Assembly: GCA_021200775.1 (NCBI GenBank)
Contig: JAJQGB010000009.1
Span: 191,773 to 255,772 of the forward strand
DNA from: Oscillospiraceae bacterium
GTDB lineage: Bacteria; Bacillota; Clostridia; Oscillospirales; Ruminococcaceae
DNA: 64,000 nt
Direction of reading: 5' to 3'
The notes beneath the pieces were generated by a model. The model was given only the letters and a program-made list of their open reading frames with translations, ran no database searches and had not been told where the DNA came from. Positions 1 to 64,000 of this stretch are shown here, in pieces. Each line of letters starts with the position of its first letter. Position 1 is the stretch's first letter. A program made the position numbers and the translations under genes.

Positions 1-1
1 T

Positions 2-376
2 GCAATGGTCGTTCACGGTCACGACGGGCTCGACGAAGCCACCATCTGCGACACAACCACCATCAGCGAAATCAACAACGGCAGAGCAGTCAGCTTCTTC
101 CTGAGCCCCGAGCAGGTCGGTCTTACAAGAGCCGAACCGGGCGCACTCCGTGGCGGCACTCCCGAGGAGAATGCCGAAACAGCCCGTAGAATCCTCAAAG
201 GCGAGGAAAGAGGACCGAAGCGTGATGCAGTTCTTCTCAACAGTGCATTGGGACTTTACATCGGCGGCGCAAATGGAACCCTTAAAGATTGCGTGGCGCT
301 GGCAGGAAATCTAATCGACACCGGCAAGGCTTATGCGAAATTAGAAGAGCTCATCAAGCTTTCAAATGAGGAATAA
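2..376 (+). CDS. trpD: Anthranilate phosphoribosyltransferase, C-terminal part (gene starts before the window)
   Basis: Open at the left edge; AMVVHGHDGLDE...GGTPEENAETARRIL motif; followed by trpC. Confidence 0.93.
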   Translation, partial: AMVVHGHDGLDEATICDTTTISEINNGRAVSFFLSPEQVGLTRAEPGALRGGTPEENAETARRILKGEERGPKRDAVLLNSALGLYIGGANGTLKDCVALAGNLIDTGKAYAKLEELIKLSNEE

Positions 377-378
377 AT

Positions 379-1152
379 ATGATTCTTGACGAACTTGCCC
401 GCAGTACTGTCAAGCGGGTTGAAAAAAGCAAGCTTGAGGCTCCGGAAGTGGTCGAGCAGGCGCTATCCATCAAAAAAGAAAAGCCGTTTTATCTCGAAGA
501 GAAGCTTCGTGAACCCGGGATTTCATTTATCTGTGAAGTCAAGCGTGCTTCGCCCTCAAAAGGGCTGATTGCCCCCGACTTCCCGTATACTGAGATTGCC
601 CGGGATTACGAAAAAGCCGGTGCGGATGCCATAAGCGTCCTAACAGAGCCAGAGTATTTCCTGGGGAGCAACCAGTATCTCGGCGAAATTCGCCGGGAAG
701 TATCAATCCCGATACTCCGCAAAGACTTCACCGTCGACGAGTACCAGATTTATGAGGCTTTGACGATAGGTGCCGATGCAGTTCTTCTGATTTGCGCACT
801 TCTGGATACGGAAACACTCCGGAAGTACATCGCCATTGCCGACAAGCTCGGACTGTCCTGCATTGTGGAAGCTCACGACGAAGCTGAAGTCAAATCCGCA
901 CTTTCTGCGGGAGCACGAATCGTCGGAGTCAATAACCGTAACCTAAAAGACTTCACCGTCGACATCACTAATTCAGCCCGGCTTCGCAAGCTCGTGCCGT
1001 CGGACATCATCTTCATCTCCGAAAGCGGAATCAAGACGAGGGACGATGTTAAGAAGCTTGAAGACGAAAACGTCAACGCCGTCCTAATCGGCGAGACATT
1101 TATGCGGAGCCATGACAAGGCGGCAATGCTAAAAGAATTACGAGGTTTATGA
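379..1152 (+). CDS. trpC: Indole-3-glycerol phosphate synthase
   Basis: FICEVKRASPSKG, ILRKDFTVDEYQIYEA, GVNNRNL motifs; operon context. Confidence 0.97.
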   Translation: MILDELARSTVKRVEKSKLEAPEVVEQALSIKKEKPFYLEEKLREPGISFICEVKRASPSKGLIAPDFPYTEIARDYEKAGADAISVLTEPEYFLGSNQYLGEIRREVSIPILRKDFTVDEYQIYEALTIGADAVLLICALLDTETLRKYIAIADKLGLSCIVEAHDEAEVKSALSAGARIVGVNNRNLKDFTVDITNSARLRKLVPSDIIFISESGIKTRDDVKKLEDENVNAVLIGETFMRSHDKAAMLKELRGL

Positions 1153-1784
1153 TGCCGGCAAAACTTAAAATCTGCGGATTAAAAAGGCGAGAGGATGCCG
1201 AGTATCTAAACGAAGCAAGCCCCGATTTCGCCGGCTTCGTTTTCGCTGGGGCAAAGCGCAAAATCGACTTTGAGACGGCAAAAGCTTTGCGGGAGATTCT
1301 CAACCCAGAGATAAAAACCGTCGGAGTATTCGTGAACGAAGATATCGGCTTCATCCAGAGGCTTGCCGACAATCACATAATCGACTTCGTCCAGCTTCAC
1401 GGCGACGAGGACAACGACTATATCGGAAGACTTCGGAAAGTCTGTAACCTGCCGATAATTAAAGCACAGAGAATCGCAAGTAGGGAAGACATCAAGCCGT
1501 TCGACGCCGATTACTACTTGTTCGACACTAAGCGCACAGGCGAATACGGCGGCACCGGCGAGAGCTTCGACTGGAGCGTTCTGTTGGATATTGAAAAGCC
1601 GTTCTTCCTTGCAGGAGGGATAAATTTAAGCAATCTCGACGAGGCATTGAGAATTGCCGAAGAAAAATCAGCCTTCGCCCTCGACATTTCAAGCGGTGTC
1701 GAGACGGACGGCTTCAAAGATAAACAAAAGATTCAAGAAACAGTCAGGAGAGTGAGAAATTATGAGCAACAGTGCAAGCACTAA
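1149..1784 (+). CDS. trpF: Phosphoribosylanthranilate isomerase
   Basis: [11 protein letters not shown]...VQLHGDE...FDWSVL...[10 protein letters not shown]; overlaps trpC and trpB. Confidence 0.96.
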
Positions 1785-2973
1785 CCCTAACAGCAAGGGC
1801 AGATTCGGTATCCACGGCGGACAGTATGTCCCCGAAACGCTGATGAACGCCGTCAACGAGCTTGAAGAGGCTTATAACTACTATAAAAACGACCCGAAGT
1901 TCAACCGGGAACTCGACCGCCTTATGCGTGAATACGCAGGGCGTCCGTCGCTTCTTTACTATGCTGAGAAGATGACAAAAGACCTGGGCGGAGCGAAAAT
2001 CTACTTAAAGCGTGAGGACCTCAACCACACCGGTGCGCACAAAATCAATAATGTTCTCGGGCAGGTTCTTCTCGCCAAGAAGATGGGCAAGACCCGAGTA
2101 ATCGCCGAAACGGGAGCCGGTCAGCACGGAGTCGCAACCGCCACCGTCGCCGCACTTATGGATATGGAGTGCGAAGTTTATATGGGCGCCATCGACTGCG
2201 AAAGACAGGCTCTGAACGTCTACCGCATGAAGCTTTTGGGAGCAAAAGTCCACCCGGTTGAGAGCGGCACCCGAGTCCTGAAAGACGCCGTAAACGAGAC
2301 CATGCGTGAATGGACGAACCGTGTCAGCGACACCCACTATGTTTTGGGAAGTGTCATGGGACCTCACCCGTTCCCGATGATTGTCCGTGACTTCCAAAGC
2401 GTCATCAGCCGTGAGGCAAGGGCTCAGATTCTTGAAAAAGAAGGCAAGCTTCCGGCGGCAGTTCTCGCCTGTGTCGGCGGAGGAAGCAACGCCATGGGCA
2501 TGTTCTATCACTTCATCCCAGATGAAGGCGTCCGCCTTATCGGCTGTGAAGCGGCAGGAAAGGGAATCGACACCGATAAGCACGCCGCCACTATGGCAAA
2601 AGGCAAATTAGGCATCTTCCACGGCATGAAGTCCTACTTCTGCCAGAACGAATACGGTCAGATTGACGAGGTCTACTCTATCTCAGCAGGTCTTGACTAC
2701 CCCGGCATCGGTCCCGAGCATGCTAATCTTAAAGACACCGGCAGAGCCGAATATGTCCCGATAACCGACGACGAAGCGGTCGACGCTTTCGAGTATCTTT
2801 CAAGAACCGAGGGCATTATCCCCGCAATCGAGAGCTCCCACGCCGTTGCGTATGCAATGAAGATTGCAAAGGACTTCAGCCCCGACGACAGCATCATTAT
2901 CTGCCTTTCCGGCAGAGGAGACAAGGACGTTGCGGCAATCGCCAGATACAGAGGAGTTGATATTTATGAGTAG
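1762..2973 (+). CDS. trpB: Tryptophan synthase beta chain
   Basis: [41 protein letters not shown]. Confidence 0.98.
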
Positions 2974-3733
2974 AATTGCAAGCCTCAAAGCGGGGAAGTG
3001 CTTTGTTGGATTCCTCACCGGCGGCGACCCGAACCTTGATAAAACCTACGACTATATTTTAGATATGGCGGAAGCCGGAGCCGACCTCATCGAAATCGGC
3101 GTCCCGTTCTCCGACCCGATTGCCGAGGGAACGGTGATTCAGGAAGCAAATATCCGGGCTCTTTCAGTCGGCACGACTACCGACGGCATCTTCGACTGTG
3201 TCGAAAAAGTCAGAAAGAAGACCGAAGTGCCGCTGGTTCTCCTGACATACGCAAACCCCGTTTATACCTACGGCAAGGACAGATTCTTCGGAAAATGCGA
3301 GGAAGTCGGCATCGACGGAGTAATCGTCCCGGATGTCCCGTTTGAAGAGAAAGCGGAGTTTTCAGAAGAAGCGAAAGCCCACCACATCGACATCATCTCG
3401 ATGATAGCTCCGACGAGCGACGAGCGCATCACAAAAATCGCCTCAGAAGCTCAGGGATTCCTCTACATCGTCTCCTCCATGGGTGTAACCGGCGTCCGGG
3501 AGAAGATAACGACCGATGTCAGGTCGATAGTCGAGAAAGCCAAAGCCGCAACCGATATTCCAATTTTCATCGGCTTCGGTATCAGCACCCCCGAGCAGGT
3601 CAAGGAATACACCTCCTACGCCGACGGCGCCATCGTCGGCAGTGCGATAGTAAAAATCATCGCCCGAAACGGCGAAAATGCCAGCGAAGAGCTCAAAGAA
3701 TACGTGAATGCGATGAAGGCTGGAACACGGTAA
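2966..3733 (+). CDS. trpA: Tryptophan synthase alpha chain
   Basis: [31 protein letters not shown]; start chosen at the ATG overlapping the trpB end rather than ORF start 2864. Confidence 0.96.
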
Positions 3734-3876
3734 ACCCTTCAGTCAGCCACTTCGTGGCTGCCAGCTCCCCTTTCAGGGGAGCCTTTTTCTGCCTCTTTGC
3801 AAGCTCCCGGGAGAACGACACAAAGCCTCCCCCGAAGGGGGAGGGGGACCGCCGCCAAAGGCGGTGGTGGAGGGGT
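3732..3876. repeat. Dispersed palindromic intergenic repeat, copy A
   Basis: CTCCCCTTTCAGGGGAGCC ... CCTCCCCCGAAGGGGGAGG ... variable hairpin ... GGAGGGG; recurs five more times in the window. Confidence 0.85.
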
Positions 3877-4010
3877 GCAAGTTCGGCAACGCCGAACTTG
3901 CCGACTTCGCAAAGCGAAGTCGTCGCCTCACGCAGGAGGCGCTCGTCAAGGCGGCAAAGCCGCCGCAGACGAAAATTCCCAAAAAATCTCCATTCCCGCC
4001 CCAATCCCTC

Positions 4011-4039
4011 TTGACATCCTCCGAAAAATATGCTATAAT
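4011..4039 (+). promoter_or_regulatory. SigmaA-type promoter TTGACA-N17-TATAAT
   Basis: Exact consensus hexamers with 17 bp spacer upstream of the 4105 CDS. Confidence 0.85.
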
Positions 4040-4104
4040 TAATTGAGAGCACTAAAAATAAGTGCGCACTTACTATTTTTTCTATATCAAAGGAGGAAAC
4101 CCCG

Positions 4105-6942
4105 ATGACAAAAAAGCTTTTTATCCTTTTCCTGACCCTCTGCCTTGCGGTGGTGGGGATGACAGTTGTAGCAATGGCGGACGCGCTGGATTCCATTCAG
4201 ATTGCCGGCATAGATCTTGCAAGCGGGCAGTATGTCGATAGTGGAGTTGTTCAAGTCGATTCAGTTCAAACAGGTGACCCCACTTCTGGTTCTGGTTATG
4301 CCTACTACCTGAATGGTACTCTGTATCTGAACAATTTTACGGTGGATGCAGGCTATGTCTACGCCATATTTGCATACGGAGACCTGACAATAGAAATATC
4401 TGGGACAAATAGTATTTCATCAAATCTCGGTGCAATTTCCTTAAGCGGCAATCTTAGTATCACCGGTAGTGGCTGTCTGACAGCTAAAGGCGGAATTTAC
4501 TCAAATTCCGGCATCACCGTCACCCCTTCGACCGGCGGGATTTTAGAGGTTACTGTGGGTAGCACTACTTCTTACTATAGCGAAGCAACTTCGCTTGGTA
4601 CTTCGCTGTCTGGCACCGTCACCATCAAGCCCCACACTCACTCTTACGTAAACAATGAGTGCGTTTGCGGTGCGAAGGATTATGGGACGGTTAATATTGG
4701 AAATGCGACGCTGAAGGATGGGCAGTATGCACTCGTTGACGGATATAATATGTCAGTCTATGACGGCACTCCGTCCGGCACGAGCTATGCTTATTTCAGT
4801 GGCGGTGTGCTGTATCTCAATAACTTTTCATGTGGGTCGTACTCTTCAAATGGCATTTCCTGTTACAACGATTTGACGATAAATCTGACAGGAACAAACA
4901 GTATTACAGGTACGGGTATTGTAGTTTCGGGGAGCCTGTCCATCGGCGGAACCGGCAGTCTGACAGTGACGACTGAAGACTATGGTTATGCCGCAATTTT
5001 GGCTAATGGAGATATTACCTTTAAAGGCGTTACCATTGACGTTACCTCGAATGAAGGTTTTGCAATAGCTATAGAGACTCAAGGCAGTGTCATAATATCC
5101 GGGAGCGACGTAACCTTATCGTCTTCTGTTACAAACAGTGGAGATGCGGCTATGACAATATATGCATATGTTGATATTGTCATTGAAAACGGGAGCACCC
5201 TGACAGCCACGGCTTCTTTCGCCGGTGAAAAGGGAATTGCTCGCACCTTATATGCTATTAATAGCATCTCCATCACAGACAGCACTGTTACAAAGATTGA
5301 GGCATCCGGCTATGCGGGACATGCAATGTATGCCCAGATGGGTGCTATCACCATAACAAACAGCACTGTGAATGCTTCTGCAACAGCCACGGCTGATGAA
5401 TATGCTCCCAACGGTTACGACGGCAGGGCAATTTATGCGAGTGCCGGCGACGTCACCATAACGAAAAGCACCGTGACCGCCACATCCACCGGCGTCACAT
5501 ATGCTTACGATATCTATGCGTCCGAGGACGTTTCAATTTCCGGCAGTGACGTGACCACTACAGCGACTGCTTCCGGCACAGGCAGTGAGGCTAGTGCAAT
5601 CTTTGCTTATGGCGGAAGTATAGATATCACCGAAAGTGAAGTAGTTGCGGAGGCGTCGGCGTATAAGATTGATGGAGCGATTCTTACATATAGCGCCGAC
5701 AAGGATATTACTATAACTGACAGTGATGTAACCGCAACATCAACAAGCGGGGTATACCGTGATAACGGAGGAGCAATCGCAACTTATGATACCGGTAGCG
5801 ACATCATCATTTCAGGAAGCAAAATTACGGCAAATTCAATCAGCAACTCCACTACAAGAAAGAACTTCGGTGCAATCTCTGCTATGGGTTCGGTTAATGT
5901 TTCTGAGAGTGAACTGGAGCTCAAGTCCACAGGCGGATATGTCTATGGCACACTTCATGCTGAAGAGAATATCACGGTAACAGACAGTGAGTTAGTGGCT
6001 ACTGCCGATGGAATAGTGGCTTATGCAATGGTTGCTATTGATGGGGAAATCGATATTTCCGGAAGCAATGTAAGCGCAACAGCAACAGGTACAACTGCGC
6101 AGAGTGCAATTTACGTGACAGATGGCGACATTATTCTGACTCCCGGCACCGGTGAGGCGCTTGAAGTTACTCTTGGAACAAACAACCCGGTTTACTACTA
6201 TAGCGAAACGACTGTCGAGGATAACGGCTGGTCGAGCTATGGCTACGTAAAAATCGCAGTTTCCAACCACACCCACTCCTACACACCAAGTGTGACTACC
6301 GAGGCTACCTGCACCACAGATGGCGTGATGACTTACACCTGCGCATGTGGTGATAGCTATACAGAATCCATCCCGGCAACCGGGCATGATTATGAAGAAA
6401 CAGTAACTGAGCCTACTTGCACCGAAGGTGGGTACACTACTTATACTTGCTCCAACTGTGGCGACACGTATACTGCGGACGAGACAGAAGCGCTCGGGCA
6501 CAGTTACGTATACCAGGGCTTTGCTTGGTCGGGAGATTTGAAGTCGGCTACGGCGACGTTTGAGTGCTCGGCTTGCGGGGACGTGCAGGTTGTGGATGCT
6601 ACAGTCACTTCAAGAAATGTTCTCGGAGTGGTTACGAGGGTGGCGACGGTGGAGTTTGGCGGCGCAAGCTACAATTCTGACCCTGTCACAACCGGCACCA
6701 GCCTCCTGATAATCGGCACTCTCACTCAGACAGAATCTGAAGAAGTCGACTCGGAAGAAGTCGATTCCGAAGAAGTCGAAATCACCGAGCCGATAGAGGA
6801 CTCGAACACCGAATCCGAGCCGGAGGAAGAAGCAACTGAACCCGAGCCGGAGACAAACCCGACCACCGGGGCTGTGGTGGCAATGTTGCCGGTGACTATG
6901 GCGATTGCGGCATTTGCGGCTGGGAAGAAGCGAATTGGCTGA
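4105..6942 (+). CDS. Large secreted repeat protein, probably cell-wall anchored (NPTTG-TM-basic tail)
   Basis: N-terminal signal peptide; repeated beta-rich ITITNSTV/ISGSDVT segments; CTxDG-TYTCxCG Cys repeats; C-terminus NPTTGAVVAMLPVTMAIAAFAAGKKRIG. Confidence 0.8.
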   Translation: MTKKLFILFLTLCLAVVGMTVVAMADALDSIQIAGIDLASGQYVDSGVVQVDSVQTGDPTSGSGYAYYLNGTLYLNNFTVDAGYVYAIFAYGDLTIEISGTNSISSNLGAISLSGNLSITGSGCLTAKGGIYSNSGITVTPSTGGILEVTVGSTTSYYSEATSLGTSLSGTVTIKPHTHSYVNNECVCGAKDYGTVNIGNATLKDGQYALVDGYNMSVYDGTPSGTSYAYFSGGVLYLNNFSCGSYSSNGISCYNDLTINLTGTNSITGTGIVVSGSLSIGGTGSLTVTTEDYGYAAILANGDITFKGVTIDVTSNEGFAIAIETQGSVIISGSDVTLSSSVTNSGDAAMTIYAYVDIVIENGSTLTATASFAGEKGIARTLYAINSISITDSTVTKIEASGYAGHAMYAQMGAITITNSTVNASATATADEYAPNGYDGRAIYASAGDVTITKSTVTATSTGVTYAYDIYASEDVSISGSDVTTTATASGTGSEASAIFAYGGSIDITESEVVAEASAYKIDGAILTYSADKDITITDSDVTATSTSGVYRDNGGAIATYDTGSDIIISGSKITANSISNSTTRKNFGAISAMGSVNVSESELELKSTGGYVYGTLHAEENITVTDSELVATADGIVAYAMVAIDGEIDISGSNVSATATGTTAQSAIYVTDGDIILTPGTGEALEVTLGTNNPVYYYSETTVEDNGWSSYGYVKIAVSNHTHSYTPSVTTEATCTTDGVMTYTCACGDSYTESIPATGHDYEETVTEPTCTEGGYTTYTCSNCGDTYTADETEALGHSYVYQGFAWSGDLKSATATFECSACGDVQVVDATVTSRNVLGVVTRVATVEFGGASYNSDPVTTGTSLLIIGTLTQTESEEVDSEEVDSEEVEITEPIEDSNTESEPEEEATEPEPETNPTTGAVVAMLPVTMAIAAFAAGKKRIG

Positions 6943-6944
6943 CT

Positions 6945-7134
6945 ACGACTTGCCTTCGGCAAGTCGGCAAGTTCGGCGATGCCGAACTTGCACCCTTCAG
7001 TCGCCCTTCGGGCGCCAGCTCCCCTTTCAGGGGAGCCTTCTTCTGCCTCTTTGCAAGCTTTTGAGAGAACGACACAAAGCCTCCCCTGAAAGGGGAGGAG
7101 GACCGCCGGCGAAGCCGGTGGTGGAGGGGTTTCC
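6945..7134. repeat. Dispersed palindromic intergenic repeat, copy B
   Basis: CTCCCCTTTCAGGGGAGCC...CCTCCCCTGAAAGGGGAGG...CCGGCGAAGCCGG...GGAGGGGTTTCC. Confidence 0.85.
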
Positions 7135-7437
7135 TCTGCTAAAATATTCACATCTTCCCTGAACATCCCTTCAGGAAAACAAAATGCGGTCTGGTGCATG
7201 AAAGTGTGTCCGACCGCTTTGTTATGCAACCTGCACAACTTTCATCAGCGTTTCTTGTACAAAATGACGATTGAAATCGAATGTGAAAAGGTGTATAATC
7301 ATTTCATCCCGAAATGCTCATTTTTCAACATCCCTTTTTTTGTTGAAAATGGTTTTATGATATCAGTGCAGATTTCGTTCCGGCGTTTCGGAATCCATTA
7401 GAGATGGCTCTAATGTAAAATTTATCGGAGGTGCTTT

Positions 7438-8892
7438 ATGAAGAAATTTATCGCATTGCTTCTCGCAGGAATTATGATAGTCGCACTTGTCGGCTGTGGC
7501 AGTTCCTCCAGAGAAGTAATCCAGCTTACCTTCGCTACCCAGGATGCCGAGGCTATTCTTGCAGCCGCAGGTATCATGCTTCCCGATGTCGAAGAGACAG
7601 CGGCGGCAGGAACCACAGTCAAGTGGTTTGCTTGGTACGACGATATGCAGAACTATTCAGACGATGAGATTATCAATTCCGGTTACTGGACCTTCCAGGA
7701 AAAGTACGGTTGCTCCGTAACATGGGTTGAGTGCACTTGGGACACAAGATTTGATGAGCTTGCTACTCTTATCCTGGCTTCCACTTCGCCCGACTTCTAT
7801 CCCGGACATGATGATATCTTCCCGTCCAAGTGTATCAAGGGTATGTTCGTCCCTGTTGACGACTACATAGACTATGATGATGCTCTTTGGGCAGCTGAGA
7901 AGGATTACGCCTACACCTACTATTCCATCAAGGACAGACCTTACGTTATCGTATTCGATAACACCTTCAACAATGTCTGCGCTTATAACAGAAGAGTCAT
8001 GGAAGAGTACGGCTATGACGATCCCGCCGAGCTTTACTACAACAACGAGTGGACATGGGATACCTTCTATGAGATGTGCATCGACTTCACCGACGAGTCT
8101 GAGAACAGATACGCTCTCGACGGTTGGTACTATGGCTTGGCTCTCATGCATTCCTGCGGTGAGACAATAGTCCAGTATGATACCGCAAATCAGCAGTTTG
8201 TATCGAATCTTGACTCTGCGGCTATCGAGCGTGCGGCTAACCTTCTTTACGAGCTTTCCAAGAACAACTGCCTCTATCCTGTATGGGACAACGGTTGGAC
8301 TATCAGAAACAGCGTTGAAGGCGGCGGCATGAACGAAGGACTCTGCCTCTTCTATCTCGGCGGCACTTGGATGTTCACCGGCTCTGTCAGCACCATCAGC
8401 CCTGTCTGGGGCGACATGGAGGACGGCGAGCTCATGTTTGTTCCGCTTCCTCGTGACGATGACGGCGACGGCAACTACTACACCGAGTCCATCCCGACCG
8501 GCTACTGCATCATCCAGGGTTCCACCAATCCTGAAGGCGTTGCGCTCCTCTCCGCCTGCATGAGATTCAAGGTTCTCGACCCGACAGTTGTCAACATCGA
8601 CAGACTCCAGCTCGAAGAGACCTATCTCTGGACTGAGGAAATGCTCGACATGTACGATGAGTGCTATGCACTTTCAACTGCAACCCACGTTATCGTTACC
8701 TATGGCGAAGGCTACGGCGACAAGCTCTACACAGTAGTTGACTCTCTCGAAAGATTCGCAACTTCTTCTGACGCTTTCACATGGGCACAGATGAAGGAAT
8801 CCTATTCCGAGCAGATTGAGTACTATGTAAACCAGCTCAACGAGCAGATTGCGGCATACGACCCGTACTCGATGAACGATTATGAAGGATAA
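7438..8892 (+). CDS. Extracellular solute-binding lipoprotein (ABC-type family)
   Basis: Lipobox VGCGSSSREV; VKWFAWYDD; paralogous to the CDSs at 37150, 38843 and 49173. Confidence 0.8.
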   Translation: MKKFIALLLAGIMIVALVGCGSSSREVIQLTFATQDAEAILAAAGIMLPDVEETAAAGTTVKWFAWYDDMQNYSDDEIINSGYWTFQEKYGCSVTWVECTWDTRFDELATLILASTSPDFYPGHDDIFPSKCIKGMFVPVDDYIDYDDALWAAEKDYAYTYYSIKDRPYVIVFDNTFNNVCAYNRRVMEEYGYDDPAELYYNNEWTWDTFYEMCIDFTDESENRYALDGWYYGLALMHSCGETIVQYDTANQQFVSNLDSAAIERAANLLYELSKNNCLYPVWDNGWTIRNSVEGGGMNEGLCLFYLGGTWMFTGSVSTISPVWGDMEDGELMFVPLPRDDDGDGNYYTESIPTGYCIIQGSTNPEGVALLSACMRFKVLDPTVVNIDRLQLEETYLWTEEMLDMYDECYALSTATHVIVTYGEGYGDKLYTVVDSLERFATSSDAFTWAQMKESYSEQIEYYVNQLNEQIAAYDPYSMNDYEG

Positions 8893-8899
8893 GGCTGAG

Positions 8900-9065
8900 G
8901 AAACCCCTCAGTCGGAGTTTGTGAAGCAAATCTCCCGAAGTTCGCTTGCGAACTTCTGCGCTCCCCTTTCAGGGGAGCCTTTTTTTATTCTCTCAAACGC
9001 TTTATAGAAGCAGTCATAGCCTCCCCTGAAAGGGGAGGTGCCGGCGAAGCCGGCGGAGGGGTTTC
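8900..9065. repeat. Dispersed palindromic intergenic repeat, copy C
   Basis: GAAACCCCTCAGTC...CTCCCCTTTCAGGGGAG...CCTCCCCTGAAAGGGGAGGTGCCGGCGAAGCCGGCGGAGGGGTTTC. Confidence 0.85.
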
Positions 9066-9074
9066 GTAAAATCC

Positions 9075-9107
9075 AAACTACAGCACCCAAACCGACCGTG
9101 CTATAAT
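9075..9107 (+). promoter_or_regulatory. Island-type promoter AAACTACAG-N18-TATAAT
   Basis: Same AAACTAC-N20-TATAAT geometry at four other places in the window. Confidence 0.7.
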
Positions 9108-9152
9108 GATACTAACGACTTAATGTACGGCTGTGGCTGTGTTTGGAGGGCT

Positions 9153-10565
9153 ATGATGACTGAAGATATGAACAAAAAATCCGATGCGCTGACGAAGAGG
9201 GAGGGCGCTATCTACCGGGATTTGCCGCCTGAGAAGGAAAACCCTGCGCCGGAACCGGTTTCTACCACGAAAATAAAACCTAAAAAAGTTGCTCGTTGCC
9301 CGTTCTGTATGAAATCGGTCGGCGATGGTTACGGCATAAAAATCTGTGATGAATGTGCGAAAAATCCGAAGTTTGCAGATTATAAATCATCAGTGCACCA
9401 GCTTCCGCTGGGAACCGTCCTGAAAAACCAGTATCTTGTTGGAAGAGCTCTTGGCGAAGGCGGCTTCGGAATCACCTATATCGGCTGTGACGTGTCGCTC
9501 GACATGAAGGTTGCAATAAAGGAGTACTACCCGGTCGGAATCTCTATGAGACAGTCGACGATGTCCCTCAATGTTTTGAGCACCACTAACGCCGCCGACG
9601 ACTTCGAGAAGGGCAAGGAGAAGTTCCTGAACGAAGCGAGAATCATGGCACGCCTTGTAAAGCAGAGCGAGGTAGTCTCGGTAATCGACTTCTTCGAGGA
9701 GAACAACTCCGCCTATATCGTAATGGAGTATATCGAGGGCACCACCCTCAAAAAGCAGACCGAGCTTAAAGGCGGACGAATCCCGTCAAGGGAGCTTTTT
9801 GCAATGCTGGAGCCGATGTTCGGAGCACTTCAGACGGTTCACGACGCCGGTCTTATCCATAGAGATATAAGCCCCGACAACCTGATGATTGAAAACGGCA
9901 GACTTCGGCTTATCGATTTTGGCTGTGCCAGGGACGTCTCCGAAAATTCCGAGACGCAGACTATAACTCTCAAACACGGCTATGCGCCGCTTGAACAGTA
10001 TCAGAGAAAGGGTCAGGGACCGTGGACGGACGTCTATGCCTTTGCGGCATCGATTTACTACTGCCTTACAGGTCAGATTCCCGAGCGCTCGGTCGACAGA
10101 ATCTCCGAGGACGGACTTATTCCACCAAGAAAGCTCCACGCCGACATCTCGGAACAGCAGGAGAAATCCATCATGTTAGCACTCGGCGTCCGACCGACAG
10201 ACCGGTTCCAGTCGATGAAGGAGTTTCACGACAGCCTCTATGACGGACTCACCATCAAGCGCTACTGTTCCTCCTGCCACAAGCAGATTGGCGACACCGC
10301 TGCCTATTGCCGGTGGTGCGGCAAACCGGTCAATGAATGGGTTGCAAAGACTGCTGACGACAGAAAGCTCTTCCCGAAGCTGAAGCTCTTTGGAAAGAAG
10401 AAGGAGGATGAGGACGAAGGAATCACCGTCCAGGATATGCCGTCCTTCTCAGAAAAGATTTCCGTACCGGACGAGGTTAAAGCTTCTACCGAAATCATTA
10501 CCGAAGAAAGCGAGGGTGAATCATGTATTGCGAAAAATGCGGATACAAGCTCCGCCGAGGAGTAA
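9153..10565 (+). CDS. Ser/Thr protein kinase with N- and C-terminal zinc ribbons
   Basis: CPFC...CDEC, LGEGGFGITY glycine loop, HRDISPDN, DFGCARD, C-terminal CSSC...CRWCG; RBS ggaggg before ATG 9153. Confidence 0.92.
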   Translation: MMTEDMNKKSDALTKREGAIYRDLPPEKENPAPEPVSTTKIKPKKVARCPFCMKSVGDGYGIKICDECAKNPKFADYKSSVHQLPLGTVLKNQYLVGRALGEGGFGITYIGCDVSLDMKVAIKEYYPVGISMRQSTMSLNVLSTTNAADDFEKGKEKFLNEARIMARLVKQSEVVSVIDFFEENNSAYIVMEYIEGTTLKKQTELKGGRIPSRELFAMLEPMFGALQTVHDAGLIHRDISPDNLMIENGRLRLIDFGCARDVSENSETQTITLKHGYAPLEQYQRKGQGPWTDVYAFAASIYYCLTGQIPERSVDRISEDGLIPPRKLHADISEQQEKSIMLALGVRPTDRFQSMKEFHDSLYDGLTIKRYCSSCHKQIGDTAAYCRWCGKPVNEWVAKTADDRKLFPKLKLFGKKKEDEDEGITVQDMPSFSEKISVPDEVKASTEIITEESEGESCIAKNADTSSAEE

Positions 10566-11833
10566 AAAGCTGTGCCCAGTGCGGTGCACCTACGCCATAC
10601 AACCACTCACGGTCGGCAGTAATGATTATTCTTGCGGTTCTTCTGACAATCGCCGGCGTTGCCGCTGTTCTGATTCTCGATAAGGAGCAGGCGATACCCG
10701 TTCTCATAGTGGATGTCGCAACCGTTGCGGCGATTTTAATCGGTCTATTCGTCGGAGTCAAGCGTGGATTCTTATACGGAACCGTCTCGACGATTCTTCT
10801 TGCGGCAGTTTTCGTCGTGAGTATTTTTGCCTCACAGACCCTGACGCCGATTATCTATGACGGCATCATAAGCCCGGAGATTGTCAGCGTGGTCGACGAC
10901 ACAGTTGCCGATTCGAGCTCTTCGCAGGAAATGGTTGACGCAATAGTTGGGGATGACGAAAACCCTGGCTACGTCGACATCGACAGCCTGATTGAGCTTC
11001 TGAACAGCGAATTGCTTTCTGTAGCTGATGAGGAGGAGCTGTCAGCTTTTATGAACACTGAATTTGAGACGGACAGCGACCGTGTCAGCTCCTATCTTTC
11101 GCTTCTCGGGCTCGAAGAAACCGAAAACAACTGCAACTGCGTTTCATACTACCTTCGTGAGGACAGAGAGCTTGTCGGGGACGGCTATGACTACAGAAAA
11201 ATCTTCGCCTATTCTCTTGCCGAAAGCTGGATGGAAAACTGCCTTCCGGCATACAAAAGCTTCTGGAACCTGTGCAATCAGGTCGCAAAAAAGCTGGGCG
11301 ATTCAAATCTCAGCTCCGAAATCCGTGAAGCGGTGGAAAGTAGAGTCCTGGGAATTCTCATCGGCAACACCGCCATCACCTCCGACAACATACTGGGCTG
11401 TGTTGAGACAATCACCGGCGAGTCTTCAAGCGGCGCTGTCAACCAGATTATCTGGGCTTATCTTACCGGCGGCAAAGTCGGAGTGCTTGTCGAGTCGGAG
11501 CTCTTCCGACCACTCATTGTCTACTGCCTTGAAATACTGCTGTTCCTGATATTCGTGCTCCTGCTCAGATTCATAATGAGCCTCATCATGAAGATATTTA
11601 GGGTATTGGAAAACGTACATATGCCCTATGCTCTGGATTTGATTTTCGGCACGGTTGAGGGCATCGCCTCAGGAGCAGTCTGGCTCTGCTATGCGGCGGT
11701 CGTCGTCGGGATTGTCATTATCGGAATCATGATTTTTGGCGGCGGCGATATCGTCACCACCATCGAAGACACCATCACAAATACACACGTCTTCAAATAC
11801 TTCTATCAACTATTTGAGCACATCAGCATATAA
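10523..11833 (+). CDS. Zinc-ribbon membrane protein, CvpA-like transmembrane region
   Basis: MYCEKCGYKLRRGVKSCAQCGAP then multiple TM segments, GVKRGFLYG; overlaps upstream kinase. Confidence 0.6.
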   Translation: MYCEKCGYKLRRGVKSCAQCGAPTPYNHSRSAVMIILAVLLTIAGVAAVLILDKEQAIPVLIVDVATVAAILIGLFVGVKRGFLYGTVSTILLAAVFVVSIFASQTLTPIIYDGIISPEIVSVVDDTVADSSSSQEMVDAIVGDDENPGYVDIDSLIELLNSELLSVADEEELSAFMNTEFETDSDRVSSYLSLLGLEETENNCNCVSYYLREDRELVGDGYDYRKIFAYSLAESWMENCLPAYKSFWNLCNQVAKKLGDSNLSSEIREAVESRVLGILIGNTAITSDNILGCVETITGESSSGAVNQIIWAYLTGGKVGVLVESELFRPLIVYCLEILLFLIFVLLLRFIMSLIMKIFRVLENVHMPYALDLIFGTVEGIASGAVWLCYAAVVVGIVIIGIMIFGGGDIVTTIEDTITNTHVFKYFYQLFEHISI

Positions 11834-11843
11834 CTGAATACAC

Positions 11844-11872
11844 AAGGACGGCATAAAAACCGTCCTTTTTTT
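11844..11872 (+). terminator. Rho-independent terminator
   Basis: AAGGACGG cataaaaa CCGTCCTTTTTTT. Confidence 0.9.
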
Positions 11873-11887
11873 ATGCGTAAATTCATT

Positions 11888-11917
11888 CTACGGGCTCGAA
11901 ATCCAGCGTGATATACT
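11888..11917 (+). promoter_or_regulatory. Island-type promoter TTCTACGGG-N17-TATACT
   Basis: CTAC-N20-TATACT, same spacing as the other island promoters. Confidence 0.6.
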
Positions 11918-11986
11918 TAAAACTGTCGAAAGTTCGACAGCTAATTCAGATTCAGAAAGAAAGATAGATTGAAGGGAGCACTTAAA

Positions 11987-12700
11987 ATGGCAGAGCAATA
12001 CATCGTTGTTGTCAAGCGTGAGTCGGGATTAGGTGGTGCGGCGCAAGCCATCAGAATTGATGTTGACGGCATAAGGTCACCTATCCAGCTCAAATGCGGT
12101 GAAGAAGCACATATGGCACTGGAAGCGGGAGTTCACAAACTCACATTCTCCTTCTGGGGAAATCCGAGCACGGCGGAGACCAATATTGAAGTCTACTCGA
12201 ACAGAACAATCAGTTGCAAGGGAAGAGCCGTGGCTTCGAGCTCCCTGTTCTTAGATCCGATTTTCATCTATGATGAAGCCGGCACGAAGATTAACGGGAT
12301 TACGTCTTTGTCGCCACGAGGCAAAGCCGACGGGCTCGGTCCGTCTCTGACGCCTAATAATCCCTATGCCGCCCCGGCTCAGCCTGACTCAAAGCCCAGA
12401 ATCCAGGGCATGGGCGGTTGCTTCGACGGCAAGAGATTTGCATTTTCAGACAGAATCCGTCTTGGAAGAAACCCCGGCAACGATATCGTCTATCCGGTGA
12501 ACGCCCAGGGCATTAGCGGCTTCCACTGCGAGATTATTCTGCGTGAGGGAAGAATCTATTTAACCGACCTCGGCTCCACCTATGGGACATTTATCCCGGC
12601 AGGAAGACTCGCCGCCAATCAGCCGGTAGAGCTTCACTATGGCGACACCTTCTGGCTCGGTTCACAGTACGAGAAATTCCAGCTCGTCAGAAAGCAGTGA
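11987..12700 (+). CDS. FHA domain protein
   Basis: C-terminal RIRLGRNPGNDIVYP...ISGFHCEI...LTDLGSTYGTFI. Confidence 0.9.
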   Translation: MAEQYIVVVKRESGLGGAAQAIRIDVDGIRSPIQLKCGEEAHMALEAGVHKLTFSFWGNPSTAETNIEVYSNRTISCKGRAVASSSLFLDPIFIYDEAGTKINGITSLSPRGKADGLGPSLTPNNPYAAPAQPDSKPRIQGMGGCFDGKRFAFSDRIRLGRNPGNDIVYPVNAQGISGFHCEIILREGRIYLTDLGSTYGTFIPAGRLAANQPVELHYGDTFWLGSQYEKFQLVRKQ

Positions 12701-12706
12701 AAACCG

Positions 12707-12739
12707 AAACTACGGAAACAAAACTGAAGAGAGTATAAT
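12707..12739 (+). promoter_or_regulatory. Island-type promoter AAACTACGG-N18-TATAAT
   Basis: Shared motif and spacing, upstream of FHA gene 12778. Confidence 0.7.
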
Positions 12740-12777
12740 TCAGACATAACAAAAAAATCAATCGGAGGTAAAATATC

Positions 12778-13389
12778 ATGGCATATCTTATTGTAGCAAT
12801 TATCATCGGAGCAATCGTTGGAGCATTATTCGGACTTATTCCGTTCTTCATCGGAAGGTCGAGATGCAGGGACAACATGGGCAATCTTGCAATGCTCTGT
12901 TGCTGTGTCGGAGGAATGATCAGCGGAGGAACTCTTGCGTTTCTCGTGGCTGTCGGCTTCACAATAGCGATTATGGTGAGTAACCATGATACAGCTCCAA
13001 TCCTAAGAAACAAGACCCAGACAACCGGCGGAGTTGTTTACTCGAATAATAACACCGGCGCCGCTCCGACGTCTTATGGCACAGTCAGCGTTATGGCGAT
13101 TTCCGGTTCTCTGAAAGGCAGAGTTTATAATCTCGGAAATGGTCTTACCTTCGGCAGAACCTCCGGTAGCAGTGTGAGATTTTCATCTAACGAATCGGGC
13201 ATCAGCTCAACCCATTGCAAGCTCTACCGTCAGGGCAACGCCATCATGCTGGTAGATCTGGGCTCGTCCTATGGCACTTTCCTCGACGACGGCAGACAGC
13301 TCATGCGCAACAACCCGGTTTCCCTAGGCATCGGCTCCCGCTTCTACCTCGGAACGAGAAACAATACGTTTGAGATTGTGCAGAACTGA
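12778..13389 (+). CDS. Membrane protein with C-terminal FHA domain
   Basis: Two N-terminal TM segments; LTFGRTSGSSVRF...ISSTHCKLY...LVDLGSSYGTFL. Confidence 0.88.
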   Translation: MAYLIVAIIIGAIVGALFGLIPFFIGRSRCRDNMGNLAMLCCCVGGMISGGTLAFLVAVGFTIAIMVSNHDTAPILRNKTQTTGGVVYSNNNTGAAPTSYGTVSVMAISGSLKGRVYNLGNGLTFGRTSGSSVRFSSNESGISSTHCKLYRQGNAIMLVDLGSSYGTFLDDGRQLMRNNPVSLGIGSRFYLGTRNNTFEIVQN

Positions 13390-13955
13390 TGGTGGGTATG
13401 TGCCCAAGCATGTTCCAGGCAACTTGCAGAAATTGTGGCGAACAATACAATGTAATTTATTACGACCTGGAATCGCAAGTAACGTGCCCTCGGTGCGGAA
13501 CTGTATGTGTCGGATGGTTGCGTGAGTACAATAGTTTTCATAGCTATTGCATATATCCGGGCGAAAATATAATCAAAGGTTATTTCAGTGGCAGAAAACG
13601 TGATGAGGACATAGTTGTCTATGATGATGAAAACGGTTTCGTTGTCCATCATGCAGTTCCTGAAGAGCCCCAAGTTATATCAATCACCTATCGTGAGGAA
13701 GAAAAGGCATTCTACGTTAATCCAAGCGATGCGAAGCTCAACTGGGAAGACGTCACAGAGCCAACAAGAATTAATGCACGTGATAGGTTGATGGTCGGTT
13801 ATGAGGAGTTTTCCTTGACTAAAGTCACCGATGCGGCAAAACCACCTCACAATCCTGACCTTGTCACAGGCGAAAAGTGTCCAGTCTGCGATGCCACAAA
13901 AGCTTTTGCAAAAACAGATGAGCCGTACGGAGACATTATGAAGCCGTGCGTATGA
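13389..13955 (+). CDS. Zinc-ribbon protein with divergent FHA-like region
   Basis: CRNCGEQYN...CPRCG; LNWEDVTEPTRINARDRLMVGYEEFSL resembles an FHA C-terminal half. Confidence 0.55.
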   Translation: MVGMCPSMFQATCRNCGEQYNVIYYDLESQVTCPRCGTVCVGWLREYNSFHSYCIYPGENIIKGYFSGRKRDEDIVVYDDENGFVVHHAVPEEPQVISITYREEEKAFYVNPSDAKLNWEDVTEPTRINARDRLMVGYEEFSLTKVTDAAKPPHNPDLVTGEKCPVCDATKAFAKTDEPYGDIMKPCV

Positions 13956-13980
13956 TGCCAGAAAACAGGCGTGAAAACCC

Positions 13981-14013
13981 AAACTACGGCATCAGAAATG
14001 ACGCTGGTATAAT
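13981..14013 (+). promoter_or_regulatory. Island-type promoter AAACTACGG-N18-TATAAT
   Basis: Shared motif and spacing, upstream of FHA gene 14120. Confidence 0.7.
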
Positions 14014-14119
14014 ACAAACATACGAGAAATTCATCTCGGAAAACTGTTTTTAAGCTCACGGGTTGAAAGCCTGAAAGAGCTGAAATAAAAAAATAATTCT
14101 ATTCAGGAGGAAATTTAAA

Positions 14120-14812
14120 ATGGAAGTTCAGAACAAATTAACAAGGTGCCCGTCTTGCGGAAACTACTACGATGCAGCAACTCATGCAACCTGCCCCACC
14201 TGTGGCGGCTCCGGTGCAAGCACTTTTGGAACCACCTCGGCTCCTAACGTCGTAAGCGGCGGTGTAAGTGCAACAGGAGATCCCTTCGGACCTACTGCTC
14301 CTCCGGTTGACAATTCATATGCGACCAGCGTCAGCAGAATGGGCGACACAATTCCGGTAACTCCTCATCATTCTGAGAGCAGTGAAGCTGAGGCTTTCGA
14401 GCCCACAAGAATGGCTCCTCCGGATGACTCCAGGAACAGCTCTTATGACAGCGAAATCGACCCTGTCTGCGGCTGGCTCGTCTGCATCGACGGTCCCGAA
14501 AAAGGCACCGACTTCAGAATCCATGCCGGCTACAACTACATCGGACGTGAAATCGGCGACATCCACATCTCCAACGACATGCAGATTTCCCGTGAGAAGC
14601 ACGCAATGGTTGCTTACTCAGCACGTAGCAATTCATTCGTCTTCGGTCCTGCCGACGGCAGAAACATCGTATATCTCAACAACGAGGAGGTCTATGCTCC
14701 CACCAAGATTAAGGCTTACGATGTAATCGAAATCGGCACCACCAAGCTTCTGTTCGTTCCGCTTTGCAGTGAGCAGTTCTCCTGGAAGCAGGGCGAGGAT
14801 AAGGTAGACTGA
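14120..14812 (+). CDS. Zinc-ribbon plus FHA domain protein
   Basis: CPSCGNYYD...CPTCGG; YNYIGREIGDIHISNDMQISREKHAMV. Confidence 0.88.
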   Translation: MEVQNKLTRCPSCGNYYDAATHATCPTCGGSGASTFGTTSAPNVVSGGVSATGDPFGPTAPPVDNSYATSVSRMGDTIPVTPHHSESSEAEAFEPTRMAPPDDSRNSSYDSEIDPVCGWLVCIDGPEKGTDFRIHAGYNYIGREIGDIHISNDMQISREKHAMVAYSARSNSFVFGPADGRNIVYLNNEEVYAPTKIKAYDVIEIGTTKLLFVPLCSEQFSWKQGEDKVD

Positions 14813-14813
14813 T

Positions 14814-16148
14814 ATGGCGAAAAAGTTTTCTGAGAAGCATGTCCTTCTCAAACGGCTTCTTCTCCTGCTGATGGCTCTCACCCTCATAGTCGGCACCCTT
14901 TCAATCGGGGTGTCGGCTGATGAAACTGAGGAGAACACCACCGATGCGGCTGTTGTAGAAGAGACTGACGGTATCGTCAGTGAAGACGACACAACCAAAG
15001 TAACCGATGATGGCTCCATCAGTGAGGGTACTACTAGTGAAGACTCCACCAGCGAAGAAGAAAATACCGAAAATACCGAATCTGACAGCACCACCAATGA
15101 AGATAATACCGAAAATGGTGATAACTCATCAGATAATGATATCAACGGCGGTAGCAAATTCGATATTGATGACAATAGCGATAATAACAGCGACAACAAT
15201 AATTCTGACACCAGCAGTGGAACGACAGGTGGAGACAGCAATGCTGAAGAGAAATCTGGTCTCAGCGTTGCTACAATAATCCTGATTGTCATCTGTGCAG
15301 TATTTGCAGTAGTTATAGTAGTACTTATCGTCTGCATTGCTTTAAGAAACGACAAGGATAAGAAGGCTAAGGCAAAGTCTAAAGAGCCCGAGAGTTATCT
15401 CGCAGTTCCACGGATTGGCAAGCTTCACGACCAGGGCAAGAGAAATGCCCAGCAGGACAGCTTCACCGTTTCACCTCCCGATGCGGCAAGCGGAATGGGA
15501 GTTCTGGCAGTAGTAGCCGACGGTATGGGCGGTCTTGAAGACGGCGACAAGGTTTCACAGAAGGTCGTCGAGACAGCTCTCAATACCTTCGTTGCAAACG
15601 CCGGCGAGAAGTTCGAGCCACTTATGTGGAAGATTGTTCTGGAAAGTAACAAGGCTGTCAACAAGATGCTTGGTCCATCAAAGCTTTATAAGAGCGGCTC
15701 CACAATGGTAGCGGGTCTTATCAGACAGGGCAAGTTCATGTGGTTCAGCGTTGGCGATTCAAGAATCTATCTCTGGCGTGACGGTTCGCTTATCCAGCTC
15801 AACCGTGAGCACATCTACCGCCACGATTTGGAAATCAAGGCTGTCAACGGCAACGGCACAATCGAAGACGCTTTCAAGGCTAAGGAAGCATCCGGTCTTA
15901 CCAGCTTCTTCGGAATGGGTGACCTAAAATACGTCGATATGCCCGCAACACCGCTTGACATCCACGCAAAAGACAAGTATATTTTAATGAGTGACGGTGT
16001 TTATAATGCCCTCACCAGCGAAGAGCTTATCGCCTGCATTTCAGGCGCAAAGACTGCCGAAGAAGTAGCCGACGAACTCGGCAAGGCAGTAGCCGCAAAG
16101 GCATATTCCAACCAGGACAACTACACAGCAGTTGTTTTGGAGGTTTAA
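14814..16148 (+). CDS. Membrane-anchored PP2C-family Ser/Thr phosphatase with acidic Asn/Ser/Thr-rich N-terminal region
   Basis: Signal/TM, low-complexity segment, second TM, then VLAVVADGMGGLEDGD...MSDGVYN...NQDNYTAVV. Confidence 0.88.
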   Translation: MAKKFSEKHVLLKRLLLLLMALTLIVGTLSIGVSADETEENTTDAAVVEETDGIVSEDDTTKVTDDGSISEGTTSEDSTSEEENTENTESDSTTNEDNTENGDNSSDNDINGGSKFDIDDNSDNNSDNNNSDTSSGTTGGDSNAEEKSGLSVATIILIVICAVFAVVIVVLIVCIALRNDKDKKAKAKSKEPESYLAVPRIGKLHDQGKRNAQQDSFTVSPPDAASGMGVLAVVADGMGGLEDGDKVSQKVVETALNTFVANAGEKFEPLMWKIVLESNKAVNKMLGPSKLYKSGSTMVAGLIRQGKFMWFSVGDSRIYLWRDGSLIQLNREHIYRHDLEIKAVNGNGTIEDAFKAKEASGLTSFFGMGDLKYVDMPATPLDIHAKDKYILMSDGVYNALTSEELIACISGAKTAEEVADELGKAVAAKAYSNQDNYTAVVLEV

Positions 16149-16177
16149 TATCAGCAACTTTCAAAGGAGAAATCACG

Positions 16178-16888
16178 ATGATTAAAACTGCAAGTTACAC
16201 CGATATCGGCGGAAGAAGCTGTAACGAGGACTCGGTCAGAATTCGCCTTTCCGACAACGGAATTCTTGCCGTTGTAGCGGATGGCTTGGGCGGACATGGC
16301 GGAGGAGACGTAGCTTCCCAGAAAGCCGTCGAAACTCTCTGTAACGGCTGGTCGGGCGATGTCAATCTGGATGAGCTCTGCGAGAGTATCCAGACCGCCA
16401 ATACCGAGATTCGTAAGCTTCAGACTCCTACAGTCAAGATGAAGAGTACTATCACGGCGGTTTGCTACACCTGCGGAAAGTGCATATGGGCGCATTGTGG
16501 CGATTCGAGAATCTACCGCTTCAAAAACAACGTGCTCGAATTTCAGACAACCGACCACAGTGCTTCACAGCTTGCAGTTTATCTCGGACAGATAACGCCC
16601 GATGAAATCCGGTTCCACGAGGACAGAAGCAGAATCCTCCGTGCTCTCGGGCAGGAGGACGAGCTGAAAATCGACACCGGTTCCATGGATTTGGTTAAGG
16701 GCGACAAGTATGCTTTTCTTCTCTGCTCGGACGGGTTCTGGGAGTATGTTCTGGAGGAGGAAATGGAGCTCGACCTCAAACGTGCTTCCACTCCGGGCGA
16801 ATGGATAAGAAGGATGCGACGCCGTCTTCAGGCTCGTATTCCTTCGGACAACGACAATAACACAGCCGCGGCTGTATGGATTTATTAA
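16178..16888 (+). CDS. PP2C-family Ser/Thr phosphatase
   Basis: RSCNEDSVRI, LAVVADGLGGHGGGD, AHCGDSRIYR, CSDGFWE, DNDNNTAAAV. Confidence 0.92.
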   Translation: MIKTASYTDIGGRSCNEDSVRIRLSDNGILAVVADGLGGHGGGDVASQKAVETLCNGWSGDVNLDELCESIQTANTEIRKLQTPTVKMKSTITAVCYTCGKCIWAHCGDSRIYRFKNNVLEFQTTDHSASQLAVYLGQITPDEIRFHEDRSRILRALGQEDELKIDTGSMDLVKGDKYAFLLCSDGFWEYVLEEEMELDLKRASTPGEWIRRMRRRLQARIPSDNDNNTAAAVWIY

Positions 16889-16907
16889 TAATTGGAGGTA
16901 CACAATT

Positions 16908-18347
16908 ATGTTGAAAAGGCTTTCTTGCCTTCTTATGGCACTAGTTCTTATGTTGACTCCTCTTGCGGCAGTCAATGTATTCGCAAGCGTCGGCTCAGAC
17001 GCGGCTGAAGGAGTAATCCTGGTTTATGCGCAGTTCCACAACACATCAGGCGATCTTATCTGGGAACAGTACGGTTCCGGATTCGGTGTCGCTTACGAAA
17101 AAGGTTCAAAAACCGTAAATGTCGGAGATGTAACCGATCTGTTCATCACAAACAGACACGTTATCACCTATGAGGAATACTCCTCATCAGGCGATTATCT
17201 GGTAGCTGACAAGGTCTACATTATCTACACCAACGACGCTTATGAATATACCGAATATTACACCGGAAGTCTCGACTATATCGACAGCAAGACAGACGCC
17301 GAGACTTCAAGAATGGTTCTTTGCACCGTCGTAGATTACTCTACAGATTATGACTGCGCTATCCTGAAGGCTGACTCCACTGCTTCGGGCAGAGTTGCAC
17401 TTGAACTCGCTGAGTCCGCTGATGAAGCTTCTTCCGGCGATAAAGTTTATGCTGTCGGATACCCCGGACTTAACTATACGGTATTCGATCTCGGCGACCT
17501 TCAGTATTCTGACGCCCTTGAAGCTTACTATATGTCAATAAAGCTCGACGGCAGAGTTTCCGCCGCTTCAGTTACACAGGGTATCGTATCGAGAATCGGA
17601 AGTTCAACATACCTGTATAATCAGAATGTAATTAGCACCGATGCGGTTATAATGTCCGGAAACTCCGGCGGACCGCTGGTGCATGAGGACGGCAAGGTTG
17701 TCGGAATCAATACCTACGGCATCGAAGACGAATCGAATACATACTATGCAATCGATATCTCATACGCATTTGACCTTGCAAAGGACAACGGCTACACCCT
17801 TATTGCTTCATCTTCAAGCACAAATATCGGTCTTATCATCGGTATCATCGTTGCGGCAGTTGTTATAATCGTACTTATCGTGGTTATAGTCTGCGTAGTC
17901 AGCAAGAGCAAGAAGACCACTGAGCCTGTTGTTACAGGTGCTTCCGTTCCTCCGACTGCTATTGACAAGACTGGTCCGGTTGAACCTACTTCTGTAAATC
18001 GTGTAGAATCCGGATTCCCGGAAGGACCCAGAGTTCAGGGTGTTGCAGGCTCACTCGTAGGAAGCCGTTATCCGATTACCGGAACCCTCAGAATGGGAAG
18101 AAATCCTCAGTGCAACGAGATTGTTGTTGCAGGTGCCGAAGGCGGCGTCAGCAATGTTCACTGCCAGCTTGAATATGTAAACGGCGTTGTTTACTTAAAA
18201 GACCTCGGCTCCACCTATGGTACATATATCGACGGCAAAGGCAGACTTGCGGCTAACCAGCCGATGCCTCTTAAAGTCGGCGACAGATTCTACCTGGGCT
18301 CCAAGAAGGAAATGTTCGAGATTGTCAACAAGGGAGGCACGAAGTAA
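16908..18347 (+). CDS. Secreted trypsin-like (S1C) protease domain - TM - cytoplasmic FHA domain
   Basis: Signal peptide; ITNRHVIT, DYDCAILK, GNSGGPLV; TM; LRMGRNPQCNEIV...VSNVHCQLE...LKDLGSTYGTYI. Confidence 0.9.
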   Translation: MLKRLSCLLMALVLMLTPLAAVNVFASVGSDAAEGVILVYAQFHNTSGDLIWEQYGSGFGVAYEKGSKTVNVGDVTDLFITNRHVITYEEYSSSGDYLVADKVYIIYTNDAYEYTEYYTGSLDYIDSKTDAETSRMVLCTVVDYSTDYDCAILKADSTASGRVALELAESADEASSGDKVYAVGYPGLNYTVFDLGDLQYSDALEAYYMSIKLDGRVSAASVTQGIVSRIGSSTYLYNQNVISTDAVIMSGNSGGPLVHEDGKVVGINTYGIEDESNTYYAIDISYAFDLAKDNGYTLIASSSSTNIGLIIGIIVAAVVIIVLIVVIVCVVSKSKKTTEPVVTGASVPPTAIDKTGPVEPTSVNRVESGFPEGPRVQGVAGSLVGSRYPITGTLRMGRNPQCNEIVVAGAEGGVSNVHCQLEYVNGVVYLKDLGSTYGTYIDGKGRLAANQPMPLKVGDRFYLGSKKEMFEIVNKGGTK

Positions 18348-18348
18348 A

Positions 18349-20220
18349 ATGAGAGTATTGAAGCGTTTGCTTTTGATACTCACTTCTCTTACGATAATGC
18401 TCACGACTTGTGCATGTAGCTTTGAGTCTACCGGTTCGTCGGATGACGACGACTCAGAAGTCACCGAAGCCACCACAACCGCTTCACCAATAGTAACCAC
18501 CACCGGCACCTCAGCTGAAGAAGCTGAGGAGTCGGATGAGCTGGACATGGACCTTGTAATGGGCAGTATAGTTGACGGAGTTTATGTCAACGAATACTTC
18601 GATTTCAGCTTTGCACCCGGCTCTACATGGTACTTCTACGATGATGACGAGCTTCTCGAAGATATGGGTATAGAAGTTTCGACACTCGATGAAAGACAGG
18701 AAGCGCTGTCTGAGCAACAGCTTCTGACAACATCGATTGCATACGATTCTGTAACCAGCGAAAGTGTTTATACGTACGCCGAGAATATGGATATCCTCTA
18801 TAATGGAAATACGTATACTCTCGAACAGTATGCTCAGCGTGATGTCGACGCTTTTGACTACTACACATTCAGCGATATGACGGAAATCACCATCGGTTCG
18901 TATGAATATCTCTACATGCTCGGAAGCAGAAAGCATGAAGATGGCTACGTCGTCTACGCTGGATTCGTATACAAGAAAGTCGATAATTACATCTTTACTG
19001 CGATTATAACGACCTTCAATGTCGATGTGAACACTGTAGATGACATCATCTCGTGGATGTCAGATGCCGATACACCTAGTACTCTGGCATATTCAAGCGA
19101 TGTAATGGAGAATTACACGATGAGCGACATTATGGGATATGTCTCAGAAGACGGCGTCTACATCAACGAGTATTTCGATTTCAGCTTTGCTCCTCCGTCG
19201 ACATGGGCGTTCTATACTGACGACGAGCTCCTTGAAGATATGGGAATCGACCCGGACAGCATCACCACAGATGAGGAAAGGGAAGATGTGCTTTCGCAGA
19301 TTCAGCTTCTGAAGCCTGCAATCGCAACCGACCTGACGACTATTAACAGCGTCGACATGTATGCTGAGAACTTGAACATGATAACCAACGGAGATCAGTA
19401 TGACGAGTACTATTATGCGGAGAATGACAGAGAAAACTTTGAGGAACAGGGCGTCACTTTCAGCAGTAACCCGGCGGCGGTTACAATAGGCTCGCACAGA
19501 TATCTTCTGATGACTGGCGAATATGGCAACTCCAATAAGTTGACCTTCCTCTACAGACGGGTCGGCGACTACATGTTCACCATCATGATCTGGACATACA
19601 ACGGCTATAACATCATCCCCGATGATATAATCGAAAGGATGTCCGACGCCGACACTCCCGTCAAGGAAGAAGTCGACATGCTCACAGTAATGGGCAGTGT
19701 TGTCGATGATACCTACTACGTAAATGAGTACTTCGACGTCATGTTTACTCCCGATTCCAACTGGATTCTCGCAGATGACGACTATGTTCTCAGCTTTATG
19801 GAAATTGACCCGGAGGAAGCGAACACCGACGACAAGATGCGTGAAGCGCTTTCTCAGGTCGGACAGCTGTACACGATGTTCGCACTTGAAGTGACAGGCT
19901 ATGCCGATGTCTTCTTCATGGCTGAGAACCTGAACGTGGACGACGGCGACAACCTCTACACATCTATCGAGTGCGTTGAGGATTTAGGAAACCAGATGGA
20001 AGAGCTTGGATATGAGGTAAGCGACACCTATACAACCGTTCTCGGTTCCTATGCTTACGACTGTATTCAGGGCTACACCGAGGATGACGGTTACGAAGTA
20101 TGGATGACCTTCCTTTGCAGAAGAGTCGGAAACTTCACATTCTGCATTGAAATTGACATGAACAATTACGCCACTACGACGCTTGACGACATCCTTTCAT
20201 GGATAACCGATGTCAAGTGA
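18349..20220 (+). CDS. Lipoprotein with three copies of a YVNEYFDFSF..TW domain
   Basis: Lipobox TTCACSF; three repeats starting VMGSIVDGVYVNEYFDFSF, IMGYVSEDGVYINEYFDFSF, VMGSVVDDTYYVNEYFDVMF; start set at ATG 18349. Confidence 0.8.
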   Translation: MRVLKRLLLILTSLTIMLTTCACSFESTGSSDDDDSEVTEATTTASPIVTTTGTSAEEAEESDELDMDLVMGSIVDGVYVNEYFDFSFAPGSTWYFYDDDELLEDMGIEVSTLDERQEALSEQQLLTTSIAYDSVTSESVYTYAENMDILYNGNTYTLEQYAQRDVDAFDYYTFSDMTEITIGSYEYLYMLGSRKHEDGYVVYAGFVYKKVDNYIFTAIITTFNVDVNTVDDIISWMSDADTPSTLAYSSDVMENYTMSDIMGYVSEDGVYINEYFDFSFAPPSTWAFYTDDELLEDMGIDPDSITTDEEREDVLSQIQLLKPAIATDLTTINSVDMYAENLNMITNGDQYDEYYYAENDRENFEEQGVTFSSNPAAVTIGSHRYLLMTGEYGNSNKLTFLYRRVGDYMFTIMIWTYNGYNIIPDDIIERMSDADTPVKEEVDMLTVMGSVVDDTYYVNEYFDVMFTPDSNWILADDDYVLSFMEIDPEEANTDDKMREALSQVGQLYTMFALEVTGYADVFFMAENLNVDDGDNLYTSIECVEDLGNQMEELGYEVSDTYTTVLGSYAYDCIQGYTEDDGYEVWMTFLCRRVGNFTFCIEIDMNNYATTTLDDILSWITDVK

Positions 20221-20237
20221 TTTGGGGAGATGTTTTG

Positions 20238-21629
20238 ATGAGAAAGTTTAAGCGTTTTCTCCTTATACTCACTGCTTTTACAGTAATGCTCACGACCTGT
20301 GCCTGTAGCTTTGATTCCGAAGATTCGGATGAGGTTGAAACCGAGGCTACGACGACTCAGGTAGTGATAGCCACCCAGGAAGCGACCACCGAAACGACCA
20401 CCACGGCGGAGGAAACCACCTCCGCCACCACCACGACCAAGCCTTCAATCGCTATGACGACTACCACAGCCACCGAAGCCGAGGAGCCGGAAGAAGCGAC
20501 TGATATGAATCTGGTTATGGGCAGTGTAGTGGATGGAGTTTACATCAACGAGTACTTCGACTATAGCTTTGCGATTCCCGACACCTGGTATTTTGTTGAT
20601 GATGATGAGCTTATGGAAGAGATGGAAATCGACCCGGACGACGTTGCTTCAGAGTCAGCAAGGCAGGAAATCCTGTCCGAGACACGGCTTTTGTACATAT
20701 CAATGTCATATGATATGGAGTCGAACGCACATGTTTATACCTACGCCGAAAACATGAATCTGGTGTCTCAGGGAAGTCAATATACCGCCGAGATTGCCGC
20801 CAAGAATGAGAAAAATACGTTGTTGAACAGTGGTTATTCGGTAGGAAGCGTAGTTGCGACAACCATCGGTTCAAATGCGTATTACACCTTTGATGCCACA
20901 CGTGAGCATGAGGACGGCTACACAATTCAGGTTACAATGTTCTTCAGGAAGAGTGGCGACTACATGCTCACCATCATGGTCTGCACCTATGATGACGAGG
21001 ACGCCGACGCAAGCGAGATTATCTCGTGGATGTCAGATGCGGACAATCTGGTTGACCCTTCTGTTGAGACGCTTGACATGCACGACGTAATGGGCAGTGT
21101 GAGAAACGGTGTGTATACCAACGATTACTTCGATTTCAGCTTCGTTCCGGCAGGTCCGACATGGTCGTTCTATAGCGACGACGAGATTCTCGAAGAGAAT
21201 TATATCGACCCTGACGATGTCAGTACGGAAGAAGAGTGGCAGGAAGCATTGTCTGAGAAGCAACTTCTCCTGACCTGTGTGGTGTACGACCTGTCTACGA
21301 ACCAAAACCTGTACATGTACGCCGAGAATATGGATATCCTCCGCAACGGAAGTCTCTATACTCTGGAACAGTATGCTTTGCGTGATGCGGCGGACTTCGA
21401 CAATTACACCTTTGGAGATTTCGACGAAGTAACCATCGGTTCGAGCGAATATCTCCGGATGACAGGAACGAGACTGCACGATGACGGTTACACTGTTTAT
21501 AAGACCTTCCTTTACAAGCAGGTTGACAACTACATCTTCACCGTCATCATAACGACATTCAGCGTGAGCTCCCCGTCAGCCGACGCAATCATCACGTGGA
21601 TGGGCGATGCAAATTGGGGTGCGGTATGA
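20238..21629 (+). CDS. Lipoprotein with two copies of the same domain
   Basis: Lipobox TTCACSF; VMGSVVDGVYINEYFDYSF and VMGSVRNGVYTNDYFDFSF; Thr-rich linker. Confidence 0.8.
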   Translation: MRKFKRFLLILTAFTVMLTTCACSFDSEDSDEVETEATTTQVVIATQEATTETTTTAEETTSATTTTKPSIAMTTTTATEAEEPEEATDMNLVMGSVVDGVYINEYFDYSFAIPDTWYFVDDDELMEEMEIDPDDVASESARQEILSETRLLYISMSYDMESNAHVYTYAENMNLVSQGSQYTAEIAAKNEKNTLLNSGYSVGSVVATTIGSNAYYTFDATREHEDGYTIQVTMFFRKSGDYMLTIMVCTYDDEDADASEIISWMSDADNLVDPSVETLDMHDVMGSVRNGVYTNDYFDFSFVPAGPTWSFYSDDEILEENYIDPDDVSTEEEWQEALSEKQLLLTCVVYDLSTNQNLYMYAENMDILRNGSLYTLEQYALRDAADFDNYTFGDFDEVTIGSSEYLRMTGTRLHDDGYTVYKTFLYKQVDNYIFTVIITTFSVSSPSADAIITWMGDANWGAV

Positions 21630-22969
21630 GTAAACTGAAGAGATTGCTCCTGATACTGACTTCCCTTGCCGTAATGCTTTCAACGTGCGGGTGTAGTTTT
21701 GAGGCTATCAACGAAGATGAGATTGAAACCAAGGCGACGACCAGGACGCCGGTAACTACGACAGTAGCAGAAGCTACAACCGAGGCTACCACTACAACCG
21801 AAGCCACAACCACTCCGGCTACCACTACCACTGCGGCTACAGCAATAGCAAAGCCGGTTATAACAGCCGATATGGACGAGGTTCTCGGAAGCATAGATAA
21901 CGGAGTTTACGTCAACGAGTACTTTGATTTGAGTTTTGCATTTCCAAGCGGCTGGTACAGATTCGACGCCGAAGACCTTTACGAGCTGTCGAATGTAAAT
22001 CCGAGCGATTGGTCTGACGATGATGGTCGGCAGAAAGTTCTTTCTAAGATAGACTTGCTCTACGCAATGAACGGTATGTCTGAAGACGGAGCTCAGTATG
22101 TATCATTCATGGTAGTGAATATGAATTACTACGACGGTGGCTCCGATGCCCGGGAGATTATATCCGAGCTTGCTGAAGCAGAAGCCGATTCGGCGGAGTA
22201 TTATTCATTTATCTATATTGTAGTAACCACAAAAATCGCTTCCAATCAGTACTATAGCATTGACTTAACCGTCGACGACACAGAGATGGTAATTTTGGGT
22301 AGAGAAGTAGGCGACTTCTGCATAGTAATCGGAGCTGTTGCGGAAAAGGGTTCTTCTTTGTCGGCAGATGACGTGATAGACCTTATCTCAGACGCCGACC
22401 ATCCGGTTGAGATTGCCGAAGAGGAAAATGACTTTGGCAGTGCAATAGGAAGTGTCAGCGGCAAGGTGTATACGAATGAATACCTCGATTTCAGCTTTTC
22501 GCCGGAATCGACGTGGACGTTCGACAGCGACGATGCGCTTCTTGAAAAAATGAGTATCGACCCGGACAGCATATCATCCGAAAGCGAACGTCTGGAGACA
22601 TTGGCTTCACAGCCGATTATATACACCTGCAATTCAGTCGCAGGCGACTCCAGTGCAGGTATGTATATGCAACTCATCAATTACGGTGGGTATAATCAGA
22701 AAGCACCCGATGCAGATGATTATCTTGAAGTCATCGCGGAGTCACTTGAAGAGGCAGGCTATTCCGTCAATACCACATATTCTATGAAAATAGATTCAAA
22801 CCAGTATTACCGCACGGATTGTGTAGTGGAAAGTGGCGGTATGGCAATCAGCCAGACATTGCTGGGAAGAACGGTTGGCGACTATGTATATCTGATTGTT
22901 CTGACGAGCTTTGATGGATACGGAGCTTCTATTGACGAAATCATCTCGTGGATGTCCGACGCAAAATAA
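21626..22969 (+). CDS. Lipoprotein with two copies of the same domain
   Basis: Lipobox STCGCSF; VLGSIDNGVYVNEYFDLSF and AIGSVSGKVYTNEYLDFSF; ATGA overlap with upstream gene. Confidence 0.8.
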   Translation: MSKLKRLLLILTSLAVMLSTCGCSFEAINEDEIETKATTRTPVTTTVAEATTEATTTTEATTTPATTTTAATAIAKPVITADMDEVLGSIDNGVYVNEYFDLSFAFPSGWYRFDAEDLYELSNVNPSDWSDDDGRQKVLSKIDLLYAMNGMSEDGAQYVSFMVVNMNYYDGGSDAREIISELAEAEADSAEYYSFIYIVVTTKIASNQYYSIDLTVDDTEMVILGREVGDFCIVIGAVAEKGSSLSADDVIDLISDADHPVEIAEEENDFGSAIGSVSGKVYTNEYLDFSFSPESTWTFDSDDALLEKMSIDPDSISSESERLETLASQPIIYTCNSVAGDSSAGMYMQLINYGGYNQKAPDADDYLEVIAESLEEAGYSVNTTYSMKIDSNQYYRTDCVVESGGMAISQTLLGRTVGDYVYLIVLTSFDGYGASIDEIISWMSDAK

Positions 22970-23023
22970 GGAGCCTAATAAATATGAAAGAAAACACTAG
23001 AAACTGGGCAGGGAGGCGACAGG

Positions 23024-24292
23024 ATGTATAATGAAACTTTGCCGATTGGCTATACGCTTTCAAACTGGGATTACAGCTATGTTATTGACGATGTCAAGGG
23101 TCAGGGTGGTTTTGGTATCACCTACAGCGCTCATCGCGTGGAGGATAAAAGACACGTCGCTGTGAAGGAGTATTTCCCGAGACAGCTTAACATGCAAAGA
23201 GGCAACGAAGGCGAGGTAGTTTGCACTCAGGCTAACGAACGGCTTTTCAAGGGAGGTATGCAGAGCTTCCTCGATGAGGCAAAGGCTTTAGCCAAGCTGA
23301 GAAATATTCCGTCGGTAGTAGAGGCTTTGAGCTACTTCGAGGCTAACGGAACAGCTTATCTTGTAATGGAGTATATCAAGGGCATATCTCTCAAAAATCT
23401 TCTTATGAGCGAAGGTCCCGTCAGTGCAAAGGAATTTTTGCCGAAGTTCAAGGTGCTCCTTGAAGACATCGACAAGATGCACTCGCAGACAGGTCTTCTG
23501 CACAGGGATATCGCACCGGATAACATAATGCTTACCGAGGACGGCAGACTGAAGCTCATCGACTTCGGAAGCGCACGTTCGGTCGAGAACGGAAAATCGA
23601 TGACGGTGCTCCTAAAGCCCGGATTCGCTCCGATTGAGCAGTACCAGAGCCACGGTCAGGGAACATATACCGACGTTTACGGCGTCTGCGCAACCCTTTA
23701 CTACTGCCTGACGGGAAAGGTTCCGCCGGCGGCAATCAACCGCCTTGACAACGACCCAATCGTCCCTCCGAATGAGTACGGAGCAGGTCTTACCCAGAGA
23801 CAGCAGGAGGTTTTGTTAAGAGGACTCGCAGTCCAGCCTCCGACGGCTAAAACTCCCGGAAAGAATCCGAGATACAGAACGGTAGGAATGTTCATCAAGG
23901 AGTTCCCGTGGAACGACAGACCGGTGCCACCGCCGGAGCCGCCAAAACAGCCGACTGATGATACCCACAACACCATCGAAATCGGTCCGCATAATGACAT
24001 TAAAAACAATAATGACAACAATCAGACTGTGATAATTCCCGCTAAGGATGACACAGAGATTAAGAAAGAGACCGAAGTAAAAGAGCCGGAAATCAAGGTT
24101 GTGAAGACGGACGACTCTCCGAAGTCTTCGGTTTATATCCTGCTTGCAATTGTTTGCATGGTTCTCTTTATAGTCGGCTTTGCCTGCATGGCGGCTGACG
24201 TGGGAGGCGGTGCGGCATTAGCACTTGTCGGCATAGTCGGAGCGGCTGTATTCTCCGTCATCGCCTACAAGAATAGTCAGCGGAAGGGCTGA
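23024..24292 (+). CDS. Ser/Thr protein kinase with C-terminal TM segments
   Basis: KGQGGFGITYSA, HRDIAPDNIML, DFGSARS; two C-terminal hydrophobic segments; no zinc ribbon. Confidence 0.92.
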   Translation: MYNETLPIGYTLSNWDYSYVIDDVKGQGGFGITYSAHRVEDKRHVAVKEYFPRQLNMQRGNEGEVVCTQANERLFKGGMQSFLDEAKALAKLRNIPSVVEALSYFEANGTAYLVMEYIKGISLKNLLMSEGPVSAKEFLPKFKVLLEDIDKMHSQTGLLHRDIAPDNIMLTEDGRLKLIDFGSARSVENGKSMTVLLKPGFAPIEQYQSHGQGTYTDVYGVCATLYYCLTGKVPPAAINRLDNDPIVPPNEYGAGLTQRQQEVLLRGLAVQPPTAKTPGKNPRYRTVGMFIKEFPWNDRPVPPPEPPKQPTDDTHNTIEIGPHNDIKNNNDNNQTVIIPAKDDTEIKKETEVKEPEIKVVKTDDSPKSSVYILLAIVCMVLFIVGFACMAADVGGGAALALVGIVGAAVFSVIAYKNSQRKG

Positions 24293-24310
24293 TTATAATA
24301 TATCTCGCAC

Positions 24311-24331
24311 TCGGGGGAGGAAACTCCCCCG
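24311..24331 (+). other. Perfect 9-bp stem hairpin with GAAA tetraloop between kinase and small membrane protein genes
   Basis: TCGGGGGAG GAAA CTCCCCCGA, no U-tract. Confidence 0.6.
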
Positions 24332-24354
24332 ACAAGAGGATATGGGAGGTAATC

Positions 24355-24603
24355 ATGAATAATTCACACAAAAAGCCAGTTATCACACCGATAGCGGCAG
24401 TTTTGCTGTTTGCATCGGTAGTTCTGATTGCCGTAGGAGTTATTGCGGCATTTTTCTGGGACAGCTACGGAAGCCTGAACTTCTTTAACCTGTTCTTAGC
24501 CAGCTACGAAATTGAAGAAGCTGTCGCCATACTTGTCATAGGACTTTTGCTCCTCGTTGCGGCGATAGCGATAATATACAGTAAGACCAAAATGAGCGAC
24601 TAA
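24355..24603 (+). CDS. Small two-TM membrane protein
   Basis: 82 aa, two hydrophobic segments, RBS gggaggt. Confidence 0.6.
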   Translation: MNNSHKKPVITPIAAVLLFASVVLIAVGVIAAFFWDSYGSLNFFNLFLASYEIEEAVAILVIGLLLLVAAIAIIYSKTKMSD

Positions 24604-24630
24604 ACTATCCCTAAGAAGGAGTAGATTCAA

Positions 24631-27360
24631 ATGGATGAAACGAGATATTGTCCATACTGTATGACACCTGTCAAGGAGAACGGGGTTTGTCCTGCCTGCG
24701 GACTGACTGAAGGGAGCTATGTCCCTGCACAGCATCATCTTCTGCCGGGAACGGTTCTCCAGGACAGATATCTTATTGGAAGAGTCCTCGGAGAAGGCGG
24801 CTTCGGCATTACATATGTCGGTCGTGACACCCGTCTTGGCGTCAAAATCGCCGTCAAGGAATATTATCCCGTCGGAAATGCCGCAAGAAACAATCTTGAA
24901 TCGGTAACGGTAACCAGCTCGTCCCGGACAACTGGAACCTATGAAAAGGGCAAGACGAAGTTCCTTGAAGAAGCCAGAACGATGGGCAAGCTCGAAAAGG
25001 AGCCGGAAATTGTCGGAGTCAAGGACTTCTTCAAGGAGAATAACACTGCCTACATCGTCATGGAGTACATCGAGGGCACGACCCTGAAAGAGCTCACAAA
25101 ACAGCGTGGCGGCAAGATTCCGTCCGACGAGCTTTTCGAGATGATAGAGCCTCTGTTCGGCGCTGTCCAGCATATGCACGACCTGGGACTTATCCACCGT
25201 GACATCAGCCCGGACAACCTTATGCTCGAAAACGGCAACATCAAGCTTCTTGATTTCGGCTGTGCAAAAGACGTCACCGACAGCTCCCAGGTGAACCAGC
25301 AGACACAGACACTTATACTGAAGCACGGCTATTCGCCGTTTGAGCAGTACCAGATGAGCAGTAATCAGGGTCCGTGGACGGATGTCTATGCCTTCGGAGC
25401 CTCAATTTATTATTGCCTGACGGGAAATCCTCCGCCACGTTCTACAGACCGTATCATGGACGACAACATCGTCCCTCCGCACAAGCTCGGCGTCAAGATT
25501 ACAGAACGTCAGGAGGACGCCCTTCTGAAAGCCCTTGCCGTGAGACCTGCCGACAGATTCTCTTCGATGAAGGAGTTTCACGCCGCACTCTACGGTGCAA
25601 AGACTCCCGTTATAACTGTCGAGAAGCCGTCGAAGCCCCCGAAGCGCAAGCCGAAAGCAAGACCTTCCGACGCCATGGGCAAGACTGTACGTGAAAAGCT
25701 CTTTGAGACTCCCGAGTACGAAGAGCAGGCTCCCGCCCGTGAGCTTGACCAGACCGTTCCGGCAAAGCCACTGTTCGTCACCGACGAAGTAGCAATCACC
25801 GAAGCCCAGGTTGACGACACCGGCGAAGGAACTCCCGAGAAAGCAAGTACTTCCGAGAAGTCTTCAAATAAGAAACCGATTATCATCGCCATAGTAGCGA
25901 TTATCGTTGTAATCGCCCTTGCAGTCACCGGCATAGTTTTCGCAATTGTCGGGACGGGGGACAAGAGTGATGATACCGGAGACAACGCAGTTACTTCCAC
26001 AACAAGAAACTGGCTTCCGATTGAAGGTGTGGACATAGGAACCTATCAGGATGGTGAGGTAAGCTATGACGCTTACACCCGTACTGTCACCTATGGCGCC
26101 AGCTATTCGGCAATCGGCTGGGAATTCAAGGACGAAGTCTATCTTGAATACATCAAGATTTATTTCTCCGATATGTACAGCCTCAAACTCGAAGTGACTT
26201 ACGCTGATGGCACAACCGCCGGCAGTACTTCAGACACCGGCTATACATTTGGCACCAGCCTGAGCCTGACTCTTGACCCAACAAAACCAATCTCCCATAT
26301 AGCCCTCCTGAATGCTGTTGAAGGCGGAGAGTACTCGATTATCTCGGTGACGTACAGGGAGAGCGGGGAAGAAGAGGAGGAAATCGCCGACACCAGTTCT
26401 GAAGATGAACAGGAAGTCGAAACCGTTGTAGAGGTTTTTGAATCCTCCCCGATAACCAATCACTGGATAGTAGGTGTTCGTGGGTATGCCGAGAATTGGA
26501 ATGTCTGGTACTCAGGCTGTGATTCGGGAATCGGTAATTTAGAGCATGAGTTTACCATTCAGGATTTGATGACAAACGACGGATATAATCCGCTTGACAA
26601 TATAAGAGCGCTAGATGGCTTTGAAATCGTAATCGGCAACGTCATGTCTATGGACGAGGGTGCGACCTTCAGATACAATGTCTACGTCAACGACGAACTT
26701 ATAATAAGCGAATCAGCGACAATTGAAGTGGATGACGGCTATGATTCGTCGATTGTCAGACGTGTTACAAACCTCGAAGCGCATGTTGTAGGCGACTATG
26801 ATTTCTCTGTCGACGACGTAGTCAGAATTGAGGTATATAACGTCGTGATGGACGAAGTCGAAGTCTCTTATCCGTGGATTTTGACTGAAACCGATGGAGT
26901 TGTTGGTCAGTATGGCAACCGCCTTACAGTCAGAGCTGTTGACGGTCTCACAGCCGGCGAGCAGAATACCGAAATGGAGGGACAATTCCTTCTCGGAAAT
27001 GCCGTCTTCATTCACGAATGGGGCGACCTGTGGAGAGAGTTTGCCTCAGCGGTAACAGGTGAGAACACCTATCTTGAAATCACGTCTTACGACCTTCCGG
27101 ATGAGTTTATACTGTTTGTCAGGTTCAGAAGCGGCGGCTTCGACTGGTTCGGTCTTCATACTGTGTATGACTACGATGAAACCGAGCCCATCATAACAGT
27201 TACAGTCAATGACGACGGGACGTATACCTATTCTGTCTCATGTGCCGACTTCCTGGACGCCATCGAGCGAAACGGCTACAGTATCTACGATATAAACACT
27301 ATCAGTGTCCAGTGCGACGAGGGCACGGTGTTCAAGAGCTTTGAGGTAATTCAGAAGTAA
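24631..27360 (+). CDS. Zinc-ribbon Ser/Thr kinase - TM - large ectodomain
   Basis: CPYCMTPVKENGVCPAC, LGEGGFGITY, HRDISPDN, TM at IIIAIVAIIVVIALAVTGIVF, ~480 aa extracellular region. Confidence 0.92.
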   Translation: MDETRYCPYCMTPVKENGVCPACGLTEGSYVPAQHHLLPGTVLQDRYLIGRVLGEGGFGITYVGRDTRLGVKIAVKEYYPVGNAARNNLESVTVTSSSRTTGTYEKGKTKFLEEARTMGKLEKEPEIVGVKDFFKENNTAYIVMEYIEGTTLKELTKQRGGKIPSDELFEMIEPLFGAVQHMHDLGLIHRDISPDNLMLENGNIKLLDFGCAKDVTDSSQVNQQTQTLILKHGYSPFEQYQMSSNQGPWTDVYAFGASIYYCLTGNPPPRSTDRIMDDNIVPPHKLGVKITERQEDALLKALAVRPADRFSSMKEFHAALYGAKTPVITVEKPSKPPKRKPKARPSDAMGKTVREKLFETPEYEEQAPARELDQTVPAKPLFVTDEVAITEAQVDDTGEGTPEKASTSEKSSNKKPIIIAIVAIIVVIALAVTGIVFAIVGTGDKSDDTGDNAVTSTTRNWLPIEGVDIGTYQDGEVSYDAYTRTVTYGASYSAIGWEFKDEVYLEYIKIYFSDMYSLKLEVTYADGTTAGSTSDTGYTFGTSLSLTLDPTKPISHIALLNAVEGGEYSIISVTYRESGEEEEEIADTSSEDEQEVETVVEVFESSPITNHWIVGVRGYAENWNVWYSGCDSGIGNLEHEFTIQDLMTNDGYNPLDNIRALDGFEIVIGNVMSMDEGATFRYNVYVNDELIISESATIEVDDGYDSSIVRRVTNLEAHVVGDYDFSVDDVVRIEVYNVVMDEVEVSYPWILTETDGVVGQYGNRLTVRAVDGLTAGEQNTEMEGQFLLGNAVFIHEWGDLWREFASAVTGENTYLEITSYDLPDEFILFVRFRSGGFDWFGLHTVYDYDETEPIITVTVNDDGTYTYSVSCADFLDAIERNGYSIYDINTISVQCDEGTVFKSFEVIQK

Positions 27361-27398
27361 TGAGCTAACCATAAATTCATCAAAGGGAGCGGAGCTTC

Positions 27399-29594
27399 GT
27401 GGACGAATTGGAATATGAGAAGTATTGCAAATACTGTATGTCCCCATTGGGCGCTGATGGGTCTTGCCCTTGCGGCTTGAATGAGGAAAACTATGTCCCT
27501 GCTTTTCACCAGCTTCAGCCGGGGACGGTTTTGCAGGGAAGATACCTTGTCGGAAAGGTTTTGGGAGAAGGCGGCTTCGGCATAACTTATGTCGGGCGGG
27601 AGCTCAAACTTGGCTTAAAAATCGCCATCAAAGAGTACTATCCGAGCGGAAGCGCCACAAGGACTTCCTCCCAGTCTTCCGAGGTGCACAGTGCTTATGG
27701 GAACGACGACACATTTGCAAAGGGCAAGGAGAAGTTCCTGAACGAAGCAAAGACGATGGCTCTTCTCGACCGCCAGCCGCATATCGTCGCTGTCAAGGAC
27801 TACTTCGAGGAAAACAACACCGCCTATATCGTCATGGAGTACGTCGAGGGAACGACCCTCAAAGAGCTCACCAAAGAAAAAGGCGGAAAGATTCCGGCTT
27901 CGGAGCTTTTAGAACTCATCAAGCCGATGTTCTCAGCACTCGGGCGTATGCACAGCCTGGGACTCATTCACCGTGACATCAGCCCGGACAACCTGATGAT
28001 AGAAAATGGCAGTATAAAGCTTCTCGACTTCGGCTGCGCCAAAGACCTTTCCTCCGGAGAAGTCACTCAGGCGATAGTACTTAAACACGGCTATGCGCCT
28101 TTGGAACAGTACCAGAGAAAAGGACAAGGACCCTGGACAGACGTCTATGCCCTTGCGGCGGCGATTTATTATTGTTTGACCGGCGTTGTTCCTCCGAGAG
28201 CAACCGACAGAATCACCGATGACGAGATAGTGCCACCAAATAAGTACGGTGCCGGATTGAGTCCTTCTCAGGAAAAAGCTGTTTTAAAAGCTCTGGCAGT
28301 CCGTCAGGAAGACAGATTCCAGTCCGCAGAAGATTTCGAGAAAGCCCTTTACGCCATAAAGCCTCCATCCGGCAAGAAGAATCGCACCGCCACAATAGTA
28401 GTGGCAACGATTCTCTGCGGAGTAGTTGTGATTGGTGCGGGTCTCGGTATCCGGTTCGGTGTCCTGGATTCCGGGCTTGAAGTTGCCACAACCGATGAAC
28501 CTTCGGTAACCACCACGGCAACCAAGGCGACCACAGTTCCTGTAACCACGACAACTGTGCCCACCACAACGCCTGTTACTACCACACCCACCACTACGAC
28601 ACCTGCGACAACCACGACGCAAGCCACAACCACTATCCCCGCCACAACTACTACCGTAACTACAACCACTCCCGCCACGACCACCACGACGCAAGCCACC
28701 ACCACAACCGTAGCGACTACCACAACTCCTACTACGGTTGCGACCACAGCGGCGACCACCGCATATATTGCATCATTTGACGCCAATTTCACCATCTATA
28801 CCAAAGGAGAAGGAAGCGGAGTTATTGAAGAGGGCGAGACAGAGCTTCTTGAAAGCTTTTGCGCCGCAATAACTGAGGATGACTCTTATGTAGCGGTTAC
28901 TGCCGATTCTGCGGACATAAAGCTTGCTTTTATTGCCGGATATGCCGGCTGGCAGTATGTCGAAAAGTGTGCTGAAACATCGAATGGCGACGGCACCTAT
29001 ACCGTTTACTTTGACTGCAATGATATAATCTTAACGACCAAACTTTTAAATGAAGGTCTTGACGAGATTGCCGCAGTCTATATCGACAGCCTGACGTGGA
29101 AAGAAGAAATCAATGTTACCGGGTTTGAAATCATAGATGGTCTTCCGGTTACCCGCACCACTCCGAAAACCGTCGAAACCGTCCTTCGCACCAGAACGGT
29201 GTCGAATAACAACGTCAGCGCTGAATGGATTAATGACTACTGCACAATACCTGATTTGTACCTGTACATTTACTACGACCTTTTGGATGAGGACCATTAT
29301 GGCTGGGGTCCTGTCGGCATTGGTACGGCTTATACGCCTTATTATAATTATGATATTCTTATTGGCGGTAGCACTACCACACCGAGCGGTATATATCTTA
29401 ATGTTTCCACGAGTGGAGTAATTGTAGTCTCACTCGCAGAAATTAAGGAGGCTGCTGATGATGCGGGCATTAATATTGTTAAAGGCGTTGGTCCCGTAAG
29501 TTATGGCGTTACTATATACTGGTGGGCTGGTGAAGACGGAGACGGCTACGCCAATGTAACCAAGATTGAATGTGTCCAGATAAGTACCGAATAA
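27399..29594 (+). CDS. Zinc-ribbon Ser/Thr kinase - TM - Thr-rich linker - ectodomain
   Basis: CKYCMSP...CPCG, HRDISPDN, DFGCAKD, long TTTxP/ATTTT linker; GTG start. Confidence 0.92.
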   Translation: MDELEYEKYCKYCMSPLGADGSCPCGLNEENYVPAFHQLQPGTVLQGRYLVGKVLGEGGFGITYVGRELKLGLKIAIKEYYPSGSATRTSSQSSEVHSAYGNDDTFAKGKEKFLNEAKTMALLDRQPHIVAVKDYFEENNTAYIVMEYVEGTTLKELTKEKGGKIPASELLELIKPMFSALGRMHSLGLIHRDISPDNLMIENGSIKLLDFGCAKDLSSGEVTQAIVLKHGYAPLEQYQRKGQGPWTDVYALAAAIYYCLTGVVPPRATDRITDDEIVPPNKYGAGLSPSQEKAVLKALAVRQEDRFQSAEDFEKALYAIKPPSGKKNRTATIVVATILCGVVVIGAGLGIRFGVLDSGLEVATTDEPSVTTTATKATTVPVTTTTVPTTTPVTTTPTTTTPATTTTQATTTIPATTTTVTTTTPATTTTTQATTTTVATTTTPTTVATTAATTAYIASFDANFTIYTKGEGSGVIEEGETELLESFCAAITEDDSYVAVTADSADIKLAFIAGYAGWQYVEKCAETSNGDGTYTVYFDCNDIILTTKLLNEGLDEIAAVYIDSLTWKEEINVTGFEIIDGLPVTRTTPKTVETVLRTRTVSNNNVSAEWINDYCTIPDLYLYIYYDLLDEDHYGWGPVGIGTAYTPYYNYDILIGGSTTTPSGIYLNVSTSGVIVVSLAEIKEAADDAGINIVKGVGPVSYGVTIYWWAGEDGDGYANVTKIECVQISTE
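27463..28171 (+). repeat. 709-bp direct repeat, copy 1 (kinase domain)
   Basis: Reads as nucleotide-identical to 29670-30378. Confidence 0.9.
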
Positions 29595-29623
29595 AAAGCA
29601 ACCAGATGGGTGGAGTTGGATTT

Positions 29624-32029
29624 ATGAATTATTGTAAGTATTGTATGTCACCTCTGACAGACGGCGTGCCTTGCCCTTGCGGCTTGAATGAGGAAAACTA
29701 TGTCCCTGCTTTTCACCAGCTTCAGCCGGGGACGGTTTTGCAGGGAAGATACCTTGTCGGAAAGGTTTTGGGAGAAGGCGGCTTCGGCATAACTTATGTC
29801 GGGCGGGAGCTCAAACTTGGCTTAAAAATCGCCATCAAAGAGTACTATCCGAGCGGAAGCGCCACAAGGACTTCCTCCCAGTCTTCCGAGGTGCACAGTG
29901 CTTATGGGAACGACGACACATTTGCAAAGGGCAAGGAGAAGTTCCTGAACGAAGCAAAGACGATGGCTCTTCTCGACCGCCAGCCGCATATCGTCGCTGT
30001 CAAGGACTACTTCGAGGAAAACAACACCGCCTATATCGTCATGGAGTACGTCGAGGGAACGACCCTCAAAGAGCTCACCAAAGAAAAAGGCGGAAAGATT
30101 CCGGCTTCGGAGCTTTTAGAACTCATCAAGCCGATGTTCTCAGCACTCGGGCGTATGCACAGCCTGGGACTCATTCACCGTGACATCAGCCCGGACAACC
30201 TGATGATAGAAAATGGCAGTATAAAGCTTCTCGACTTCGGCTGCGCCAAAGACCTTTCCTCCGGAGAAGTCACTCAGGCGATAGTACTTAAACACGGCTA
30301 TGCGCCTTTGGAACAGTACCAGAGAAAAGGACAAGGACCCTGGACAGACGTCTATGCCCTTGCGGCGGCGATTTATTACTGCCTCACCGGAACCGTTCCG
30401 GCAAGAGCTACAGACCGCATAATCGAGGACGAGCTCATCCCTCCAAATAAAAACGGCGCAAATCTAACCTCCCAGCAGGAAAAAGCCCTGATGAAGGCTC
30501 TCGCTTTGAAAGCTCCCGACCGTTATCAGTCGATGGAGGAGTTCGAGAACGCCCTCTACGGCAACAAAACTTCCAAGAAAAAGAAGAACATCGCCAAAGC
30601 AGTAGCGGCGGTGGTTCTCTGCGGAGTTATTGCAGTGGGTATAGTTGCGGGTGTCCGGTACTTTATCCCCAGCAACCAGATTGAAACCGTGAAAGAAGAC
30701 CCTGAATCCGATGAAATAAGCACATATCGTGTTCTTGACAACGACCAAATCAGAGATTACCCGGACAAAGCCTCTGTTGATCAGGTGAGATTTTTAGATA
30801 TCACCACCGCCGCAACAGATGAGGCGTGGGACTTCTCAATCGATGGTGACGGAAGTGTCCTGGCATGGATAGGCACAGACGGTAAAGACAATGTCCTCTA
30901 CATAGCCGCCGAGGGCGGAGTTATTTCGGATGAAAGCATGTATATGCTGTTCTGGGGTTACAGCGCAGTCAATTATATTGACCTCAGCGGTCTTGACACA
31001 TCGAACGTCACAACCATGTATGCGATGTTTCTTGGGTGCGAATCCCTTGTAAAAATCGATTTCGGCGATATTGACACATCTAAAGTCGAGGATATGGCAA
31101 GCATGTTTGAGAGCTGTAAGTCTCTTGAATCGATAGATGTAAGCAAGTTCGACACCTCAAATGTCACCGCTATGTCCGCTATGTTCTCACTCTGCAAGAG
31201 TCTGACAAGGCTCGATTTGAGCAATTTTGACACCTCAAACGTCACTATGATGGATTACATGTTCCGTGCATGTGAATCGCTTACTTCTCTCAATCTGAGC
31301 AGCTTTGACACCTCCAATGTCGAAGATATAAGCTATATGTTCTATTATTGCTCGTCTCTGGAGAAGGATACATTTATCCTCCCGAGCGATTTCGGAAACA
31401 GTGCCATCTATAGACAGAGCACATTTTCCGGTTGCAGTGTCAGCGAGGACGAGGCTACCTATGTAAATGCAAATACGCTTGACAGCGTTTATCTTGCGAC
31501 CCACATAAGTAACAACACCTATTATAACCAATTTGCCGACTTCACCTTTTCGCCGCCCGATTCGTGGTTGTTCTATGACGATGACAACCTTCTCCGTCTC
31601 ACGGGAGTTGATTCTGAAAGCGTGAGTACGGTTGCGGAAAGGCGAGAAGTGATGGCGAAGGAGACGACGATTTACTCAGCTGTGGCATATGATAAAAAAA
31701 CGGATGCGAAGGTAGTCATAGTGTTTGTCAACCGGCTTACCCTCACGGCAGGAACCTCCTATGACGCCGAATCGTATATGGACTCTGTTATCAGAAGCAC
31801 CACCGGTTCAAACTTGAATACCTCCTGCACATTCAGCGAGGTGGAGCTTGTGACAATCGGCTCGCACGAATACTATCAGGCTACCGCCGATGTTGAAAGA
31901 GACGGCGAAAAACTGACGCAGAGATTCCTGACAAGGCAAATCGACTATTCCGACTACATCTGCTATATAACGATTACCTCCTACGAGGACTCGCCGACTG
32001 TCGACGAAATTATGGCGATGTTCTCCTGA
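29624..32029 (+). CDS. Zinc-ribbon Ser/Thr kinase - TM - BspA-like (DUF285) repeats - lipoprotein-type domain
   Basis: CKYCMSP...CPCG; HRDISPDN; FDTSNVTAMSAMFSLCKSLTRLDLSNFDTSNVTMMDYMF repeats; C-terminal YYNQFADFTFSPPDSWLFYDDD domain. Confidence 0.92.
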   Translation: MNYCKYCMSPLTDGVPCPCGLNEENYVPAFHQLQPGTVLQGRYLVGKVLGEGGFGITYVGRELKLGLKIAIKEYYPSGSATRTSSQSSEVHSAYGNDDTFAKGKEKFLNEAKTMALLDRQPHIVAVKDYFEENNTAYIVMEYVEGTTLKELTKEKGGKIPASELLELIKPMFSALGRMHSLGLIHRDISPDNLMIENGSIKLLDFGCAKDLSSGEVTQAIVLKHGYAPLEQYQRKGQGPWTDVYALAAAIYYCLTGTVPARATDRIIEDELIPPNKNGANLTSQQEKALMKALALKAPDRYQSMEEFENALYGNKTSKKKKNIAKAVAAVVLCGVIAVGIVAGVRYFIPSNQIETVKEDPESDEISTYRVLDNDQIRDYPDKASVDQVRFLDITTAATDEAWDFSIDGDGSVLAWIGTDGKDNVLYIAAEGGVISDESMYMLFWGYSAVNYIDLSGLDTSNVTTMYAMFLGCESLVKIDFGDIDTSKVEDMASMFESCKSLESIDVSKFDTSNVTAMSAMFSLCKSLTRLDLSNFDTSNVTMMDYMFRACESLTSLNLSSFDTSNVEDISYMFYYCSSLEKDTFILPSDFGNSAIYRQSTFSGCSVSEDEATYVNANTLDSVYLATHISNNTYYNQFADFTFSPPDSWLFYDDDNLLRLTGVDSESVSTVAERREVMAKETTIYSAVAYDKKTDAKVVIVFVNRLTLTAGTSYDAESYMDSVIRSTTGSNLNTSCTFSEVELVTIGSHEYYQATADVERDGEKLTQRFLTRQIDYSDYICYITITSYEDSPTVDEIMAMFS
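29670..30378 (+). repeat. 709-bp direct repeat, copy 2 (kinase domain)
   Basis: Reads as nucleotide-identical to 27463-28171. Confidence 0.9.
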
Positions 32030-32085
32030 ATTAGATAGTTTCCACCTCCGGCTTCCCACCGGATGCGTGTTTTCTTTCTGAATAA

Positions 32086-32132
32086 ACGACCAGCCGCTGA
32101 GGTTCCTGAGACTCCGGCGGCTGTCGTTTTGC
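32086..32132 (+). terminator. Terminator-like hairpin after the kinase operon
   Basis: ACGACcAGCCGCtGAG ... CTCcGGCGGCTgTCGTTTTG. Confidence 0.65.
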
Positions 32133-32142
32133 CGGTAAATTG

Positions 32143-32175
32143 AAACTACGGGAGAAGAGTTACGGGTGGTATAAT
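32143..32175 (+). promoter_or_regulatory. Island-type promoter AAACTACGG-N18-TATAAT
   Basis: Same motif and spacing as the FHA/kinase promoters; upstream of peptide/radical SAM genes. Confidence 0.72.
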
Positions 32176-32232
32176 TGTGGTATCAGAAGCTGAAAAATGT
32201 AGAAGAGTTTAAAACCTGAAAGGAGAGTTATA

Positions 32233-32499
32233 ATGGCAGATTTATCTGAAAAAATGGATGGCAAGCAGGCGGCAGACGACGGTAAGGATTACGTCGAGGT
32301 TAAGGGCATAAAAGTCAAGAAATCCCTTTTGAAACGCTTTGAAAACAAAAAGAAGAAGGACGATGACGAAACGCCACCGCCACCACCGCCATTTGATATG
32401 CCGTGCCTCTACGGTTGCCCGACAGCAAAAGACTTGCCCGGAGCTGTGCCTGACTGTATGCTGGCGACGTTTGATGGCTATAAAATCAAAGAGCTCTGA
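32233..32499 (+). CDS. Small Lys/Pro-rich, three-Cys peptide; candidate radical SAM substrate
   Basis: 88 aa, KKKKDDDETPPPPPPFDMPCLYGCPTAKDLPGAVPDCMLATFDGYKIKEL; RBS aaaggagag; directly precedes the radical SAM gene. Confidence 0.7.
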   Translation: MADLSEKMDGKQAADDGKDYVEVKGIKVKKSLLKRFENKKKKDDDETPPPPPPFDMPCLYGCPTAKDLPGAVPDCMLATFDGYKIKEL

Positions 32500-32507
32500 G
32501 GTGGCAC

Positions 32508-34112
32508 ATGCAATCTGACAGATATCCGCTTCGGGTGCTTCTGTGGGAGGCGACTCTTCGTTGCAATGCCTACTGCGAGTTCTGCGGGAGCAGGTGTGGC
32601 GATAATGAGATAAGAAATGAGCTGACCCGTGAAGAAATCTGCGAAGCCTTCAGAGACATCGCCGAAAACCTGAATCCGGGTGAAGTCATGATAAATGTCA
32701 CCGGCGGCGAGCCACTTTTAAGAAAAGACCTGCCGGAAATCATGAGCTATGCCCAAAGTCTCGGATTTTCTTGGGGACTTGTCAGCAACGGAACACTTCT
32801 TAACCATGAGATGGCGGACAAACTCAAAAAAGCCGGGATGAAGACTCTTGCAGTCAGCATCGACGGCTTGGAAAGCACACATAACTCAATCCGTGGCGTA
32901 AAAAACGGCTTTTCAAGGACTATTGAAAATCTCAAAGCTATCCACACCGAGCCATATCTTGAATCCGTCATGATAACGACAGTCGTTTCAAAGAAAAATA
33001 TCGGTGAGCTTGAAGAACTGAAGCAGTTTCTTCTGGGAGTGCCATTCGATATCTGGCGAATCTGCCCGGTTGACCCGATTGGAAGAGCTAGTGGCAATGA
33101 TAATCTCAGCCTTTCAAAAGAGGAACTCAGATGGCTTTTTGGGTGGATTTCAGAGCAGAGAAACGAGAACCTGCCGTTTGCAGTTACGACTTCGTGCAGT
33201 CACTATCTCGGCGAGTTTGAGATGAAGACAAGGGATTATCCCTTCAACTGTGGCGCCGGAAAGACGGTAGGCAGTATTCTGGCGAACGGAGATATTTTCG
33301 TCTGTCCCGACGTGCCAAAAAGACCCGAGCTGATTCAAGGAAATGTCAGAACTACGCCGTTTTCCGAAGCATGGAAAAACCGCTTTGAATATTTCAGGAA
33401 TCCGTTTAATCGCAAGATTGGCGATTGCTCGGATTGTGAGTATTATTCAAAATGCGGCGGCGACAGCACGCATACATGGAATTTCGACGAAAATGCTCCA
33501 AACTTCTGCCCGAAAAAGCTCGGGCTCGTCAAGGAAGAAAAATTTTCGGAACGTGAAGCCAATCTTGAAGAAATAATCAGAAGCTATAAGAGCGACAGTA
33601 GTCTATTCGACATCACCGTCAAGGCTCAGGGCAGGGCGGAGGACTGCGTTGTCATAGAGCCGGAGGCGGCAGACGAAATCCTCAGCTTCTTTGAGTGGGG
33701 AACAGGTTTGAGAACAGACGAGAAGCTCTGTGCACTTTACGGCAGTCTCTTTAGTAATAAAGACCTTCCCACAGGCAACATGATAGCAGTTATCAGGAAG
33801 GCTATTCCGATGGAAGCTGAATCTGACGAGAAACATCTCAAAATAGCCGAGGAGATTCTTCGGAAAGCCCGGAGCGAAACAACAGACAAAATGCAGTTTC
33901 TCGGATTTGCGCACAGCCACCCGAACGAGCTGACAATTGCAATGAGCTTAGGCGATTGGGAGTTCCACAAGCGCCTTTTTGAAGAGGACTGGCGTCAGGC
34001 ACTTACAGTTATCATAAACCCTCAGAAAAAACAGATTGCGGCATACACAGGAATTGCCGCCGACCACAGCGAGCTTCACCTGCTACAGCACAGCAAGAAA
34101 TTCTTTTCATAA
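32508..34112 (+). CDS. Radical SAM/SPASM protein with C-terminal JAMM (JAB) domain
   Basis: CNAYCEFC; GGEPLLRKDL; SPASM Cys set CGAGK...CPD...CSDCEYYSKCGG...C; C-terminal HSHPNELTIAMSLGD fits HxHP-x7-S-x2-D. Confidence 0.88.
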   Translation: MQSDRYPLRVLLWEATLRCNAYCEFCGSRCGDNEIRNELTREEICEAFRDIAENLNPGEVMINVTGGEPLLRKDLPEIMSYAQSLGFSWGLVSNGTLLNHEMADKLKKAGMKTLAVSIDGLESTHNSIRGVKNGFSRTIENLKAIHTEPYLESVMITTVVSKKNIGELEELKQFLLGVPFDIWRICPVDPIGRASGNDNLSLSKEELRWLFGWISEQRNENLPFAVTTSCSHYLGEFEMKTRDYPFNCGAGKTVGSILANGDIFVCPDVPKRPELIQGNVRTTPFSEAWKNRFEYFRNPFNRKIGDCSDCEYYSKCGGDSTHTWNFDENAPNFCPKKLGLVKEEKFSEREANLEEIIRSYKSDSSLFDITVKAQGRAEDCVVIEPEAADEILSFFEWGTGLRTDEKLCALYGSLFSNKDLPTGNMIAVIRKAIPMEAESDEKHLKIAEEILRKARSETTDKMQFLGFAHSHPNELTIAMSLGDWEFHKRLFEEDWRQALTVIINPQKKQIAAYTGIAADHSELHLLQHSKKFFS

Positions 34113-34115
34113 CAA

Positions 34116-34155
34116 CATCCCCAACCGCAAAAAAGCGATTGGGGATTATTTTGCC
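34116..34155 (+). terminator. Terminator between convergent genes
   Basis: CCCCAACCGC aaaaaa GCGATTGGGG attatttt. Confidence 0.75.
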
Positions 34156-34169
34156 ATTAAGATTTAAGA

Positions 34170-35474
34170 TTATGCATCCTGCCTGTTTCCATCCTGATAG
34201 GAAAGCTCCAGGACGTCGGCGTAGGTGCAGAGTGGGTCGTCGGTGAGCATACACATAAGGACGAAGCTCTCATAGGGATTCGTGACGTACAGCTCGCCCA
34301 TCGAACATTCGGACAGAATCCAGTTTGTCGACTCGGTGAAGGCGCTGAAGCGGTTTAGGTTCCTCGAATAGCTGTCGCCCGACTGGGAGTAGATGAAGAA
34401 ATTGAGGGTGATAAGGTCGAAGCGGTCTATCTCAATCTTGCCGTAGATGATGTCATGGATATGTTGGCGGGTAAACCGCTTGCCATAGAACGCCTTGTTC
34501 AGGGAAGAAGACTTCGCCGGAATCAGATTTCCATGCTTGTCTGTAGGAACTGCCGAGCAGATTACCTTTTCAAGGTCGCCTTCGGTGATGTCCTTCGGAG
34601 TGTAGTACTGCCTCGAAAGCCGCTTGTTCTCCATGCGTGAGAGCTTTTCCTCGTCCGAAAGTCTCGGATCCCGTGACAGGGCGTCACGGTATTCGTTCAT
34701 CTCACGGGCAAAGGACTCGTCTTCCATCTGGTTTTTGAGGTCGGCGACGAGAATCCTCGACTTGTTGTAGAGCTCGTTGAAGTTCATGCTTGCGGAGACA
34801 CTCATTTTTGAGTTGCGCTTGTCCCGCTTCAGAACCGACAGGAAGTACATCAGGTCTTCCTCCGTCTGAACGGTGAAGAGTTTGCTCCTGACTAAGACTG
34901 TCTTGCTTTCAAGGATGTGGTCGAGCTCATCATATGTAAGAGCCGGGAGCTCCAGGTATCTGTCCCAGATCCTCTGGTAATCCTGGAATTTCAGCCCGTG
35001 CTGAAGGCAGAACCAGCAAATCGTCTCGAACGGGTCCTTCGGGTTTATGCACCGTTCGTGGAGAGCCTTTTCGAGGAAGTCGTTGACGTCGTCCTCGTTC
35101 ATATCGAGCCCGAATCCGAGAAGGAAAACAACGCTTCTCTTGACCGTCTGCTGAGTGAGCCAGTTGCGGGACATGGTGCTGAGTCTGGCGGTCTTCGAGT
35201 CGAACGAAGCCGGGGTATTGTGAAGCTGGAACTGTTCGCAGATGTATTTCTGGTAGACTTCAATCGGAGTAGTCATGCAGTCACCGGAAAAGCCCATCCT
35301 TTCGTGCAGGTATCTTTTCAGATAGACGCAGAACGGCACGGCATCCAGATTTTTAGACAGAGATTTATATATAACTTCGGTATCCTTTTCCGGAAAAGCC
35401 GTCGAGTCGACAGAGTCGTAGAACTTTTCCCAAGCATACTCGGTGAACTGGACATATTCGTTCTCAAAAACCAA
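34170..35474 (-). CDS. Uncharacterised cytoplasmic protein
   Basis: Long ORF; TTG start at 35474 with RBS ggaaggtgg; downstream of a sigmaA-like promoter. Confidence 0.65.
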   Translation of the reverse strand: MVFENEYVQFTEYAWEKFYDSVDSTAFPEKDTEVIYKSLSKNLDAVPFCVYLKRYLHERMGFSGDCMTTPIEVYQKYICEQFQLHNTPASFDSKTARLSTMSRNWLTQQTVKRSVVFLLGFGLDMNEDDVNDFLEKALHERCINPKDPFETICWFCLQHGLKFQDYQRIWDRYLELPALTYDELDHILESKTVLVRSKLFTVQTEEDLMYFLSVLKRDKRNSKMSVSASMNFNELYNKSRILVADLKNQMEDESFAREMNEYRDALSRDPRLSDEEKLSRMENKRLSRQYYTPKDITEGDLEKVICSAVPTDKHGNLIPAKSSSLNKAFYGKRFTRQHIHDIIYGKIEIDRFDLITLNFFIYSQSGDSYSRNLNRFSAFTESTNWILSECSMGELYVTNPYESFVLMCMLTDDPLCTYADVLELSYQDGNRQDA

Positions 35475-35568
35475 GCTTCCACCTTCCCTACAGTGAATTT
35501 TCCACACTTTTGAGACAAAAAGGCGCTCTAAAACATAATTCCCTTTTAAAGTGACAAAGTATTATTTC

Positions 35569-35597
35569 ATTATAGCACATAAAACCCATTTTGTCAC
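35569..35597 (-). promoter_or_regulatory. SigmaA-like promoter GTGACA-N17-TATAAT with GTGACAAA/TTTGTCAC inverted repeat
   Basis: Minus-strand hexamers 35592-35597 and 35569-35574; second inverted-repeat arm at 35551-35558. Confidence 0.7.
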
Positions 35598-35641
35598 CTA
35601 TTTTTTTGGGACAAAGCATGATTTTTGCGGGAAATTGTCGA

Positions 35642-36997
35642 TTAGTCCATCCACTTCTTATTAAAGTTATCCATACTGCTATCAGCATTTACATCGAGAG
35701 CAAACACCGACGTCTTCAAATCGTCCAAATTGAGCTCCGGTTCGATTCCGTAGACGTAATAGTCGAAATAGTCAGTCATGTATTCGATATCCTCCGCCAG
35801 AACTGCGTGTCCCTGCTGGTGGATGTTGATTGCGATGTGGTCGGAGAGACCCAGGTAATCGTAGACATACTCCGCCGCAACGTAGGAATACCACATTGCC
35901 GGGGCGTTTACCCAGTCCTCATAGATGCATGAACCGATGATGAGGAGATACCTGTCCTCACTCGCAATGGTGCTCAGAAGCAGATGCTGATCGAACGGGA
36001 GATATTCAACCGACTTGAACTGCTTGAACCTGTCGCAGAACCATCCGATTTCGCCGCTTGCTTGCAGGCTCGAAAGCGGTTCGTTCTGACCGTAAGTGTA
36101 CGAGCTCGAAGCCCCTACAGAGCTGAAATCATAGGTCTTGCCTTCGGAAGTGTATCTGAAGAGGGCAACTCCTCCAGCTCCCGAGCAGGACGGCATAACG
36201 AGCTTGAATCTCGTGTCGAAGACTCCGCAGACTATCGCCGCCTTGCCCCAGCGGGAAACTCCGGTAACGGCGGTGTTTGTAGTGCTTATGTCGAGCTCTT
36301 CGCCAAGCCCTGCCTCCAGAGCGTCGAGAATCTTTGAGCATCCCCAGCTCCAAGCCATCAGGACTCCCGTCTGCTCCTGCCAGTCGTCGCCGTAAGGATA
36401 TAAATCATAGAAAGCGCCGGTGTGATTGGTGTCGTCAGATGCAATCCCATAGGCATACCAGTCGAGGGTGATGACGGCATAGCCGTTCGCAGTCGCCGTG
36501 TCCTCACTGATGCCTTGGTGCATCCCTACGATAACGGGATATCCTCCGTCAGGAGCAGAGATACTCTCGTCAGGCATGTTGACGGTAGCCGTGAAGCTGG
36601 TTGTTGCACCTGTTGATATTCTTGTGATGTTGATTGTAAGAGATGACCCGTCAAGAGAATATGTCAGCTCCTCATCCGAGCCGTCACGCCAGATTCCGTA
36701 CATGTAGTACTGATACATCGCCTTGATTTCGGCAACTCGCCGAGCCCAGTCGTCGGCATTGTCGACATAACTTCCATCTAGAAACGTAAACGGGTCGGTG
36801 AGGGCATCGGATGCCGTGAGCTCCGAAACCTCCGGCAATGTACTCATATCGTAAGTATATACAACCGGTTCTGCCACTTCTTCCATCTCCTCTGTAGTTT
36901 CTGTAGCTTCGGCTTCGTCACTTTTAACTTCACTTCCACACCCGCAAAGGCTGAGTGTGAGCGCAAAAGCCAATAATAAACTCAGAATTCGTTTCAT
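35642..36997 (-). CDS. Secreted lipoprotein, CE15-like glucuronoyl esterase (alpha/beta hydrolase)
   Basis: Lipobox SLCGCGS; GVSRWGKAA nucleophile-elbow-like motif; C-terminal INIHQQGHA. Confidence 0.65.
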   Translation of the reverse strand: MKRILSLLLAFALTLSLCGCGSEVKSDEAEATETTEEMEEVAEPVVYTYDMSTLPEVSELTASDALTDPFTFLDGSYVDNADDWARRVAEIKAMYQYYMYGIWRDGSDEELTYSLDGSSLTINITRISTGATTSFTATVNMPDESISAPDGGYPVIVGMHQGISEDTATANGYAVITLDWYAYGIASDDTNHTGAFYDLYPYGDDWQEQTGVLMAWSWGCSKILDALEAGLGEELDISTTNTAVTGVSRWGKAAIVCGVFDTRFKLVMPSCSGAGGVALFRYTSEGKTYDFSSVGASSSYTYGQNEPLSSLQASGEIGWFCDRFKQFKSVEYLPFDQHLLLSTIASEDRYLLIIGSCIYEDWVNAPAMWYSYVAAEYVYDYLGLSDHIAINIHQQGHAVLAEDIEYMTDYFDYYVYGIEPELNLDDLKTSVFALDVNADSSMDNFNKKWMD

Positions 36998-37075
36998 AAT
37001 ATCATGTTCCTTTCGTAAAAAGACTTCTAAGATAATTTTAAATGATTTCTGAGTCTATGTCAATGATTTTGCAAA

Positions 37076-37117
37076 AGAAAATACCGACAGCCCGGTAAGG
37101 CAATCGGTATTTCCCCG
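37076..37117 (-). terminator. Terminator downstream of the 37150 CDS
   Basis: AAATACCGA...TCGGTATTT with minus-strand T-run. Confidence 0.7.
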
Positions 37118-37149
37118 TTGTGAAAACAGTTAGGAAAGAAACTATGAAA

Positions 37150-38595
37150 CTATCGAGCGTTGTATTCGTCAATTTGTGCGTTCAGTTCTTCGATGTAGTA
37201 ATCAATCTGGTCTCTGTAGGTTTCTTTGAGCTGTGCCCAGGTTGAAGGCGATTTGTCACGTGTGATTCCGTTGGAGATAATTCCGAGAGCGTTGTCAAGT
37301 CCTTCCGGCAAATCTCCTGTGATGTCCATGATCTGATGGCTTGCCGCCAGCTCGTAGCAGATGTCGTCCATTGCGAGCATTTCGTCTGTCCAGAGATATA
37401 TCTCCTTAAGCTGCTTTTGATCGATATCGACAACCGTCGGGTCGATTATCTTGAATCTCTCGCAAGCAGCCAAGAGAGCCGCACCAGCGTGGTTTGAACC
37501 GCCGGTAATGAGCATATATCCCTTTGGAGAGGAGAGGAGGTAGTAGTTACCATCACCGCTTGAATCCCTCGGAATCGGGCAGAACATGACTTCGCCTTCG
37601 GTAATATCTCCCCAAAGAGGAGTAATTTCGTCAACCGGCATGGTGAAAGCACCTGTGCCGATTATGTAGAACAAGCAAAGACCGTCTGCGATACCTGCTC
37701 CGAATTGTGCACCACCTTTAGTTCTCAGAGCCCAATAGTTGTCACCTTCATGGTAAGTGCAACCGTTCTTCACAAGGTCGTAAATTAGGTTCTGAACACG
37801 CTCGATTTCGGGAGAATCCATATTTGAGTAGAAAACTCCGTCTTCAATCTGCAAAATCTGCTGACCAGTCGAATCGATAAGACCGCACTGGTAGGAATAA
37901 CCGTCAAGTGCGTATCTGTTCTCATCTCCATCAGAGAAATCAAGACACATTTCGTAGAACACATCCCATGTCCACTCGTTGTTGTAGTAGAGCTCTGCCG
38001 GGTCGTCAAATCCCCATTCCTCGATAACTCTTCGGTTGTATGAAACAACATAGTTATAGGTGAGGTCGGTGACAATTGCATAGTGCTCGTCGCCTAAAAC
38101 GAAGTAATCAGCAGTCTCTGCTACTCCTGACCAAAGGGGATTGGTGTAGTCGATGTAGTCATCAACCGCTGTAAAGGTGCCCTTGATACACTTCATCGGG
38201 TAAACAGCAGTAGCATTGGCTCCTGCCGGGTACATATCCGGCGATTTTGAAGAAAGGATCAGGTTTGCCAGGTCGTCGAATCTGTCGAAATAGTTTGTTT
38301 CAATCCATTCGATTGAGCTTCCGTATTTCTCGGTAAATGTGTAATAGCCGGTGTTGACAATCTCGTCTTCGGAATAGTTGTTGAACGGGTCATACCAGGC
38401 AAACCATTTGACGGTGGTGCCGGCACCTTCTGCTTCATCAACGTCCGGAAGTGTGATTCCTGCGGCGGCTAAAATTGCCACTGAGTCATCAGTCGACAGA
38501 GTCAGATACACAACTTCCCTTGTCGAAGTGCCACATCCGACCAGGGCAACAACCATGATGATTGTACACAGTATGGCTGAAATTCTTTTAAACAT
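37150..38595 (-). CDS. Extracellular solute-binding lipoprotein, paralog
   Basis: Lipobox VGCGTSTREV; close paralog of 38843. Confidence 0.8.
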   Translation of the reverse strand: MFKRISAILCTIIMVVALVGCGTSTREVVYLTLSTDDSVAILAAAGITLPDVDEAEGAGTTVKWFAWYDPFNNYSEDEIVNTGYYTFTEKYGSSIEWIETNYFDRFDDLANLILSSKSPDMYPAGANATAVYPMKCIKGTFTAVDDYIDYTNPLWSGVAETADYFVLGDEHYAIVTDLTYNYVVSYNRRVIEEWGFDDPAELYYNNEWTWDVFYEMCLDFSDGDENRYALDGYSYQCGLIDSTGQQILQIEDGVFYSNMDSPEIERVQNLIYDLVKNGCTYHEGDNYWALRTKGGAQFGAGIADGLCLFYIIGTGAFTMPVDEITPLWGDITEGEVMFCPIPRDSSGDGNYYLLSSPKGYMLITGGSNHAGAALLAACERFKIIDPTVVDIDQKQLKEIYLWTDEMLAMDDICYELAASHQIMDITGDLPEGLDNALGIISNGITRDKSPSTWAQLKETYRDQIDYYIEELNAQIDEYNAR

Positions 38596-38842
38596 GTTGT
38601 CCTCCTTATTTTGATATAATGTTCCATGTTCGCAGTAATGAACTGCTTGATGAGTTTATTGTACCGTATCTAAGGAAATGAGACAATGATTTTAAGAAAT
38701 GGCTTTATTGACTTTTTTCGTGAGGTTTAAGTCAAGAAAAAAGAAAATACCGACCGTTACAGCAGTACCTGACTCTGCTGTGTGGTCGGTATTTCCCCGT
38801 TGTGATACAGTTTAAAGAGACTTTAAACTGAGAAGCTTGCTG

Positions 38843-40291
38843 TTATGAGGCGTTGTACGCATCAATCTGTGCGTTCAGCTCATCGATGTAGTAATCAATC
38901 TGATCTTTGTAGGTTTCCTTGAGCTGTGCCCAGGTGGACGGATTATTGGTTCTTGTAATGCCGTTTGAGACGGAATTGAGAGCACTGTCTAAGCCGTCGT
39001 TCAGGTCTCCCGTCAGGTCCATTATCGGGTCGCGCAAGGCTATTTCGTAGCAGATGTCGTCCATTGCGAGCATTTCGTCTGTCCAGAGATATATCTCCTT
39101 AAGCTGCTTTTGATCGATATCGACAACCGTCGGGTCGATTATCTTGAATCTCTCGCAAGCAGCCAAGAGAGCCGCACCAGCGTGGTTTGAACCGCCGGTA
39201 ATAAGCATATATCCCTTTGGAGAGGAGAGGAGGTAGTAGTTACCATCACCATCATCGTCTCTCGGAAGCGGGCAGAACATGACTTCTCCCTCACTCACAT
39301 CACCCCAGAGAGGAGTGATTTCCTCAACAGTCATAGTGAAGTATTCGGGAGCGATTATGTAGAACAGGCAGAGACCGTCGGCAATTCCTGCGCCGAAGTT
39401 CGCACCGCCCTTTTCTCTCAGAGCCCAGTAGTTAGTGCCTTCGTGGTAGGTGCAACCGTTCTTCACGAGGTCATATATGAGGTTCTGAGCTCGCTCAATC
39501 TCGGGAGAATCTATATTTGAATAGAATGTGCCGTTCTCGTCAATCTGCAGAATCTGCTGTCCGGTCGATTCGATTATTCCGCCCTGATAGGCATAGCCGT
39601 CAAGGGCATATCTGTCTTCATCGCCATCGGAGAATTCGATGCACATTTCGTAGAATACATCCCATGTCCACTCGTCGTTGTAGAAGAGCTCTGCCGGGTC
39701 GTCAAAGCCGTACTCTTCAATAACTCTTCTGTTGTAGGATACAACGTTGTTATAGGCGACGTCGGTAACAATTGCATAATGCTCTCCGCCCAGGACGAAG
39801 TAGTCTGCGGCGTCAACCATTCCTGACCAAAGCGGGTCGGTATAGTCGATGTAGTCGTCAACCGACACGAAGGTGCCCTTTATGCACTTGGTCGGATATA
39901 CGGCAGTCGAGTTGAAGCCTGCAGGGTACATGTCGGGCGACTGACTCGACAGAATCAGGTTTGCAAGGTCGTCGTATCTTTCAAAGTAGGTTGTCTCAAT
40001 CCATTCGATGGAGCAACCGTATTTTTCTGTGAATGTGAAGTAACCGGTGTTTACGATTTCATCCTCGCTGTAGTTATGGAACTGGTCGTACCATGCGAAC
40101 CACTTTACAACCGAATTCGCTCCTTCGGCTTCCTCGACGTCGGGGAGGGTAATTCCTGCCGCCGCCAATATCGCCGCAGAGTCCTCGGTTGACAGTGTAA
40201 GGTATACAATCTCTCTTGATGAACTGCCGCACCCGACAAGGGCAATAACCATGACGAGAGTACATATTATAGCTGAAATCCTCTTGAACAT
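38843..40291 (-). CDS. Extracellular solute-binding lipoprotein, paralog
   Basis: Lipobox VGCGSSSREI. Confidence 0.8.
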   Translation of the reverse strand: MFKRISAIICTLVMVIALVGCGSSSREIVYLTLSTEDSAAILAAAGITLPDVEEAEGANSVVKWFAWYDQFHNYSEDEIVNTGYFTFTEKYGCSIEWIETTYFERYDDLANLILSSQSPDMYPAGFNSTAVYPTKCIKGTFVSVDDYIDYTDPLWSGMVDAADYFVLGGEHYAIVTDVAYNNVVSYNRRVIEEYGFDDPAELFYNDEWTWDVFYEMCIEFSDGDEDRYALDGYAYQGGIIESTGQQILQIDENGTFYSNIDSPEIERAQNLIYDLVKNGCTYHEGTNYWALREKGGANFGAGIADGLCLFYIIAPEYFTMTVEEITPLWGDVSEGEVMFCPLPRDDDGDGNYYLLSSPKGYMLITGGSNHAGAALLAACERFKIIDPTVVDIDQKQLKEIYLWTDEMLAMDDICYEIALRDPIMDLTGDLNDGLDSALNSVSNGITRTNNPSTWAQLKETYKDQIDYYIDELNAQIDAYNAS

Positions 40292-40487
40292 ATTGTCCTC
40301 CTTCTATGATATAATGTTCTTATTTGTTGTGGAATCTGTCCTACAACTAACATTATATCTCATTTAAAGGAGAAACGCAATGATTATAAGAAATGACTTT
40401 ATTGATGAATCCTGAGATTTTCAGAATCGCTATTGATGAATACTAATCAGAAAATTGACGAAAAATCGCAATTTTATTGACCTATAA

Positions 40488-41426
40488 TCACGATTGGCAA
40501 AAATCATTGACGAAAAGTCTTCCCTGATACGAATTTCTTGATTTAAGCTCATGTTCAATCCCACCCAGAACGCTTCTTTTGTCAATGCTCCATTTTGGAG
40601 CCACAAGAGTGTTCCTGTCGCCGTCTCCTGTGAGTCTTCCGATAACCGTTTCTGGCGGAAGAATCTCCAGCTGGTCGCAGACAATTGAGATATACTCTTC
40701 TTTTGAAAGGGTTTTAAGCTCGCCTGAGAGATATCTCTTCTCATCCAAAGTGCCTTTGATTACGTGCATCAGGTGAATCTTTATTTCGTAAGGTCGAAGG
40801 CTCGCCACGTCCCGTGCGGTCGCAAGCATATCGTCTCTTGATTCGCCGACAAGACCGTTTATGATGTGCACGCATGTCCTGATGTTTCTCTCCCGTAGTG
40901 AATTATAGCCAGCTAAGAATTCCGAATAGCTGTGCCCACGGTTGATGAGGTTCGCCGTGTCATCATTGGAGCTCTGAAGCCCCAGCTCAACCGTCAGATA
41001 AGTTTTCCGGTTTATCTCCGACAGCAGATTGAGCACTTCATCACCGAGGCAGTCTGCTCTTGTGGCAATCGACAGCCCGACAGCCGGAAGTGCCAGGCAA
41101 TCGGAGTAAACACGCCTGAGAGTTGCAACATCCGAATAGGTGTTGCTCCCGGCCTGCAGATAGGCGATGTATTTCGTCTCGCCCCATTTGTTAAGATACA
41201 GTGCTTTCGTCTTTTCAAACTGCTTGGCAAGGCTTTCTTTAGGATTTCCTGCAAATTCGCCCGAAAGCGCACTTGAACAGTAACTGCAACCGCCGAACCC
41301 TGTTTTTCCATCACGATTCGGGCAGGAGAACCCGGCATTCAGAGGAATTTTTACGACCTTTTCGCCGAATTCACGCTTCAGAACTGCGTCGAGCGACAGA
41401 TATCTCTGCCTTCCGTATGGGTTCAC
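40488..41426 (-). CDS. TIGR01212-like radical SAM protein
   Basis: SLDAVLKREFGEKVVKIPLNAGFSCPNRDGKTGFGGCSYCSS; ELGLQSSNDDTANLINRGH. Confidence 0.85.
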   Translation of the reverse strand: MNPYGRQRYLSLDAVLKREFGEKVVKIPLNAGFSCPNRDGKTGFGGCSYCSSALSGEFAGNPKESLAKQFEKTKALYLNKWGETKYIAYLQAGSNTYSDVATLRRVYSDCLALPAVGLSIATRADCLGDEVLNLLSEINRKTYLTVELGLQSSNDDTANLINRGHSYSEFLAGYNSLRERNIRTCVHIINGLVGESRDDMLATARDVASLRPYEIKIHLMHVIKGTLDEKRYLSGELKTLSKEEYISIVCDQLEILPPETVIGRLTGDGDRNTLVAPKWSIDKRSVLGGIEHELKSRNSYQGRLFVNDFCQS

Positions 41427-42589
41427 TCGTCTCCACCCTCTTCAGGGATTACCGGAGCTTCCGAAACTGTGGTGACCTCGGCGGAAGTAGCCGGAGCCTC
41501 GCTCTGTTCGGTGGCAGATGTCGCTTCGGAGGAAGCGGTTGTGGTTTCAGACGAAGCTGTCGTCGACTCGGTAGTCGATTCGGTCGTCGGCGAAGTTGTT
41601 GCCGGTGCGGCTGTGACAGTCGGCATGGTGTATGTGGTGCCCGGGTAGTTCGAGTTGATTCTGGTTGTTGTGGTGGCTTCTGTTGTCGTTTCCTCGGTGG
41701 TGGTTGTCACCTCGGTTGTCTCCTCGGGAACGGTGGTCGTAGCCTCGGTCGTTTCCTCGGTGGTCGTGGCTTCAGTGGTCGCCTCGGTTGTGGTGGTGAC
41801 TACCACCTTCGTGTCGCTCAGATACTCCGCATAGACATAAGCCCTGATTCCGCTGTAGTAGATTTCAGCCCAGCCATCCTCACGGATTTCGATAACGTCG
41901 ACCTCGGCATTGACGCTGAAGTAGCCGAGCATCATAGCATCGTTTGAAGGTTCAAGCCTTATATTGACCGTTCCTGCGGCGTACATTATATATGTATCGG
42001 GGACTTCCTCCTCGGTGACTTCGGTTGTGGCAGTGGTGATTACTTCGGTTGTCGTCGCAACTGTGGTGACGACAGGCTCGGTTACCTCCGGCTCTTCGAA
42101 TTCAACAGGTTCTTCAATCTCTTCTTCCTCCGGCTCCTCGTCACTCTCCGACTTCGGAGCAAACCCCAGAAGCTCTCCGACATCCGAAAGCCCGTCGCCG
42201 AAGGGAAGAGTAGTGTTATAAGCATAGGTAAGGTTCGACAAGTAGCTTCCGTCCATGACCGTTTCGGTCGAAAGCTTGACGGTGAAGACCTCCGAAAAGT
42301 CCGAACGATTTATAAGAATAAAACTGATTGCAAAGAACAGCAGAACCAGAACCGGAACCGTAAATCCGATGAAGTTGTATCTGTCTGCACCCTGCTCCTG
42401 GCTCAAATCGGTCAGCAGTTCGTCGGCATCGGCGTTTGCATTTCTGACGGCTCGTGAGTAGCTTATGTCGAACTCGTCGCCTTTTTGTCCGATTTCAAAT
42501 CTCGGTGCGGATTTTTCTTCGGTTTCGGTATTCACAGTTTCCTGAGCTTCGACAGCGGGGGAGACGTTTTTCTTTTTCTTTTTAGCCAA
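41423..42589 (-). CDS. Single-TM protein with SH3b-like domain and Thr-rich tail; possible truncated DHHW-like N-terminus
   Basis: TM VPVLVLLFFAISFIL; MDGSYLSNLTYAYNTTLPFGDGL; YAAGTVNIRLEPSNDAMMLGYF SH3b; TTTEATTT tail. Confidence 0.65.
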   Translation of the reverse strand: MAKKKKKNVSPAVEAQETVNTETEEKSAPRFEIGQKGDEFDISYSRAVRNANADADELLTDLSQEQGADRYNFIGFTVPVLVLLFFAISFILINRSDFSEVFTVKLSTETVMDGSYLSNLTYAYNTTLPFGDGLSDVGELLGFAPKSESDEEPEEEEIEEPVEFEEPEVTEPVVTTVATTTEVITTATTEVTEEEVPDTYIMYAAGTVNIRLEPSNDAMMLGYFSVNAEVDVIEIREDGWAEIYYSGIRAYVYAEYLSDTKVVVTTTTEATTEATTTEETTEATTTVPEETTEVTTTTEETTTEATTTTRINSNYPGTTYTMPTVTAAPATTSPTTESTTESTTASSETTTASSEATSATEQSEAPATSAEVTTVSEAPVIPEEGGDE

Positions 42590-42602
42590 CTTTAACCCTC
42601 CC

Positions 42603-43904
42603 TTATGCCATAGCCGCCGTTACCATAGCAACGGTTGAAACCACGAGAAGAAGTGTCACCAAAACGGTGCTCACAACTCTTATTGTTCCGTAAGAATTCT
42701 CGTTTTCCGTCATTATCTTTCGCTTCAGAACACCCGCAAGCGGTCTCAGCGGCGAGATGTAGAAAATCGCAATCAGCATGTACACCCAGCTCCTCGAAAG
42801 CTCCTCCCAGAAACTGTAGCTTATGAGATAGGAATAGCTCCCGCCGAAGAGGGAATCAATCCAGTTTCCGAAGCCGGAGAACGCACAGAGAATAACCGCA
42901 AGTATCGAAATTGCAAATGTGAAAATCCCCGCCGGAACCGATTTTTTTGTCTCAAAGAACTTCTGAAGCACTATTGCGACGCCGGCTATAAAGACAAGCG
43001 CAACTCCGCCTGCTCCGAATCCGAGCGAAATTCCCGCAACCACGCAAAGCCCGACAGCCGACAAAATCAGCCAGAGCTGATTGTCCGTAAGCTTCTCAGT
43101 AGCCGTCTCGTATGTGGGACTTACAGCCCCGACGTGGTCTATCATAAGACTTTTTGGAAGGAAGCACCCTGAGTGAAGCTCAATCCGATATCCACTCATC
43201 AGCATCAAGCCTTCCGACATCGAAAGATATCCTAAAGCCACGACATAAATCTCAATCGCCGTGAATATGACTCCCAGAATCAGGTTGAGCATGGGAAGCG
43301 AACCCTCATACAGTGCGGCTGTTCTCAGCCTTTCGAGAGAATATCCCAGGACAGTGACAGCACCGAGTCCGCAGATGAACCTTTCCAAGCCGGAAGAAAG
43401 CATCGCAAGCCCCGATTTGCGCTCTTTAATCGCATCTTTAATTTCAGAATAGCTGATAATCGGGGAGATAGCCATCATCTCAAACGAAATCAGGTACACG
43501 GACAGGTCGACAAAGTTCTTCTCCGCACCGTCTTCTTTGGAGTCTTTTAAATAGAGAACCGAGCGGATGTCGAAGAGAATGAACCCGATTGCCGAGACGG
43601 TGCCACTTATCGTCCCGTGCGAGCCTAGAGACACGATAGGGAAGAGCGACAGGATTACTGTTACTGCACCTGCCACGATTCTCAGCCACGGCATTTTTCT
43701 GCCTTCGCAGAGCCTTGCCGCAAGGTAGATAAGGAATATTACGCCTAAAATCAGAGCATAATATAACGGTCTCGCCCAGGCGATGAAAATCACCGACATG
43801 ATTAAGGATATGAGGTTTTTATTCCTCGTCTCACTGCACAGAAGAGTGAGAATCATATATATAGGTAAAAAGCAGAAAACAAATATAAGGTCGGTGTACG
43901 ACAA
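42603..43904 (-). CDS. Polytopic membrane protein, divergent MBOAT/AlgI-like
   Basis: LSYTDLIFVFCFLPIYMI N-terminus with TTG start and RBS gggag; AISPIISYSEI, GLERFICGL, ALGYLSMSEGLMLMSGY segments resemble AlgI-type proteins. Confidence 0.55.
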   Translation of the reverse strand: MSYTDLIFVFCFLPIYMILTLLCSETRNKNLISLIMSVIFIAWARPLYYALILGVIFLIYLAARLCEGRKMPWLRIVAGAVTVILSLFPIVSLGSHGTISGTVSAIGFILFDIRSVLYLKDSKEDGAEKNFVDLSVYLISFEMMAISPIISYSEIKDAIKERKSGLAMLSSGLERFICGLGAVTVLGYSLERLRTAALYEGSLPMLNLILGVIFTAIEIYVVALGYLSMSEGLMLMSGYRIELHSGCFLPKSLMIDHVGAVSPTYETATEKLTDNQLWLILSAVGLCVVAGISLGFGAGGVALVFIAGVAIVLQKFFETKKSVPAGIFTFAISILAVILCAFSGFGNWIDSLFGGSYSYLISYSFWEELSRSWVYMLIAIFYISPLRPLAGVLKRKIMTENENSYGTIRVVSTVLVTLLLVVSTVAMVTAAMA

Positions 43905-44105
43905 TTTATAATCTCCCTTCGGATTAGTGCTGTCAGAAATCGGCAGTGTCATAATTGTATCACAAAAACACGAACATATCAAGCTTTCTCACGAACTTCC
44001 CCGTTTCAAATCTTAAAATATTCTGTATTCCTTCATGTGATTTACACATTCGGGCTTATAATTAATAGCATAGGGGAGCGGAACGGGAACGGAGGACGCA
44101 TATTT

Positions 44106-45638
44106 ATGAATGATAATTTCAACGAGAATGAAAATAGAATAGATGAGAATGTTCAGTCCGGCGAACCGGTAACCGGTGATGATGGCGTTGTTGAAGCTAC
44201 AGTTGTAGAGGAATCGGACGCTATGGATTCACACCAGGAAACTGCTACGGATGAGGAACCGACAACCGAGAGCACTTCGGGAGCAGGCTCCTATACCAGC
44301 ACCGGCAACTCGCAGAGCACCTATACCCAGAATCCGTACTCCTATTCGGGACAGAACTACAGCTACGGAAGCTACAATTCAAATCAGACAGGCAACCGGA
44401 GCGAATATGTCTACAGCACTCCCACACCCAAGAAAAAGGGCAACGGCGGTAAGGTTGCAATCGGAATCATCGTCGGAATACTTGCAGTGTTCGTGGTTTC
44501 GGTAACAGCAATCTCAGCATACATTGCTCTCAGTGGCGACACTTTTGAAACGACAAATCGGGGCAACGACATCGACAACAGCAAGCCCGCAACCACAACC
44601 CAGACCACCACTGAAGAAGACGAGGTTGTTCTGGATGAAAGCGAAGACGAGACTTCTTTGGACGTAGTCGCTGATGATTCGACCGCCGAAGCGTCCAGCA
44701 GAGAATATCCCACTTTAGAACAGTTTATAACATCTGATGGCAGTTACACCCTCACTGAAATATACGAGAAGGTTTCTCCTTCAGTAGTTGGAGTCTCCTC
44801 CACAACTAACAGCGGAAGTGCCACCGGAACGGGAATAATCCTTACCGAGGATGGCTACATCTTAACATGCGCCCATGTTGTTGAGGACGCAACAACCATT
44901 GCAATCGTCGATTCGGAAATGAACCAGTATGAGGCAACCTTAATCGGCGAGGACTCTCAGTCGGATATCGCAGTCTTAAAGATTGATGCCGAAGGACTCA
45001 CTGCGGCAGAGCTCGGAGTTTCATCCGACCTCAAAGTCGGCGAAGCGGCAATCGTAATCGGAAATCCGTTGGGATATGACCTCTACGGCTCAATGTCCGT
45101 GGGAATTGTATCGGGACTCAACCGTACACTCAATATAAACGGCAAGGATATGACTTTAATCCAGACCGACGCTTCCGTCAACAGCGGTAACTCGGGAGGT
45201 CCGATGGTTAATGCCTACGGTCAGGTTATCGGAATTATCTCCGCAAAGGTTTCCTCTTCCTATGGCGAAGGACTCGGATTTGCAATCCCGATTGATGACG
45301 CACTCCCTATTGTAAACGACCTTATTCAGTACGGCTACGTCACCGGCAGACCTTCAATAGGAATCACCGGCGAGGATATAACGGTTTACGTCGCATTCTA
45401 CTATGGAATCCCGCAGGGCGTCATGGTTCGTTACGTAACGCCTGATTCCGGTGCAGACATTGCCGGGGTTGAGGCTTACGACATAATCGTCGGAGTCAAT
45501 GACGAGACCATCACAACCATGGATGAACTCACAAATATCAAAAACAACTACTCCGTAGGCGACACGATTACACTTAATATCTATCGCAACGGAACATATA
45601 TCGACCTTGAAGTCGAGCTTATGGAAATCACAGGTTGA
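44106..45638 (+). CDS. HtrA/DegP-like S1C serine protease with TM and PDZ
   Basis: LTCAHVVE, SDIAVLKID, SVNSGNSGGPMVN, C-terminal PDZ; start at ATG 44106. Confidence 0.92.
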   Translation: MNDNFNENENRIDENVQSGEPVTGDDGVVEATVVEESDAMDSHQETATDEEPTTESTSGAGSYTSTGNSQSTYTQNPYSYSGQNYSYGSYNSNQTGNRSEYVYSTPTPKKKGNGGKVAIGIIVGILAVFVVSVTAISAYIALSGDTFETTNRGNDIDNSKPATTTQTTTEEDEVVLDESEDETSLDVVADDSTAEASSREYPTLEQFITSDGSYTLTEIYEKVSPSVVGVSSTTNSGSATGTGIILTEDGYILTCAHVVEDATTIAIVDSEMNQYEATLIGEDSQSDIAVLKIDAEGLTAAELGVSSDLKVGEAAIVIGNPLGYDLYGSMSVGIVSGLNRTLNINGKDMTLIQTDASVNSGNSGGPMVNAYGQVIGIISAKVSSSYGEGLGFAIPIDDALPIVNDLIQYGYVTGRPSIGITGEDITVYVAFYYGIPQGVMVRYVTPDSGADIAGVEAYDIIVGVNDETITTMDELTNIKNNYSVGDTITLNIYRNGTYIDLEVELMEITG

Positions 45639-45777
45639 TTTTACTTGGATATCGGCGCGGTATGGCGCAATTGAAGCACAACTGCGTTGTACTGACGCTA
45701 ACTAATTGACATACAGATATCGCGAGCCTAGCGGGGAGGCTCCCACAGGATAAACCTTGGAAATATCCCCAACAAAC

Positions 45778-45950
45778 AGTTACGCGAAAGCTTTTTCATA
45801 TTTTTCCCTTTCTTTGCTTGCGGGTCGGGAAACCGTCCCGACCCGTGAGCGCCCCCTTTCCAAATTCGCCAGTTACGCGAAAGCTTTTTCATATTTTTCC
45901 CTTTCTTTGCCTACGGGTCGGTCTCCGACCCGTAGGCGCCCCCTTTTATA
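45778..45950. repeat. Tandem duplication, two ~90-bp units each ending in a hairpin
   Basis: AGTTACGCGAAAGCTTTTTCATATTTTTCCCTTTCTTTGC at 45778-45817 and 45871-45910. Confidence 0.85.
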
Positions 45951-46093
45951 AACCCCTCCACCACCGCCTACGGCGGCGGTCCCCCTCCCCTTTCAGGGGA
46001 GGCTTTTTGTATCCTCTCGTAAGCTCTTGCAAAGAGGCAGTCATAGGCTCCCCTGAAAGGGGAGCTGTCAGCGAAGCTGACTGAGGGGTTTCC
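45950..46093. repeat. Dispersed palindromic intergenic repeat, copy D
   Basis: AAACCCCTCC...CCTCCCCTTTCAGGGGAGG...CTCCCCTGAAAGGGGAGCTGTCAGCGAAGCTGACTGAGGGGTTTCC. Confidence 0.85.
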
Positions 46094-46173
46094 GAAAATA
46101 ATACTTGTCAAACGGCGAAAACTGTGCTATTATAATTGTGCTTATAACCGAAATTTCGGAAGGAGATATATTA

Positions 46174-47616
46174 ATGGCAAACGACAAAAAAGCCGTATCG
46201 CAGATTACCTCTATGAACGAGGATTTTGCACAGTGGTATACGGACATAGTTAAGAAAGCGGAGCTTATCGAATATTCAAGCGTCAAGGGCTGTATGGTTA
46301 TCCGCCCTTATGGTTACGCTATCTGGGAAAATATGCAGAAGCTCCTTGATTCAAGATTCAAGGCTCTGGGTGTTGAGAACGTCTACATGCCGATGTTCAT
46401 CCCCGAGAGCTTACTCAATAAAGAAAAAGACCACGTCGAGGGCTTTGCTCCCGAGGTTGCATGGGTTACCCACGGCGGCAACGACAAGCTCGAAGAGAGA
46501 CTTTGCGTCAGACCGACCTCCGAAACCCTCTTCTGTGAGCACTATGCGAATATAATTCACTCCTATCGTGATTTGCCGAAGCTCTATAATCAGTGGGTTT
46601 CCGTCGTAAGATGGGAGAAGACTACAAGACCGTTCCTCCGTTCAAGAGAATTTCTCTGGCAGGAGGGTCACACCATCCACGAAACCGCCGAGGAAGCGGA
46701 AGCATTCACAGAAAAGATGCTTGAAACCTATGCCGAGTTCTGCGAGACAGAGCTTGCAATGCCAGTTGTCAAGGGCAAGAAGACCGACAGCGACAAGTTT
46801 GCCGGTGCAGTCTCCACCTATGCAATCGAAGCTCTCATGCACGACGGCAAGGCTTTGCAGGCTGGAACATCCCACTATTTTGGCGACGGCTTTGCAAAGG
46901 CTTTCGGCATCACCTATACCGACAAGAACAACTCCGTCAAGATTCCTTATCAGACCTCTTGGGGAGTCACAACCCGCCTCATCGGCGCAATCATCATGAC
47001 TCACGGTGACGACAATGGCTTGGTTCTCCCGCCGGCAGTAGCACCCGTCCAGGTTGTAATCGTTCCGGTTGCACAGCACAAGGAAGGCGTTTTGGATAAA
47101 GCTCACGAGCTTTATGACACTCTTAACGCCGCTGGAATCAGAGTCAAGCTTGACGACAGCGAAAACTCTCCCGGATGGAAATATGCCGAGTACGAAATGC
47201 GTGGCGTTCCGGTAAGAGTCGAAATTGGTCCCCGTGACATCGAAGAGAACCACTGCGTTGCTGTTCTTCGTCACAACAGAAAGAAAGAATTTATCTCTCT
47301 TGATAATCTTGTAGAGGGCATCAAAGCCTGCCTTCAGGAAGTCCACGACGGTATGTTTGAAGCCGCAACAAAGAGACAGGAAGAGAAGACCTATTCCTGC
47401 ACCAGTATCGACGAAATCAACGAAACGCTGGAGAAGAACGGCGACGGTTTCGTCAAGGCAATGTGGTGCGGCGACGAAGCCTGCGAGGACAAGGTCAAGG
47501 AACTCACCGGCGTCGGCTCCCGTTGCATCCCGTTCGAGCAGGAGCACCTTGACGATAAGTGCGTCTGCTGTGGCAAACCGGCTAAGTGCATGGTAATGTG
47601 GGGCAAAGCGTACTAA
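46174..47616 (+). CDS. proS: Prolyl-tRNA synthetase (short archaeal/eukaryote-like type)
   Basis: [62 protein letters not shown]; zinc-binding C-terminus. Confidence 0.95.
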
Positions 47617-47690
47617 TAGCCTCACCTGAGAAGGGGACACTTGCCTTTGGCAAGCGTGGACGCACCGTAGGTGCGGACGGAGGGGTTTCC
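47617..47690. repeat. Partial palindromic repeat, copy E
   Basis: AGCCTCACCTGAGAAGGGGACAC...GGACGGAGGGGTTTCC. Confidence 0.65.
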
Positions 47691-48125
47691 ATGAACCTAA
47701 TCAAAAAAGCACTCTCCCTGCAACCGATTCGCTATGGCATCTCCTCGGTAATCGCTTTCGTCATCGACTACACAATCCTGTTGGTCGTCGAATGGTTGCT
47801 TGGAGACTTCAGCCTTGCAATGGAGGTTTCGGCGGTGGTGGCGTTTTGCGTGTCGTCGCAGGTGAACTTCCAGATTAACCGGCGGTGGGTATTCCGTTCT
47901 GAGAAGAGCATGTGGACTGAGATGGGCGGATACTATGCACTTGCGGCGGTCAGCTTCACAATCAAGACGTTTGTCCTGATGGAAGTGATGACAAGAGTCC
48001 TTCTCTTCCCGACGTGGCTTGCAAAGCCTATAGCTGAGGTGATAATGTTCGTCGTCAACTTCGCTGTGCAGAAGCTTCTCATCTTCCGCAAGAAGAAAAC
48101 CACCGAAAAATCGGCAGAAAAATAG
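47691..48125 (+). CDS. GtrA-like membrane protein
   Basis: IRYGISSVIAFVIDYTILLVVEW...VNFQINRRWVFRS, four TM segments; ATG 47691. Confidence 0.85.
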   Translation: MNLIKKALSLQPIRYGISSVIAFVIDYTILLVVEWLLGDFSLAMEVSAVVAFCVSSQVNFQINRRWVFRSEKSMWTEMGGYYALAAVSFTIKTFVLMEVMTRVLLFPTWLAKPIAEVIMFVVNFAVQKLLIFRKKKTTEKSAEK

Positions 48126-48233
48126 ATATTTTCAACAGATTTTAGGTTGACAATACGGAAATTTTGGTATAAAATAATATCAGGTGAGGGTTCCAATTAA
48201 CCCATATAAAATTTTAAAAGGCAGGTAATAGAT

Positions 48234-49115
48234 ATGAAGGCTACACTTTTGGTATTGGCGGCAGGTCTTGGCTCCCGTTTCGGCGGAGACAAGCAGATTT
48301 CCAACGTCGGACCTCACGGCGAAATTCTGATGGAATACTCAATCCATGACGCTATTGCGGCGGGCTTTGAGAAAGTTGTATTCGTTCTTAAAGAAGAAAT
48401 GGTCGAGAAGGTTCGTTCTACAGTAGGCGAGAAGTTCAAGGACAGAGTCGAGCTTGAATATTGCGTTCAGGACTATTCGACTGTTCCGAGCTTCTATAAG
48501 ATTCCCGAGGAGAGAGTCAAGCCGTTCGGTACCGTTCACGCAGTTTTAGCGGCAAAGGACGCTCTTACAGACCCGTTTGCAACAATCAACGCCGATGACT
48601 ACTACGGCAAGGAGTGCTTCGACATCATGTACAAGCTCCTTCACGACCTTAAAGACGGTAGCGAAGCCGCAATGGTTACTTATATCTTAAAGAACACCGT
48701 CAGCCTCAACGGCACCGTCACAAGAGGCGTTTGCAGTGTTTCGGACGGCAAGCTCGTCAAGGTTGATGAGACCAGCGGCATCAAGCCTGATGGCGACAAG
48801 ATGGTTTCCGAAACCGGAGACGTCGACCCCGACGCAGAGGTTTCGATGAACTTCTGGGGCTTCCACAACGAAACTCTCCCGATGATGGAAAAGTATTTTG
48901 AGGACTTCCTTAAAGCTCTCACTCCCGACCAGATTAAGGCAGAGTGCCTCCTTCCCATAATGGTAAACGACTTCCTCAGCGAGAAATCCATCACTGTAGA
49001 AGCGAGACCTTCCCACGACAAGTGGTTCGGCATCACCTATAAGGAAGACAAAGCAGACGTCGAGGAGAAGCTCAGAAAGCTCCATGCTAACGGCGATTAT
49101 CCCGAGAATCTGTAA
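48234..49115 (+). CDS. NTP-dependent sugar nucleotidyltransferase-like protein
   Basis: LVLAAGLGSRFGGDKQ; TINADDYYG. Confidence 0.85.
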   Translation: MKATLLVLAAGLGSRFGGDKQISNVGPHGEILMEYSIHDAIAAGFEKVVFVLKEEMVEKVRSTVGEKFKDRVELEYCVQDYSTVPSFYKIPEERVKPFGTVHAVLAAKDALTDPFATINADDYYGKECFDIMYKLLHDLKDGSEAAMVTYILKNTVSLNGTVTRGVCSVSDGKLVKVDETSGIKPDGDKMVSETGDVDPDAEVSMNFWGFHNETLPMMEKYFEDFLKALTPDQIKAECLLPIMVNDFLSEKSITVEARPSHDKWFGITYKEDKADVEEKLRKLHANGDYPENL

Positions 49116-49121
49116 ATCAGC

Positions 49122-49163
49122 AATAAAAATAGCCCCGACACGAAGTCGGGGCTTATTTTTATT
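49122..49163. terminator. Bidirectional terminator
   Basis: AATAAAAATAGCCCCGACACGAAGTCGGGGCTTATTTTTATT. Confidence 0.9.
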
Positions 49164-49172
49164 ATATCGGAA

Positions 49173-50636
49173 TTATTCGATAAGCTCTCCCGTATCGAGA
49201 TAGTTATCAATCATAACGTTCAGCTCTTCTACATAGTAGTCAAGTCTGTCGCCATAGGTTTCCTTCAGCTGTGCCCAGGTGTAGCTACCGCCGTTGCGGT
49301 TGATGCCCCAGTCGAACGAGTTATATGCCGAGTCAAGGCTGGTTCCCAGGTCGCCAGTGTAGTACATGACTACATTTGCAACCGCCAGGTCATAGCACTC
49401 GTCATACATTTCGAGCATTTCGTCGGTCCAGAGATAGGTCTCTTTGAGCTGCTTCTTGTCGATGTTGACAACAGTCGGGTCAATGGTCTTGAATCTCTCA
49501 CAAGCCGCCAGAAGAGCAACTCCCTCAGGGTTCTTGGCACCGGTGATGAGCATGTAGCCGGTAGGAAGCGAGTTGAGATAATAGATTCCGTCGCCGTCTT
49601 CGTATCTCGGAAGCGGAACGAACATGATTTCGCCCTCTTCGATGTCGCCCCAAATCTGGTTCATTTCTTCAACGGTGAGCTTAAGTCCTGTAGGAACGTC
49701 GCAAATCCAGAAGAGGCAAAGTCCTTCCTTAACGCCTGAGCCGTAAACGAAGTCGTTTCTTCCTGCCCAGTAGTCGATGCCTTCGTGGTAGACGCAGTCG
49801 TTCTTTACGAGGTCGTAGATGAGATTCTCGGCAATTTCAATAAGCGGGTCGTCGAGGTTGGTATAGAAGTGACCGTCCTCATCCTTCTGGATGATGGTGC
49901 GTCCCGTCGACTCTTCAACGATACTGTTTACATAGTACCATCCGTCGAGAGCATATCTGTCCTTATCAGGATCAGAAAAGTCGATGCACATATCATAGAA
50001 TACTTCCCATGTCCACTCGTCGTTCCAGTAGAGCTCAGCGGGGTCGTCGTAGCCATACTCTTCAATGACTCTGCGGTTGTAGGGGACAATCGACTTGAAG
50101 GTTACGTCGGTGACGAAAGCAAAGTGCTGGTCGCCGAGAGCGAAGTACTCAGCCGCATCAGCCATTCCCGACCAAAGGGGCTCGGAATAGTCGATATAGT
50201 CGTCAACCGGCTGATACATTCCCTTCATACAGCTGTAGGGGAAGGTAGCGGTGTTTGAGGTTCCTGCGAGAGCGAAGTCAGGTGACTTACTCGACAGAAT
50301 CAGGTTTGCGAGGTCGTCAGAGTAGTTTTCGTATGTAGTCTCAATCCATTCGATTGTGCAACCATACTTTTCTGTGAATGTGAAGTAACCGGTGTTTACG
50401 ATTTCGTCCTCACTGTAGTTGTGGAAGTCGTCGTACCACGAGAACCACTGGATTTCGGTGCCAGCGGCTGAGGTTTCCTCAATGTCCGGCAGGGTGATTC
50501 CTGCGGCGGCGAGAATAGCTGTTGCATCTTCTGTCGAAAGAGTCAGGTAGACAATTTCTCTTGAAGAACTGCCGCATCCGACCAGCGCCAGAATCATGAT
50601 TACAGCAAGACTCAGTGCCAAAATTCTTTTCTTCAT
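49173..50636 (-). CDS. Extracellular solute-binding lipoprotein, paralog
   Basis: Lipobox VGCGSSSREI. Confidence 0.8.
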   Translation of the reverse strand: MKKRILALSLAVIMILALVGCGSSSREIVYLTLSTEDATAILAAAGITLPDIEETSAAGTEIQWFSWYDDFHNYSEDEIVNTGYFTFTEKYGCTIEWIETTYENYSDDLANLILSSKSPDFALAGTSNTATFPYSCMKGMYQPVDDYIDYSEPLWSGMADAAEYFALGDQHFAFVTDVTFKSIVPYNRRVIEEYGYDDPAELYWNDEWTWEVFYDMCIDFSDPDKDRYALDGWYYVNSIVEESTGRTIIQKDEDGHFYTNLDDPLIEIAENLIYDLVKNDCVYHEGIDYWAGRNDFVYGSGVKEGLCLFWICDVPTGLKLTVEEMNQIWGDIEEGEIMFVPLPRYEDGDGIYYLNSLPTGYMLITGAKNPEGVALLAACERFKTIDPTVVNIDKKQLKETYLWTDEMLEMYDECYDLAVANVVMYYTGDLGTSLDSAYNSFDWGINRNGGSYTWAQLKETYGDRLDYYVEELNVMIDNYLDTGELIE

Positions 50637-50988
50637 GTGTGATGTTCCTTTCCCGGCGGCAACGGAACCGCCGTCATATCCGCCATTTTTATGGCAAGAT
50701 AAAAAGTGATGAAACCATTATACACGAATTTTGCACAAAATGCAACGATTTTTTATATCAAATTATTGCACAAAAGACATATAGCAATCATCTCCATCTT
50801 TACGTATCTTTTTTCGTACGGGAAATCTTCCTGTAAAGCTGTATAAGACATACAATTATTTGAAACTATATTTCCAAAATACTTGACATCACGTGCATAA
50901 TTATGATATAATGTTCGCACTGAACATCTCGTAGGATATTTATTCGAAGTTATGAGCGGTAAATCATATTACAAGAGAGGTTTTTAAC

Positions 50989-51774
50989 ATGGGCAGATTA
51001 GATGGAAAAGTTGCAATTATCACCGGCGGCGGAAGCGGAATGGGTGCGGCTTGCACCGAGCTTTTCGTAAAAGAGGGCGCAAAGGTTGTAACAACCGGTC
51101 GTCGTATTGAAAAAATGCAGAGTGTAGTTGCAGAATTCGACCCCGAGGGAAAGTATGCCGATTCAATTCTCGTCATGCGTCAGGACGTTTCAAAGGAAGA
51201 GGACTGGCTCGAAGTTGCCGCTGAGACCGAAAAGCGCTTCGGCAAGATTGACATCCTTGTCAACAATGCAGGTGTTCTCGACTCGGTTCCGCTACAGAAT
51301 ATCACCTACGAGAACTGGAAGTCTGTTATGGACATCAACGGCTGGGGACAGCTCCTCGGCTATAAGACCATCGTTCCCTATATGCAGAAAATCGGCGGAG
51401 GAAACATCGTAGTAGTATCTTCGATGGCGGCTGTCAACTCCGGCGGAGGACTCACTGCTTACTGCGCAAGCAAGGGCGCAAGCGATGCTCTTTCCCGTGC
51501 GGCTTCAGTGCACCTTGCACCTCTGGGAATCAGAACTAACTGCATTCTTCCCGGAACCATCGAGACCCCGATGCTCCGTGACGCTTTCCCGGACGAAGAA
51601 TCCTGGAACGCAATGTGCGAGACTCAGCTTCTGAAGAGGGTAGGCACACCTATGGAAATCGCTTACCTTGCACTCTACCTTGCAAGCGACGAATCCGGCT
51701 TTACCAACGGTGTATCCGTAATAGTCGACGGCGGCGTCCACAACTCACCCGCAACGGTTGTTGCTGATAAGTAA
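50989..51774 (+). CDS. Short-chain dehydrogenase/reductase
   Basis: AIITGGGSGMGAA, NNAG, YCASKGA. Confidence 0.92.
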   Translation: MGRLDGKVAIITGGGSGMGAACTELFVKEGAKVVTTGRRIEKMQSVVAEFDPEGKYADSILVMRQDVSKEEDWLEVAAETEKRFGKIDILVNNAGVLDSVPLQNITYENWKSVMDINGWGQLLGYKTIVPYMQKIGGGNIVVVSSMAAVNSGGGLTAYCASKGASDALSRAASVHLAPLGIRTNCILPGTIETPMLRDAFPDEESWNAMCETQLLKRVGTPMEIAYLALYLASDESGFTNGVSVIVDGGVHNSPATVVADK

Positions 51775-51777
51775 AAC

Positions 51778-51806
51778 AAAAGGCTCCCACGCCCGGGAGC
51801 CTTTTC
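51778..51806. terminator. Bidirectional terminator
   Basis: AAAGGCTCCC acgccc GGGAGCCTTTT. Confidence 0.85.
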
Positions 51807-51819
51807 AATTCTGCAAGAA

Positions 51820-52608
51820 TTACTTTCTCTTCTTAATCACCATCGCCATCGCCGCCGCAACAGCCGCAGGTACAAGTGCCAGCGCCACGCCGGTAGCGGG
51901 GTTTGAAGCTTCTTCAGCGTCATCATAGAGGTCGTCAATCAGCATAATACCTGCATTTGCGTCAGTGTCGGGGGTCTCAGTGTCGACTGCCTCACTGGCA
52001 TCGGTATCTTCGACAAGTGCCATGATTCCGCCGTAAGTAGCGTCAACATAAACGCCCTCAAAATCGGTGAGCTTTTCCTTGACGGTAGCCGCCAAGAGCT
52101 CCGCATCTTCAGCGATAGCCGCAACCTCGGGATTTTCGGTGTTGAGGTCGATATAAACGACGTTCTCCTCCTGGTCGATTCCAACGCCGTAGATAGCCGC
52201 AATAAACGGGTCTTCAGAATTCGGATTCATCTTGGAAACGATTTCATCGTTAGCCGCTAAAAGCTCGTTGAAGCTGTAGGTAGCCTCTTTGATGGTTATT
52301 CCTTCAAGGTCGATAATCGAAGAAAGCTCTGCCTTGACTTCATCGGTAAGCTCGGTGACGAGAACTATAAGCTCTGAGCCGTCGAAGTAGGCACCGGCGT
52401 AGTAGTCGGGATAAACGGTATTTCCGTCGGCATCCGACCATGATTCGATAATGTCTACAAAGGTGTCGTTCGCAATGCCTTCAGCAGTTGTTGAGTATAC
52501 TCTGTCTCCGTTTTCGTCTACAACAGTGACAGCAAATCCGGAAGTGGTCATCACAGCGCAGAGGGCGACTGCGAAAAGGGTTTTTGATAGTTTGTTTGTT
52601 CTTTTCAT
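51820..52608 (-). CDS. Secreted protein with C-terminal NPATG-TM-KKRK anchor
   Basis: Signal peptide; SNPATGVALALVPAAVAAAMAMVIKKRK. Confidence 0.75.
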   Translation of the reverse strand: MKRTNKLSKTLFAVALCAVMTTSGFAVTVVDENGDRVYSTTAEGIANDTFVDIIESWSDADGNTVYPDYYAGAYFDGSELIVLVTELTDEVKAELSSIIDLEGITIKEATYSFNELLAANDEIVSKMNPNSEDPFIAAIYGVGIDQEENVVYIDLNTENPEVAAIAEDAELLAATVKEKLTDFEGVYVDATYGGIMALVEDTDASEAVDTETPDTDANAGIMLIDDLYDDAEEASNPATGVALALVPAAVAAAMAMVIKKRK

Positions 52609-52917
52609 TTAGGAATCCTCCAATATTTTGATTTTATTCTTATTTTGAGAGACGCCTCACACGTCTCTATAAGCAATACACTTTCGGTGTGGGAATTATT
52701 GCATCCAGCCGAAAAATTTTTTTGTGGAAAGGCACCAACATATCTTTCACAAATTGCCGGTGTGAAAAGTTCGTTATTTTCGTGCGATATGATGTTGAAA
52801 TCTTCGCAACAATGTGCTATAATAGTGCTTACTGAAAATAGGACAGTAATTTATCCGCGACACGGCTTATTGCAATAGACCGTGTTGAATTTTTGAAAGG
52901 AGAAAAACAGTAACAGT

Positions 52918-54678
52918 ATGTTAAAAACATTTGCCAAGTGTATCCGTGAGTTCAAGAGGCAGACAATTCTTACTCCGATACTCGTAAGCTGTGAGGTACT
53001 TCTCGAATGCTACATACCGTTCAGAATCGCCAACCTTGTCAATGCGATAAGCGCCGGCGCTGAGATGCCAGAGCTGATTTCAAACGGAATCATCCTTATT
53101 ATAATGGCACTTCTGTCGCTGATGTTTGGCGCACTGGCAGGATATACCTGTGCCGAGGCGTCGTGCGGATTCGCAAAGAATTTAAGACACGACCTTTTTG
53201 CAAAGATTCAGGGCTATTCGTTCGAGAATATCGACCACTTCTCAACTTCATCTCTGGTAACAAGGCTTACAACCGACGTTACAAACATCCAGCAGGCATT
53301 TATGATGATTATCCGTACAGCGATAAGATGTCCTTTGATGCTCATATTCGCATTCATAATGGCGTTCATCATGGGTGGAAATATGGCTTGGATATTCGTT
53401 GTAGTAGTGCCTATCCTGGGAGTCGGACTCTATCTCGTTTCATCGAGAGCAAACCCGAGGTTCAAGAGCGTATTCAGAAAGTACGATAACTTAAACAGCT
53501 CCATCCAGGAGAATATCAAGGGTATCAGAGTTGTAAAATCCTTCGTCCGTGAAGATTTTGAGCAGGAAAAGTTCAATAACGCCGCACGTGACGTCCAGAA
53601 GGACTTTACGATTGCCGAAAGAATCGTCGCAATCAACAGCCCACTTATGCAGTTCTGCCTTTATGTTGTGCAGGTCTTCGTTCTTTCGTTCGGTTCCTAC
53701 ACGATTATCACTTCCGCAGGGCTCGACCTCAACATAGGACAGCTTTCGTCGCTTCTGACATATAGCTTCATGATGCTTAATTCGCTCATGATGGTTTCAA
53801 TGGTCTTCGTCATGATAACGATGGCTAACGAGTCGATGAAGCGTGCCTGCGAGGTTCTTAACGAGGAATCAACCCTCACAAGCCCCGAAAACGCTATCAT
53901 GGAGGTCAAGGACGGTTCAATCGATTTCGACAACGTCAGCTTCAAGTATGCTCAGTCGGCTAAGAAGTATGCCCTTTCGGATATTGATTTGCACATCAAG
54001 TCGGGCGAAACGATAGGAATTATCGGCGGAACCGGCTCTTCAAAGTCCTCACTCATCCAGCTTATATCCAGATTATACGACGTAAGCGAGGGTTCTGTCA
54101 AGGTCGGAGGAGTAGATGTAAGGGATTACGATTTGGATGTCCTCAGAAATAACGTCGCAGTAGTACTTCAGAAGAATCTTCTCTTCTCCGGCACCATTAA
54201 AGAGAACCTGAGATGGGGCAATAAAGAAGCAACTGATGAAGAAATCATCGAGGCTTGCAAGCTTGCCTGTGCCGACGAATTCGTCGAGACCTTCCCCGAC
54301 AAGTACGACACCCATATCGAGCAAGGAGGCACCAACGTCTCCGGTGGACAGAAGCAGAGACTCTGCATTGCCCGTGCACTTCTTAAGAAGCCGAAGATTC
54401 TCATCCTTGATGACTCGACAAGCGCTGTCGACACCAAGACTGATGCGAAGATTCGTTATGCCATGAAGCAGTACATTCCCGAAACCACAAAGATTATTAT
54501 CGCACAGAGAACTGCATCAGTCGAAGATGCTGACAGAATAATCGTTATGGATTCCGGCAAGATTATCGCAATCGGTTCACACGACGAGCTTCTCAAATCG
54601 AGCGACATTTATCGTGAAATTTACGTCTCCCAGAACAAGGCGAGCTCCGACGAAAGGATGGCGAGTATAGATGGCTAA
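52918..54678 (+). CDS. ABC exporter half, degenerate-site subunit
   Basis: Six-TM domain; GGTGSSKSS, NVSGGQKQRL, Walker B followed by D (ILILDDSTSAVD). Confidence 0.92.
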   Translation: MLKTFAKCIREFKRQTILTPILVSCEVLLECYIPFRIANLVNAISAGAEMPELISNGIILIIMALLSLMFGALAGYTCAEASCGFAKNLRHDLFAKIQGYSFENIDHFSTSSLVTRLTTDVTNIQQAFMMIIRTAIRCPLMLIFAFIMAFIMGGNMAWIFVVVVPILGVGLYLVSSRANPRFKSVFRKYDNLNSSIQENIKGIRVVKSFVREDFEQEKFNNAARDVQKDFTIAERIVAINSPLMQFCLYVVQVFVLSFGSYTIITSAGLDLNIGQLSSLLTYSFMMLNSLMMVSMVFVMITMANESMKRACEVLNEESTLTSPENAIMEVKDGSIDFDNVSFKYAQSAKKYALSDIDLHIKSGETIGIIGGTGSSKSSLIQLISRLYDVSEGSVKVGGVDVRDYDLDVLRNNVAVVLQKNLLFSGTIKENLRWGNKEATDEEIIEACKLACADEFVETFPDKYDTHIEQGGTNVSGGQKQRLCIARALLKKPKILILDDSTSAVDTKTDAKIRYAMKQYIPETTKIIIAQRTASVEDADRIIVMDSGKIIAIGSHDELLKSSDIYREIYVSQNKASSDERMASIDG

Positions 54679-56578
54679 AGATTATTCTAAGGTTCAGGTC
54701 AAGGGAAAGAATGTCTTAGGACGTCTTTTCAAGCTCCTCATGAGCTTCTATCCCGTCATGCTTCCCGTTATGCTGGTGCTTCTTGTGTTCAATGCGATAG
54801 TCAGAAGCCTTCCTTCGGTATTCATGCAACAGGTCATCGCCCTTATTGAAGACGCAGGAAACAAGACATGGAGTGACATAAGCGGGGAAGTACTCTCGCT
54901 CGTCGCAGTATTGGCAGCGTTCTATATTCTTTCAATTATAGCCGATGTCACCTATACCCAGATGATGGCTATCATGACGCAGGGAACTTTGGCAAAGCTT
55001 CGTGAAAAGATGTTTGCGAGAATGCAGAAGCTCCCCATCAAGTATTTCGACACTAACGACCACGGCGACATCATGAGCCATTACACCAACGATATCGATA
55101 CTCTAAGACAGATGATTTCCCAGAGTATTCCCCAGATGATGATGTCGGGTGTAAGTGTAATCACCCTTGCATTTATCATGCTTTATTACAGCGTCCCGAT
55201 GACTCTTGTAATCGTCTGCGGCGTAATCATAATGCTGATAATCACAAGGAAAATCGGCGGCGGCTCTTCAAAGTACTTTGTCCGCCAGCAGAAGGCTCTT
55301 GGTAAAGTAGAAGGCTACGCCGAGGAGATTATGAATGGTCAGAAGGTCGTCAAGGTCTTCTGCCACGAGGAAGAAGCTCAGGCTGACTTCGACCGCCTCA
55401 ATAACGCCCTCTACGAGGACTCCGCAAGAGCAAACAAGTACGCAAATACTCTCGGACCGATACTCAACAACATCGGCAACATCCTCTATGCTCTGGTAGC
55501 ATTTGCAGGTGGTGTCTTCCTTCTCTATAAGATCCCGAACCCGAGCATTTCGGGAGCCGCAATCTCAATCAGTATCGTTGTTCCGTTCCTCAACATGACA
55601 AAGCAGTTCACCGGCAACATCAGCCAGGTTTCAAACCAGCTCAACTCCGTTATCATGGGTATGGCTGGCACTCAGAGAATCCTTGATTTGATGGACGAAG
55701 AGCCCGAGGTTGACGACGGCTACGTTACTCTCGTCAATGCTAAGGAGAACGCCGACGGCACCATCACCGAGTGCGAAGAGAGAACCGGTCTCTGGGCTTG
55801 GAAGCACCCTCACACTGCTGACGGCTCGGTAACCTATACTCCTCTTAAAGGCGACGTCCGGCTCTATGATGTCGACTTTGAGTATGAAGAGGGCAAGCCT
55901 GTCCTCCACAACATTTCGCTTTATGCAAAGCCCGGTCAGAAAGTGGCGTTTGTAGGAGCAACCGGAGCAGGCAAGACGACCATTACAAACCTTCTCAATC
56001 GCTTCTATGACATCGCCGACGGCAAGATTCGCTATGACGATATCAATATAAACAAGATTTCAAAGGCAGATTTACGTCATTCTCTCGGCATGGTTTTGCA
56101 GGACACAAACCTGTTTACGGGAACCGTTATGGACAACATCCGCTATGGAAGACTTGATGCTTCGGACGAAGAGTGCATTGCGGCGGCAGAGCTTGCCGGT
56201 GCGAGCGACTTCATCGAGCGTCTTCCCGACGGCTACAACACCATGCTCACCGAGAACGGCTCGAACCTTTCTCAGGGTCAGAGACAGCTTCTCTCGATTG
56301 CACGTGTTGCGGTTGCCGACCCGCCGGTAATGATTCTTGATGAAGCGACCAGCTCCATCGACACCCGTACCGAGCAGATAGTTCAGAAGGGCATGGACGC
56401 CCTTATGATAGGCAGAACCGTCTTCGTCATCGCCCACAGACTCTCGACCGTCAAGAATTCGGACGTAATAATCGTCCTCGACCACGGCAGAATCATCGAG
56501 CGTGGCTCCCACGACGAACTCATCGCCGCCAAAGGACAGTACTACCAGCTCTATACCGGAGCGTTTGAGCTTGAATAA
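54671..56578 (+). CDS. ABC exporter half, canonical-site subunit
   Basis: GATGAGKTT, LSQGQRQLLS, MILDEATSSID; overlaps upstream gene. Confidence 0.93.
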   Translation: MAKDYSKVQVKGKNVLGRLFKLLMSFYPVMLPVMLVLLVFNAIVRSLPSVFMQQVIALIEDAGNKTWSDISGEVLSLVAVLAAFYILSIIADVTYTQMMAIMTQGTLAKLREKMFARMQKLPIKYFDTNDHGDIMSHYTNDIDTLRQMISQSIPQMMMSGVSVITLAFIMLYYSVPMTLVIVCGVIIMLIITRKIGGGSSKYFVRQQKALGKVEGYAEEIMNGQKVVKVFCHEEEAQADFDRLNNALYEDSARANKYANTLGPILNNIGNILYALVAFAGGVFLLYKIPNPSISGAAISISIVVPFLNMTKQFTGNISQVSNQLNSVIMGMAGTQRILDLMDEEPEVDDGYVTLVNAKENADGTITECEERTGLWAWKHPHTADGSVTYTPLKGDVRLYDVDFEYEEGKPVLHNISLYAKPGQKVAFVGATGAGKTTITNLLNRFYDIADGKIRYDDININKISKADLRHSLGMVLQDTNLFTGTVMDNIRYGRLDASDEECIAAAELAGASDFIERLPDGYNTMLTENGSNLSQGQRQLLSIARVAVADPPVMILDEATSSIDTRTEQIVQKGMDALMIGRTVFVIAHRLSTVKNSDVIIVLDHGRIIERGSHDELIAAKGQYYQLYTGAFELE

Positions 56579-56636
56579 GCTTTTGAGGCAAAATAATAGT
56601 CCCACACAAATTGTGTGGGACTATTTAAAAAAACAG

Positions 56637-56665
56637 TTGACAAAACGACTCAGGTGAGTTATAAT
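56637..56665 (+). promoter_or_regulatory. Consensus promoter TTGACA-N17-TATAAT for the ncRNA
   Basis: Exact consensus hexamers, 17-bp spacer. Confidence 0.85.
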
Positions 56666-56671
56666 AGTGAC

Positions 56672-56870
56672 AGAAGAGCGGAACTGAGCCCAATCAGTTC
56701 CGGTCAACCTTTAAATGTGCAGGTTCTGAGGTCTGCACTAAAAAGTTGGAAAGTGACCGTCCCTTCATGTAGTCAGATTCGGGCGGTTATTTCTTTTTGC
56801 CCTCGGATTTCAAGCCGAGAACGCCAAGTTCAATATAATTTCTCTGCAACAGCAGGGAAATTATTTTTTT
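56672..56870 (+). ncRNA. Predicted ~200-nt structured RNA with own promoter and terminator
   Basis: GGAACTGA/TCAGTTCC, GTGCAG/CTGCAC, CTCGG/CCGAG hairpins; terminator AATTTCTCTGC aaca GCAGGGAAATT ATTTTTTT. Confidence 0.6.
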
Positions 56871-56889
56871 GAAAACTGAAAAATTCCTC

Positions 56890-56941
56890 TTGACATCTAC
56901 TACAAGATGTAGTATACTGTAATTACTACAAGCTGTAGTAA
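56890..56941 (+). promoter_or_regulatory. Promoter TTGACA-N17-TATACT overlapped by two BlaI/MecI-type operators
   Basis: TACTACAAGATGTAGTA (56898-56914) and TACTACAAGCTGTAGTA (56924-56940). Confidence 0.85.
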
Positions 56942-56965
56942 TATTTCAGAGAGGTGCACACTCAA

Positions 56966-57349
56966 ATGAAAACTGACGACAGAATCACACATGGGCTTTC
57001 CGAAGCCGAAAGGGAAATAATGCAGGTAATGTGGGAGACGGGGGAGCCGGTCACGGTCTCACAGCTTCTTTCAGAGTTCGAGAACTCTAAAGGCTGGAAG
57101 CCGCAGACGCTCAACACGTTTCTTACAAGACTTGTCGCAAAGGGCTATCTCGAATCCCGCAAGCGTGGCAACGCAAATGTCTACTCAACCCTGATTTCCA
57201 GAACCGAGTTTGAGAGTCAGGAGGCGAGCGAGTTTGTCGAGAAGAACTACGGCGGCTCAGCAAAGCGCCTGATTGCCGCCCTTGTTGACAGCGGAACGGT
57301 CAGCGACGAAGAGCTTGCCGAGCTGAAGCAGTGGTTCAGTGAGAGGTGA
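56966..57349 (+). CDS. BlaI/MecI/CopY-family transcriptional repressor
   Basis: LSEAEREIMQVMWETGEPVTVSQLL...TLNTFLTRLVAKGYL. Confidence 0.93.
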   Translation: MKTDDRITHGLSEAEREIMQVMWETGEPVTVSQLLSEFENSKGWKPQTLNTFLTRLVAKGYLESRKRGNANVYSTLISRTEFESQEASEFVEKNYGGSAKRLIAALVDSGTVSDEELAELKQWFSER

Positions 57350-58875
57350 CGGACGTGCGAGATATATTTACCCTTATTCTCATATCCTCCCTGTTCACAG
57401 GATTTATAATGCTTCTTCTCTGCACTTATGATTTGCGGCTCGGGAAGCATCTTTCTCCCAAAAAGAGATCAGCCGTTGCAGACCTGACTCTTGCCCTTCA
57501 ACCGGCAATACTTTTGCTTGCAATCATGTTTTCGATGATTCCGCCCCATGAAGTGGCAACCGGAGTCTCCACCGGCACAGTCGTTGACGGCTTCACAGTT
57601 CCAGTAACTGCTACCGAAGTATCGACGACGGTCGACAGCACAGTCGGCGTTACGGTCAGTTACGGAATCGATTTCGGAATAATCTTCGGCGTTCTCACCC
57701 TGATATGGCTAGCCGGCGTCGCAGTCACGGCTCTTTATAAGATAGTGTCGTATCTCCGCTTTGTACATAATCTCAAAAAGAGCCTCATGAAATGCGACTA
57801 TGATGCGTCAGTTCCGGTGTTCAAAAGCCCGAAGGCGACTTCACCATTCTTAATGGGCTTCTTCCGGGCGAAGATTATTCTCCCTGAGAAGCCGATGGAT
57901 GAAGGCGAACTTGAATTGGCAATAAAGCACGAGCTGATTCACCACAACCGCCACGACATCCAAAAGAAGTTCTGGGCGGAGCTCTTGAAGTGCATAAACT
58001 GGTTCAATCCGGCGTTTTATGTGTTTGCGAATAAGCTTTCGGAGTTGTCGGAATTGACGGTTGACGAGATTCTGTCGTCAGATTTAGACCATACACAGAA
58101 AAAGGCATATGGCGGATTGCTTCTGAAATTTGCTTCAGCCGGGACAGGAAGCATTTTCTGCTCCGAACTGAGCAAAGCCGCAAGCAACCTTGCCGCAAGA
58201 TTGGAGGTTATTATGCAGGAAAGCAGAAATAAAATCACAAGAAAGGAAAAGATTATTCTGGCAACTCTGGCGGTGTTAGTAGTCGCAGTAGTCGGTCTCA
58301 GCATAGGCATCTGCGCCGCCGCCATGCCGGAGGATGCTGGCTCAGACCTTGCCCCGGGCGAGACGAGAATCATTGAAATCGATGAGAGCAAGACTATCGA
58401 GATTTATGGCATTGAGCAGGAACCGGCGGATACCTATATACTTCTTCCCGATGTCGGCGAGAAGCTTGACGAGGATTCTGTCACCGGCGACATCCCGACA
58501 AGGGGAATGTATCTTTGCAACCTCACCAAGGATGAGGACGGCAACCTGACATTTGAAAACGTTGCACTCACCAACGGGGAGATGCTGGTAATGGCTGTAG
58601 ATTACGCAATCACTATTTCGTCAGGAAGTGAAGTCGAAATCTACATAACGCCGAACTTCTCCATGGACTATTCCAACACTGACGGTAACGGCGAGCATAT
58701 CGGAGTTGGCTATATCCTTGATGGCGAAGCAGTCGAGCTCTTCAACGGCTTCATTCAGGAGGAAGGCATAAGGGTTTCCTTCACCGTTGAAGAGGCGGGC
58801 GAGTACCAGCTCTATGTTGCCAACTATTCTGCCGGTATGCAGAACTACGAGAGCATTGAGGTTGAGATAGACTAA
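57346..58875 (+). CDS. BlaR1-like M56-family membrane metallopeptidase
   Basis: IKHELIHHNRHD; CINWFNPAFYVFANKL; GTG start overlapping the upstream stop codon. Confidence 0.9.
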   Translation: MTDVRDIFTLILISSLFTGFIMLLLCTYDLRLGKHLSPKKRSAVADLTLALQPAILLLAIMFSMIPPHEVATGVSTGTVVDGFTVPVTATEVSTTVDSTVGVTVSYGIDFGIIFGVLTLIWLAGVAVTALYKIVSYLRFVHNLKKSLMKCDYDASVPVFKSPKATSPFLMGFFRAKIILPEKPMDEGELELAIKHELIHHNRHDIQKKFWAELLKCINWFNPAFYVFANKLSELSELTVDEILSSDLDHTQKKAYGGLLLKFASAGTGSIFCSELSKAASNLAARLEVIMQESRNKITRKEKIILATLAVLVVAVVGLSIGICAAAMPEDAGSDLAPGETRIIEIDESKTIEIYGIEQEPADTYILLPDVGEKLDEDSVTGDIPTRGMYLCNLTKDEDGNLTFENVALTNGEMLVMAVDYAITISSGSEVEIYITPNFSMDYSNTDGNGEHIGVGYILDGEAVELFNGFIQEEGIRVSFTVEEAGEYQLYVANYSAGMQNYESIEVEID

Positions 58876-58891
58876 TCCGATTCTGCACACG

Positions 58892-58925
58892 AAAACCCAC
58901 CCGGACTATTCCGAGTGGGTTTTGT
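58892..58925. terminator. Terminator hairpin
   Basis: AAAACCCACCCGGactattCCGAGTGGGTTTTG. Confidence 0.85.
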
Positions 58926-58938
58926 TTGTGTTACGGGA

Positions 58939-60342
58939 TTATCCCAAACCGTCAATAAATCCCTGCAGATATTGTGTAGCGTTATCAATGACCTTGAGAT
59001 TGCGTCTGTCGAAAATCTGATAGTTTCCGCCGTCGTCCCAGACAATGCAGGCAATGCCGTACTTCTTCGCAGTCGAGATGAAGCACTTTGCCTATTCGTA
59101 TCTCTGGTCGTCGTTATTTTTGTAGTAACAGCCCATCTCGCCGATGATGACGGGGATGCCCTCGCTTACGAAATTCTTGTAAAGCTTTCTCATAAGAGAA
59201 GTAATTTCGCTTTCGGCGGAGCTGTCAAACTTGGTAGTGGTCGTGTCTTCGACAGAGCAAAGATTGCTCGGAGTGTAGGCGTGAACGGTGAGAATGAGAT
59301 TTCCGCACTCGTCCTCCGGCATCTCGAAAACAGAAGACCATAGAGTATAGTCGGGGCTACTGCAATATGTGGATATCATGAGATATCTTGTAGCGTTGTT
59401 TCCGCCGGATGCACGGACGACGTTTACGAACGCCTGGTCGCAATCCATAATCGTCTGCATTGCGTCCCTGCAGATGGCGCTGGAATCGTCGTACCACCAC
59501 ACATAATCGGTGCCTTCAGGTCTCGGCTCGTTCATCGGCTCGAATAAAAGGTGCTCGTCGTAATCCTTGAACCATTCCGCAATCTGTGTCCAGATTTTCG
59601 TTATGTACTCAACCGCCTGGTCGTGGTTGACGGGATTGTAGACGTCGTTGTCGTGGTGGGAGTTTATAATAACGTACATGTCGTTTTCGAGTGCCCAGTC
59701 GACAATCTCCTGCACCATTTCAAGGAAATCTTCGTCGATGTTGTAATCATCGTCGCAGTGATAGCTCCATGAAACCGGAATACGGATTGTGTTGAACCCG
59801 GAATCGTAGACAAGGTCGATAATCTCTTCGGTCGTGTACGGGTTGCCCCAGTAGGTTACGTTTGAAGATGTCGTGTCAAGAGTGTTTCCAAGGTTCCAGC
59901 CGACGCCCATAGCTTTAATCAGGGATTTGGAATCGACCTGAATAATCTCGTCGACGTGGGCTTTTGCCTTTTCTTCCTCCGGTTCGGCTTCAGTCGTGGC
60001 AACGGTAGTTGTTGTTGCGGCAGTAGTTGTTGTAGCCGCAGTAGTGGTAGTAGCCGCTGTCGTAGTAGTAGCCGCAGTGGTAGTGGTCGCCGCAGTCGTG
60101 GTTGTGGCTTCAGTTGTGGTAGTTGCTTCTGTAGTAGTTTCAACCGTGGTTGTGGTCGCTTCCGTGGTGACTTCAGTAGTGGTCGTCACTTCTTCGGTGG
60201 TGGTTTCCACGGTAGTGGTTACTTCCGGAACCGTGGTGACAGCCACATCGGAAGTGATTACCTCCTCAGTAGCTCCGCTTGCACATCCGCAAAGGCTGAA
60301 AACCATTGCGAAAATAAGTAATGCTGAAATAAATCTTTTCAT
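58939..60342 (-). pseudogene. GH5-family glycoside hydrolase lipoprotein interrupted by an in-frame TAG at 59092-59094
   Basis: MGVGWNLGNTLD, FEPMNEPR, VIIGEMGC; frame continues past TAG as AKCFISTAKKYGIACIVWDDGGNYQIFDRRNLKVIDNATQYLQGFIDGLG-stop. Confidence 0.8.
59995..60185 (-). repeat. Thr/Ala-rich linker-encoding tandem repeat
   Basis: Repeated ACTACTACTGCG-type units encoding ATTTTAATTTT. Confidence 0.85.
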
Positions 60343-60391
60343 ATTCAATACCTCCTGATAAATTGTAACATATATCGGGAAGAATAGCAAG

Positions 60392-60424
60392 AAAAATCCC
60401 CGAGCTTTTTGCTCAGGGATTTCA
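60392..60424 (-). terminator. Terminator downstream of tRNA-Leu
   Basis: AAATCCCTGAGC aaaaa GCTCGGGGATTTTTC on the minus strand. Confidence 0.85.
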
Positions 60425-60428
60425 AAAC

Positions 60429-60512
60429 TGGTGCGGCAAGTGGGACTTGAACCCACACGTCTATGACACACGCACCTCAAACGTGCCTGTCTGCCTATTC
60501 CAGCACTGCCGC
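60429..60512 (-). tRNA. tRNA-Leu(GAG), CCA encoded
   Basis: Minus strand GCGGCAGTGCTGGAATAGGCAGAC...CACGT TTGAGGT GCGTG...GTGGGTTCAAGTCCCACTTGCCGCACCA. Confidence 0.93.
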
Positions 60513-60701
60513 ATATTTTTGTCGGAGAAGTGTTCTCTCAAACAACTCCTACATTATAGCACCGACTTCCCGACTTGTCAACCCCAAATTTCAAAAAAAT
60601 TTTTCTTATCTCTTACTTCGACTTTTTCACCAAGTGGTACTTTACAACCGGCGAAAACAATGCTATAATTTCAATATAAAACTCAAAGGGAGGACTTTTT
60701 G

Positions 60702-61949
60702 GTGTCTTGGGTTAAAAGAATTTTGTCGGTAATTGTTTGTCTTACTGTCGTTCTGGCGACGTTTTCCGCTTGCGGAGAGACTGAAGTGGTGCTTCCTGAT
60801 GAAGACGGCTGGGTAACTGCCTGGGCGGCGGCTCCCGAAGCTTCCGATGTCGACACGCTTCCCTCAAACCCGGGACTGAAAAATAACACCCTCCGTGAGG
60901 TCATTCGCCCCAGCATTTCCGGGGACACCATCACTATAACTCTCTCGAATGAATACGGCTCGATTCCTGTCGTCTTTGAAAGCGTGCATATCGCAAAGCT
61001 CAAATCCTCCGGAAGCGACGCTATAGATACATCCACCGACACGGTTCTCACCTTTGATGGCTCCGAAAGCGTAACTGTCGAAGCCGGAGCAACCGTCACC
61101 TGCGACGCCATAAGCTTTGAAGTCGAAGCTCTCGAAGAAATCGCAGTTTCAATCCATCTTGGGGACTACACCGGCGGAACTGTAACCTGCCACAAGCTCT
61201 CAAACTATTCGACATGGGTCACCGAGGGCAACTGTGTCTCGGACGAAAGCTTCTCGGCGGTCAAGGTAATGAGCAGTTGGTACTATATAACACGGCTCGA
61301 CGTCTGGAGCGAAGCGGGAACGAAGGCTATTGTCTGCCTCGGAGACTCGATAACAGACGGTGCCTGCTCGACCTATAACCAGTACCAGTCCTGGTGCGAC
61401 CAGCTGGCGGAGATGCTTAACTCCAATCCCGACACCGAAAATATTTCGGTAGTCAACATGGGAATTTCCGGGAACATGATTACCAGCGAGTACTCCGATT
61501 CCGCAGTGAACCGCCTCGAGAGGGACGTTCTTGAAGTCTCGGGAGTCCGCTATGTCATACTATTAATAGGTATAAACGACGTCGGAACCGCACAGGCGGA
61601 CATTTCCGACGAGATGATAGAGTGTTATAAGGAGATAATCTCCCAGTGCCACGCCGCAGGACTGAAGGTCTATGCCGGAACACTGACTCCCGTTAAGGGA
61701 AACTTCTACTATTCCGAACTTCACGAGAAGATTCGCACTGCCGTCAACGAGTTCCTCACATCTGAAGATTCCGGCTTTGACGGAGTGATAGATTTCGGAG
61801 GAGCAATCGCCAGCGAGGATGACTCAGCCCAGATGGCGGACGAGTACAATGGCTCCACCGCTGACTATCTCCACCCGGGAGATGCAGGATACAAGAGAAT
61901 GGCGGAGGAAGCCTATAACTCATTATTGAGCTTTTGGTCGACAACATAA
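60702..61949 (+). CDS. SGNH/GDSL hydrolase lipoprotein
   Basis: CLGDSITDGA, GISGNMI, LIGINDVG, YLHPGDAG; probable GTG start. Confidence 0.88.
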   Translation: MSWVKRILSVIVCLTVVLATFSACGETEVVLPDEDGWVTAWAAAPEASDVDTLPSNPGLKNNTLREVIRPSISGDTITITLSNEYGSIPVVFESVHIAKLKSSGSDAIDTSTDTVLTFDGSESVTVEAGATVTCDAISFEVEALEEIAVSIHLGDYTGGTVTCHKLSNYSTWVTEGNCVSDESFSAVKVMSSWYYITRLDVWSEAGTKAIVCLGDSITDGACSTYNQYQSWCDQLAEMLNSNPDTENISVVNMGISGNMITSEYSDSAVNRLERDVLEVSGVRYVILLIGINDVGTAQADISDEMIECYKEIISQCHAAGLKVYAGTLTPVKGNFYYSELHEKIRTAVNEFLTSEDSGFDGVIDFGGAIASEDDSAQMADEYNGSTADYLHPGDAGYKRMAEEAYNSLLSFWSTT

Positions 61950-61981
61950 TGCCTTTGAGCAGAGGCTGATATTTGAAGAGC

Positions 61982-62017
61982 AAGACACCGTGTGGATTTC
62001 CATGCGGTGTTTTGCTT
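61982..62017 (+). terminator. Terminator after first SGNH gene
   Basis: ACACCGTGTGG attt CCATGCGGTGTTTTG. Confidence 0.8.
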
Positions 62018-62020
62018 TCT

Positions 62021-62165
62021 GAAACCTCTCCGTCTGCGCCTACGGCGCATCCACCTCCCCTTTCAGGGGAGGCTTAGTGTCGTTCTCTCAAAACTCGTAA
62101 CGAGGTAGCAAAAGGCTCCCCTGAAAGGGGAGCTGTCAGCCCAAAGGGCTGACTGAGGGGTTTCC
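62021..62165. repeat. Dispersed palindromic intergenic repeat, copy F
   Basis: GAAACCTCTCC...CCTCCCCTTTCAGGGGAGG...CTCCCCTGAAAGGGGAGCTGTCAGCCCAAAGGGCTGACTGAGGGGTTTCC. Confidence 0.85.
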
Positions 62166-62243
62166 AAAAAAACAGTTTACTTTTCCCGAATAATATGCTA
62201 CAATAGACTTACTTATTTATTTTCATCGAAAGGAACAACTATT

Positions 62244-63542
62244 ATGACTAAGAAATTTGGACATCTTCGTCGGTTTGCGGCTCTTGTTCTGGCTTCGGCA
62301 ATGGCATTTACCACGTTGACAGCTTGCGGGAGCACCGAAAACGACGCTGATGTAACGGAGGAAGAAGAAATGGAAGAAGTAGTTGAAGAAGTAACAGAGT
62401 CCTGGCTTGCGGCTTGGGGAACATCCATGCAGACCGTCTGGTCTTCGGACACTATCCCGAGCGAGGCAACAAGCGGCGAGACGGTCACCATCCGTCAGCA
62501 GATTCGTCCTTCCGTATCGGGAAGCGAACTCAGGTTCACACTTTCCAATCAGTACGGTAGCACAGATCTGGTAATCGACAGCATGGAAATCGCAATGCTT
62601 CTCGCCCCGATGAGCTACGAAATCGACACTGACAGCTCTGTCGCAGTCACCTATGAAGGAAGCACTACCATCACAGTCCCGGCAGGCGAGACCATCGTCA
62701 CCGATGCAGTCGAGTTCAGCTACTCAGCACTCGACGACATCGCCGTTTCTATGGAAATAAGCTCGATGCCGTCAACCATCACGCTTCACAGAGCTTCTCG
62801 TTGCACCAACTGGATTATCACCGGTTCGCACGTTTCTGACAACGACTGGTCGGGAGCTTCCACCTATGCAATGTGGTACTTCCTGGCTGTAATGGACGTC
62901 AAGGCGGACGAAAATTCCGGAAGCGCAATCGTGTGCCTGGGCGACTCCCTTACCGACGGCGCAAGCATCACCGAAAACTCATTCACCCGTTACACCGACG
63001 CACTCATGGAGCTCATGCAGGAAGACCTCTATTTGCAGTATTATTCTGTAATCAACATGGGTGTCGGCGGAACCAATTTCTTAGGTTCGTCTGACAACTC
63101 CACCGGCTTGGGAAGAGTCACAAGAGACATTATTAACATTTCCGGTGTCAAGTACTGTATAGTCCTGATGGGCGTCAACGACATCGGCGGTGCAACTACC
63201 GACATTTCGGCTGACATCATCGCCGGTTACGAAACTCTTGTCGAGCAGTGCCACGAAGCCGGAATCACCGTCATCGGTTGCACAATCACTCCGTTCAACG
63301 GAAGTAGCTACTATTCTGAGCTCCACGAGGAAATCCGCCTTGCCGTAAACGAGTACATCATGTCCGAGGATTCTGCGTTCGACGGCTATGTCGACCTGGC
63401 ATCGGCAGTCGCTTCCGAAGCTGATTCATCGAAGATGGATTCGAGCTACGTTTCCACATGGAACGACTATCTCCACTTCAACGCAACCGGCTATGGGCTT
63501 CTCGGCTCGACCATTTATGATTATCTTACCATGTTTATCTGA
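62244..63542 (+). CDS. SGNH/GDSL hydrolase lipoprotein, paralog
   Basis: TACGSTEN lipobox; CLGDSLTDGA, LMGVNDIG, YLHFNATGY. Confidence 0.88.
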   Translation: MTKKFGHLRRFAALVLASAMAFTTLTACGSTENDADVTEEEEMEEVVEEVTESWLAAWGTSMQTVWSSDTIPSEATSGETVTIRQQIRPSVSGSELRFTLSNQYGSTDLVIDSMEIAMLLAPMSYEIDTDSSVAVTYEGSTTITVPAGETIVTDAVEFSYSALDDIAVSMEISSMPSTITLHRASRCTNWIITGSHVSDNDWSGASTYAMWYFLAVMDVKADENSGSAIVCLGDSLTDGASITENSFTRYTDALMELMQEDLYLQYYSVINMGVGGTNFLGSSDNSTGLGRVTRDIINISGVKYCIVLMGVNDIGGATTDISADIIAGYETLVEQCHEAGITVIGCTITPFNGSSYYSELHEEIRLAVNEYIMSEDSAFDGYVDLASAVASEADSSKMDSSYVSTWNDYLHFNATGYGLLGSTIYDYLTMFI

Positions 63543-63562
63543 TATATTGAAAGGAACAAACC

Positions 63563-64000
63563 ATGAAGAAACTAAAAAAGAGTCTGTCACTGATAGTCGC
63601 CCTGATGATGGCACTTTCCGTCTTCACCGGATGTGCAAGCAGTTCTCAGGACACTGAAATTACCGAGCCTGCCGTTGTGACATCAGACGCAGAGGTAACC
63701 GAGGCGGTTACCTCAACCGAAGAAGTTACCACCACTACTGAGGCTACAACAACCGAAGCGGTTACAACCACGACGGAAGCGACAACTGCTGTCACCACAG
63801 AAGCGACCACGGCAACCGTTGCAACTACCGAAGAGACAACAGCGGCATATACAGTCGAGGAAATGAACGCCACAATGTACGCAAAAGCGTCCGTAAATGT
63901 CCGTTCCGGTCCTTCGACCGATTATGACAGAATCGGACACCTTGACGAGGGCGAGGAAGTAACCGTTACCGGACTTGCTTCAACCGGCTGGTACCGAATC
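63563..64000 (+). CDS. Lipoprotein with Thr-rich linker and SH3b domain (truncated by window end)
   Basis: MKKLKKSLSLIVALMMALSVFTGCASSS; ATMYAKASVNVRSGPSTDYDRIGHL; frame open to the last base. Confidence 0.82.
   Translation, partial: MKKLKKSLSLIVALMMALSVFTGCASSSQDTEITEPAVVTSDAEVTEAVTSTEEVTTTTEATTTEAVTTTTEATTAVTTEATTATVATTEETTAAYTVEEMNATMYAKASVNVRSGPSTDYDRIGHLDEGEEVTVTGLASTGWYRI

Follow-up and report, generated by a model that had tools for sequence, protein, structure and literature searches.

A radical SAM/SPASM-JAMM fusion beside an LYGCP peptide gene in a kinase/FHA island: a candidate peptide-maturation cassette

What might a protein that joins a radical SAM enzyme to a metalloprotease do when its gene directly follows that of a small peptide, within an island of kinases and FHA proteins? 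This arrangement occurs in a gut-type bacterium, in a 64,000-nucleotide stretch of DNA (the window). The open reading frame (ORF) for the peptide, P0002, is separated by 8 nt from that of the enzyme, P0001. A first-pass annotation of this DNA had reported both ORFs and their spacing, and the same coordinates and lengths were obtained when these were re-derived. The best explanation for the locus as a whole, to which we assign roughly an even chance, is a two-gene peptide-maturation cassette in which P0001 would mature P0002. The enzyme would modify Leu59-Tyr60-Gly61 of the peptide, where tyramine excision, as in the PlpX class, is the candidate reaction. The fused JAMM half may then cut the modified peptide, a step that would most likely release or trim the tail past the motif, and the product would probably act on or through the phospho-signaling system of the island.

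The features of the two genes are as follows.

32233 to 32499, + strand: P0002, candidate substrate peptide of 88 amino acids; no Pfam or NCBIfam family
32407 to 32421, + strand: LYGCP motif, P0002 residues 59 to 63, with the proposed modification site Leu59-Tyr60-Gly61; LYGCP is also present in the partner protein of locus L019
32508 to 34112, + strand: P0001, radical SAM/SPASM-JAMM fusion enzyme of 534 amino acids; full-length relative in L019
32562 to 32585, + strand: radical SAM motif CNAYCEFC, P0001 residues 19 to 26 (PF04055); C19, C23 and C26 invariant
33249 to 33509, + strand: SPASM-type auxiliary cluster region (PF13186), cysteines 248 to 334, with C230 upstream; invariant cysteines
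33546 to 34109, + strand: C-terminal JAMM/JAB domain, residues 347 to 534, with E405, H469, H471, S480 and D483, assigned from sequence
33912 to 33956, + strand: JAMM motif HSHPNELTIAMSLGD, HxH-x8-S-x2-D; HTHPNELTPALSRPD in L019 and HTHPNNLSVFMSGTD in L084

Domain structure and occurrence of the fusion

P0002 begins with a region rich in lysine and aspartate, followed by a run of six prolines, an LYGCPTA motif and a tail of 25 residues past YGCP. Cysteines at positions 58, 62 and 75 lie close to the LYGCP site, and the peptide shows neither a lipoprotein nor a signal sequence. The G+C contents of P0001 (0.479) and P0002 (0.483) are near that of their neighbors and thus give no sign of recent transfer.

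P0001 scores above the Pfam cut-offs for both Radical_SAM (PF04055, 78.6 bits) and SPASM (PF13186, 31.1 bits). The three cysteines of the radical SAM core are invariant among 16 relatives, as are C230, C248, C266, C307, C310, C316 and C334. Thus, the CNAYCEFC core identified in the first-pass annotation is confirmed. The SPASM cysteine set that it proposed is also present, but its spacing departs from the textbook arrangement; because the CxxCx5C segment is not followed by x3C, we regard it as a variant of that set. The best NCBIfam model is TIGR04133 (rSAM_w_lipo), whose score of 282.6 bits falls below the cut-off of 425, followed by TIGR04053, AhbD (134), NirJ2 (127) and mycofactocin MftC (118). 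TIGR04103 (nif11-class maturase 3), which we equate with the PlpX class, reaches 103.5 bits, far below its cut-off of 725 and lower than AhbD, NirJ and MftC, and a Nostoc enzyme annotated as a maturase of this class is 27% identical to P0001. In a tree of these enzymes, the TIGR04133-like and TIGR04103 groups are not placed as sisters, and the deep branches (MftC, PqqE and TIGR04103) are long and poorly separated. The chemistry of P0001 could therefore differ from that of PlpX. The full-length AlphaFold model is good for the radical SAM part only, and the top matches in a fold search are SkfB, SuiB and related maturases.

The C terminus of P0001 is, judged by homology to clostridial JABs, probably a genuine but divergent JAMM/JAB domain. 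As in the JAMM/MPN+ metalloproteases (PF01398, PF14464), it presents Glu, HxH, Ser and Asp in order, and all five residues are conserved in the L019 fusion. The motif lies where the first-pass annotation had placed it, but calling it an exact HxHP-x7-S-x2-D match was too strong, since P0001 has one residue more between HxH and Ser than the textbook HxH-x7-S-x2-D. The same x8 spacing is found in L084, a stand-alone clostridial JAB. Against the Pfam JAB model (PF01398; gathering score, 22.5), the window copy scores 14.7, the L019 copy 23.1 and L084 26.7. PADLOC JAB models match both fusion copies, and an hhalign comparison of its profile with that of clostridial JABs reaches 92.9% probability (E 3.6e-7), with the whole domain and the catalytic E405 aligned. 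AlphaFold modeled this part with low confidence (pLDDT below 50 in the full-length model; mean pLDDT of 37.8 for the JAMM part modeled by itself), so the JAMM fold is supported by sequence only.

Unlike known JAMM/MPN+ enzymes, the domain is joined to a radical SAM enzyme and is accompanied by no evident ubiquitin-like substrate. The earlier suggestion of isopeptide or ubiquitin-type cleavage was not borne out, and we rejected a ubiquitin-like/E1/E2 reading, as no such gene is present in the region examined. A role in defense was likewise rejected: the PADLOC matches of P0001 reflect generic viperin/JAB similarity, and those of the kinases are to generic kinase models.

The fusion is real and rare. 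Searches of genome contigs and taxon samples for P0001 or its C-terminal domain recovered it, besides the window, only at L019 in Clostridiales AH.3_3, a MAG, where the protein is 42% identical to P0001 along its length. The two fusions form one clade (support 96/97), and the presence of the same full-length protein in a second genome rules out chance or an assembly artifact. No further fusion was found in samples of the genus (31 genomes), the family (299), the class (388), the phylum (398) or the L019 family (251), and scans of viral contigs yielded no relative. This rarity is approximate, as the samples are partly redundant and the profile, built from two rows, is weak. Relatives of P0001 occur in 21 of the 299 family genomes (about 7%); nearly all are non-fused proteins of about 350 amino acids, and most enzymes of the family have no JAMM domain.

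The xYGxP motif as a candidate modification site

At L019, the start codon of the enzyme gene overlaps the stop codon of an upstream gene, which encodes P0004, an FHA protein of 163 amino acids. Its tail reads AVLYGCPNADM, compared with PCLYGCPTAKD in P0002, and the two share LYGCP[TN]A. A homologue of the 88-amino-acid peptide itself was found nowhere else, L019 included. The first-pass annotation had called for a search for the fusion with a conserved peptide neighbor; the fusion thus recurs once, with LYGCP carried on an FHA protein in place of the peptide.

Indeed, a motif of this kind recurs throughout the enzyme family and across phyla. Of 37 distinct radical SAM genes of the family, 32 have a neighboring ORF on the same strand that encodes xYGxP. 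The motif is present in 41 of 169 adjacent ORFs, compared with a mean of 2.98 and a maximum of 8 upon shuffling. YGPP accounts for 82 of the 93 motif instances, such that the feature common to relatives is Tyr-Gly-x-Pro, not cysteine; in front of Tyr, V is the commonest residue, and L, I and A come next. Non-fused relatives, including those of the Ruminococcus type, adjoin proteins in which VYGPP is repeated and many of which resemble lipoproteins, and relatives from Bacteroidales (Phocaeicola, Parabacteroides) and Treponema adjoin TIGR04134 lipoproteins that carry EYGTP, EYGSP or CYGMP. The precursor at the Nostoc locus, whose enzyme is annotated as nif11-class maturase 3 (PlpX-like), ends in ALYGLPPELF, and in Agathobacter the gene of a relative comes after a short ORF whose product ends in VMYGTGVRM. 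This recurrence replaces the general argument made initially, that SPASM enzymes modify peptides, with a specific motif and a candidate reaction. We infer that xYGxP is the substrate site, an assignment that is well supported, and P0001 very probably acts at LYGCP of P0002.

The TIGR04133/TIGR04134 and VYGPP systems are the closest radical SAM relatives and share the adjacent xYGxP partner. The window differs in that P0001 scores below the TIGR04133 cut-off, has gained a JAMM domain and lies behind an island promoter, and in that P0002 shows no lipoprotein or secretion signal; P0002 does not match TIGR04134, with whose members it has only xYGxP in common.

Further loci show related features. 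Locus L124 pairs a more distant radical SAM protein whose C terminus is TPR-like (1030-2472) with an SLH-type protein (2491-3441) that has three Cys-rich xYGxP repeats. Ruminococcus-type xYGxP proteins at L014 (9337-9906) and L015 (2076-2627) carry dockerin-like repeats and are thus possibly modified proteins bound for the cell surface or a cellulosome. At L116 (3147-3860), three DUF1843 peptides adjoin a radical SAM enzyme near the PlpX class, and ORFs there read QPYGAGIREA and LYAAGIREA.

The reaction itself is suggested by spliceotides. PlpX excises a tyramine equivalent at Xaa-Tyr-Gly and the ends are joined as an alpha-ketoamide (PMC11002830). PlpXY accepts sites of the forms MYG and LYG, and the splice tags tested, built on PIRP-x-YGLPI, include GGPIRPLYGLPI-type sequences (PMC10533398). 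The PlpX and PlpA precursor loci resemble the window in that the gene of a SPASM radical SAM enzyme adjoins that of a small X-Tyr-Gly-x-Pro protein (LYGLP), and such an adjacent X-Tyr-Gly site, in the form LYG, is present in both P0002 and P0004. They differ in that no Nif11 leader, RRE partner, epimerase or transporter is seen here and in the fusion of P0001 to JAMM; specifically, none of the ORFs of 60 or more amino acids beside P0001 or the L019 enzyme looks like a PlpY-type RRE partner. On balance we lean slightly toward tyramine excision as the candidate chemistry of P0001, given the close match of the motif. The same reaction would then be a candidate for the widespread TIGR04133/TIGR04134 systems of gut Bacteroidales and for the Ruminococcus-type VYGPP systems, for which the literature searched gives no published function.

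Linkage to the kinase/FHA island

Kinases, FHA proteins and PP2Cs in the window form an island that is also present in at least five congeners. The promoter of the peptide/enzyme operon recurs before other genes of this island.

32143 to 32175, + strand: island promoter AAACTACGG-N18-TATAAT before the peptide/enzyme operon; exact match
12707 to 12739, + strand: copy before FHA gene 12778; exact
13981 to 14013, + strand: copy before FHA gene 14120; exact
9075 to 9107, + strand: copy before kinase gene 9123; one mismatch
14120 to 14812, + strand: island FHA protein served by the promoter at 13981; homologue of the FHA domain of the L019 FHA-LYGCP protein

Across the 2.06-Mb genome, the promoter has only these four copies (three exact, one with a single mismatch), each of them within the island and on the island strand, and a reversed-pattern control gives no match. 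The promoter also precedes orthologous island genes in two congeneric species, G1068 and G1075. The claim that this promoter is island specific therefore stands on firmer ground than when it was first made. Together with loci L132, L138, L143 and L148, the window copies show the promoter to be conserved across species of the genus.

Lying behind this promoter, the cassette is probably coexpressed with the kinase and FHA proteins of the island. The FHA domain of the L019 protein matches FHA 14120 (33% identity over 95 amino acids; E 2e-13 in a 6-protein database) far better than it does the other window proteins compared. Promoter and FHA homology together argue for a tie between cassette and island that is well supported, and genomic setting, promoter and FHA partner all resemble bacterial Ser/Thr kinase-FHA-PP2C islands. 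The window differs from other islands of the genus in the slot bounded by the last kinase and the conserved gene 34170 (- strand), which in island-bearing congeners holds other genes; in G1075 the promoter precedes this different slot gene as well. The P0002/P0001 pair is absent from 30 congeners, including five with the island, and the fusion is absent from the other samples, so the module is an accessory insertion in the island rather than a fixed part of it.

Alternative functions of the cassette

Each component of the proposal has a competitor. The same motif might be the target of other radical chemistry of the kind that MftC, PqqE or thioether-forming maturases perform on their peptides, such as a cross-link, an oxidative decarboxylation or another change at the YGxP tyrosine or the nearby cysteines, with JAMM processing afterwards. 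The higher scores of P0001 with MftC, AhbD and NirJ2 than with TIGR04103, the fold matches to SkfB and SuiB, and the three cysteines of P0002 near the site would all fit; but relatives conserve Tyr-Gly-x-Pro and not cysteine, and LYG is a natural splicease site (PMC10533398). We consider such chemistry a substantial minority prospect. Cleavage of P0002 by the JAMM half, for its part, we hold at a little under an even chance. The domain might instead be deconjugating or regulatory, removing some other adduct, or being bound and inhibited by the alpha-ketoamide product such that the enzyme acts as a sensor. Both fusions retain the JAMM residues, splice products have been reported to serve as a moiety for protease inhibition (PMC11002830) and the majority of the family's enzymes do without such a domain; against this, no ubiquitin-like protein or conjugating enzyme was identified in the region examined, and we judge the idea unlikely, if a shade less so than the one that follows.

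The pair could also be a self-contained modified-peptide system that merely resides in the island and is functionally unconnected with the kinases. Its absence from the congeners and the fact that the L019 pair is not beside kinases are as expected of such a passenger. However, the pair uses the island's own promoter, which in this genome is confined to the island, the putative L019 substrate is an FHA protein resembling the coregulated FHA 14120, and the L019 genome encodes kinases of the same type elsewhere (51% identity), which together make an unconnected insertion rather improbable. Of the earlier idea of a modify-and-release enzyme, then, the maturase-JAMM fusion, the neighboring peptide as probable substrate and the island tie are retained, whereas isopeptide cleavage finds no support.

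A probable splicease-like maturase and a metalloprotease within one polypeptide, linked by a promoter to a phospho-signaling island, were not found described together. In its most complete form, the maturation proposal would have the kinase-FHA island use as a component a peptide with a spliced backbone (alpha-keto-beta-amino acid), which one bifunctional enzyme both makes and releases, with the spliced site carried in another lineage by the FHA protein itself; we regard this full version as improbable, with perhaps a quarter of our confidence behind it. If true, ribosomal peptide splicing would also modify intracellular signaling proteins, of which the L019 FHA-LYGCP protein is the example, beyond secreted and lipoprotein products.

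Two other observations concern the island. At 16908-18347, it encodes a protein that combines a trypsin-like protease with an FHA domain; should the peptide bear an alpha-ketoamide that inhibits proteases, this protein is a possible target. Four similar solute-binding-type lipoproteins (7438-8892, 37150-38595, 38843-40291 and 49173-50636) are encoded around it.
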